Part shown: one piece after another, positions 1-64,000 of the stretch | Position numbering within the stretch: position 1 is the stretch's first letter | How the letters are laid out: the number at the start of each line of letters is the position of its first letter | Assembly: GCA_037833965.1 (NCBI GenBank) | Contig: AP031353.1 | Coordinates: 16,928,501 to 16,992,500 of the forward strand | DNA length: 64,000 nt | Reading direction: 5' to 3' | Source of the DNA: Marchantia polymorpha subsp. ruderalis | Taxonomy: Eukaryota; Streptophyta; Marchantiopsida; Marchantiales; Marchantiaceae | Notes under the pieces: generated by a model | Databases searched by the model: none | What the model was told of the DNA's origin: nothing | The model's input: only the letters and a program-made list of their open reading frames with translations | Position numbers and translations under genes: made by a program

Positions 1-1500
1 GAAACTCCAAGAAAGATGCAAGAATTATTAACCTTTGACATAACCTGCCAAAAGAGTCCATCCTACATAGTTAAGTTTACTGAGACTTCACATAATTTAT
101 TAACAAACTGAAGTACTATTTATCTTATATATAGAATAGAAAGAAATTCTTGTCAATAATATAAAGTACAAAATTATTTAAAATTTTAAAATTTAATTCA
201 TAATTATATACCATGAAAATAACACACACATTTTTTGTGTTCTTTAATCACACTGTTGTACCAACTCTCATGAAATATCTCGTAACCTTTTTGCATATAC
301 CTACTATAATGTTTATTTTTTATTCTTATTGAAATTTATCAAATAACATATCATAATTTTATCACATAGAACAATGAAACATAATAAAAAACTGAGAACA
401 CTCAAAAGTAAATATTTATGTGAATATAAATTGATAGTTAAATAATTTTATTGATCTGATTATATAACATTATTATTATTATTATTATTAAGAACCAGCA
501 AGATTATAATTTTGAAGCATGTGATAATCACAATGTAAAAGTGAGCAATAAGGTTATTTTTTTGTATAATAAGATTTTTACAAAATTATTATTCTATGTT
601 TAATCAACATGAATGGAAAATTAGAATTCTTATTTCAATATTTCATAAGCTTAATTTTTACAAACATGATTGAACTAAATTTCACCTTATCAAAGCATGA
701 AAGTGTTACATGAAGATGGTGATAGCACTACCAACATATTAAAACTGCAACAAAGGCATTTAGATGACAATATTTATGAGAAAACGGACCGAAATGATAT
801 AATTATATAAAAAAGATTCCCATCAAGTAAAAATATTCAAATTTTAGCGTTTTTTCGACTGTGTCACAATGAAATGAAATATTTAACATTGATGATAATT
901 TCTTGCCATATAGTATTACAATGTGGTGAAGTTTTTTTTAATTTTCAACAGAATCCACTGAAAACATGAAAGGGTGACTTTAGTATGCCTTGCAGATGAT
1001 TGGATTATGATTATTCCATGTTTTCTTAAATTACCGATCGCACACTTTATATCATTTTTTTATGTGGTATTTGGATTATTGTTGAGTAGGAAGACATATC
1101 GAAGCTATGAAATATATAGAAATGTCAACTCTATATCACTCTAACACTTGGAGTTATTAGGACCTAAATTTGCCCTTCTATACAACTTTATGAGAGACTT
1201 TTGCTGACTCGTAGCTGTTAAGAAACATCAAGTTTCAGTTTCTTAATCATATTATATCAACTGTTGTGGACTATTACATCCATTACTTTACATGGAGAAG
1301 TCGCCGCTGGCCAGCACCAATCAATTCGGATGCTTAAGTAGTTCATAACCATTTGAAAACTACTGTTATGATACAACAGGCGCATTAGGACAACTTGCTT
1401 CGTGAAATTTGGGAACTTGAAACCAAACTAAACCAACCAAACTATTCACGCACTACCCGCTTGGTTTCATCCAACTTCTACTTGATAAGGTTATTCCCGT
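1..1500. other. AT-rich gene-free flank
   Basis: I see no coding frame with recognisable protein content. The sequence is strongly AT-rich, with homopolymer runs and a short (ATT)n microsatellite at about 469-490. Probably intergenic. Confidence 0.6.
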
Positions 1501-1936
1501 CTTGCTGTATTACTAGTGCTTTACTCTCTTAGGTACTCAAATACATCTTCAGATTGGATAGTTAAGAACGAAGTGCAACAGGAATCTACACACTTAGAGT
1601 TGGAGGGAATCGGACAGGACTTAAGATATCTATATCAAGATGTCGACAGAAGGCGTCCTACTAATACTTTAACCATTGTGAGTTTAATAAGAATGCATCG
1701 CATGATGGGAAAGAAAAGCACGGAAGTTACAGCAGTGAAAAATCTTACGACGTCCATAAGGGAATATTGAGATTTTATGAAGGGTTTGACACCTTGTTTG
1801 AATCGTAAGCGTGGTGAACTCTGATGCGGAGGTAATGGTCAAGTGACTGTAGTCTACCACAGTACGATGTCTACCACCGTGCAGTGTGCTGTGTACATGG
1901 TGTGTTGCGGCGCGTTCAAAGTTTGCCGGGTCTGCG

Positions 1937-1945
1937 TTTCCCGCC
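1937..1945 (+). promoter_or_regulatory. E2F-type site upstream of NUF2
   Basis: TTTCCCGCC matches the E2F/DP consensus TTTSSCGC. It lies about 760 bp upstream of the NUF2 start codon. A second match sits 140 bp further on. E2F sites are common in promoters of plant genes expressed at S/G2-M. The link to NUF2 is inferred from position, and the transcription start is unknown. Confidence 0.4.
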
Positions 1946-2085
1946 AGAGTGTACAAAGTGAAGCGCCCTTGCAGCCATCGCAAACACGCGGCGACAGGCT
2001 CCTCACCTTTGAATCTCCAACGCCTCTCCAGTCTGAGATGTCTGAAACATTGATTTCACTCCAGCTCGGAAGATCCAGTGCCCGT

Positions 2086-2093
2086 GCGCGAAA
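2086..2093 (+). promoter_or_regulatory. Second E2F-type site (reverse orientation)
   Basis: GCGCGAAA is the reverse complement of TTTCGCGC, which fits TTTSSCGC. It lies about 615 bp upstream of the NUF2 ATG and pairs with the site at 1937. Functional use is inferred. Confidence 0.35.
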
Positions 2094-2708
2094 TTGAGCA
2101 CATTTGTCTCCAATTCGTCGATCCAAACTTCGTTCCGAGGTGGTCGGATTTAGGCAGAGATTTGTCATCGGAGTATGAATGGCTGATTCGAATTGATGTG
2201 GCTGCCTACGTCGGAGGTCCTGCTGGATTTGTAACAGTAATGCTGCACGACTGCTGATTTGGGACTGAAGCTTTGTTGCGGTTGCAAGAGGGGAGGTCCC
2301 CTTTTCGCCTTCCGGGCAGAGCTATAGTAAGAAAGCTTTCAATTTCGGGAATTTATTTCTCCTGCTGCTGCTTCTTTTTGGCATCTCTCTGGTGCTTATA
2401 AGCGTCCGAGGGATAAACGAAGATCGTGTTCGGTGGCTGGTCACGTCTGGAGAAGATCTTGAAGATTTTTGGATAGAAGGCCTCTTTTTTGGTACCTCTG
2501 TTAAGTCGCAATCTCTTCGCTGCAGGTGTGCTGTAGTGACTGTGTTGAACAATCTATGTATGACCATCTATGTGGACAGCGCAAATCAGAAGTTGGTGAA
2601 AAGTTAGCTAGTTAATTCAGTCGAATTTTTGGGACGGTGTTGGTTTTCGCCACGGAACAGCCAAAGGATTTGAAGTAGGCCGTTCAAGGCGTGTACTAAA
2701 CCGACAAA

Positions 2709-5700
2709 ATGCCGTCTCTTACGTTTCCCGATCTTGAAACGAAGCAAATTGTTATGCTGATGAAAGAGCTGGGGGTAAATTTGGAGGAAAAGAATCTCCT
2801 CAACCCGACTTCAGAAATCATGTGGCCATTGTACGAAACGGTGGCTCAGAATCTTCTCGGGATCTCCAGGTATGGTCTGTGTTGTTGTGTAGCAACTACA
2901 TTGCCAACAGTCAAAATTCTGCCAAATATCAGTCTGGAATCTAGTCCTATCGGCAGGTTTGTCTCAATGTCACACAATTCAAATAAACTGAAGAACTATA
3001 CCTTCTCACGCTTTTTTTTTCAAATTTCTGCAGAGAAGAACTTCAGCAACCCGCCTTCAACGTTCTGTGCAAGCTGGAGTATTCAGAATTGCATGAGGAA
3101 TCAGTTTGTTCTATTGCCTCATGGCGGATCATTAGGCAGCTCATGTTTGCTGCTGGTGTAACGGATTTCACCTTCCGTGATCTCATCAAACCGGACAGTA
3201 GACGCACCATACGGAATTTAAGCGGACTCATAAATTATGCGAGATTCAGGTCAGTTGATTCATTGTAACAAAACATTAGATTTAAGTCGACACCAAATGT
3301 AATACGATCCACAGCGGTCAATAAATTTAATGCCAGCATTAACTCCAGCCGTATAGGAGAGGATCTGCTCGCAGTGACTTGTTTTCATGAAACACCTCGA
3401 ATCGGTTGGTCAATTATCAGTTTCATTAAGACCATATTCACTTTACCACTGCTGTATGTGTGAACGCACTGCTTGCGTTCATGCCAATTCAGATCAATAT
3501 CAATAGATGTCTGTTTGTTTCTAAAGCCTAATTTCTCATTGACTGGAAAAACGTTGAATACTTTTTTCTCAGGGCTGAACGAGAGGACAAACTTGCTGCC
3601 CTTCAGGACGAGAGTTTACTCGACACCAAGCTGCAATTAGAGGATGACATAGAAGAGGTAAGACATCACTCGCGTTGTACATAGAAGGTAATGAAACATC
3701 TCTATTGTACTCTGCCTCTTGTCCGCGAGATCTTGTATATTGTTATAGTTCCAGATTGCAAATCTCCAGTCGAAGTCCGAGAAACGTCTACCTTAATCTG
3801 AAGTCTTAAACCAACAGAAAGTTTCTTCTTCTCCAGAGCTGGGATATGTTCATCGACAAAGTGTTTCATTATCACGTCTTTGGAGAAGTAACTTATGAGA
3901 GAAGCCCTGTAGAAGGGTTTTGGGTCCGTCTTCCTATTATTTTTGTTTTCAGATAGTTGTTTTGTCCCAAGATTGCATGCTCGATATACTTTGAGGTTTA
4001 ACAGCTCTGAGATGGTACTGCCTTGACAGGTTAAGCGTGAGATCGCTGCCATTGAAGCCGAAAGAAAAGGTCAAATACCACTTGTGCAAGCTCTTGAAGC
4101 CGAGACCCATGAGTTGTGGCAAGACGTGTCAGCTCTCAACAAAAGACAATCTGTGTTCCAGAGCGAGATCCGTGCGCTGAAACAAGAGCTCAACAGCATC
4201 AATGATGCTGTAAGTTTGTCATTATGTGCAGATATTGTATTCCCAGTTACTGATTGTTGTTTGCAGGTAGTTTCGTAATCTACAGTACTTCAAGTGAATA
4301 GGAAGGTGTATCTAAAAGTGAATATTTATTTGATTTTTTGTTGAACACAGATATCTGGTCAAAAGTACATGCTCCAACAAGCGAAACAAGAAGAAACAGA
4401 TCTAAGGGGCCAGATTGTGCAGTCGCCTGAAAAGCTTCAGGTTTGTGCTCCAGTATAGCTCCTTATTTATGCATCTGGAGACTGATAGTTTGATACCACA
4501 TCTCGTCTTTGGGTTTCGCAAGTTCTTGATTATGCTCCTAGAAGATGATGCAGGTTTCAAGGTCAAAAGTCTGATAAAAAAATAAAGAGGTTTCCTGGAC
4601 AGCTGATAGTATCTTGTGCATGTAAGTGAGAACCTCTCTGTTTCATTCTCCTTGACTTCCAGAGGTCAATAGAAGAGCAGAAGATCATTCTCGAAAAAAC
4701 TGAAATAGCTGTGGAGGAAGCTCGCAAAAGTCTCAACCGTTGGGAACAAAAGCTCGAGTCATTTTCTAAGGTTGGTACAGAACTTACCTGATTCATACAC
4801 CAGTATATCCATTTTAACGTGTCCTTCGGCAGCATATTCAGTCACTTCAGTCACTATCTCTTTTGTTAAATTGTATTTTAACTTACTTTTTCTTCATTGA
4901 ATTTTTTAGGCTGAAAAGAAGGTGCTGAAGTACCTAGGCCGACTGGAGGAAGCTCAAAAGTTGGTAAGATGATTTTGTCCAGTTCTTATTGCATGAACCA
5001 TAACATAAGTTGGTACAGAAATCTACTTCGGTGGTAAGAGAGTTCTCATCTTTTGGCTTGAGCTCAAACTTGACCTCGAATTGGCTCCAGGCCTTCAGTC
5101 ACAACATTCCGTACTCCCCACGTTACATGAACACACGCCGACTTTGGATCTACATACGGCATTTGAAAATTAGTCTAAAGAACTTATTTCTCGTAAATTT
5201 TCACCAGGAAAACGTGTATATTAAAGACTATACGTAAGGTACTATCCTTCCTGATGGCACAATCCTATCAAGGTAATTCTGGAGATAATTAAGATCGGAA
5301 AGTAGAAGGTCTAGCATCCGGGCCTTTCCTTCCCGTATGTATCAATCTCGGAGAAGGGTTTGGGGTCTTACTGTTATAATCTATAACCGCGCTGCATATT
5401 CGGAGAAGAAACTTCTACCTTTGGTTTATCTCTTTAATCACCACATCATGTAGCAAGCCTTCTACCATCTCCTTTGTAGCTACTGTGCAACTGGATACTG
5501 AGAGTTTGATATCTTGTTTCCTCAGCTGACCACGCAGAAGACGGCAACGAAGCAGGTGAAGGGCCTCAAGGCCAAAATCAAAGCAGATGAAGAGGAAGAG
5601 CGTCACCAAAACACCAAGCTTGCTGAACTCACATTGAAAGGTCCTGATTTATAGACTGTTCTTCCTTGATCATCACTAAAAGACACATCATAAGTAAACA

Positions 5701-6557
5701 CACATCGTCAAAACACAGTCTTATCTTTTGTGCTTTCCATATCTCTGCAGGCGATCACTGCCAGGAGCTTATTGACAATGCCGAGCGCCTCAATCTTTCG
5801 AAGACTGAGGAACAAGAAAGGTCGCTAGAAGAGATTAAGGAGAGGTACTCACAATTGATCAAGCGTCAACAAGAAGCTGATCTTCCCAGTAAAGAAGCTC
5901 AGGTAGAGATGGCGACCCCTCCTTGCATCTATAAATAGCCGTTTCGGGCTACTTCTTACTCCAAAGCCACTCGTAGTTTGTTTTACCTCTGGTCGGTATT
6001 GAGATCCCCTGTAGCTTTATGGGAAGGCATTTTGTATGCCGAGCGTGTTCTACTTGATATCTCCTCGGCACCAGTTTCAGCTCTCATGAACACAGTTCAT
6101 AAGGTGGTATACACCGGCACGATATATACCTGTTAAGATTCTAGTGGATTGACAATGGAGTATGTCCGTAGATTGTAATCGGTGCGTGAATTATGCCCTA
6201 TATGAAGTGCTGACTATGTCGGAAATGTTTTAGGTACAATATCTGATCAATCAGATCGCGAAAATTATAAATACCAAGGAGGACGTTATTCGGAGCTTCA
6301 GGGAGGAAGTCGCGGGAATTCAGCAACAGGTGATTCGTCTACGTTCTTAAAATTCTTCAGATGTTAAAACTTCCTTAACTCAACATCATGAGCAAGGTAC
6401 TACTTGATTATATCAATATAGCAAGGCCGTGTTGTTACTGTGAACCTTCCACATTTCATCCTAGATGATGAGCAATGCGCAGTCTTCCGCCCTCCGGTTA
6501 CACAATAATCAGTTAAAACCTGTGGAACAGCGTCCAGACCGGGTCGGACGGAGATAA
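2709..6557 (+). CDS. NUF2: NUF2, kinetochore NDC80 complex subunit
   Basis: NUF2 pairs with NDC80 in the outer-kinetochore complex that binds spindle microtubules. Coding exons read from the sequence: 2709-2869, 3034-3249, 3573-3657, 4030-4209, 4351-4440, 4663-4770, 4910-4963, 5526-5640, 5751-5902, 6234-6329, 6465-6557. All junctions are GT/AG and keep frame, giving about 449 aa, close to other plant NUF2 proteins. Residues 1 to about 130 form the calponin-homology head: the start reads MPSLTFPDLETKQIV, and TDFTFRDLIKP and NLSGLINYARFR are typical of the family. From about residue 130 the protein is charged, heptad-like coiled coil with the conserved IVQSPEKL motif near residue 236. The start is the first ATG before the conserved head. 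The last exon (30 residues ending VGRR) is the least certain. Reading through the exon-10 donor would instead end the protein at 6350. Confidence 0.92.
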
Positions 6558-7950
6558 AGTCGAAGAACCTTTCACTCTATCTCACTTCATGAGTTTCTTC
6601 GTGTAGCAGAGTACTCTTACTAGTTCTGAGTGCTCGTCAGTGAGAAGTTCCGAACTCCTTCTGCAACTTTTTTCATTGCCCCTACGAATGCCAAGTTTGT
6701 TCGAATTCTGAATGTGCTAAAGTAACAAAGGTCTTGATGGCTTCCACGCTTAGCACTGTAATGTATGAGATTTATTCCAATTTTTCTCATATATACAGAC
6801 TCTTACGACGTTGTTGTGATTCAGGTCTTGGCATATTATCGTGCCATACTCTCCTGCACAGGACCACTTCCACAATTGTCCGGTTAGAAAAGCCTCGAAG
6901 TATTTTGTGGTTCCAAACAATTTTCCAGCCTCCACTCTGATTGTAAGATCCGAATCCTTTCTTGCTATTGGTATGACCATCTTGAAGTTCCAAGTGAAAC
7001 ATCAGATGGGTATCTGACGAAATTTGGGTAATGCTCTGTTCTTGCAGGTCCACTGAGATCCTCTCAAAAATTAGAACCATTTTCTTCATCCTCATGGTCT
7101 TCCGAATCATATCCAATATTACAGGATGCATTGTGCGACCCTATTTGCGTTAAATATCATTCAGATATAGTATGAACTAGTCGAACTTATAGCTGATATG
7201 TGTGTTCATCCACTTGGACATCCAAGGTCAATTTGTACAATATATGTAAAGAATGAGAAGACGTCGGCCTACAGTACCTTGGAACTTCTGTCTGTTGATG
7301 TTGCCTGCCATTGTCATTAATATCTTCACTCAGTCTGTTCTCGCTGTTCGAATTGGGCCGAACGTGCATAAACACTGCTCCTTCCAAATGATATTTTTTG
7401 TATATATTTTTATATATCGCAACCTTCTAATATCCTGCTTTTCATTTCTGCAAACTCGTGGTGCGTCTTCTGACCAGACTTTTGATAGTGTTTTGAATCT
7501 TGTTGGGATTTTCTTGTAATTGACACGTGGCCTTACGAATGTTACCGACCGTTCTTCTGTTCGTCTACCCCGTATGAAGATGGTGTTGCCGATGTTGTCA
7601 GACCATCCCCCTCTACGGTATTTTCTGGTGCACGCACCCAGCTACGACCGTGGTCGATACCATGTGTCACAAGATTTGACTTGAGGTAGTTGCAGCCCTC
7701 GAGAGGGAGTCGCCGATACCAGCTACACGTGGAAAGTAATTCAAATCAAAGCTCATGCACTAGTCGTCTGATGTGTATCTCGTGTAACGTTCTTCTCTCC
7801 AGGCCTTCTTGATAACGCAGAAAGAAGCCGCTATATGACAGTTCAGAAGATTAGACTTGCGTCGAGATGCGAAATCTTATGTCATTTAGTTGTTTAGTCT
7901 TGGGATTACAAAAGTTAATGAAGTAATTTTGAGGATTTTAGACGGGATCC

Positions 7951-8085
7951 GACGAACGCAGCTAGCCTCGAACATTCATTCGAAACGCAATGTGCATGAA
8001 TGGTTTGATTCGTCGTACGCTATAGCCTAGCACGTTCGTCCTACACGCAATATGCATGAGTGATTTCATTCGATGAACGGTGGCT
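7951..8085. repeat. 60-bp direct tandem repeat, about 2.2 copies
   Basis: Copies start at 7951, 8011 and 8071 (partial). They share a frame such as CACGCAATATGCATGAGTGA versus AACGCAATGTGCATGAATGG. The period is exactly 60 and the copies are diverged. Confidence 0.6.
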
Positions 8086-8463
8086 GTGCGTCAGTGCGCG
8101 GATTCTTCTGAGAAGAAATTTTGAGCGTCCGTGATTGACACCTGCCGCAAAACTTATGCCGTTGCTTCTCTGGCTCCCTCGAGGAACAGCAGTGTAACTC
8201 TGAGGCCGGATGTGGCCAATTTACTCTGGGTCCGTGACAACAACAGGAATCGTCTCCTCCCGTACTCACGAAGAAGATGAACCCTGTGATCCTGTGACCA
8301 TGCTACGATGACGGTGGCCAACTTGTTACAATCTTTCGTACCTATGAGAATGTACTGTGTGGTCTTCATCATGTGGTAGTTGGTGTGAGTAGCGGAAGCT
8401 TTTATTCCAACCTTTGCGAGCTGTACTCGCGAAAGCAGAACGAAGATCTCAGGAACCAGGCAT

Positions 8464-8511
8464 CTTCGAAACTGGTCCCGACCTTTTAACTGGCCGGGAC
8501 CAGTTTCGAAG
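8464..8511. repeat. Perfect 17-bp inverted repeat (hairpin)
   Basis: Arms 8464-8480 (CTTCGAAACTGGTCCCG) and 8495-8511 are exact reverse complements around a 14-nt loop. The GGTCCCG/CGGGACC core resembles hairpins near 37.75 and 41.24 kb inside the peroxidase cluster. Confidence 0.7.
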
Positions 8512-9560
8512 AAGTAATCAATACTACGAGCGAAAGGTGTCTGCGTTTACGAAGTGAACGAGTGAAAGTTGTGACACACACCTCAAGGACTTAGTAAGAT
8601 ATACTGACTTCTCTTCGCCGGTCTTGCCTGCATCTGCCCAAATACTGTGCACGGTACTCCTCAGATTGTACTTGTCACTCTAGCCATTAATCTTGGGCGT
8701 TACAGTTGTGTACTACACCCAATTACTGTCACAGCTTAAATTCAGGAGTCAGATGTGTGGATGAGACGCTCCTCGGTTTTGAAAATCTGGTCTTTGAGGT
8801 AATTTTTTACCTTGCCACTTCCAACAAAGGGATCCGGATATGGTCTGAGCATGTCATGTGTTTCCGACCTTTTGAATGAACTCGGCGGTGCTTTCTTTTT
8901 GTTGATCCAGTACTTGCATATGAATTTTGTTCGTTGCCCTGTTTCCGTTTGTTCGTCGTCTGAGAAGTGCATTGGGCGTCCATTCAACGTGGTGATCCAT
9001 GTCTGTAGATGTTAAAAAAACCTGGACAGGTATACGAAAGGCTCCTGTGGCCACAAAGGACATGAAGTCGGTTGCACAAGAGGAAGATGAGAACTGAATG
9101 ACATCCTCACGTGGTGTGGTGTAAACAGACTAGACTATTTTATCATGTTGATTCCTCGTTTTGAGGAGATCCAGCAAGGCAAGTGCTTCCGGTAGCCTGT
9201 GACCAATCACCTTTTTTTGTCCCGAAATCAAGGAGCATTTTTATATATCGAACATTTTTGGCTATAACTATGATATATAGGATCAACAGATCCTGCATTC
9301 TCCAGATGTTTACGTGTCCAGCGCAAAAGCCTGTGGACATGGTGAGATGAAGGCAATCTCATGTAAATGACATACATCGTTCTGGAGACCAAACGTGATG
9401 CAGCTCCAGAGATGACACAAAGACTGCACAATGCAGTGTGCTGAATCCTAACAGTGGTTGTGTATGAGAGTTAGAGACGTGTTTCGGAAAGTGTGGAACT
9501 CATGAATCCTAGAGTCTATTTCTGTTCATCCTTGCGACCAACGGAAGTGAATAACTGAGT

Positions 9561-12321
9561 ATGGAAGACTCAGAGTCTTCGAAGACAACACAGGAACTGC
9601 GAATGAGTAGGATTGTTGATCGAATCGATCAGAGTGTTGACAGGAATGTAGAAGGAACAAATCTCGTACCAATGTCAAGCGCTGAACTGGACGATGATGG
9701 GCGTCCTAAACGCACAGGTAGGCCTCAAGAAAGTCCTCTGAATGACATTCGTGAGTGAGTTTTGAAACCAGTGACTGCAAACCATAAGTTTTGACAATTG
9801 CAGTGCCTTTATTCTGATTATCTACTCTGGAGCAGGAACGTTTTGGACGGCATCTGCCCATGCAATAACCGCATGTATAGGATCTGGAGTATTATCTTTG
9901 GCATGGGGAGTCGCTCAGCTTGGCTGGATAGCTGGGCCCTTGGTGAATGTTTCCTTTGCCGTCATTACATACTTCACTTCGGTTCTGCTCGTTGATTCCT
10001 ACCGCTACATGAATCCTGTCTCTGGGAGGCGGCTGTACACATATATGGATACAGTGAAGAGTTATCTGGGTGAGCCTCCTCTGCGGTCTTTGAACGCAAC
10101 AGATGAACATTAAACAGTGGCCACCATCAGATACACCCTGTAACTCTGGCATGCTGTCGCCGATTTCCGATTTCAGGCAGTTTAGCCTAAGTGTGCCCGG
10201 CTTGTTCTGCACATCTTCTATAATGAACAATTATTGTGGTTTTGAATGCCGGGAATCTTGGAGAAGAGAAGAGGAACAAGGTTGTTTTGGCCTTCGAAAC
10301 TATCATGGAAAAGACAAGAAAAAATCATAAAAAGACAGTCTATTTACAGTGAGTTGATGATTACAGGGCGGAAGGACACGTTTGTTTGCGGACTTGTGCA
10401 GTATACCAATCTTTTCGGTATTTGCATTGGTTACACCGTTACCGCCTCAGCCAGTATGGTGTAAGTAGATGTCATATAATGACCCTAAGTGTTGCATCTG
10501 CTTGTACCGATGAACTGAATTTGCTTGAGCTAATAGATCATGAGATATGCTCAAGAGGATACAATACAATGCTTCTACTAATAAGAATGTAGTATCGATG
10601 CAGGGCAATCAAACGGGCCGGCTGTTTTCATGAAAGAGGACGTCATGCAGAATGTCACGTATCAAACAATTTGTACATGGGTATTTTTGGCGCAGCTCAA
10701 ATCTTCTTCTCGCAAATTCCAGATTTTGCTCAGACTTGGTGGCTCTCAGTACTTGCCGCAATCATGTCATTCTCCTACTCAGGCATCGGTCTTGTATTGA
10801 GTCTCATTAAATTCTTCGGTAAGGAGGGAAATGTGTGATAATATGACTAGGATTAACCCATGATTACGCAGTTCGAATAATGTATAGTTATGATGTTTCT
10901 TCGTTATTTGCAAATCGCAGACTCTGTAAACAATGTTAGAATTCTGAGGAAGCTAATTCCTTCTACTATAGATGTTGGACGAAGAAACATTTCAATTGTT
11001 ATTATCACGCTTTGATGGTTGCCTACGTGTTTTCTTTTCCTTTCAAAGATTTTCATCTACTTTGTTCCTCTCGAACTTTGGTGCTTCTTAAGAAAGAAAC
11101 ATGAATGCAGTTTTCCCGGTCGTTTAGGATGAGTTAGATATGTAGACTTTGGTGTGTAAGCAATGCAGTCGATTATGTGGAGGTAGATAATCGGCTTCTT
11201 TCTAGTCCGAAGACAAAAACCTCTGAACGGATTTGAGTTTTGCGACAATATTGCAGATGAAGGACAAGTTAGGGGGACACTTTATGGTTGGCCTATTGGT
11301 AATGGACAGGATGAATACAGTAGAGCTCAGAAAGTATGGAAGACATTGTCGGCAGTAGGCGATATTGCCTTTGCATACAGTTTCATTATAGTACTTCTTA
11401 ACATACAGGTAAAGTAAGAGGTCTAAATCTTTGTGCACATTCCATTTATAATTTTCTTCAAACGAAGTTTTTGTTCTTATTGAATCTTGAATCCAGATTA
11501 GGAACATGCGTCGAAAAACTTTCCCAATTTATCCATGTGCATATGGATGTAATCAGACGTTGTTCTTGATTATCCAGGACACGCTGAAAAGCCCTCCGCC
11601 AGAGAACAAGACCATGAAAAAGGTTGCGCTGGCATCAAACCTTACTTGCAGTATTTTCTACTTGTCCGTTGGTTGTGTGGGCTACGCTGCCTTCGGTAAC
11701 CATGCTCCGGGGAACCTCCTCACAGGCTTCGGGTTTTACGAGCCATATTGGCTCATCGACTTCGCCAATGCATGCATCGTCGTTCATCTTGTGGGAGCTT
11801 ACCAGGTATTTTACTGGCTGATGCACCTCTCTACGAGATTCTGTCAGTCTTGCAAATCCGTTGAATTATTTCTAGCAGCAACTAACGTGTTCGTTTTGTT
11901 GCAGATTTTTGCTCAACCGCTTTTCTCTTTCTTAGAAGGTTTGGTATTGAAAAGATGGCCAAAGAAGACCTTTCTCAACAATACTCGAAGTGTGTCCATA
12001 CGTGTTGTTGGTAGAATCCGACTGAACATTTTCCACCTGGTCTGGAGAACCATCTTCGTTCTGGTCACGACGCTTCTCGCTCTATTATTGCCTTTTTTCA
12101 ACAGCATTATGGGCTTGCTAGGAGCTTTAGCCTTCTTCCCGCTAAGTGTCTATTTCCCCATCCGGATCTATATGAAACGAACCAACTTGCGACATTACAA
12201 ATGTGAGTGGTGGTTTCTATGTACATTAATGGTTATCTGCCTCCTAGTTTCTATCGGTGCTGCAATTGGATCTGTTGCAGAGATCCTTCAAGATACAAGA
12301 CACTACAAACCTTTCAACTGA
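9561..12321 (+). CDS. Amino acid permease, AAP family (AAAP superfamily)
   Basis: Proton-coupled amino acid importer of the plasma membrane. Coding exons: 9561-9717, 9836-10069, 10367-10460, 10604-10818, 11257-11408, 11578-11805, 11905-12321. Lengths sum to 1497 nt, 498 aa plus stop, slightly longer than the usual 480 or so because of a hydrophilic N-terminal tail of about 50 residues. Exon 2 opens with the AAP signature GTFWTASAHAITACIGSGVL and continues LAWGVAQLGWIAGPL. Exons 3-4 carry GYTVTASASMVAIKRAGCFH, exon 6 IQDTLKSPPPENKTMKKV, and the C terminus ends ILQDTRHYKPFN like typical AAPs. About ten hydrophobic segments are visible. The first ATG of the open frame is used. Substrate range cannot be read from sequence. 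Intron 6 is in frame and lacks stops. Confidence 0.95.
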
Positions 12322-14620
12322 AACTAACGTCTGTTATATGCTGCAGTACCTGTATTTCATGTTTCAAAAGGAATTCAGAATATCCGTTTGGCAGCCTCAT
12401 CCTACAAAGATGTCTCGACACTTCGTCTGAAATGTCTTGGCTCTTTAAAGCCTTGAAGTGCCAGACAGATTTTCCGACTGCCAGTTGTCTTTAAAAATTG
12501 ATTATTCTAATTCTTCTTTTACCAACTTATGTCATCTACAATTAGATACAAGATTATCCAGTTATAGAAGATTGAGAACTATCCACTTGCAAAACTGTTG
12601 ATGAAATTCCAAGCTTTAACAACGTTCTTTCCTCATCTGCAAATTGAAAGCATCAGCTTGGAGTTGTCGATGCGCGCCCTCATATCCTCGTTTTCTGAGT
12701 CTAGTCCTGTTTGTTGCGCGGTGAAAAGTAATAAATGTTCTCTGTTCGAACTAGAAGTATGTCATATGTCATCTGCAGTCTGGACGGATAGACTTTAGCA
12801 ACACGTAACTAAAAAGGAAGACTGTCGGAATAAGGTATCGATCCTCGTGGACTCAAAGTTGCATGAATCTCCTCTGACAGATTCGGGGCGGAAAAAAACA
12901 GACTACAAATTGAGAGCTAAGAGAAGAACTCCAAGTCTCCCAAGTTCTAGCGAACGACAGACATGTCACCGAAAGTATGCAACCAAGGTGTCCAAGACGT
13001 TACCCTCACTTGCGATCTAGCGATCACTATCTTTGGAATGCGAGAGCCTCAGGGACGAGGAAATGGATCCTGCAATGGTTAGTCCAGCACAAGGTGCAAC
13101 CCTCAATTGGAGCAGTTAAGAAAAGCTAGAGGCTGGAGTTTCTCTGCAAGTAGAATTATCCTGCAAAATCGACTGACCTTTTCAGAGACGTCATATGAGC
13201 CAAATGCATTACAGTCCAGCGTGAGTTCTCAAACGCGACGGGCGTTGCCAAAATTTCTTCTCGAAGTGATCATCGTCATCCTCAAGCTCCAGCTCCTCAC
13301 CTTCAACTCGCAGGGTTCCGTATGAGTTCACAGCCCCATCCCTTGACGGATGGATGTTCGAATCCGTTGTAACTTCCAAAGTCAGACTGTCAAGAGGCAC
13401 CCCGATGCAAGACATTGATGAAAATACTTCCTAGTATCTGCGTCAGAGCTATGCCTCCATTCCTGCATCCGTGTGCAGAGACTACTCTTCGGTTCAACCG
13501 AGTTCCCTCCGGGGTTGTACTGCTCCTTTGAAATCAGCAAAGGAGGAAATCTCAATGGAACTGCCTTGCGGAATGTAGGTCGTAGAAAATCAGTGCGCTG
13601 GTTCACCATCGATCTGAAGATCACGGACATACCAATTGTGTGTTCTTCCAACCTCGCACATCATAACTCCATGCTGGAAATTCCAAACACCTTCAGAGGA
13701 AATCTGCGATGCTACCTTTAAAGATAGGCGATGAATGAGACGAGAGGGAGAGCAAAGTTGCTGGAAAATGTCTTCGCAAGGAGCTAGAAGCTCTGAAGGA
13801 CCCCAGGAGTCTCGTAGCAGTCTCCTATGCGACTGATAAAACACTTGCGGCCATGGGGTTGACGTGACGCAAAGGGAGCTTCCAACGCTTCCAGGTAAAT
13901 AGGGAAAGGGATGGGAGACCCTGTACAGAGTTAGACGCATGCAAGGACACAATAATATCAAAATAAAGAGTATGTCTTGCGTCTCTTGCGTCGCTTACGT
14001 ACGCCAAAACTGCACTCATTATTTTAATTTCATATGTTCATTTATGATATTTTGTCTTTACCTGATTCTAATGTCTTTCGTATCATGACACATACTAACA
14101 AAAGGAATTATAAACAGAAGAGCATCCAAAGTACCACATTTTGATGAAATTAGTATATTATGCATGACCCTAGGCCGTATCAATTTGAAAGATTGAAAAA
14201 AATTGCTTACATAAAACAGTCTGCACAAAAAAGTAAAACACGTGATACAATCTCTGCCTACTATGATACTGTACCACGCATCCTTCCGTAGCCTTGCTGA
14301 AGTGAAAGTCCATTTCTTATGCAAGTTTAATGCTAGAGGTAAAATAACATCAACTTTTCTCAGAACCTCTATGCGTGAAAACTGGCCCTGGTTCAATATC
14401 CGTCAAAGATACTCAATAATCTTGACTTGGTAAATAAATAAATAATTCATAAAATTGTTGTTTTTTAAGATGAAAATTAAGTTCATCTTCAAAATTTTTA
14501 ATTTTCAACCACCTTAATTGAACACGTTTTGCAGATATATCTTTAACTTATGATCACTATACATGATGTACATTAAAAAATTATGTATAGCAGATTGCGA
14601 ATGTGAGGCTTGGTAAAGCC
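12322..14620. other. Gene-free interval after the permease
   Basis: It contains the permease 3' UTR and sequence of unknown nature. Minus-strand open frames around 13.2-13.96 kb, one with a short acidic run LEDDDDHFEKK, resemble no family I know and are not annotated as genes. Confidence 0.4.
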
Positions 14621-14629
14621 ATGCATGCA

Positions 14630-16650
14630 ATTATATGATAATAATGTATCATCCATATGAACTTGTCTCATTTTCCTTTGGAAAGATTAAGCTATAGTGA
14701 TTTGTATATGAGTAGTTTTGTTCAATGAATTTGATGTTTTGAAAACTGAAGATTAAATGAATATGCTTCATCAAATTCAACGTTATCAAAAAATTTAACA
14801 CAATAACACTTTAGGCAGCGACACGTGGTTGACATGTGGCACACATTAAAAGCAAATCTCGAGTTGACGCGTGGCAGAGGCGCAATTGCAAATAGTCACA
14901 CAGATAGTTATATTATGATTATGATGTATCATCCAAATTAACTTGACTGTGTCCTGCGAATATATATTGTCATACACTCTACATCTGTAACATGCTACTC
15001 AAACACACGTAAGACACGAGAGCGTACATATTCAAACGTATCACAACTAGGATGACTCAAAGAATGATCGGTTCTTCGAATGACCCTCGATTATATACCC
15101 TTTGACTCTTAACCCTAAGCTAATGGTTTAAAATAGTAAATACAAAGACACATAACACTTGATTTTACATTGGAGAGACTCAGCTGTAGATATTTATGTA
15201 TTAGTAAATTTGTTTGTTCAATTTGATGTTTTAGAGTTGATGAATAGGGGTCGTTGGATTCAACACTAACAGGAACTTTGACACAATAACTCTCAAGGCA
15301 AAGAAACGTGATTGATATGTGTCATGCATTGGATGTGTGATGCAATGAAATCAAATATCAAGTTGACACGTGGCATAGTCGCAAGTGCGAAATGTCATTT
15401 AGGCGCTTGTAGCTTGCTAGTGCACGCCACGCAGTGGATTATATAATGATGATGTATTAGTAATGTTAACTTGCTTTACTTTATGTTTGAGAGCCTTAAC
15501 GGCAGAAATTTGTATATCATTAATTTGATTGAATCTGGAGTTGATACGTGATAGAGCTGCACGTGCCAAACGTAAGTGCGGGTAGCATGCTCGGACAGGT
15601 TACACCGGCAGTTATATTATGATGATGATATATCATCTTGCTAGAGTTTACATTGCAGAGTCTAAACTTTAGAGATGTGTAAATAGTTTGATCAAATCTC
15701 GAGTTGAAATTTGGCAGAATCGCACGTCTGAGACGTCACGTAAACCAGTCAAGCAATTATATCATGATGATGATGTATCATCAATATAAACTTGCATAAC
15801 TTTAGCATAAGCTTTAGAAATTTGTATATCGGTAGTTTGGTCAAATCTTGAATTCACATGTGGTAGGGTTGCACCTGCAAGATGTCATGTAGGCGTAGAT
15901 AGCACGCTCTGACATTCCACGCAAGAAATTATATCATGATCATGATGTATCATTGATATCAATTTGCCTGACTTTACATTATAGAGCCTAAGTTGCAGAG
16001 ATTTGTGTATCTGATATGTATGTATTTGTTTGAATCTCCAATTGACATTTGATAGAATCTCATGTGCGAGACGTCATGTAGATGCAAGTAGCATGTTTAG
16101 ACACGCCTCATAAGCATTTATATCATGATGACGATGTCTCATTGATATTAACTTGTCTAACTTTAGACTGAAAAGTCTGATCTGCAGAGATTTGTGTATT
16201 AGTAGTTTAGTAGAATTTTGAGTTGATACGTGATAGAATCGCACGTGCAAGACATCACATATGCACGTGTAGCATGCTCGAGTAGACCACAAAGTCAGTT
16301 ATATCATGATGATGTATCATCCATATCAAGTTGCATGACTTGGAGAGCCTGTTGCAGAGATTTGTGTATGACTGGTTTGGTCAAATCTCAAGTAGACATG
16401 TGGCAGAGCCGTACATGTGAAATGTCACATAGGCGTTGGCATCACAATTGAATCGGCCACGTAGACAATTATATTATGATAATGATGTATCATCAATATT
16501 GACTTGCGTTACTTTACGTTGGAGAGTGTAAACTGCGGAGATTTGTATATCAGTAATTTGCTTAAATCTTGAGTTGACACGTGGCAGAGCCGCGCGTGCA
16601 AGACATCAAGTAGGCTCAAATAGCATGCATGTATAGGTGACTAATTATAC
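14630..16650. repeat. Degenerate tandem array of about 175-bp units, 9-10 copies
   Basis: A recurring ATGATGTATCATC-like motif appears near 14641, 14931, 15449, 15621, 15769, 15941, 16129, 16309 and 16481, mostly 150-190 bp apart. Each unit also carries GCAGAGATTTGTGTAT, then a GAGTTGACACGTGGCAGAG-like stretch, then GCACGTGCAAGACGTCAC-like sequence and TAGCATGCTC. Copies are diverged, so the array is old. No open frame spans units. It lies between the permease and the peroxidase cluster. Confidence 0.8.
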
Positions 16651-16999
16651 CACAAGTTTTCGTCAAACCACGATGACTTAAGGAAAAGTTTTTGAAATGA
16701 TTACAAGATAAACTTTAAAATTCCAAAATCCAAAAAAATTAAATCAGATGAAAAATAAAGAGGCTGTGAAACATTTAACTCTTTAATACTAAATGAATCA
16801 ATATTCAAATAATTATCTTTCAATTATGGTGTGTTTTTCCAGATCTAAATATTGGTAATATTGGTATATTGTTTTTGTATCTATTTGCACTATCTTCACT
16901 TGAAGTCTATGAATTTACGATTTTACTTAAGATCATTATTTTTCATGTTTTACACTAATATCAAAATTTAATAGATTAAAAAGTAGTTTAGAAATGTCA

Positions 17000-18215
17000 A
17001 TTATATGAAATAATCATTCATTTCAAACTGAAAGTTGAATAAAATTTAGTTATACACAAATTCGTGTAAAAAATCTCAAAAGAAAACCGCCATATATCAA
17101 TCACCTCTAATCAACAATCACAATGATTTATGACATCAAAACATTGTCAATCAGAGGATAGAAGAGGGCTCAAAGGTTTAAGGTGGTCATCACAACAGTG
17201 TAATGGTTAGCGATGTGTAAATTAAGGGGTACATTTAGTATTTGAACATTCGAGTCGACATGTGACATCTAACTTGATTTTTCGGTACACCAATCACGAT
17301 ATTTAAAAATAATACAACCAATGTTAGAAGACTTCTGCAGATAAACAAAACCGTCGTGATCCATGCTGCGTTAGGCCATCAGAGACAACCTGCGGTGTAG
17401 CTCTACGTCAGGCTGATCGAACTCATCTTCACTACTAGAGCTCGAGACATTCTGCAAGCAGGTTGCGTATTTTGAGGATCAAGGCAGCCAACGTTACTTC
17501 GAAGGGCATATTGCCCAAGAGAATGAGACACCACTTAAACCACCACTTCCGTGGACTCGATGAGCTTCCTCGCGTGTTGGGGATTCTATTCAGTCATTTG
17601 TAAATCTCAGGTGCTCCCAGACTGAAATCACATCTCGACGACGCAGTTTCCACTATCTACATTCCTTGACGTTGATAATAGGAAACAATTTGTACAATCC
17701 GTACGAGGAGTGTCCGGATCGTGGCAATCTGGTCTTGTACAGACAAATATCACTTCAAACTACTACGAGAGCGATGCTTTCTTAAAAGATCTTCAAAAAA
17801 TTTATTTGGATCTCGCCGCATGAAAATGAATGGCAAGGTATGAAAAGTTTTAACCAATTACATGCCGGTACAATTGTCACCTGACTAAGTTCTAAGTATT
17901 ATATTATCGACGTGGAAAATTTTCTTACTAGTGCTTAAGGCTCATTTAATCTATCGTTCCTCTAAGGAATCCAGTTCATGCATTATAGCGGTCGCAATCC
18001 GCGGTCCCACGGAGCTGCCTACCAGTCCAGCCGGACATCGGTTGGGTGCCGAGGTACCGTTCGTACCCGGCAAGCTTCTGCTCTTATCGATCTGTCGCAC
18101 TTCAAATGCAACGAAGAGTTACACGACAGTTCCTGAATAAAATCTGCCTCCATCATCGATGCCGAGGTTCATTTTGGTTCAAGCAATATCCTTCGTGTCT
18201 GCTGAGTCAGTATGT
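17000..18215. repeat. Peroxidase unit A, 3' flank
   Basis: This non-coding stretch is repeated downstream of the second peroxidase (about 25045-26212), and its proximal part lies in reverse orientation after the third (about 40386-40880). Shared landmarks include ACACAAATTCGTGT, CTCTACGTCAGGCTGAT and CAATCTGGTCTTGTACAGAC. It is part of the duplicated unit. No gene seen. Confidence 0.8.
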
Positions 18216-19703
<1,488 letters not shown>

Positions 19704-21970
19704 GTTTGAACGGTCTAGGATCTCTGTTATCAATCCTCCCGCAATGCCAAAACCTGGATAGAACGCTTCTCAGATTCAACCCTTCTGCAGACAATTAGAT
19801 TCCATCAATATTTCAATTTTAATATCTGTAGAGAAATAGAGTGACAATCTATATCATAGGGCTAATCAGTCACTCCTGTCTCAAGGTTTAGTCAAGAACG
19901 TTATCTGAGCCGATGCATTTTGCGACATTGTGCAAGGATATTTCGCGGCTATTTCACAGAAGACCTTCAATTTCTTATCAAAAAAATCTAAAGTCCGATA
20001 TCTAAGCGTTGCAACAAGAATTTATACGTGCATAGATCAAGCTATACTATTTCGGCAAATCTAGCTGAGACAAAGCTGGAATTATCGTAAGTTGAGCTCC
20101 CATAGTCTGTACGGGAACTGGCTGTGAAGGTGGATACGACATCTTCATCTGGAAAGACAGTAAGAGGTAGAGAGAGATAGCATATGCAAAAAATGACTAG
20201 CCGCGTAAGAATTTAAAAAGACTTGGTTAGTTTCACTTTGATTGCAATGAATACTTTCTAATAGCATCCAATATGATCTCCTCCTCCTCATGTAAATGCT
20301 CACAAAGAGGTCGAGAAATTTGATCGAGGAGATATAACGAACCTGCTGAATTTTACGCAGCGAACTTTACCAAATACTTGGCTTCTGCTTTGTGCCTTCC
20401 ACGAGCGCCATCTTATAGTCTTAGACATTTCCCTGTTTGCCTTTTGGAAAGCAGCAAAGAAGTGTTGACGAAGCATGTTCGATCAGATGTTCCGATTCTC
20501 TGCCCGCTGGCCTTGTTGTCTCCACAGCGTGATGGTTCCAGTTACATTTCATACTGTTTAATATTGGGGTGGAACTAGCTAACAGTGACTGCATGACTCT
20601 TACTCCAAGTCACTTGTCTGAAACATTGTAGATTATGCAAGTGGTTAAATTGGTTACAAGCTCTGAATCAGAATGTCTTTTGGATTAGATTCCTTACATA
20701 AACGTGAACTCTGCAACCCCACAAGGCAGTATCACCTGCTGTGTGGGGTCCGACATATAATAGTTACAGTCGATGTACAGTTGAGCTTAAAGCGTTCATG
20801 GTGAAGCATAAGACCCGGTCACCAAAGCCTGGAAAGATCCACATTGCAAACCAGTGGAACCGATCTGGGCTGAATCCAGTTGGGTGATGTAATCATTCTT
20901 CCGTCGCAATCTTCACTGCTTACTATTAGCCCCATGATTTCTGGAAGTGCTGCTCGGTCAACTTCACTCATGATGAAGGATTAAAGTTGGAATGCTGTTG
21001 CCTGTGGTTGTACATTCTCAGACGTCTTTGCAAGGTACGTTCATAGATAACGTAAATAGCACGTGGGTACTGGCGAATACTTAGATATTGAGGCGCTCGG
21101 ATATGTGTGTCGTGGATGTACAGGAACACAGAACACGAATTCACATGTGTGTTGTGGAGGCTTACTTCTTACAAGTAAATTTGAGTGAGGACGTCATATT
21201 CTTACATGTGGACTTATGAAATCTGTAATGGGCTCTAATCGTCAGTGGACTTCTCTCCATCCTCTACATGTCCTGCATACTTCAGACACCATGGAATGTC
21301 TATGATTACTCATGTCTGTGAAACATTCCTTTCACAGCCGATGTGACACTGCGTTCCCATCATTAACGAGAAGTTTTTTGTTGTCGAATTATATCGAACA
21401 TTCCTTCAATAAACTGTAGATTGATGGAGCTGGTTCACACTTATAAATTAGATGAATATGTTTGCAACTGTTTGCTATCTCTCCGTTTTCTGTGATAAGA
21501 CTGGAATAATCTTACGGAGGTTGAAGGTGGCCGTGTAGCCAGACATCTATTTGGATTCATATACATACTTTCCCACTGCCCCTGCAACCTCTAACACCAT
21601 GTCAAACTCTAGAATAGTTACCGTCTTACGTGTTATTTTCGTGAAATTCTTAAATTTTAAGTCCCCTGAAACTTTAATCGTCAAGCTGTATGAATTTCCA
21701 GCTCAAATTTGAGCATCATTTTCAGACAGCACTTCCAGACGAATGAATTAGACAACGAACATCAGATGCTAGTTGTCTTAGGGAGTGTAGGAGAATGCCG
21801 CCATAGACCAAGTCGACCATCTGCCCAGCACGTTAATGCCTTCGGAGGAGATAAAAGGAGAAACTTTTCAAATTCTGCTTCATAAATGAAGTCTTTGTGA
21901 ATTGATTTCTTCGATACCAATTCGAGCAATATGTCCATAAAACTGGAAGTTTTATGTACATGGTATGAAG
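19704..21970. repeat. Peroxidase unit A, 5' flank
   Basis: Promoter and upstream region of copy 1. A matching block lies at about 27685-29880 upstream of copy 2. The distal part (about 20370-21960) recurs inverted at about 42338-43960. Only the micro-ORF at 20378 stays open. The rest shows no coding content. Confidence 0.75.
20378..20578 (+). other. Divergent micro-ORF, copy 1 (66 codons)
   Basis: Open frame MASALCLPRAPSYSLRHFPV... lying about 675 bp upstream of, and divergent from, peroxidase copy 1. Similar frames occur at 28272-28577, 37843-38148 and 43756-43938, each upstream of a real or lost peroxidase. No known domain. It may be a fortuitous frame carried along by recent duplication, so coding status is uncertain. 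Confidence 0.3.
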
Positions 21971-21976
21971 GTTATT

Positions 21977-23967
21977 GTGGTAATCCATTTTTTGTTTTTC
22001 GTCAAAACTAAAACATTTTTGAATAGTAAATACCGTGATAGTAGTTGTAAATAGTAATCGGTACGCAAAGCCAAAGTAAAAAGAGTATCGAGTACAGTCA
22101 AGGGGTTTTGGGTTTAGGACACAGTTTAACGCTTGGAATGGAACGGGCGGTTTACGCTGCAGGACTTGCTTCGAGCACCTTCGGCGTTAGATCACTCATA
22201 ACTTCTTCAATTCTTAACTCCTTGAGTTACTTAGGGTCTCGTTGGAAAGAACTTGACGCTCTGGTTCTAACGAGCCCAAGAACGCCTAGAACGGATGAGG
22301 ACTCAGGGAGTTGTGACTGTCGGAAGATGCGAAGGAGAACGCCTACGGATAGGCGGAAGTAGTTCGTCGGCGGAATATCCGCCTTCGGCCCTAGATGTTC
22401 GCCTTCCGTGACGGACGTCTTCGGGTCAACTTCAAGTCGGCGAACTCGGAGTCGGCGAAACATCGTGCGGCGACTTCGGCGATAACAGATAACAAGCCTT
22501 CGACAGTGTGCCTTCGGCGAAGGATAAAACCGGCATAACTCTTTCAACTCGTAACGGTTTGACTCAGTTAGGGTCTCGTTAGAAAGAGCTCAACGCGCTC
22601 GTTCCAACGAGCCCAAGAACTCTTGAAACGGATCAAGAATCTGTGAGTTATGGGTGTCGGGAGTGACTGTTACAAATTGGCAACGGTGCGGAAATGCGTC
22701 TTCGGCGGTCAACGCCTTCGGCGAACTCGAGGTCGGCGAACTTCAAGTCGGCAAACTCGGGGTCGGCGAACCGGATGAGGTTCAGAGATCTCGCGGAGTC
22801 CATATCTTTGCGATGGACGGTCGGATGGATCTGAAATTTGGTGGGGCCGTTGATCTCAGTCGGCCACGCATGCCTGCAAATATTCAGCCTCAGATCTTGG
22901 ATGTAAAGACGCTGGCGGCTCTGTACAGTAGGCTTAGGATTCAGATTTAAGGTTAGGGTTAAATTTAGGTTGTAAGTTAGAGTGGAAGGCAGCCGCCGAC
23001 TCCTCAGGTGTAGGATCTGTTGCGGCTCGCACCCTAGCGGATAGCGTAGTGTTAGTTAGGACCTTAGAGGGTATAAAGTAGTTCAAGGCGTTTTGCCTTG
23101 GGATTCTTCCAGTTTCGGATGTGCAGATCAGGAACTCACTTTCTCGGCGTGTTTGTGCATTTGGTCTTGGCACCACGTAGAGGAGCTACAACTTAGTGAA
23201 GTTACAGCATTTTGTAGTTGAAGGCCTTCGGCTGAATGTTCAGAGCTAGTATACCGGTTAGAGACTTGAGTAGTGCGGATCTGCACCTGCGGGTGATTTC
23301 TGATGCTCAGAGCCGGTTGCGAGTTAGATACTTGAACAGTTCCACCTTACACCTTCGAGTGACATATCCTGATTGTACTCCTACGGGAAGTTTCCCCTGA
23401 ATGCTAAAGTGAAGTTTTGTTACTTCGTGTAAACCTTGGTTATCAATTCAGGTTAGGTGTGTGTGTTACTGGATTGTGTCTCAGTTGAGTTCTCAGTCAG
23501 ACCTGTACTCTCTGCGTTTAGTGTGAGTCGAGGGTGACGTCCACCGCGTATGAGTGACTTCGTTCCGAAGTGGGAAGTCCAATCCGGGTTCCTTACGCTA
23601 GCAGAAACTAGCGGGAGGGTTGTAAAAGCCGGAGTGGGAGTCACTACCTGCAGAGCCTCTGAGTGTACTTTTGAGAGACTTTCCCCCTGAAATCCTAAGC
23701 GGAGGTCCTGACCGACCTCCGAGTTGTGTTTTTCCAGTTTCAGGTGTGTGTGTGTTGAGTGCACTGTGCATCCTCCGAGTCGAGCATCCTCCGAGTGGCC
23801 TCCGAGTCGAGCACTGCAGTATTTCTTGGAGTGTTGGAGTGACAGTCGCCTGAGAATTCAAACTCTCCAAAAATCTGTTAAACGTGACACTTTGTACTCT
23901 GTGTGTTGCCTCTGTCTCTGTGGGTTTGATCTTTTTACCACCATACTGCAGTTTTAGCCTTTGGTGG
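21977..23967. mobile_element. 2-kb insertion of retroelement-like sequence
   Basis: This block interrupts the peroxidase-unit flank. The inverted copy at 42.34 kb goes straight from the matching left flank to the matching right flank without it. GTTATT occurs immediately at both borders (21971-21976 and 23968-23973), a candidate 6-bp target-site duplication. The interior is rich in CTTCGGCG-type words and has an internal direct repeat (22197 and 22534). I see no transposase or polymerase frame. It may be a solo LTR or a non-autonomous element, but its ends do not show TG...CA, so the class is unresolved. Confidence 0.5.
22197..22622 (+). repeat. Internal direct repeat, two copies of about 90 bp
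   Basis: Copies 22197-22285 and 22534-22622 share CATAACT...TTAGGGTCTCGTT.GAAAGA...AACGAGCCCAAGAAC with scattered substitutions, 337 bp apart, inside the 2-kb insertion. Confidence 0.65.
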
Positions 23968-23995
23968 GTTATTATAGTTATAGTTAATTATAGTT

Positions 23996-24363
23996 ACCCG
24001 AAAAAATAAGCATATCCTTGGGACTGTGTGCTGACAGAATCCTCAATAACAGTTCCAACATTCCTTACATCCATGGAGTGTGCTCACTCACGTGAAGCTA
24101 AAGGCCATGATATATATTTACTTCTAGCACTTGTGCTTGTCATTGGCTCTTTGTAAGAGAACGAAAGTGTCGACCTTCAGTACGACATCACGGGCTACTA
24201 AAGCCAGATTATCCGCGCATGACTCTTCACCAGGACATGTCATTTCAACTGTGGCCTTGACTGCGTCGTCCTCTCCGAGTCATATGGGAGAGCCAAATGT
24301 TGGTCGTGCAGCTTTCTCTGCCGAATTGGACGCTGAATCGGGGAGTACCGATGCCGCCCAACC
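23996..24363 (-). pseudogene. Peroxidase relic R1 (exon 2 and end of exon 3)
   Basis: 24363-24175 is exactly 189 nt, like exon 2 of the intact genes. It reads as a decayed exon 2 (SVLPDSAS, AVKATVE, CPGEESCAD, LALVARDVVLK), but the GCD cysteine is lost and codon 28 is TGA. About 24000-24030 is a remnant of the exon-3 end (KDMVILSG reads QGYAYFFG-like). Exons 1 and 4 are missing. It is the inverted twin of the relic at 41993. Confidence 0.85.
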
Positions 24364-24369
24364 CTGAAC

Positions 24370-25044
24370 GCTTTACAAAATTGTCTTGCAATTTAGAGAT
24401 TTATGAGCGCGTGGTGACGATGCAAGCTTTTATTTCAAAAACACTGTAGCGATAAATGCGTATGAAGTTTAGCACCTAAAACCAGATATTGAGCTGAGAG
24501 GAAGAATGCAAAGCTTGACTAAGGACAAATGAACAGTCCCGTGAAATTTGTCTGCAATAATTGCTGTCTAAACACTACGAGATCGTTATAATTCCCTCCA
24601 TGACCAGTGGAAGACAAGTAGTACATCAAGGAGAGATGAAGAACGTTTGATCGTTTCTGACTTGATGATACGGATGATGCTAGGAGCTTGGGGAAGAACT
24701 TCGCTGGTGGTTCGAGTGTTCCATGAGTTGCACTAGCAGTCGTTATACCACCAGTCTTGAAAAAGATGTCGGCGAAGATTCTTCGATCTGGATTGTTTGC
24801 ACGCTGGTCTTGATAACAGCTTGATGTTTCGAGGCGCACGTGATGCTGTTTTGATGTGATTCAACCTTAGCTAGAGCTAATAGTGAGTAGCAATTCAATC
24901 CTAGCTGAGCTGCCCGAAGACTATACACGATGCACGTGGACCTCAGTCGTTCAAACATCCTCCGGAATTCGGTGTTCATCCTCTACAGGAATGTTGATAC
25001 TGCAACCATGAATATAAGATCATCTGCTGTTCTCAATCATATGA
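24370..25044. repeat. Flank shared between relics R1, R2 and R3
   Basis: Non-coding sequence that recurs in reverse at about 41350-41990 and partly at about 36430-36720 (for example TAGTACATCAAGGAGAG). It marks an older duplicated unit. Confidence 0.7.
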
Positions 25045-26212
25045 AACAAAAAATTATTTTAAACTCAAAGCTGAAATTAATTTTATTTTACACAAATTCG
25101 TGTCAAAAATTTCAAAAGAAAACTGCCATATAATAATTAGCTCTAATCAGCAATCACAATTATTCATTCTATCAAGAAATTGTCAATCAGAGTATAGCAG
25201 AGGGGTCAAATGCTTACATTGTCAATAATGTAAGATGGTCATATCAACAGCATAATGCTTGGCGATGTGTAATTCAAGGAGTCCATTTAGTGTTTGAATA
25301 TTCCAGTCGACCTGTGACATCTAACTTGATTTTCGGTACACCAATCACAATGTCAAAAACAATACACACAATGTTAAAACACTTCTGCAGATAAACAAAA
25401 CCGTTGTGATCCACAATCCGCCGTGCCATCAGCGAGAGCTTGCGGTATAGCTCTACGTCAGGCTGATGGAACTCATCTTCACTACTAGAGCTCGAGACAT
25501 CCTGCAAGCAGGTTGCGCATTTTCAGGATCAAGGCAGCCAACGTTGCTTCGAAGGCCATATTTCCCAAGAGAGAGAGACACCACTGAAACCACCACTTCC
25601 CTGGGCTCGATGAGCTTCCTCATGTTTTGAGGATTCTTCTCGGTCATTTGTGAATCTCAGGTGCTCCCGGACTGAAATCACATCTTGTCGAGGCAATTTC
25701 CACTGTCTCCATTGCTTGACGTTGATAACAGAACATTATTAGGAGTGTCCGGATCGTGGCAATCTGGTCTTGTACAGACATATATCATACATAGATCGAA
25801 GAAAGATCTTCAAAGATTTTATTTGGATCTCGCCGCATGGAAATGAACGGCAAGGTATGAAGAGTGTTAGTCAATTAATCGTCCGTACAATTGTCACCTA
25901 ACTAAGTGCAAAGTATTATAAAAATTTATCGTACTTATGCTTAAGGCTCATTTAATCTATCGTTCTTTTAAGGAATCCACTCCTTGCAATTTAGCGATCG
26001 CATTCGCCGGTCCCAAGGAGCTGCCTACCAGTCCAGTCAGACATCGGTAGAGTGCCGAGGTACCATTCGTACCCGGCAAGCTTCTGCCCTTATCGATCTG
26101 TCGCACTTCGAATGCAATGAAGAGTTACACGACAGTTCCTGAATAAAATCTGCCTCCATCATCGATGCCGAGGTTCACTTCAGTTTATGCGATACCCTTC
26201 GTATCTCCTGAA
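25045..26212. repeat. Peroxidase unit B, 3' flank
   Basis: Direct copy of about 17000-18215 at an offset near 8 kb, with scattered substitutions and small indels. No gene. Confidence 0.8.
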
Positions 26213-27684
<1,472 letters not shown>

Positions 27685-29900
27685 GTTTGAACGGTCTAGG
27701 ATCTCTTTTATCAATCCTCTCTCAATGCCAAGACCTGGATAGAACGCTTCTCAGATTCAACCCTTCTGCAGACAATTTTGCAGGCAATTAGATTCCATCA
27801 TTAAATTCACCTTTCCTATCTGTACAGAAATAGAGTGACAATGTATCACATACGACCTATGACTTAGCCCTGTCTCATGGTTTGGTCAAGAACGTATTCT
27901 GAGACTTTGCATTTTACGACAATTTGCAAGAAACTATCGTGGCTATTTTACAGAAGAGCTTAATTCTCTTTCAAAACAAGCTAAAAGTCCGACATCTAAG
28001 CGTTGCAACAAGACTTCTTACGTGAGTAGATCAAGCTATTAACTATTTCTGCAAATCTAGCTGAGACAAAGCTGGAATTATCGTAAGCTTAGCTCCCATA
28101 GTCTGTACGGAAACTGGTTGTGAAGGTGGATACGACACTTTTATCTGGAAAGAAAAGGAGAGGTAGAGAAAGATAGCATAAGCAGAAAGTGACTGGGAAG
28201 CCGCTTAAGACTTAAACAAAGTTTCTTAGTTTCACTCTGAATGCAATAAATAATTTCTAATAGAATCCAATATGATCCCCTCCTCGTCATGTAAATGCTC
28301 ACAAAGAGATCGAGAAATTCGATCAAGGAGATATAACGAACCTGATGAATCTTACCAAGCGAACTTGACCAAATACTTGGCTTCTGTTTTGTGCCTTCCA
28401 CGAGCGGCATCTTATACTCTTAGGCAGTTCCCCGTTTGCGTCTTGGAAAGCATCAAAGAAGTGTTGACGAGGCATGTTCGATCAGATGTTCTGATTCTCT
28501 GCCTGCTGGCCTTGTTGTCTCCGCAGCTTGATGGTTCCAGTTGCAATTCGTACTGTTTAATATTGGGGTGGAACTAGCTAGCAGTGACTACATGACTCTG
28601 TCTCCAAGTCACTTGTCTGAAACATTGTAGATTATGCAAGTAGTAAAATTGGTTACAAGCTTTGGATCAGAATGGCTTTGGATTAGATTCCTTACATGAA
28701 AGTGAACTCTACAACCCCACAACGCAGTATCACCTGCTGTGTGGGGTCCGACATATAATAGTTACAGTTGACGTACAGTTGAGCTTGGAGGCGCTCACTG
28801 TTAATCACGAGACCCGGTCACCAAAGCCTGTAAAGATCCACTGTGCAAATCAGTGGAACAGATCTGGGCTGATTCTAGTTGCCTGATATTAGCATTCTTC
28901 CGACGCAATGTTCACTGGTTACTACTGGCCCCATGATTGCTGGAAGTGCTGCTCGGTCAACTTCAATCATGATGAATGACTGAAGTTGAAATCTGTTGCT
29001 TGTGTTAGTACATTCTCAGAAGTCTTTACAAAGTACGTTGATAGATAACGCAAACAGCACGTGGGTACTGGCGAATCCTTAAACTTTGAGTCGCTCGGAT
29101 ATGCGTATCGTGGATGTGCAGGGACACCAAACAGGAATGAACATGTCTGTTGTGGAGCCTTTCATCTTACAAGTATCCGTAAAGTGAGGCCTTCATAGTC
29201 TTCCATTTTGACTTATTAGATATGGGCTGGACTTTGATAGTCTGTGAACTTCTCTCCATCCCCTAAATGTCATGCATTATTCAGACACCATGGAATGTCT
29301 GCGAGTACTCATGTCTGTGAAACATTCCTTCACCGTGACACTGTGTTTCCATCATTAACGAGAACTTCTTCATTATATTGTTGTCGAAATAAATCGAATT
29401 ATGTCGACATATTTCTTCATTATACTGTAGATTGACGGACTTGGTGGTATTCTATCACACTCTTCTAAATTCGATGAATATGTTTCCAACTGTTTGCTAT
29501 CTCACCGTTTTATGTGATTAAACAGGAATAATCTTACTGAGGTCGAAGGTGTTCATGTGGCGGGAACGATTTCTATTTGTATATATATACTCTCTTACTG
29601 GACCCCTGCAGCCTTTAACACCATGTCAAACTCTAGAATAGTTACTGTTTTGTGATTTATTTTCGTCAAATACTTCAAATTGACGTCTCCCGAAAGTTTA
29701 TTCGTCCACCTGTTTGAATTTCCAAATCAAATTTGAAAGTCATTTCCAGAAAGCACTTTCAGTCGATTGAATTAGAGTGTAGGAGAATGCTGCCATAGAT
29801 CAAGTCGACTATCTATCAGCACGTTGATGCATTTGGAGGATATTAAAGGGGAAATTTTTCACATTCTGCTTCTCTGCTTAGTCCCAACTCCTCCTTACTA
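27685..29900. repeat. Peroxidase unit B, 5' flank
   Basis: Direct copy of about 19704-21900. Homology fades at about 29880. It contains micro-ORF copy 2 (28272-28577). Confidence 0.75.
28272..28577 (+). other. Divergent micro-ORF, copy 2 (101 codons)
   Basis: Same frame as 20378-20578 with an N-terminal extension. The core LCLPRAASYTLRQFPVCVLE to SYCLILGWN is retained. Divergent from peroxidase copy 2. Coding status uncertain. Confidence 0.3.
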
Positions 29901-30879
29901 CCACAGTCAGTTTCGTAGACCAGATTTCCTGTTCCAGCTTCAAAGACTTATCCAATGACAAGCTTACTCAGCGTTTTTCCACTGAAATAGATTGGATCAT
30001 CTGAGATGCAAGAGTTCTTCTGTAAACGTATCATGGGGCTACATCCAGAAAAAGATGTTGCCTTCACGTCCTAATTTTACTGATTTGAATTTTTATTCTA
30101 CACTTTTATTTTCATTTATTCTACATTTTTATTCAGTATTTGAATTCTTTCCACATCCAGGACCACTTCTCGTCTTTAATGCGGTTGACACTCGATGTTT
30201 GTGGGGTGGGCTGTACAGTTCAGGAGTGAGTCAAGGGACTGATGCTTACTCAGGGTCATACAAGTTTCATGCGTAGTGGAAAAAGTCGTACACAAAGCAG
30301 TATCGGTACAGCAGGGTAAACGCCAGATAGTTATGTCACACCGTCGTTATCACAATGTCAAGATTGGTAATTTTATCATTAAAACTCTATAGTATTTAGA
30401 TAATATCATACTTCTAGTTCTTGATAGTAGTAGTTTACAAAGACAATTTTAAAATTTGACAAAGTTTTGTATCTAAAATAAAATAGAATTTAATATGGAG
30501 AAATGGGAAATCATTATAGTAATAACTAGATCCGAGTTCTCGTTCTTTTACAAATTTACAATTAGAACAAATCAAGAGTTACAAATATCTGATTATTTAT
30601 TTTTCTAATGATTGTAATTGGGCAGTTTGCATATAAAAGAAAGTAGAAACTTGGCACAAAGCTCTATTCGTCTTGAAAATTATATAGAATAGCTCATCTT
30701 GTGTCTTGGGGTCTTTGAAAATTCTTATTTAAAAATATAATGTATTTGTAGTCTTATATGAAACCCAAGTTTAGGACCCTGGTTGTAAAAATACAAGTTA
30801 AGAACACATGGAGAGGGTACAAAAGATCATTTATTTGAAAATTAAAACATCGTACTTCAACTCTATGTCGTGCTATAAT
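29900..30879. other. AT-rich interval
   Basis: No recognised gene. One 94-codon frame (29992-30276) has no family resemblance. Confidence 0.5.
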
Positions 30880-31212
30880 TTGATGTAAGAACATAGAAAT
30901 CACTGCAAATAGTTTTACTTGTTTAATTGATAGTCAAGTAAAGAGCTTCATTATCTGAAACCCTTTACTTGACTATCAATTACATCGCAAGGATGAGATG
31001 TCTTGATGTGTCTTGCCCCTCTAATCAAGTTTTGCGTGACGTAATAGAGTTGCCAGTAGGTGTGATGACTTGGTCTTCAAAACGGAATGTATCGCACTTG
31101 CAACTGATTTCATTTCGTGAGCATCTATAAGTTCGAGCACCAAAATGAAATTTTACCAATTTCATGTGAACAAGGATAACTATTTGCAAGGATTTCTATG
31201 TTCTTAGGTCAA
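30880..31212. repeat. 333-bp element with nested inverted repeats
   Basis: The outer arms 30880-30914 and 31178-31212 match as inverted repeats at 31 of 35 positions. Inside the left arm is a perfect 19-bp inverted repeat, 30925-30943 (AATTGATAGTCAAGTAAAG) with 30963-30981. Short, AT-rich and non-coding, like a MITE. I did not confirm a target-site duplication. Confidence 0.55.
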
Positions 31213-33400
31213 ATGATCTCACGAAATAGAAATGGAATGGAAATTCATAGGCTAGAATTTTGTAGGTGATGTGTTGGAAGAAATATTGAGTATGAAGAGA
31301 TTGAATTAGCTCATAAAATAGATGTGAAAAAATTTATTCTTTACTAGTGATTTATGGTTTACATTGTTACATTAGATAGTCATATTTCCATGTCTCAAGT
31401 GCTTTAGAAAGTAGTTAGAGTAGGTCTTTAGGATTATTTTCTTGATCTGGAAATGAATGATTTGTAATGTGTTTTTTAGACTTTTGATATATTTCTTCTC
31501 TATTTCTTTACCATTTATATAATTCAAAGTACCCCAAGCTGAAGTTATGTCCCTGTAAAAAGTTGAAACCTTGGATAGGGACATAAATCAGTTCCTGTGT
31601 AATGAGGAAGATATTTGTAGCAATAGATAAATATCAAAATGGAGAATAATGGTACTGATCCGATATCACGAGGATAGAAACAATACCAGAGATTCAAATA
31701 TTGTCACGATTAACATTCTATTGATGAGTTTTACTTTTCAAGCATATGTCTTTCCCAAAATCATTTACAAATATTAACCCGAATTTGATACAGATACAGA
31801 GTGTTATCACATCAAATTCTTGAAATACATCCAATTAAACACCACAGAAATCGCAAGCAAATCTGCATTTGATATTTAGGGGGAAACTTTTCAAGATTAC
31901 TCGCTTAGTCTGCTGCACCGAGCAACCAGTCTACAAGTTTGCTTAAATCCTGATCTACACTATGCATCACTCAAAACACCTAAGATGATTACTCTACTTT
32001 AAATGTGGTATCTTCTACAAACCAAAGCAACTCTCGCACTATGACAAAACGCACAACTCACGAACGTGCGGAGGAATGTAGACTTAAGACTATCTTGTGG
32101 GAAAGCCTTCCAGGCACTTTGACCACTTTATTCACAACGAACACCCGGAGTCATCATCTGCTACTTGTGAGTTCCCATCATATGCGACATCCACGGACAC
32201 AGCAGTTGCCACAGCCGCAGAGCTCCTGACTACTCCTATCTTACGCAGAACTACTGCGAGCTGTAACTCTAAGTTCTCCCTAGTCTCTTCCAAACAGATA
32301 TGAAAGAACTAACTATTCTACCTAACTATCGATGTCCTATCACTTTGCTGGCTTCCAATACTCTCAATCTACGCTCTAGCGAATCTAATTTTGTCCACTT
32401 TGTGATTTGGATCTCCAAACCACAAAATTGCGAAGGCATCGTTCTATCCTAGCTCGCAAACCAATACCCGTATCCTGTTCGAGATGTTTGATGTTTGCCG
32501 CTGTTTTCACCAATTTTGCCTAAGCCGCGATCAATTGCTACTCAGCTGTGGACAATTAAGATCGCAAGCTTATGCAATCTGCATCCTACTCTCTTCCGAG
32601 TTCAAACTCCAAAGATCTCGTAGTATCGCAAATAGCTAATCTATCCTTCCAACGAGCTACTTTGGAAGCCACAAACCGCTCCCGTGCCGCCAGATGCGCT
32701 GTCAGCTCCTCAACGCGCTGAAATTCTCTCTGAAACATTATCTTAAACTACTCCAATCCGTTTTGAAGTTCTTACTTCGCCTTCTGAATTGTGCAAACTT
32801 CAACCCAAAGGCCGAAGCACTATAGCTCATTCTGCGTACGAAGGCTACTCTCAGCAACTAACTCTCGTCAAAGTTCTTCGCAATCCAACTTCTTCGCCCG
32901 AAGTTGCTCCTCTCGCTCTTGCAAGATAACTGTCATGATCGCACATTCGGAAGTCAAGCTTGCAACTCATTCTGTCACCCCAACGGTTGCGGCCGACTTC
33001 GACGTCGTTCGTCTGCACACCAACTCTACATAAGATCTTGCCAAAGACGGTGACACCAAGTACTTCACCATCTCTCTATCTAAGTACTTCACTAATAGAA
33101 CTATCCTCTCAATTAAAAGATCTGACAATATAAACTATGTCAACTTCGGCTCGTAGACCTAAGGCCCTTCTCCACGATCAAATTCCACTTTACCTGAAGA
33201 CAACGTCGATGAGGATGGCGAATACTCATCATCGCAGTAAGATGAAGGCACGACACAGAAGTAAGAAAATAGTGGACAATGCAGAATGCAGTAAGGCAAC
33301 ATCGCAGCCTCAGCTATCTTGGATAATTGGATCGCAGTGGGAGTGCAGGATGCAGGAACGGAAGACAAATGGCCTTCGGAGTGGCGACCTTCGGATGTGC
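31213..33400. other. Gene-free, partly repeat-like interval
   Basis: AT-rich to 31.9 kb, then more GC-rich with scattered short frames of low complexity (32.0-33.4 kb). I see no protein family. It may be decayed retroelement. Confidence 0.4.
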
Positions 33401-33486
33401 CTGAGGAGGGCTGTTGGTAGAAGGCAAAGAAGGAGAAGATGAGACCGAGACGGAGACTTTGGGTCAACGCCTTCGATCTTCGGATC

Positions 33487-33698
33487 AACCCGCAGCCTTC
33501 TCCGGCCTTCAGGCGAAACATCTTCGGACGTGCGCCAAGCGATTGAAAAGTCGGCGGACGTTCCGTAACCGTCTTTCCAACTGTCGCCGCAAACTGCTCC
33601 GAAGGTACTTTTCCCAAAGGACAAACCTTAGCCGACTTTTCAATCTCTTGGCGCACATCTGAAGATGTTTCGCCTGAAGTCCGAAGAAGGCTGAGATC
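33487..33698. repeat. Imperfect palindrome with about 68-bp arms
   Basis: Left arm about 33487-33555 and right arm 33631-33698 are inverted copies (AGGCGAAACATCTTC against GAAGATGTTTCGCCT) around a 75-nt spacer. Both strands therefore read a similar short frame (LQAKHL..CAKRLKSR). The CTTCGG-rich wording resembles the 22-24 kb insertion. Confidence 0.7.
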
Positions 33699-33990
33699 AA
33701 AGAATTACCATATCAAGCTACATCTATCAAGATTCTTCCTAAGTCAATTTGCCATTAATTGACAAAGTTGTGAGATATCTACTCTAGCAGATCATATCCC
33801 ATCTAATTTAACATTATTGACTGCAAGTAAAAACACTAACTCCAATTATTAAACATGGATTCCAATTATTTATAACTTTTCATCTGCTACGGACCTTTTG
33901 TTTAATCTACTTTTGATTATTCTCATCCTAAAAGTATAAATTTCTATTCATCTACTCTTCAAATTTAGTCTCTCCGAAAAAAATAAAAAT

Positions 33991-34067
33991 CTACGTTACA
34001 ACAATATTGTGCATATTCCTTGAATGTAGAACATTCGAGGAATATGCACAATATTGTGGTAACGTAG
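33991..34067. repeat. Long near-perfect hairpin, 37-bp arms and 3-nt loop
   Basis: 33991-34027 and 34031-34067 pair at 35 of 37 positions around AGA. Flanking A and T runs could extend the stem. It could be a minimal MITE-like element or a small-RNA hairpin. No coding potential. Confidence 0.8.
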
Positions 34068-34099
34068 TTTTTTAGCACCAAGTTTTGTAGGCGACTATC

Positions 34100-35500
34100 C
34101 ATTTGTGAGGCGAATTCTGTAACCCTTATGTTTGACTATTGAATAAACTGCTGTGAAAACTGTTATGTTTATGTAACTTCGTGTTGGTTATATTCAGGTG
34201 ATCCCTAGTATTGAGAAACAGTGGTGCAACGTTCGACCGAAGCCAACGGCATGATAGAACTGGAATTGGTTACTAGTGAGTGCACGTTTGACAGCGGATA
34301 TAGTGCGAAATCCATCGTTTGTTATATATACCTGGTGACAAATTAACAAATCATGAATGAGCTCATACTTCGTGTGACAGTAAGCAGCCCTTTCAGTTCT
34401 GTATGACATTACACACCATTGAATCCTTCAAATGAAATAGGGTTATCGATACAAGAAACTGTTTAACCCTTCACAGTATGCAGCGTTTTCAGAGTATATT
34501 TGGTGATTGACGTGAATGGCATCACTATTTTCTTATTAAGAAGTATATACAGTCAGCTCCCTCTTTCCAGATACCAGTTGTGCCTGGCAATCAGGTTCGA
34601 ACCTAAAGCTCCCGAGGTCAAACGCATTAGTTGCCGGATTCCAGTCTATTTATATGTCTAACATCCATACCAAGAACTGGGCAAACGCTCTCCAAGAATG
34701 TACTGTCGTCTCTGATTTCAAGTGGGACGCGACTGCAGGAAAAAGGGAGACCGGACCAACATGTTTGAGAAGTATAATATTAAAATTGTGGATTCGTCCT
34801 TTGCCAAAATCGGAGAGTCTTTAGACAATGATATTTTTATTGTAATCTGGGTTCCATTTGGACTTCAATGTCAATCAGATTGACGTTTAGAGATATTATA
34901 TGATGATAACTAAATAAATAATGGGGGTCAAACTGGAACCATCAAAAAACACATCCATAGCATAGAATAGTAAAAATTGGTCGGAAATCTGACATTCGTA
35001 CATACACTATAATTCTATACATTCGTACATACTATATTTATATATATATTTGGTACATTAATTGTACATTATATATATACTAACCGTACTCCATTCATTC
35101 GCAGCACCACATACACAGATTACGTTCAATGTAGATTCCGAGGGAATGGTCGCTGAACGATGTGAAAATGATTTAGTACTTTTCACTCTGGTATTTGCGA
35201 TAACTTCTTCAAATAGCCATATTTGAATATCGTAAAATGAAACAAATTCAATCACCCGTTAGACAAAGAATGTAGGTAGATAACAATTTACGAAGACGTA
35301 TCATGCTCGAATGTATGTTTCACGCGTGAGGCTTATGCGTAAGACTAAACTGTTACTGACCTGGGCTGAAAACATTCTGAAAAGATGATGCAATCAAACG
35401 GTGTCAATCTCAAGGTTTACGAGTCGGCAACCTTTAACTCCCTTCTGCAACTGATATATGAGTAATTTCACTCTCGTTGAAAGCAGAGACCACTTGTCTG
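34100..35500. other. Gene-free interval
   Basis: AT-rich, with TA-rich simple sequence around 35.0 kb. Nothing recognised. Confidence 0.5.
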
Positions 35501-35509
35501 ATCTCTCAA

Positions 35510-36424
35510 CCAGTTCCAGTCTTGCACATTTTCACCGTCGATGTTCCGAAGTCCTTCAGAAAGCTGTCGAGGGAACTTGGCTGAAATGTTCCCTACCCTG
35601 CAATGGAAAGGGATGCTGATGAGGGCAGCATCTGATAGGAACAGTCAGTCCCCTTTGGCTCTTCACGACCTTGAAATATTCGTTGTCGAATGTGCCGTTT
35701 GTGGCATCCAGTTCTCTCACAAAGGTCTGAGACTCGTCCGAAGGGCAGAGAGTTCTGAGCAAGTTGGCAAAAGTGGTATCGAGTGATGAATCGGTCGTTC
35801 CGGGCATAGCGTTCAAGTCGTACATACGAGGAATCACTCCTGCACAGTGAGCCGATTGTACGCCACCTGAAGAATAAATATGCATGAACTCCCTCTGATC
35901 ATTAGACCGCTCAGAGTTCTGAAAAAGAAGTCTTTTTGAATTGATTTCTTCGATACCAATCCCTTGAAAGATCCACCTTAAATCTGCAAGTTTTATGGAT
36001 ATCCTGCTAAAGTAATAGTTATTGAGCTTGAAGCACCCGAAAGAGTAAGCATATCCTTGGCATTGTTTACTATCAAGTGCCTCAATAATAGTTCCAGCCT
36101 TCTCTAGATCCATATAGTGAGCTTCCTCACGTGACGTCAGAGGCCATGATATGTATATACTTCTAGCACATGTGCTTGTCCTTGATTTTTAAAAGAGAAT
36201 GAAAGTGTCGACCTTCAGTACGACATCACGGGCTGCTAAAGCCAGAATATCCGCGCATGACACTTCACCCGGACATGTCCTTTCAATTGTGGCCTTGACA
36301 ATTGAATTGGCCTTCAGTTGGTTGCGTCATCCTCTGCGAGTTATATGGGAGAGCCAAAGTTTGGTCGTGCAGCTTTCTCTGCCGAATTGGACGCTGATTC
36401 GGGGAGTACTGATGCCGCACAACC
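35510..36424 (-). pseudogene. Peroxidase relic R2 (exons 2, part of 3, and 4)
   Basis: 36424-36213 matches exon 2 but is 212 nt because of a 23-nt insertion, and it has TAA at codon 28. About 36030-36065 keeps the exon-3 end. About 35865-35510 matches exon 4 (VIPRMYDLNAMPGTTD, FANLLRTLCPSDESQTFV, FDNEYFKVVKSQRG) and then shifts frame before the LFPSDAALI equivalent. The SGGHTIG helix is destroyed (about 35860). Non-functional. Confidence 0.88.
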
Positions 36425-36429
36425 CTGAA

Positions 36430-37300
36430 CGCTTTTAAAAAATTGTCTTCCAATCTAGAGATTTATGAGCGTGTGGTGCCAATGCAAGCCTTCATTTCAA
36501 AAAGGCTGTATAAAGATAAACACCTTAGAATCAGTTATCGAGATGAGAGGAAGAATGCAAAGATTGACTACGGACAAATGAACAGTCCCGTGAAAATTGT
36601 CTCCAATGATTGCTCTCTAAACACAACGAGATCGTTATAATTACGTCCATGACCAGTGGACGACATGTAGTACATCAAGGAGAGCTGAAGAATGTTTGAT
36701 CGTTACTTTGACGCTGAAGAATGTTTTCGATAGCGTTTAGTATAGCCTCAAAGTCTGGACTTTGTATCTAGTTCATCAATGTTTGCATCTTATGATGCCA
36801 CTACAGAATCGTGATCTTTAGCAAGATGCAGATCTTTCTTCTCTGCTGGAAGTGTGCTCAAATCTACATAGCAATCTCTCTGCCAATGACCTTCCTTTCC
36901 ACAACGATCGAATCGTCCTGCCTCCACTAGTATTCTTCTTGGCCCCTTGGATTTCTTCCGATTCTTGAGTTATTAAGGACTCTCGAAATCCTTAAACATG
37001 TTCTCCGTTGTCACGTCCTTTTCGTTGTTCTTCCTCTAGTTGCATGCGTCAGGTTTCAGAAAGAGATAAAGCTTAACCTTGAGGAGGTATCTCAAATTGT
37101 TCCCAGTCCGTAATTATTGTCCGATCATGTTACTTGCTTATATGGCAGCGTGCAATATGGAAAATGTAGGACCTTAAACTCCTTTATTTTTTATCTCTAA
37201 TTTTTTTTAAAGATTGATGTATTTATCTTCAGCTAGACTGCGACGCCGGATTATAAGCCAAGGCCATGCTTAAGATATGTAAGAATCGAGGGATATGTCT
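36430..37300. other. Relic flank and retroelement debris
   Basis: 36430-36720 repeats the flank seen at 24.4-24.7 kb. The rest has a gag-like zinc-knuckle remnant (listed separately) and no intact gene. Confidence 0.5.
36850..36970 (-). mobile_element. Retrotransposon gag zinc-knuckle remnant
   Basis: The minus strand reads KKSKGPRRILVEAGR then FDRCGKEGHWQRDCYVD. This matches a CCHC knuckle (CxxCxxxxHxxxxC) in which the first cysteine is replaced by phenylalanine. The surrounding frame is broken. A gag fragment is the best explanation. Confidence 0.55.
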
Positions 37301-37738
37301 TGACCATGATCAAACGAAGTGAAACCATGTCTGAGCTCCAAATGAGATGTGGTTGATGGACAAGAATCCACTGACCAGCAAAGCCTGGATTTTCAATCAG
37401 GTCCAGAATGAACAGCATGACGGTCTCACTCCCAGCGGATCCAAGTTAGACGCAAACCTCCACAACATGCACATCAAATCACTTCTGGTCGCCAGAGCTT
37501 CTCCTCCTGATGAGGTGTTCGTGATCCTATACATCCACAACGAGCCCACTTGGTCTTCGCCAGTAACTTCCTCCTGTCTACGTAATTTTTCAGCTTACGG
37601 TGCAAAGACTTACGAGAATCTGATAATCACAGGCAACAACAACCTGACTCGGAAATCATGAGGCAAACAGTAAGCATTACACATTGCACTGAAATAATGC
37701 TAATATTGGCCGAGCACGATTCAGATGCCAAGGTTTAT

Positions 37739-37767
37739 CTGGACCCGGAGTCTTCTATCGGGTCCAG
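37739..37767. repeat. Hairpin, 9-bp perfect stem
   Basis: CTGGACCCG at 37739-37747 pairs with CGGGTCCAG at 37759-37767 across an 11-nt loop. The same GGACCCGG/CCGGGTCC theme occurs at 41228 and, as GGTCCCG, at 8474. Confidence 0.7.
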
Positions 37768-37842
37768 TGCTTCACAATGAACGTTTCCTTTTCATGTACT
37801 GGTGAGAATTTAGAACCATTCGAGCTATCTTCCTTCAGATCT

Positions 37843-38148
37843 TCAAGCTACTTTGACTTGTACCGACATTTCAGTATCCACTATCAGCTCTAGCTGGTTC
37901 GTTCCAAATTTAAACTGTATGAAAGCTGTAACTGGAACCATCAAGCTGTTCAGACATCCAGCCAGCATCCAGACAATCCGAACGGGCTTCCTCCAAAATT
38001 CTTTCAAGCTTCCCAAGATGAAGAGAGCGGAAGGCCTGGTAGTATAAGATGCCGCTGGTGGAATAAACAAAACACAAGTGTTTGGCAACGATCTCTGGGT
38101 GGAATGCGACAGGTCCGAACTTTTTCTGTAGTCAAGTTTCTTAATCAT
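37843..38148 (-). other. Divergent micro-ORF, copy 3 (diverged, 101 codons)
   Basis: The minus-strand frame with FIPPAASYTTRPSALFILGS aligns with the micro-ORF at 20378 and lies about 625 bp upstream of, and divergent from, peroxidase copy 3. More diverged than the others but still open. Coding status uncertain. Confidence 0.3.
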
Positions 38149-38772
38149 TAAGCTTTATTTGTAAGGTTGCATGCTCATTCAATTTGGACGGAAGAAATTC
38201 ATATGTATCTCTCCTAGTGATTGTGAGTAGAAAGGACTCGACGCACTCAGATGAGCAGGCAGGGTAGGTAAATTATTGTAGTTTAATCTTGCTCGCTCCT
38301 CGATTCGAGTGTTCCCTCTGTCTAGTATCAAACTTGCACGTGCTTCGGCCCAGATCATCGGAGTTCAGCTTATGATGCTTCACCTGATCTTATATGGTCT
38401 GAACAGGAGGAAGTGATACCCTACTCGACTAGCATGGAGATCTTGTTCTAACGCTTAGATTTTGAGACTTTGCCCGGTTTTGAGAAGAAGTGAGATTTCT
38501 TCTAGATCTGTTCAAGGATATGTTTTGCACATTTCTGGAAGGACTACGTCCGATTATCTACTGCATGCTGCATTATTTGAAAACAGACTATAGGTTTGTA
38601 TTTATTTTAGCTGATGTAAGAAACGTGAAAGTCGCAACCAAGTATAAAATCTCTTACGTGCAAAACCGTCTGCAGAGAGTTTCAAACCGACAAGCTTCCG
38701 ATCCAGCTTTTGAGACGTGAAAACGTGAACGGATTCTAACTAGAATTACTGAAGTCGTCGAGTCGTTCAAAC

Positions 38773-40385
<1,613 letters not shown>

Positions 40386-41340
40386 TTCAGGAGATACGAA
40401 GGGTATCGCATGAACTGAAGTGAACCTCGGCATCGATGATAGAGGCAGATTTTATTCAGGAACTGTCGTGTAACTCTTCATTGCATTCGAAGTGCGACAG
40501 ATCGATAAGAGCAGAAGCTTGGCGGGTACGAACGGTACCTCGGCACCATACCGATGCCTGACTGGACTTGTAGGCAGCTCCTTGGGACCGCGCATTGCGA
40601 CCGCTATAATGCATGAACTGGATTCCTTAAAGGAACGATAGATTAAATGAGCCGTAAGCATGAGCATTTTTCACGTGGATATTAAAATATACTTAGAACT
40701 TAGTTAGGTGACAATTGTACCGACAAGTAATTGGTTATAAATTTTTATACCTTGCCATTCATTTCAATGCGGCGAGATCCAAATAAATTCTTTGAAGATC
40801 TTTTTAAGAAAGAATCGATCTCGTAGTAGTTTGAATTGATATATGTCTGTACAAGACCAGATTGCCACGATCCGGGAACAACAACACAGTGTAAAAATTG
40901 GAAGCCCCATGATAACAATGCCATATTTCAGTTCTAGAAATCATGTAACCTTTGTCTTCCTCTACTTGAAGCAAGAAAATATCACCATAAAAAAATGTTG
41001 CATTTGCAAAAACTTTTCAATTTTTTGGTAAAGTGCAAAAGTAATCGGATGATTCCCATTGTGATTAATAGCTAATCATGATTAAATACTCAGACGACCG
41101 CTTTCTGAAATCTTGTGCGAAGTGGTAAGAGTAAGACACTAAACTGAACAGAGATAAAATTGTAGTGATCATACTCACATCAAAATGACATCATCGACGA
41201 GCAAAATGCATATGTGGAAGCTTTGAAGGACCCGGTCTTCAAAGCTTGGTTGACCGGGTCCAAATCTGCTTGACAATGAATGCATTCACGCTCACTTCTG
41301 TTGTAGACTGTATGTAAGTATAGAGTCCAAATTAAAAACA
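40386..41340. repeat. Peroxidase copy 3, 3' flank, then unique sequence
   Basis: About 40386-40880 is the reverse-complement counterpart of the 3' flanks at 17.7-18.2 and 25.75-26.2 kb. Homology ends soon after CTGTACAAGACCAGATTG. 40.9-41.2 kb is AT-rich without a gene. Confidence 0.75.
41218..41261. repeat. Two overlapping, mutually exclusive hairpins
   Basis: Hairpin 1: AAGCTTTGAA (41218-41227) with TTCAAAGCTT (41238-41247), loop GGACCCGGTC. Hairpin 2 uses that loop (41228-41237) as its left arm, paired with GACCGGGTCC (41252-41261). Both are perfect 10-bp stems. Confidence 0.75.
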
Positions 41341-41349
41341 GCAGATGAT

Positions 41350-42337
41350 GGTTGCGGTATCAACATTCCTGTAGAGGATGAACACCGAATTCTGGAGGAT
41401 GTTTGAACGACTGAGGTCCACGTGCATCGTGTATAATCTTCGGACAGCTCAGCTAGGATTAAAATGCTACTCAGCTCTAGCTAAGGTTGAATCACATTAA
41501 AATAGCATCAAGAGCGCCTCGAAACATCAAGCTGTTATCAAGACCAGCGTGCAAACAATCCAGATCGAAGAGTCTTCCCCGACATTTTTTTCAAGACTGG
41601 TAGTTTGAGATGCATCTCATGGAACACTCGAACCACCAGCGAAGTTTTCCCCCAAGCTCCGAGGATGCAAATCATCAGGTCAGATACGATCAAACAATCA
41701 AACATTCTTCAGCTCTCCTTGATGTACTGTACTGCATGTCGTCCACTGGTCATGGAGGGTATTAAAACAATCTCGTAGTGTTTAAAGAAAGCAATTATGG
41801 CAGACAAATTTCACCGGACTGTTCATTTGTCCTTAGTCAAGTTTTGGATTCTTCCTCTCAGCTCCCTAACTAGTTTTAAGGTGTTAAACTTCATACGCAG
41901 TTATGGTTACAGTCTTCTGAAAATTAAGGCTTGCATTGGCACCACACGCTCAAAATTTTCCAGATTGCAAGACAATTTTGAAAAGCGTTCAGGGGTGGGC
42001 GGCATCGGCACTCCCCTATTCAGCGTCCAATTCGGCAGAGAAAGCTGCACGACCAAACTTTGGCTCTCCCAGATGATCCGCAGAGGATGACGCAGTCAAG
42101 GCCACAGTTGAAAGTACATGTCCTGGTGAAGTGTCATGCGCGGATATTGTGGCTTTCGCAGCCCGTGATGTCGTACTGAAGGTCTACAGTTTTGTTCTCT
42201 TACAAAGAGCCAATGACAAGCACAAGTACTAGAAGTATATACATATCATGGCCTTCAACGTCACGTGAAGGAGCACACTCTATGGATGTAGGGAATGTTG
42301 GAACTGTTATTGAGGCATCTGTTAATAGACAGTCCCC
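41350..42337. repeat. Inverted copy of about 24000-25020
   Basis: Reverse complement of the relic-R1 block, including CGTTCAAACATCCTCC and TCATCCTCTACAGGAATG, and containing relic R3. Confidence 0.85.
41993..42181 (+). pseudogene. Peroxidase relic R3 (exon 2 only)
   Basis: Exactly 189 nt like functional exon 2, with AEKAARPNFGS, DDAVKATVEST, CPGEVSCADI and ARDVVLK followed by GT. TGA at codon 28, as in R1. The GCD cysteine is lost. Other exons are absent. Slightly less decayed than R1. Confidence 0.87.
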
Positions 42338-42376
42338 CAGGATGTCCATAAAACTTCCAGTTTTATGGACATCCTG
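42338..42376. repeat. Perfect 18-bp inverted repeat, 3-nt loop
   Basis: Arms 42338-42355 (CAGGATGTCCATAAAACT) and 42359-42376 around TCC. A less perfect form stands at about 21935-21965. The perfect symmetry arises at the joint where sequence found in relic R2 is deleted. Confidence 0.8.
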
Positions 42377-43755
42377 AGCGAATTGGTATCGAAGAAATGA
42401 ATTTACAAAGACTTCATTTATGAAGCAGAATGTGAAAAGTTTCTCCTCTTATCTCCTCCGAAGGCATTAACGTGCTGACAGATGGTCGACTTGGTCTATG
42501 GCGGCATTCTCCTACACTCAGTTAGATAACTAGCATCTGATGTTAATTGTCTAATTCATTCGCCTGAAAGTGCTGTCTGAAAGTGATGCTCAAATTTGAG
42601 TTGTATATTCATACAGGTGGACGATTAAACTTTCGGGGGACTTCAAATGTAAGAATTTGACGAAAATAACACGTAACACGGTAACTATTCTAGAGCTTGA
42701 CATGCTGTTAGAGGCTGCAGGGGCAGTGGGGAATCCAAATATAAATCCAAATAGATGTCTGGCTACATGGCCACCTTCAACCTCAGTAAGATTATTCTCG
42801 TTTGATCACAGAAAACGGAGAGATAGCAAACAGTTGCAAACATATTCATCTAATTTGTAAGGATGTGAACGAACTCCATCAATCTACAGTATATTGAAGG
42901 AAAGTTCGAAATAATTCGACAACAAAAAACTTCTCGTAAATGATGGGAAGGCAGTGTCACATCCGCCGTGGTGAAGGAATGTTTCACATACATGAGTAAT
43001 CACAGACATTCCATGGTGTCTGAAGTATGCATGACATGTAGCGGATGGAGAGACTGACGATCCATCCACTGACGATCAGCGCCCATTACACATTTTTAAT
43101 TAGTCCATATGGAAGAATATGACGGCCTCATTCCACGGATACTTGTAAGAAGTAAGGCCCCACAACAGACATGTTCATTCGTGTTTGTTGTCCCTGTCAA
43201 TCCACGACATGAATATCCGAGCGCCTCAAAGTCTTAGCTTTCGCCAGAACCCACGTGCTGTTTACGTTATCTACGAACATACCTTTCAAAGACGTATGAG
43301 AATGTACAATCACAGGAAAAAGCATTTCATCTTTGATCCTTCATCATGAGTGAAGTTGACCGAGCAGCATTTCCAGCAATCATGGGGCTAATAGTAAGCA
43401 GTGAAGATTGCGTCGGAAGAATGTTTACATCGGCGAACCAGATTCAGCCTAGATCGGTTCCACTAATTTGCAAAGTGGATCTTTCCAAGCTTTGGTGACC
43501 GGGTCTTATGCTTCACCATGAACGCTTTAAGCTCAACTGTACGTCGACTGTAACTATTATATGTCGGACCCCACACAGCAGGTGTAACTGCGTTGTGGGG
43601 TTGTAGAGTTCACGTTGGTATAAGGAATCTAATCCAAGAGCCATTCTGATTCAGAGCTTGTAACCAATTCAACCACTTGCATAATCTACAATGTTTCGGA
43701 CAATTGACTCGCAGAAAGAGTCATGTAGTCACTGTTAGCTAGTTCCGCCCAAATA

Positions 43756-43938
43756 TTAAACAGTATGAATTGCAACTGAACCATCAGGCTGTAAAGACAA
43801 CAAGGCCAGCGGGCAGAGAATCAGAACATCTGATCGAACATGCATCGTCAACACTTCTTTGATGCTTTCCAAGTAGCAAATGGCGAAGTGCCTAAGAGTA
43901 TAAGATGGCGCTCGTGGAAGGCACAAAACAGAAGCCAA
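43756..43938 (-). other. Divergent micro-ORF, copy 4
   Basis: MASVLCLPRAPSYTLRHFAI to ILCPLALLSLQPDG on the minus strand, closely matching 20378-20578 but frame-shifted near its end. No neighbouring peroxidase survives. Coding status uncertain. Confidence 0.25.
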
Positions 43939-44099
43939 GCATTTGGGTTCATGTCATTGTGTATTTTCAAAAGTCTAGTGACAAGATCTTGCACAACCAA
44001 ATTTTTTGTTAAACTCAAATTCAAAGAGTGTGCAATGACTTAGAGCTTCTTGTGATGGATCTGGTACAACCTAATATGCATCAAGAAAGGTGAAAACTA

Positions 44100-44700
44100 G
44101 ATGATATTGTTCTGAATTAGATATGGACACATTGAAAATAATGTCATAATTTTAGGTATTATGAACACATCTGTTATATTCCAACCCAACGACGTATATG
44201 AACAATTTCTAAATGATTTCATTTTATGTTATCTCAACAACATACTATAATCTTAATATCTTATGAATCTTAAGATATATGTCAAGCTGGAGAGATGCGT
44301 TTTTCATCAATTCCAAGTTGAATTCTTTGGCTAGATTAATTCTAGAGAATGTCTATTCATGAATATAAAGTAGATTCAAATAGTCATCAATTGAAAAAAA
44401 TCACCTACCGTTTTTTCATACTTTAACTATTTTGCAATTTTTTGTCAAATCTTCATCCAATAGAATTTCAAGATTGCTACTTCGTTGATTCGATTGACTT
44501 GCCAAAACAAGCTCAAGTGTAATTTCGGAAGCACATCAAGCATTTGCAAGTACAAAGAAGGTATTACAAATACGCATAATCTCACACATTCTAGGTCTAT
44601 AAGCGCTTGATCATTGTCGATTGGTTTTAAGAATGGCGGCGATTGTTCAAGGGAGTTCAACATCCAATAACGGTCTACATCAAACACAAGAATCTTGAGT
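44100..44700 (+). mobile_element. Decayed Ty3/gypsy reverse transcriptase fragment
   Basis: The + strand reads IRYGHIENNV, then GIMNTSVIFQ, then FLNDFILCYLNNIL (a degenerate form of the YLDDIL catalytic box of Ty3/gypsy RT), a stop, then LMNLKIYVKLERCVFHQFQ and VEFFG, in family order. Several stops are present. The catalytic aspartates are changed to asparagine. Downstream to about 44.7 kb may be the connection/RNase H part. A dead fragment. Confidence 0.75.
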
Positions 44701-45904
44701 ACTTCATGTTTGACAATTATGTATTGAATCTACCACAAGCATTGTTTGATTATATAGCTTTTGCACTTTAATTCTATCATCTATCGCCACCTATCGCAAT
44801 GTTTCCAGCAAATCCGGTCCGACGTTCTTTTCTATCCAACATATCTTGCATCAAGGGAAGGAGATGCAATTTATGACCAACAAAAGATTCCTCTTATCAA
44901 ACCTGAACAACTTCAGCTAAAGATCGTGCACACCACAATCATGATAAATGCATCTTTTTTTCAATATATTCAAGTAAGTTTACAATCTGATATTTTGTAC
45001 TTCAAATTGAAGAACAATGTTGGCATCTCCAATCAATAAGAATTTTCAAGTCAAAACTCTCAAATCCCTAATTCCAAATTTATAGTCATAAATTCATCCT
45101 ACTTCTAATTCAAGGATATTTTAGATTGCATGAAGCAACCAAAATCAACGTTGATACAAATTGGAGTCTCGAGATAGGTTATTATACTACTAGGTTATGC
45201 TTTATGTCCCATAAGGTCCATGCCGACTCCGAGTGTTCTAACCTTCCACTGACTTTTCATTGATGATAAACTCTGTTAACAACAACACGATGAAGCTTAT
45301 ATCTATAGACTTTGGTGGTCATAAATGAGCAAAATCGTGAAATAATATGTCACAGAATGTGACCATTCCACAACATAGAAAATAATTTGTCACAATTTTG
45401 AAAAATACATACATTTTTTATAGATTTCCCAAAGATTTGATTTTTTTAACATGTTACTCAATCTACATCCAAATACTCACAATTTTCGTATCATAATAAA
45501 TGGACATAATAACCAAACCAAGATATTAAGCATCGAAGCAATAAAATGTTTCATTGATGACTATCAATACAATGGGATGTATCTAATTCCAGTAGCAAAA
45601 TTTATGTACAGTAATACATTTCAAAATTACATTTTCTTAATATGTCATTCTTCGAAATGGAAATTTAAATCTATTCAATATTTTGAAGTTTGAGTATGAA
45701 CAGTATCAAGACATAAATTATGAAAATTCAGCATTATTTATTCCAACATCATGTATATCATGATTATTTCTTTGTATTATAATTCTTAAAATACATACTC
45801 TTATACAAAGCGGTCAAATTATCAAAAGAGTGCATTGCATTCAAATTCGTCATATGTACAAATGGGGACGATGTAAAGCTGAAAAATATATTTACTTTTA
45901 TATA
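44700..45904. other. AT-rich gene-free interval
   Basis: Likely retroelement decay plus the NRPA2 3' flank. No intact frame recognised. Confidence 0.45.
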
Positions 45905-48900
45905 TCAGCCGTTGCCAATTGTAAGTGTTAATTTGATGTTCATGGCTGCCAACTCTGAGGCAAGATATCTGAAAACGTAAGGCATGGCCACCAGCTCAAT
46001 ATCCCGACTTGAATTGCACACTCTACAGATGACTTTGCTCTCTTTACTTGACCCTAATCCCATTGCAAAAGCTGCACTGCTCTTCTGCTGAATTACAGGT
46101 GTGGTAGACAACAGACTTCCACATCGAACACAGATGTCCGCAGTGTGATAGTCTGAGCAAGTATGTAGCCTATCATGCAACAAGTATGCTGCACCATGAG
46201 CAAGTAACGAGTCTCGCTCCATTTCTCCGAAACGAATACCACCACCAAACTTTCGCCCTTTAACAGGCTGTCGTGTCACAGGATTCACAGCACCAGTGGA
46301 TCTCACCTAAGGACAAAATTACGCGATGAACAGGCATTTCGTTATGCATTTGGTAAGGCAACAGACAAAACCAAGCATAACACAGAACATAGATCTATCC
46401 ATTGTAAGATCCCATCTTGAAATAAACAACATGACTCAGTTTGGCAAGAAGTCCAGAACTATTATTCCAAATTGCACGAACTTCTTGAGATAAAAGCCAT
46501 ATGATTTAAGCAAAGCTTCGCGCACCTGATACTTGTCTCCAACCATATGACGAAGTCTTTGATAGTACACACAGCCGATGTAAATTTCACAGGTAAGTTC
46601 TGTGCCCAAGACACCACTATACATGACTTCTGTGCCATGGTAATTGAAACCGTATTCCTTCAACTGCTTTCCATACTTGTCGACAAGAGACTCATCTTTG
46701 TTTTTATGGCTGCTCTTCGAGTCGGCAGCGCATTTTTGAAATGGAGTAGCATTTATAAACTCCCCTTTTAAAATGCCAACCTGAAAAAAGTTGAGCCGCT
46801 CAAAAACCTGACGTATCCTGTTTCCTATAAACAACAAGCACCGGCATTGTTCCTACCATACAAATAAACTTCTATCTCCTAAAAAGTCAGATGATTGATC
46901 ATCGAATAGTACTATAACTTCGTATCTGGAGTTACCTTCGCAGCCATTGATTCCAAGAGCATCCCAATCGTCATACGGGATGGAAAGGCGTGGGGATTGA
47001 TAATAAGATCAGGTCGCATTCCAGTAACAGCTGAAAATGGCATGTCGATATCGGGCCATTGCTGTGAGAGCACACCCTTCTGTCCATGCCGACTACTGAA
47101 CTTGTCTCCAATAACAGGGTTACGACCGTATCGCATCCGAATGCTGACCTGTGAAGGTCCATACCAATTCCGAAGACGAAAAATAAGTACACCAAATTTC
47201 TCCAACAATAAACGGTGGAGATCACAGCTACAATTTACTCATTCAAATAATATTCAGATCCGGACGTATATTTTACCTTCTGCATCGGCTCCTTGGGTCC
47301 TGTTCCGACTGCTGCCACAAAGTCCACAACAGCTCTATCTCCACCCTTTAGCTTGGACATTTTCGCGTTACCAGTAACGGTGTTCAATACACTACAGTAA
47401 GGATTATTCTCCACCAAGGTCTGCATACAGGAAAATAGAGAGATATAGACATGATATTAGCGTTGCAAACCATGATGTGAGTGAAGACCTGCAACAAATC
47501 TGATGGAGAGTATGGTAAGAAAAAAAAAGTCAGTTCCCACTATACCTGCCCAATGTACGGCAGTCCATCGGTGTCGACAAAATTTGAGTTTTGAACGGGT
47601 GGTGCTCCTCTCTTCGGACCACCGGCTGCGTCAGATCTGGCAAACACATTGACAATTCCGTCTCCTTTGCGACGCATACGAGTCAAGTCGATAGTCTCTG
47701 TCTGCAAGAAGCATAATACGTATCGAGTACATTAGACCTTCTTCATAGAAGAATAAAGAGATAATCAAAGGTCAAGATTTACAGCCAAAAAATTTACAAG
47801 CCGATGGAGGAAATAATTGTTCTCCAGACCTGTCGGAGCTGAAAAAACATTAAAGTTGATAAGAGCCACAGTACCTTGTAAATTTGTCCGTGAAACATGC
47901 CACGTTCCACAGCAGATTTGTTCAAAATCATAGCGTCTTCCATATCATATCTGGAAGAATCAACACAACTTGATAAGGCATACTTTAAGGCATTGTACCA
48001 TTACCTACGACAAGGACTAACGATCAGATAATCACTGCCCTAGTAATTTCAAATGAAGATGAGTTCTAAAGAGATTCACCCCGTGTACGCAAGCACTGCA
48101 ACAATAGCATTTGTCCCCGTCGGAAATTGGTCTACATTAAATTTGGCCCAATTCTCCGTCCTGGCAACAGGTGTTTGTGGTGACTGCGCACAAGCAATGA
48201 TCAGTTGGTTAGCAAACTTCATTATTACAGACAGACTACTGAGAACATTCCTTCTCTGCCAAACATGCCTGAGAAAAAGTATCATGAGATCACTGCAACA
48301 GCAAAGGTAAAGGAATGCAAATCCCATGTCATATTGGACAGCATGGAGAGTGTCAAGCAACCGCACTCCCTTCCTTCCAGATGTAATCATTTATTGCAAT
48401 ACTGGAGTAAAAACAATTCACCTGTATACGATATAACTTATTATCGGCCCGAAATTGCAAAGCTTGACATGGAGTTCCCATAGTTTGCTTTCCCATCTGT
48501 ATGCATGAAACGGTTTCTTAAAAATCAGTCAGGATAACCTTCACCCTTACATCAGCCATTGATCCAAAGTGAACGTAATTATCACCACAAAGTCGTTGGA
48601 CCCAGAAAATGTATTCTTTTATTGAATGAATTTGACTATATTCATAGACTGGGCCGCAGTGGATTACCTGGCATTGGTACATATTCCTCGGACTCTGATT
48701 ATGGTCTGACCATGGAGTTAAACTGGCCACAACACTGAGCATGGCCAAGGCATGCGTCTCTTCGTGGGTGGCGTATGATGATATGCCGGTAGTTCCTCCA
48801 TCTGTTCCATCTGGACACTTAATTTCCATGTACGCCTGGCCACAGTTTCAAAAGTTTTAACACAGATTGTTTTGTCATCCTCTCTTACACAATCGACGCG

Positions 48901-51900
48901 TTCCATTGAGCTACGATTGCACCAAAGGACTCTTTCAAGCTTTAAAAGGACAACAACCTCATCGTCTGACAAAGTCAGCCTTCCGACGACGCAGTTAAAC
49001 TTTGGAAAGAAAGAAGGTATTTAATTCTTTACTTCTTTATTCATTTGATTATTTGACTAGATAAGGTAAACAATATGACAGTCGGTATAGAACCTGCATG
49101 TATTGGCTCAACAATCACCCGTCGACCACGAAAACCATATTTGCAGGTGAAGAAACTAGACAAAATTCACCTGCATTTTGAGGAGAAGGGGGCAGCAATT
49201 CACTTACCTGCTCATAAGGACCAATCAGTTCCAGTGCACCCTTGTCTTGAGGACTTAGGCACTTCACGGGCCGCAGCATTCTTCCAGGTGTACTAAACAA
49301 GAAAAGGCCCGGATATGCACCAGCAGATGTACAGGGTACGTATGCCACTTCCAAGTCAGATGGGATCTGCAACAATTTTCAGCGCTGCATTAGGTGCAAG
49401 AACGTGAAGTCTCACATGCAAAAGCATACACTTACGTTCTACCCATTAACCACTGGACTTGACCTCCAAAAGCTTCTAGCTCAAAACCTGTGGAATTTCA
49501 TTATTTTATGAGAAATCACTGCAGTTGACATCGACGTAGTACCAAGAAACATCGTGAATATTTGCGTGACACGTGATCAATCGCAAGGGCTAACCACAGG
49601 GCACAGACCAGGTAGTACAGCCATGGTGGCTCTATCTAAGGTGCACCCTGGTGCAGTGGGCTAGAGGTAAACAACGTGAGCATACTTACATCTGCTATCT
49701 TGGCGACTTTGCAGTGCCGTAAGTGAGCAACCGCAGGAGGAATGTCGAGAGTTCGCATGTGTCCTATGATTCGTCCGTCAAGATGAACAGTTAAAAAGTC
49801 CGGAGGTGCCACCCGGGCCATGCTGAGGACTGACGGGAGCATTCCAACGCTTACCAGCTCAGAAGTAAGGGCCTTCCGAATTTTCAGAGGCTGCCTTACA
49901 AGACCCCTTGCGTCCAGATCGGTTGATATTACTGCAGAAAAAAACTCCAACCATCAGTGCGCGGTTCTTTGCCTCCTGCTCATGCAACTACTGAGTACAG
50001 AGAATGCTGCACAATCTGATATTGGCCTCACGTTTGAGACGTTAATAGAATGTGACTTCAACTTCATCACTTCTAAAATCAAATGTAACATCCTTTTAGA
50101 AACACAGTGAACTGCAGAGATCCTTCCGCTTGAAAATATACGGAGTACTTACAACATGCTGCAGTAAGATGGTTCAATAGTCCACACGGAGATCCATCCG
50201 GGGTGTGAACTGGGCACATGAAACCCCAAGACCTGAGCGGCACAGAACAGATTAAAAAAAGGGATACACCATCATAAAAAAGAGTAAACTGAAAAAGCCT
50301 CCGTCAACAAAAAACTCATAGACCTCATGGCTAATTGGACGTACTCTGGTAACAGCTTACGGACAAGTGTGGTTCGCAGAGTTGCGAAAAAAGCTCCTCG
50401 GTGAACGGAACGGAAGTGAGAAATGTAACGAAGAAAATTCAATTTTTCTGCAACTAGGGTGAATCCGGTTGACTGCATTTCAACAGCAAATTAAACGGAG
50501 GCAGTTAAGTTATATTCAACAATAATCAAGACAAAACACCAGCTGACTAAGTACAGTCAGAGAGGAAGATGTACAACTATGCAGACAAAGGACAATCACT
50601 ACCTGCCTAGTGGCTGCCACTTGTCAAGTTTATTCAAATAGTGAAGCTTGAACAAAAAGCGAGGATAAAGACTAAGCTGAAGAATGAGAGAATAAAGAGT
50701 TAATGAGGCTAGGCAGCAAGAAGGCAACCGAGGAGACAAATCATACCTGTTGTAAATCCAGACCACTCTGCGTTACAAGATTTCCAGTATTGAGGAGATA
50801 TTCGACCTTTTTGCTAACATCTGAGGCAGGGACTTTTTCCAGTATTTTTTGTACCTGGGTGGCTACAACAAGAAATCTCAGATAATTAGCAACAGCGAGA
50901 TCCGAACACACTGGAGAGCAATACCCAACGGGCATATGGGCAATTTAGCAAGCCAAGAGCAGAAAATGACGTACAATCCTGTAGATTGAAGGCGGGTTTG
51001 TCTTCAATCTCCTTTACGAGCAGCGCCTTGACTCTGTAAAGCCATTCCTGCATCCTCTCCTACACGTGCAGAAGTGATCCTCTCAGTGATCTCAAACTTC
51101 GCAGCACGACACTGAGCAAAAACGTGTAACTAAAATATTTTAAACAACCTGGTAGAATAAATTGAAATGCTGGCACACATAACAAGACTAGACAATCGAG
51201 TCTGTGTCAGATATGTACACTCGGCTTCTTCAGAAAAAATCAGGCCAGTAGACTGGAATTCTTACCTTCACAAATATAGTAAGAAGATGTCCAGGAAGTA
51301 AAATTTCATGATGCTGTAACGCATCTGCATTATCTGGAGAGGCAAGTCCATCTGCCAGTGCAAAAAGTTTGTGCAACATAAATCTGAAATTGTTTTTTCA
51401 GAGAAAAGGAGTAAAGTAAGTACATACCCAGCTCACAGAATTTGAATGCTTTCAAAAACCTAGACTATAATATGCTAAGAAATATTGGAAATATGAATAC
51501 ATCAGCAGTCGAGCACATCGAGCGTTATGAAACCAGCCGAGGTAACGAAAAAGAAATCTGAAAAAGGAAACCACGACATCTTGGAAAGTCTAGACCTTCG
51601 AACCTCAAATTCCCTTCGCAGTGTCTAAAGAAACGAGGCACCAACCGGTGGGCATGTGAAGCAGAATCTAACAAGGGAGTAATCGAGGGAACAACTCACA
51701 TCAACATATTGAACTTGTCCCGAGGATTGTCCAGGTTGACCAGTATGTAGTCTTCCAAAACCTTCTCACCCACCTGCGTGCAATAGAGTTTCCCAAAAAG
51801 TAAAACGATAGTTTACAAACGATCCTTTGATGACTGAACTATAGGCAAGTTGGCCTTGGCATATGAGCTCGTTCGTTTGTAAGGGAAACTTATAATCCTC

Positions 51901-54900
51901 ACCTTGGCGGAAGAGTAGCTAGCAGGAACGTCAAGTAGATGCTTAAATCGTTCTCCTGTTTCACCACAAGTAGTATAGAGCAGACGTTAGCGCCCCGACT
52001 AAGTGCTTTGACGTCATTTTAGAAATTTATCTAGCTCAAACATTTGTCATACGCCAACAATAGTAACGACATGTGCTGTCCCAGAACAGTTAACTCTGTG
52101 ACAACATGTTGTATTATACCGACCGATGTATTGAAGGCACTGTATGCGTGTGAAAAGGTTGAGCCGCTGGACATCTTCCAGAATGATCCTTGCTCTTTGA
52201 CTCACAAACTGAGAGCCCACAACTCCTTTGGTGCTCTTGTCATAACCGGATTGCACAGAAATCAGCTGCTCGTAAATCTCTCGGTCACTTGTATCAACAA
52301 GGGCCTGTGAAAGTAAAAAGGTTTGTTAAACATCAATATTTCCACGTGTCCTTGATCCCAGAAGAGATTCAGCAGAGGAACGTAAGACGAAATCACGAGT
52401 AGAAAGAAGTAACATGTACTCGATTGGAAATAACCCGTGAGCAACCGCAAAGGGCTCAACACGCGAGAAGATCGGAGAGCACAGGCCCGGTGGGTACAAC
52501 GAAAAGGGGCTCTATCTAACGCATAGCCTGATGCACTATATTGTTTTGTATTGCATGTTTTAAATGCACAAATTGTTGTGTAGAAAGGAAGGTGTATTAG
52601 TATAAACACCGCAGTATTAAAAAACTTACGCTTCGTCGGACCATGTGTCTACATTGAGGCACGAAAAGAGGCAGACTTGATATCGCTCATACGTGAACTC
52701 CATACGTAATAAAGAAGACCACAAGAGAGACAGTACCAATAGATGCAAGAAACAATAGTGTGCAGCGACTTACTTTTATAATCAACCCTACGGGTATTAA
52801 GAACTCCTGCTTTCGCAACCTGCAAGAATTCAACACCACATATCATATAATTTCCTAGCAGAAATAGGACGGTACTGTGCTTAAATACTGTCAGGCGTTC
52901 GAGGTTTGAAAGACAGGAAAGTTGTAGAACTTACGAAAATCCCAGGTTAGAACCTCCCGTGTTCAAGTAATACATTCGCAATGTAACCGCACTCTGATCA
53001 TGTTTCACACATCTGCATAACAAGGATTGAGGAGCGGCGATCAGCAGCAATACTATTCAAGATAACACAACACTGTCTGTTGTGATTATTTCGGCGCCTC
53101 ATATTGGCCATAGGTAAGACATTAGATCCTCTCAGGTCTTTAAAACGGCCAAACCTATATCTTCACTGAAGCTTCAGTTTCTAGGAAATCTCTCTGCTGC
53201 AGGTCATCAAATACTAAAACAATTCGGAGCTACATAACTGGAGTTCGATACGAGAGTTAACGTTCGAGAAAACGCGTTCCGAACTCACATGACAACTGCT
53301 GTATGACCCCAATGACACGATGACGGTAGGATTTCAATAAAAACCTCCGTGGGAAGTATATTGAGCAAAGCTCACCACTAACAGGCGCTACGATTGGTGG
53401 AAGTGGAGTCCAAACCTTATCATGACAGCCTTGTCAGAATAGGCACTTCCTCTATTCTTGAAGGTTGCTCTCTTCACTCCCACCACCTGAATCACAGGAA
53501 ACCACACGAACTTAAATTCAGGCATTTGAAAATATGGAACAATCTAGGTACAGTGTTATGCACAAAACTTCACGTTACATTCGATTTTACAAAAGAGAGC
53601 TGTACATTCTTGTCGTCAGAACCTTTTTTTACTACAGCATAAAAGTCAGTATACACACCAAGTTACGCTTTGGAATGATGAGAAGTCGAATAATTCGCTC
53701 TATACCATTGCATATGAAATATCTGCACAGTCCGGATGGTTTCAAATCATATAAGTTAAACGAATAAGCTCCATCCCACTGACATTGATGAGACGGAGTG
53801 TTTTTTGAGATAGTAAAATTGTTTACAATGCTTCATGTTAAGTTTCTAAACCGTGATTCGTTAGTAGATCCTCTTGGAGAAAGTTATCTTTCTAGCCAGG
53901 ATAATAGTTTTATTTGCACATGCGAGAATTTATTCTACCTTACACCACGTACAGAAGTCACAAGTTTACAGAAAAAATATGTTCCAAATCAGAGTAACAA
54001 TACCAACCCTCCCATCTCCATCGCTTCTTCCTTGTTCGCAACCATTTTCCGCCCGTCCAGACCACGCAAGTGACAGAGGCTTGACTGTGCAACCAAAACA
54101 GGCAGGATTTCTTATATAAGAACCATCTATATCCCTAGATTGACGGTCAGATTCAACACAAGTCTCATATATTGAGCACCCTCAAACGCGAACTTCGACA
54201 TCCGAATCCTCATACGATGCACATGACACATCTTGACATATATGTAGTCGACGAGGTTGTGAAGGTAGAAGAAAGCATAACGTTCCATACGACAGACCGC
54301 CTCCTCGATATATGTGTAGATTAGTCTTAAACTAGATGGAACGAGTCAAGAGATCGTACCTTGACCATGATCGGCATGCGGCCAAATGACATACTGTTCC
54401 GTACAACATTTCCACTTGCATACTGAAGACATAAATCTGCCGTGAGACTTCCCCTGTAGCTTAATCCTCCCATTCGGCACTGCAAATACACCCACATCCG
54501 TTCAGCTGTTTTCTCATCCACCTCACCCATCTCCATGAATGTAGAAACTATATCGCACGATGTTTCTGGCATATAGAGTCTATAGTGTAACAAAACCGAA
54601 GAATGTGCAATGCAGTTCCCGTTCACAGTAGTCCAGAAGCGACGGAGGACGAGGGCTGAAAAAGACACTTTTTCCGCAGATGGCTAATTTCGAATTAGAA
54701 GTAACTGGAGAAAATCATTCACAGGTCAAAGCAGAACATCCCTAGACCTTGCGAATCTATGCAGAACACAGAACTCTCTCCAAAGTATCTCTGTTTTGCC
54801 ATTCCTGGAGAGAATCCACAAGGTCCCGTAACAGAGTAAATCCCCGCGGTCTTGATTACACGATAGACCGTGAGACACATGGGTGGCTGCCTGTTTACGC

Positions 54901-55650
54901 ATAATCATACTCCACAGAGAGTGGACACCAGGGATGCCAGCTTCGATAAAATCTCACCTCCGTGGGGAGCAGACGTTGATCCAAGGAAAGCGCTCCATCC
55001 TTTTGATCCTTCATGGGACGGTTGACTACGGGCTTATCTAGCCACAGTGAGGACAGTCAAGGAATCCCAGATATCCAAATTCGCATGTTTTCAAGAGGAC
55101 ATATAGTCTGGAAATTTAATTTTGTAAACCTTCACTGACCTCCAAATGCGTAACACGAAATCATTGCAGACCGACGACATCTAAAGCTAAACGGAGCGTG
55201 CTGAGAAAATCCACGACAAAAGAGAACCAAAACATTCGTGCGAGTACAGGTTTGAAAGAAGTCAAAAATCCACACGGTCGACTTACAGAGCTGATCGACA
55301 CTCAGAGGTCATTCACAATTGGATGATGAAAGAAAGTTCAAATTGTAAATTTCGGTAGCTGAGTCAACATTAATTAGATACAAAATGTACGAAACGGGCT
55401 GGTGTATGAGTGAGTGTATGCAAGCGTGACAATTAAGCCGCATTAAGAGGATATTGCGAAGGTTGACATTAGAAACTGGGTGTACCACTTCCACTGATTG
55501 CATATTCTGCACTGCCGATTGCAGGCCTCGGTTTACAAAGTAATCGAACGAATCAATGTGAGGCCCCATCAAATCCAGCAGCTGCTCTGGAGCCACTACC
55601 TCCGGGCCCCCTGATCCCATTCTAGCTGCGTTCATTTTAGCCTTCCCCAT
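45905..55650 (-). CDS. NRPA2: DNA-directed RNA polymerase I second-largest subunit (RPA2 type)
   Basis: Catalytic-core subunit that, with the largest subunit, makes pre-rRNA in the nucleolus. 27 coding exons resolved, 3570 nt, 1189 aa, the usual length. Exons from the start: 55650-55455, 55046-54958, 54479-54360, 54084-54008, 53722-53659, 53486-53416, 53012-52935, 52819-52774, 52304-52124, 51955-51903, 51773-51700, 51383-51266, 51059-50975, 50862-50747, 50472-50345, 50232-50153, 49931-49690, 49366-49208, 48835-48668, 48496-48422, 48183-48080, 47950-47875, 47701-47546, 47420-47277, 47148-46936, 46780-46526, 46306-45905. All phases agree. Pol I-type motifs: [67 protein letters not shown] (from 914), [33 protein letters not shown]-terminal zinc ribbon C1115, C1118, C1150, C1153. 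Start chosen at MGKAKMN, the first ATG after an in-frame stop. Intron 1 is AT-AC. Confidence 0.97.
49590..49670. repeat. Intronic repeat shared by two NRPA2 introns (copy 1)
   Basis: About 90 bp with GGCACAGACC, GGTGGCTCTATCTAA and related words, similar in order to about 52440-52535 in another intron of the same gene. Unclassified. Confidence 0.5.
52440..52535. repeat. Intronic repeat shared by two NRPA2 introns (copy 2)
   Basis: AGCACAGGCC, GGGGCTCTATCTAACGCA and the preceding GTGAGCAACCGCAAAGGGCT match the copy near 49590 in the same orientation. Possible SINE-like fragment, not proven. Confidence 0.5.
55047..55454 (-). other. Candidate U12-type AT-AC intron (NRPA2 intron 1)
   Basis: In transcript sense the intron starts ATATCCTC (55454 downward) and ends TTCCTTGACTGTCCTCAC. 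The branch-site match TTCCTTGAC at 55064-55056 places the branch adenosine 10 nt before the 3' splice site. This splice joins LR and M-WLDKPVV in frame, where plant Pol I subunits have I-WLENP. No GT-AG alternative restores both frame and the WLDKP motif. Confidence 0.85.
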
Positions 55651-56137
55651 TATCACAAACTCCTGAGATCCCTGGTCACTGACCAACTATGTCACCAACC
55701 TGTCCTTCCAGTCCTCCTGATAGTATGCTCATTCTCGAACTAAAATCCTGCTGCCCTCGTCAGCTGAACATTTCCCACAACCTGAACACCGCAAAACTTT
55801 CGCCCGACCTCGATGTTCTAAAGATCGTAGACAAAACCACTTCGATCTTCTCCAGCATTACTTAGGTTCCAGCAGAATCAACCAGTTCAAAATCCGCAGA
55901 AGAAATCCACAAACGCAGCTGAGTGCGCCTCCGACACAGAGTCTACCCTGCAAAATTTCTTTCGAACCGCAGCCAGCTACAATTCACGGCATTTCTCGGC
56001 ACCGCCAAGAGAAAAATTGGCGATGGATTCCGTCTAAACCAAGTGAATTCCGCTACCGAACATCAAAACTGTCACCAATTTCACGAGACTCTTCTCTGGC
56101 GCAAAGAGCTGGCTGGGTTTTCCCAGGGTTTTACTCC

Positions 56138-56153
56138 TTAGGGTTAGGGTTTT
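56138..56153 (-). promoter_or_regulatory. Telo-box upstream of NRPA2
   Basis: In NRPA2 sense the sequence is AAAACCCTAACCCTAA, which includes AAACCCTAA. Telo-boxes are known in plant promoters of ribosomal-protein and rRNA-processing genes. It lies about 490 bp upstream of the ATG. Confidence 0.5.
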
Positions 56154-56266
56154 ACGGTCACTATAACGCAAAGAGACCTTCCATACTGTAAGCCTGAGAA
56201 CTTGCTTCTTCGATCATGCAGGCTCTTTACCACTGGACTCACGGCAAGGGCACAACGACCGACGGT

Positions 56267-56273
56267 AGCCCAT
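56267..56273 (-). promoter_or_regulatory. Site II-like motif upstream of NRPA2
   Basis: ATGGGCT in gene sense fits site II TGGGCY (TCP-bound), which is often combined with telo-boxes in ribosome-related plant promoters. A single short match, so moderate support only. Confidence 0.35.
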
Positions 56274-58439
56274 CTTTTGGCCTTATAAAGAAATATAATA
56301 ATTCAGTAGACACCACATAATGTAGCCAAAAAGGTTCGGAATACCCCATCAAGTATTACGGAAATAGCCCCGAGTATATCACAATGAGATATTTCTAATG
56401 GTCCATTTAGAACATTGTTTGTCAAACGCTATATTATTACAAAGCATGACGGTACATGATCCTTTGATGTATCGTAAATGCATATTTAGTGGCTTACATA
56501 GAGAAGTCAGTGGATGAACAATTTGATCAAAAATGTAATACCCAAAGAAGCCAAATTTGGTATGCTATCGCATGTCACGATCATATAAACAAATGGTTGA
56601 TATTACTGAAGTCTACCATGCGAAGAGACCTCGGATGCTATGGCTCCACTATTTGCCTATTTAGAGCATGCGCAAATTATTTTTTAAAGATTATATCACA
56701 TGTTGGATGTGCAATAACAATGTATAATATTGATATGCATAGCTACACACATTCCCACGTCATAAACAAGCAATCTTGTGTCATAGCAGCACAACATCCT
56801 TAAGCATCATGGGTTGCTATGTTACACTCTTAAGTTAAATTTTTCAAGTGATGTGAGACTATCTCTTCCACCTACAACCAAACAACATTACATGTAGACA
56901 CATTTGCGAGAGATATGTAAGCATGACTTCCGTCATCTTGTAAGTAATCCTCGACCTACTGGGCCAGCTATGTTGTTTTGGCTGATCAGGGACATTGGCT
57001 TACATGGGGTAAGATTGTTGTCTGCGTATTTTGCAATATAACGTTCTAATTTATCACTTACACGAGCCCTGTTGGCGTCAGTCACTAGAAAGTGAAACTC
57101 TTGGGCACCCGCACCACAACCGGCTACGGGGTTGCCTTCATCGCAAAATGTAGGAAGAATCACATAACTTGTCGGTCAGAGGACACGGACACAGCCGGTC
57201 ATGCTCCTGTACGGAGTGTCATGGTCTTCAGTATGCGATGGCGGATCGTGTCCACTGTGGCCACAGGTCCCGTCTCTTCCTCCTGGCAGAAGAGTCAATG
57301 CAGTCCAGGACTCAAGCAGACAAAGGCGAGGATTCGACGGTTGGAGGTAAGAGCTCGCGTGCTTCGATGACCCGTTCTTGGGAATGAAGCCTTCAAGTTT
57401 TTGGGTCCTGTCTGAACAATCCATCTCTCGTGTGCACTTCACTGCCTAAGTCTTGTGGTCGATCAGCTTTTGCAGAGGGAGATCTTTCAAAGGAATAACT
57501 GATTTTCATTTGATTGCATGTGAAATAAGAGTCATGGTTCTTAGATAGATTTGGGTTGCAGGAATCAGAAAACGCACGTTGGTTTGCATGAAATGTTGGT
57601 GCACTCTTGAGGTACCTTGCTGGTCGAGAAGTGTGAGAGCAATGACAGTTTTCGAGAAACATAACAGCTGAGAAACCAGATGTTAGCATGTGGTGAGTTG
57701 CTCTAATGCTGGGAACGGCTTCCTTTAACTGCACACGCATCACACATGACGAACAACTACAGTATTGCACCATCTGCCTCTTTCAGTTGCTGGCTCCACA
57801 CAATATCAATAAAATACTAGCAATTCGAGACATAAGGTTTCAAATTGCACTGAGGCTAATGATCAAACTTCGAGGGATATCATACTGGAGTTGGCATTCT
57901 GCTCTCGACCGGACATCAGGTGTCCAGTAGACTTGGATCGCATTTAACCTGAAGCATGATGATGGGATTATTGGAAAGCAGCGGCGGAGGCTCGTTGCTC
58001 AGGACCTAGTGGTGAAAGTCACTTGACGATGTATCTCCGCTGCGTTGTACTGGATTTTTCCACAAGATATAGAAGGTCAAGGGACTGCAAATCGCTACAA
58101 ACAGCAAATCTGAGTCCACTAAATTGTTATTGCTCAAGTCTTATTCAAAGGTCCTAGCCTGTTGCGGATTTTCGTCATTGACATTGTAGAGGAGAGGATT
58201 GTGTTTGGCAATCCCATGTCAAGTCTATGCGTTTGTTTTCTCTGAGATTCTTCCCTACACGAGCTGAAATCTGGCGATAACAAACTCCCATCTGTGTATC
58301 ACTGTCGTTTCGAGATTGATAATTCACAGTGCAAATGCATACAAAGTTGGGATGTGAGTGAATTTTCTCTCTGAATAAGCCGCGGTGGAGGATAAGGAGG
58401 AAGCGAAGCATTTTATATATTGATAACGTCATCACAGCC

Positions 58440-61400
58440 TTAGTATGTGTCGTCTGGGGAGCTTTTTCTCGGTGATGACCCCGTAGATGTACTCGTGTTA
58501 CGAGTTTCAGCTATTTCTGACATCTCTGCTCGTATTTCTCCTTCAGAGAGACTTTGAATCAAACTATCCTTTTCGACCGGCTTTGATTTCGCCTTCATCT
58601 GTTGGGAAACAATTCTGCTCATTTCTCCTGGTTCTGACACATCGTCTCTGACTACATCATGGGTGTAACGAAAGTTGCGATGGGCAAATGCAGCACTCAA
58701 ATCAGCTTGACCACATTCACCTTCTGAACGCAGGCCCCCGGCTTCAACTTCACCTGAATGTAAAGATCCAGCTTTGATTAGGTTCCTTCATAGCCAAGTA
58801 CCACTCACGCTATTTCTCATATAGTGTGAAGCGCGCGCGCCTTCAACGACATGCAAAACATTTCCTGCCAATTGTTGCTACAGGTAGATGTCAAGCGCCT
58901 TTTCGCCAAAATTCACCTCGACGACTAGCCTCTTGACTCGCGAAACGAAACGAAAATACAAAATCACTTTTGTATGATCCTCAAAATCAGTACGTGTACA
59001 AAAATATGTGTACTTAAATATGATTTCATAAATATGGCTCGCACATATTAGGGTACTGTTACTCCTTACACAAATTCACATCACCATCATCCTCCATCCC
59101 ATACCATAAAGTTCATTCTTGACATTACATCTTGTGAGTTGCACTGAACGCATCTGGACCCACTGAGACTGGAGTTTACCTTCCGAAAACGGTATGCCAT
59201 GATTTTTGACAACCTTAGGCCACCTCGTCGCAAATCTCTTGACATGCGCTTCCAACGGATATCTCACACCATCAGCCTGCCTTTCAGGTTCTGGAGATGA
59301 GGCTTCAATTTCACCCGGAGACTGAGTTCTTGTTTTCGTCAACGGGAAACGACGTACTGGTCCGGTCGAAACCCGGTCCATCTGTTCCAGTCCTTCATCA
59401 CTCAGTCTGGAACATACAGAAAAGTTCGACGAGCCAGAACCATCGTACGAATCTGCCAGCTCGGCACTTCCGGCGTAATCATAAGATACGTAAGGTCTGA
59501 TCTCGACATCCTTTCTTGTACCTGCGGAGAGGACTCAAACTTTAGTAATTTCGAGGCTTAACACACCTCAGGTAATGCTATCTAAGCGGTATACTGGAGT
59601 AACACCTGAAGAAAAGAAGAGAAACTTACTTAATCATCACCTAGAATTGTGAAAACACCCCGTGACATGGAACTAGACTTGTAGAGAGGTAACCGCGTAA
59701 CTCTCAATAACATGCAAGACACACCGCAGTGTTCCCGTTACTGCGCAAGGGTTCGGGAGTTCGTAGCGCTAGTAATGTCCAAATGAACAAGAAATTTGCA
59801 AGAGCCTCGGATTTCCAAGTCTTAGAAGTAGAGTACCATTCAGGAGCTTGGGATTTCATGTTCACATACCACTTATCCCTTCCGCTGAGACAGTGCATAG
59901 CTAGCTACTGTAGCGTTATCGATGATTAGATGCTAGAAGTGCTATGTGGATGTCTGCTGGTCTAGCATTAGTTCCTTCGCTGAATTAAAACTCTTAGTAC
60001 CCTAAATACATGACTTGTTGGGTTCTAGATGCATTTCAACCCATTTCACTAGATGCATTTGAACACAGCATATCAGCATGATCAGATAAAAGACTGAAGG
60101 TAAGAACGAAATCTTACTTGTAGATGTTGAAGACAATGACCCAGGTACAAGCTCAGCACTGTCATATGAAAATACAATAATCAACTCACAGGGCAGAGTA
60201 TAAACTTAAGGAAGATGGTTTGCGACATCCACTTTTTCGACCAAAGCATAAGAACATTCATAACTTGGCTTAGTGGTACAGAAGACTTAACCATTAAACT
60301 TCTCGATGTCCGTTATGCTTACCTTCTATTCTGATTCGAGATACCGGGCATGTGAGTGTGGAGGCTAGACTCCTTTTCGTCCTTCTCGGTTAGAGGATCT
60401 TGCAATGAAACTGCAATTTCCTCGGCATCCAGCTTTTGTTCAGTCTGGCGATATGTTTGATCTCCTTTTGGATCCATTGCATCGTCTGTATTGTCTGCTG
60501 AGAACGACGCTGCCTGGCGGTTCTGGCTCATACGATGACGAGCTAAAGCTGAAGCAACCCGTGCTTCATGCTCAGGAGAAGAAATTGGGGTACTAGGTGT
60601 TGCGGGCGATGGAAAGGGTGAATCAGAAGATAAAGAACTTGAACTCCTACTGTCTAACACAATTTTGGTAGCAACATCTGGATTAAATAAATGACGTTCC
60701 ACCTTTTCAAGGGAATTGATATCACGGGTAGCTTGGAGGTCCTCCTCAGCAGCAGTTGTCGTCGCAACAGAGCGCAGGCCTTGTGGAATTTTTTGGAATG
60801 GTGTGGGAATTTGCATGGAATGAAATTGAGGGTAGCTGTCTGGCTGTGGATAAATGGGGTACGTTGAATAAGGTGGAAACATTGGGCGACCGTCAGGTAG
60901 GCAGAAAAATGGAACAACGTACACAGGGTTGAGAGCTTGTGCGATAGACAAGTCGTTGGTTTGTACACCGGTTGAACTTCTCTCATCTACATATGAGGCA
61001 GTTTTCTTTAGTTGTGGGGGTGCGCTAGCAAATGCTAAGCTCGACAGACCGGGAAACTGACCAGTTTCTCTCTCGTCAATTGACGAGATGTGAGAGGGGA
61101 AGGAAGAGGGTTGAACGTCTGCTGATGCTGGTGACTGCAGCATCACAGTTGACACGTCATTACAAGCTTTTGGTAGGGAAGTCATCGAAGAATTTCGAGA
61201 TAACTTATTTTCGATATCTCCTTCGACCTTTCCTTCCTCTTCATCATCAACACCCAGATACTCGGGCCAGTCCTCATCATCTACGCAGGACACCGACCGA
61301 CTCTTTTTCTCTGCTAAGAAAGTACTGTCACTCCAGGCTCCACCAGATGACGTAGCTGAATCACTAGATTGCTGAGTTGTGGGTGATTGTTTCAAGTCAG

Positions 61401-64000
61401 CTTGCTGGTTTCTAGGTGACTGTCTCAACTCGTCAACTATTTCCAGCACAGACGCCTCTTCCCTGCGGTCAACCTGAACGCATTGCGGACTTCTGCACAT
61501 TGCGTTGAAAGTTTCAGATATTAGGCCAGACTTTTTTAGGGATATCCCGAGTTTTCAACTGAATAGAGAGGTTGAGAAATAATAGTATCTTTTAATAGTC
61601 TATTAAAAAAAATTTGAGATTGTACACATACAACCTTGAAGCGTTAAGAAATACCCTGTTAAGGAAACGTTCTTCCTTCATAACAGATTGCTTGTCAAAA
61701 GTGTCAGTATGTGATGTAATAAAGTGGACAGTTTCACACTGAAAATGGGACCTAAATCTTGAGCCACACGACTATGAACGTATGCATTGAAGCTCAAGAC
61801 TGAGCAACACTGAAGTCTACCGCTGGAGGATTAATATATGTATATCAATCAGAATAGGAAAATCGTGATACCTATGAGCTGCTGCAGATGATGACATATC
61901 CTTGAGAGGAGCAAGGACAGATTTCGAATTCTTCACCAGATCATCTCTCAAAACAGTTTTCAACACAAGTTCTAATAATGCCAGTTCTAACTCTTCACTC
62001 TCTGTTATCCTGTCTTCCGCAGATGGAGATGACTGTTTCGTGCCTTCCCATGAAGAGGTCATCTTCGGAGACTTCCGTTTGAAAGGGTCTAGGTTCTCAA
62101 CAACTTCAGAACCAGTAACAGATGTTGCACCTTCATGCCTTTTCTCAAGGTTGTGGGTTTCCAATCTACTTCCATCGGTTCCCTCCCTGTACTCAAAGAC
62201 AACATCTGTAGACGAATCTGCAGGTTCTAAAAGGAAGCCTGTTAGTTCCTGACGTTGGAGATTGATATCATAAGTTTTGGACATATTGTTTTTGTCCTGC
62301 ACTTCGATATTCTTACGATTCTCCTTAACAATATCGCCTTGAATCTTAATCTTCGTCCTTGTCTGCATCTCTTCTCTGTCTGCAGATGATACTGGATGGC
62401 CGGGTTGATGAATATGACCACTCAGTAAACCCGTGCAGTCTCCACCAGAAGTGTCCTGAGGAGCTCTTTTATTCATTTCTTGTAGTCTCTCTCTAATTAA
62501 TGTAAGAGAACTGAATTCTTTTGGAACTCCCACCTCTGCACTTTGAACACTCCATGAATGAAGCGAAGCTCGATCTGAAGAGCTCCGAATTTCAGCGCCT
62601 TTCAGAATGGTTGTACACGAATCTGGCATTTCTAAGCCTTCCTTTCCGTCGCAAACTGTGTCCAAAAATTCGAAGCCTCCACTAACGTTCAGCCAGTTTT
62701 CTACAGAATATCTCATACCTTTGTTTAATGTGTGAACCCCTCTGTCAGAATCCCTCCCCACTGGACTAGGCTTCCAACTTCCTCTATTTAACACGGCGTC
62801 CTGCTCACTCTTGCCTCCTGTAGTCGATTTCGGTAATTTTGCTAATGCACTAGCTCTCGGACCGTCCTTTCTTGTAAATTTGCAGGGCATGGGAGAGTAC
62901 CGTGGTTCCCCAACTTCCACCACCCCCAATTTTCGGGGTCCTCTCTGACTATCTTCTTTTCCCTGTTTGACATTGAGTAACCTTGCTCTGTCCTTGCCTT
63001 TTAAAGATGCAAGATTAGTTGAGTAACCACCCAACCTGTCAAGAGCTCTCATTTGTTTTCTCGTTGCATCTTGCAGCGATCTCGGCTTAACCTTTTGATA
63101 ATGTTTCGATTTACCACCTGACACCTTGTTTAGCATTGTAAGCAATAGATCATGAGCTTTCTTTTGCCCCACGAACTTTCTCCCCAGTTCTGTCTTCTCC
63201 TTTGACGTCTTCAGACGACCATCATATCGACCTACTTGTTCCTGGCTTCCCCAGTGATTCTCCAAACAATAGGGCCTTTCGTCAGTTGGTCTGAACCGGC
63301 CCTTATTCTTCGCAAGCTCCCTTGTTTTGCTACCCCGGTTCTTCTCTTGATCTTCTGCATTTACAGAGTTTGTAACTCTCCACGATATTGACCCATCTTT
63401 CTTTTGCTTAAGATGTGTACTAGTACACATTTTCTGTGTTCCGGTCTCATCAGGATCAGTATTCAGTTCTTCGTTGTGTCCGCTCACAGAAGTTCTTCGC
63501 TCTGAGTGTCTTGCATGTTTTGATGTGTTACTTTCTGTAAGAAGTGCTCCACATGATACGAGAAATGCCTTCATTCTTTCAGACCAGCTCTGCTTCTCTG
63601 AAGCCCTCTCCGCAGTCTTGAGATGAAAGGCTTTGCCCTTGGTGGCTTTACTCCCAACTCTGACCAGTTGAGCTCTCAAAACGCTACTTCTTTGATTGTG
63701 AATGTCATCACTAGATGGAGTCAGTACCCACTTACAGAAATCGGAGCTGAAGTCAGATTTCATCGTACTGTCCCCTTCTCCACGTTTCGCTTCATTCAGA
63801 TAGTTCTGTACTACCTGACGGCCCTGCAGATTTTGTTTCGAGGCCATCTCTTTTCCTCTCTTCGTTCCAACTGACGCATGAATTGTCACATCATTTGGCT
63901 TCCGCAAAGCATGAAGAGCTACATTTTTTATGCCACTCATTTCGAGAAGGGTCGAATCACTCATCAGATAGTCGCTCTTTTTACCCTTGCTGCTGGCAAC
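58440..64000 (-). CDS. Unrecognised large, probably disordered protein (5' end outside window)
   Basis: Five exons: at least 64000-61872, then 61492-60323, 60158-60118, 59521-59180, 58753-58440. All are GT/AG with consistent phases, giving 1331 visible residues. The frame is still open at the right edge, so the ATG at 63964 (MSDSTLLEMSG) need not be the start. The large exon is Ser-, Lys- and Arg-rich and ends with a helix-like ELELALLELVLKTVLRDD. The second exon has a Pro/Tyr-rich stretch (FFCLPDGRPMFPPYSTYPIY) and Ser/Pro runs. The tail contains SLSEGEIRAEMSEI. No catalytic motif or membrane segment is seen. I do not recognise the family. A scaffold or regulatory role would be a guess. Confidence 0.75.

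Follow-up and report, generated by a model that had tools for sequence, protein, structure and literature searches.

In the Marchantia polymorpha gene that encodes RPA2/NRPA2, the second-largest RNA polymerase I subunit, the first intron is, in our view and with high confidence, a genuine and old U12-type AT-AC intron, predicted to occupy the same codon and phase in land-plant RPA2 genes from liverworts at least as far as flowering plants and to be removed constitutively by the minor spliceosome. The proposal draws on the sequence of one 64,000 nucleotide stretch of the Marchantia genome (hereafter the window), on the rest of that genome and on related proteins, from which we infer both the actual splicing of the intron in this species and its dependence on U12. 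Introns of this kind are already known and are rare; with traces of it in flowering plants, RPA2 intron 1 seems to be a real and long-inherited member of the group and not an oddity.

Results

The RPA2 gene and its surroundings

The gene was delineated by mapping the public Marchantia polymorpha RPA2 protein (P0001, 1189 aa), the closest public protein among the best 120 of 3194 matches, onto the window codon by codon. The two agree at 1188 of 1189 residues, the single difference being V547L, and the mapping yields 26 introns, of which intron 1 is AT-AC and the other 25 are GT-AG, with a TGA stop codon at 45907-45905 on the minus strand (Table 1). P0001 has Pfam Rpb2 domains 1, 2, 3, 6 and 7 together with the Pol I-specific domain Rpa2_4 (PF06883), the domain content that identifies RPA2, and the top three matches in the PDB to a 385-residue N-terminal draft (7ob9, 7aoc and 4c2m) are all Pol I second subunits. 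The first-pass annotation of this DNA had named the gene as the RNA polymerase I second subunit and described its remaining 25 introns as GT-AG; the domains and the mapping of P0001 support the name, and the mapping confirms the count. When P0001 was compared with the genome itself, the window was the only locus matched by its residues 1-66, among the 49 matches listed and with 39 of 77 candidates scored.

Table 1. Positions of the RPA2 gene, of the elements of its first intron and of the U6atac locus discussed in the text; positions are those of the window except for U6atac, for which genome, contig and contig positions are given.
Feature	Position	Strand	Remarks
RPA2/NRPA2, RNA polymerase I second-largest subunit gene, ATG to TGA	45905..55650	minus	27 coding exons, 26 introns; from P0001 mapping and Pfam
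Coding exon 1	55455..55650	minus	codons 1-65 and first base of codon 66
AT-AC intron 1	55047..55454	minus	408 nt; follows codon 65 in phase 1
5' splice site ATATCCTC	55447..55454	minus	
Branch site TTCCTTGAC	55056..55064	minus	branch A at 55057; contains stop TGA in exon 2 frame
3' terminal AC	55047..55048	minus	10 nt past branch A
Exon 2	54958..55046	minus	89 nt; starts TG TGG CTA GAT AAG, completing Met66, then Trp-Leu-Asp-Lys
First in-frame stop on intron 1 retention	55309..55311	minus	after 113 codons
U6atac L005 (= L002)	G000:C5:12818140-12818264	minus	sole copy with promoter-like upstream sequence; further copies L006-L017

Elsewhere in the genome, contig C3 carries eleven incomplete copies of RPA2 (L043-L053); they contain introns, cover the 3' part of the gene and match window positions 47441-45825 with DNA identities of about 89-94%. 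Some of the aligned pieces contain stops, and several of the copies have longer flanking stretches in common with one another. The 5' part of RPA2 with the AT-AC intron has no match in the eleven 10-kb stretches around these copies.

The window also holds several class III peroxidase-like copies, at 18169-19193, 26175-26990, 35556-36326 (minus) and 38740-40385 (plus); the segment 39918-40382 has a peroxidase Pfam match and the other copies are peroxidase-like by the look of their reading frames. An amino acid transporter fragment (Pfam Aa_trans) is found at 11494-12318 on the plus strand, and long open frames of 727, 411 and 152 aa at 59076-64000 on the minus strand perhaps belong to one gene, the 727- and 411-aa frames matching no Pfam family at 1e-3.

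Splice signals of intron 1

U12-type introns have the 5' splice-site consensus ATATCCTT (RTATCCTT) and the branch-site consensus TTCCTTRAC. The 5' site of intron 1, ATATCCTC, agrees with the former at 7 of 8 letters, the exception being a C rather than a T at +8, and the branch site, TTCCTTGAC, agrees with the latter at 9 of 9; the branch A lies 10 nt from the 3' end, the short distance characteristic of U12-type introns. The first-pass annotation had placed an AT-AC intron here, and its sequence and coordinates stand as given. It had also called the signals textbook, which holds for the branch site and for the position of the terminal AC but not for the +8 position of the 5' site.

One donor and acceptor pair rebuilds P0001 within the search made. 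GT-AG or GC-AG joins that lead in frame into exon 2, starting from exon 1 or from its continuation into the intron, number 72, and Trp67 is lost in every one; the closest six resume at codon 69, so that Leu68 is lost too. One reason for the loss of Trp67 is a stop, in the frame of exon 2, within the branch site. The original observation that only the AT-AC splice joins the N-terminal exon to WLDKPVV is thus upheld. Retention of the intron would stop the protein after 113 codons, and failure to splice would therefore remove the functional product rather than alter it.

To gauge chance we defined a joint signature consisting of ATATCCTY, TTCCTTRAC 50-3000 nt downstream, and an AC ending 8-20 nt past the branch A. 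It occurs once in the 64 kb, both strands included, and is found in 5 of 100 first-order Markov resamples of the window (mean 0.06), so that the U12 motifs by themselves are just mildly unusual in a sequence of this length. Chance is nevertheless negligible, about 1e-8 by our own estimate, because the motifs coincide with a splice that is fixed independently by the protein.

Traces of the intron in other plants

The proteins used for the junction scans were the best 120 of the 3194 matches; five more (P0121-P0125) were added later, for the read-through scan only, and are left out of the junction-anomaly counts, which refer to 94 plus 26 entries. The 26, which we call transcript-only, have lgn as their sole source, and the other 94 include a few possibly transcript-derived entries. 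The lgn source appears to consist of RNA assemblies, as its contigs are about 3.6-4.3 kb each and carry a whole reading frame.

Read past the end of exon 1, the window encodes Asn-Ile-Leu. Asn, Asp or His followed by Ile-Leu stands at RPA2 junction 1 in 6 of 125 proteins (three from Musa and those from Flemingia, Xanthoceras and Erythroxylum) and in none of the 26 transcript-only entries; throughout 120 of the scanned proteins N, D, H or Y followed by I-L occupies 51 of 140,913 positions, the six read-through entries included. A plausible explanation is that these entries are mis-annotated proteins in which x|ATATCCTN, at the same site and in the same phase as in the window, has been read through, which would give the residues seen. 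It is because of these traces at the same junction in flowering plants that intron 1 looks ancient. The comparison of intron position with other plants that had been recommended as a check gives protein-level traces, at the same site and phase, in four flowering-plant genera. In Sphagnum, Taxus, Vitis and Senna there are entries whose sequence is altered ahead of junction 1 and which read Leu-Trp at it. This fits the read-through of an intron ending in C, though as weaker evidence, because Leu-Trp is also present in intact entries, P0004, P0005 and P0015 among them.

Junction 1 is anomalous in 14 of the 94 other entries and in 0 of the 26 transcript-only entries, while the other 25 junctions of RPA2 are anomalous in 0-4 of the 94 and 0-1 of the 26. 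The rule used left unflagged one read-through entry (P0101) and two with Leu-Trp (P0016 and P0076). The N-terminus of RPA2 is poorly conserved, and divergence or truncation may account for some of the anomalies at junction 1; the anomaly of P0104 is probably plain divergence, P0012, P0013, P0035 and P0089 are anomalous at junction 2 too, and three of the 14 come from one genus. The Flemingia read-through stretch, used as a query, returned 16 proteins with no further read-through entry among them, and the N-terminal region of P0096, used as a query toward algae and animals, returned just P0096 and one nematode protein.

Three public legume models, P0122 and P0123 from Glycine max and P0124 from Arachis hypogaea, avoid junction 1. 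In P0122 and P0124 an earlier site in exon 1 is joined directly to exon 3 sequence, and in P0123 unrelated residues lie between. These are likely to be annotation failures at the AT-AC intron.

Minor spliceosome snRNAs of the genome

A search of the genome (241.5 Mb, nine contigs) at Rfam cut-offs, in which match counts are lower bounds, gave at least one match for U12 (L018, 101.8 bits), at least one for U11 (L019, 60.0 bits) and at least 13 for U6atac (L005, 94.6 bits). U4atac gave no match in this Rfam search, which does not imply that it is absent. The U12 RNA retains GAGUAAGGAA, which pairs with the branch site of intron 1 at -9.3 kcal/mol, and the U11 RNA retains AAAAGGG, which pairs with five of the six positions +4 to +9 of the 5' site. 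At -4.8 kcal/mol the pairing of U11 with this 5' site is weaker than the -8.5 kcal/mol reached with a consensus AT site.

U12 is preceded by a USE-like AACCCATAAG (-68) and by ATATAT (-28), U11 by AACCATAA (-70) and TTATAT (-31), and U6atac L005 by a USE-like AACCATAAG and a TATA-like box at -31. All three carry AACC(C)ATAA(G) at -65 to -70 together with a TATA-like box, rich in A and T, at -28 to -31, a combination that we put forward as a possible upstream element of snRNA genes in liverworts. The USE-like motif is present in none of the other 12 U6atac copies within 120 bases upstream.

An altered U6atac

The U6atac copies differ from the Rfam consensus in the pairing segment, where GCCG replaces AAGG in 12 of the 13 copies found, including the promoter-like L005, so that these 12 read GAGCCGAG where the consensus reads GAAAGGAG. 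The thirteenth copy, L017, is diverged and reads GAACCAAG, and the AAGG box is missing there too. An AAGG box able to pair with +5 to +8 is thus found in 0 of 13 copies. This bears on the splicing machinery of the species and leaves the motif class of the intron untouched. When up to three mismatches were allowed, the canonical segment matched nine places in the genome, all of them GAGCCGAG, against one hit for the reversed control. A run of T follows the 3' end directly in L005 and a few bases on in L006, and an intact 3' end is missing in 8 of the 13 copies. As the USE-like motif is missing from the 12 copies besides L005, and an intact 3' end from 8 of the 13, the 12 look like copies of the RNA, and the U6atac RNA itself probably carried the GCCG change.

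The AAGG segment of U6atac pairs with the 5' splice site of U12 introns, and by the textbook account these introns are activated when U6atac pairs with +4 to +8. In that scheme the GCCG form breaks the pairs at +6 and +7 of the intron 1 5' site and keeps those at +4, +5, +8 and +9, giving 4 of 6 pairs compared with 5 of 6 for the Rfam-consensus U6atac. The C at +8 of intron 1 makes a full C-G pair with G12 of U6atac, where the consensus T would wobble. This is at most a small gain, because a consensus 5' site, with its wobble at +8, also reaches 4 of 6 with the Marchantia U6atac. A shifted pairing was also modelled, in which nt 14-29 of the Marchantia U6atac bind the 5' site and the exon end at -7.9 kcal/mol (nt 12-29 of the Rfam consensus, -8.6 kcal/mol). 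That U6atac segment is used in the U12/U6atac helix, for which reason we do not rely on the shifted pairing.

Search for other U12 introns

In the whole genome ATATCCTN followed by a branch site 45-75 nt on gives 9 hits, against 4 for a reversed control, and inspection by eye of the translated sequence at those 9 places revealed no convincing exons. A 5' site matching the altered U6atac (TATCGGY) gives 7 hits against 6 for the control; in this weak test there is no sign that splice sites followed U6atac. A scan for U12 motifs in six places encoding an E2F domain (L037-L042, of which L037-L039 were also read in translation) revealed no U12 intron.

Discussion

We propose that U11 would find the 5' site ATATCCTC and U12 would pair with the branch site TTCCTTGAC, after which U6atac would take over from U11 and the exons would be joined by way of the AT-AC termini, A|TG then forming Met66. 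Removal of intron 1 would be a constitutive step inherited from the land-plant ancestor, and the intron itself would mostly have been carried along by inheritance, influencing RPA2 output modestly at most.

Two alternatives question the class of the intron or its existence. Introns other than the U12 type can also have AT-AC ends (PMC3584512), and intron 1 could in principle be removed by the major spliceosome; we consider this highly improbable, as the 5' site, the branch site and the branch-to-end distance all fit the U12 motifs, and the U12 and U11 RNAs of the same genome keep matching pairing segments. It is scarcely credible that the cell in fact uses a GT-AG or GC-AG splice and that the AT-AC junction is an effect of annotation. 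In-frame alternatives of this kind do exist, and some public legume models skirt junction 1 by other joins, but every one of the 72 costs Trp67 and more, and the transcript-only entries are uniformly regular at this junction.

A different question, raised by the first-pass annotation with regard to ribosome production, is whether slow and limiting minor splicing sets the level of RPA2 mRNA, and hence of Pol I. The review PMC3584512 reports that in vitro splicing of U12 introns was slower by three- to fivefold and that they have been suggested to be rate-limiting, and PMC3728624 describes U6atac as unstable in HeLa cells and limiting for many minor-intron genes; retention of intron 1 leads to an early stop, and the intron has seemingly been kept since liverworts and flowering plants separated. 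However, PMC3584512 also records a further tenfold drop in U4atac without apparent effect on endogenous U12 splicing, conservation of U12 intron positions is general (PMC2426677), and neutral processes are suggested for much of minor intron evolution in the survey PMC10639083. We therefore regard such a regulatory bottleneck as plausible but unlikely and favour the inherited, constitutively spliced intron.

More tentatively, and with rather less than even confidence, we suggest that the minor spliceosome of this liverwort runs on a rewritten U6atac, AT-AC introns such as RPA2 intron 1 being activated through a weakened or shifted U6atac helix, while AAAAGGG in U11 and ATATCC in the intron are retained. 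A canonical U6atac gene missing from the assembly would explain the GCCG oddity away. If the rewritten U6atac is real, it would be a natural exception to the rule of activation by pairing at +4 to +8, and if the observation on U6atac holds, Marchantia offers a natural test of the need of minor introns for that pairing.

The intron adds a well-supported and apparently very old AT-AC intron to a core gene of ribosome production, and it offers a reason for the broken public RPA2 models at junction 1 in several plant genomes. We found no report of a U12 intron in the gene for RPA2 or the Pol I second subunit in the open-licence literature, although automatic U12 databases may well list it. None of the open-licence papers among the matches listed deals by title with this intron or with liverwort U6atac, and the co-mentions of U6atac and Marchantia are, by title, incidental; in their text, PMC4892727 and PMC2846911 do not contain the word 'polymerase', and PMC10639083 contains neither 'liverwort' nor 'RNA polymerase'.

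Set beside known U12-type AT-AC introns, RPA2 intron 1 shares the 5' ATATCC, the branch site TTCCTTRAC, the short branch-to-end distance and the AC end, and like them it is alone among many GT-AG introns, in the 5' part of its gene and in phase 1. Its place in the gene is not special, because a 5' position is common among U12 introns (PMC2426677). It differs in the C at +8 and in a host U6atac lacking the consensus AAGG, which would be the partner of +5 to +8. The NRPA2 genes of Musa, Flemingia, Xanthoceras and Erythroxylum, known from proteins alone, appear to share the junction and phase by alignment, with ATATCCTN read-through traces, whereas the base before the intron would be A, G or C, judging from Asn, Asp and His, and the junction residue differs. 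Compared with Rfam U6atac (RF00619), L005 is a full-length match with a 3' T-run and USE-like and TATA-like boxes upstream, but it has GAGCCGAGAG in place of GAAAGGAGAG.
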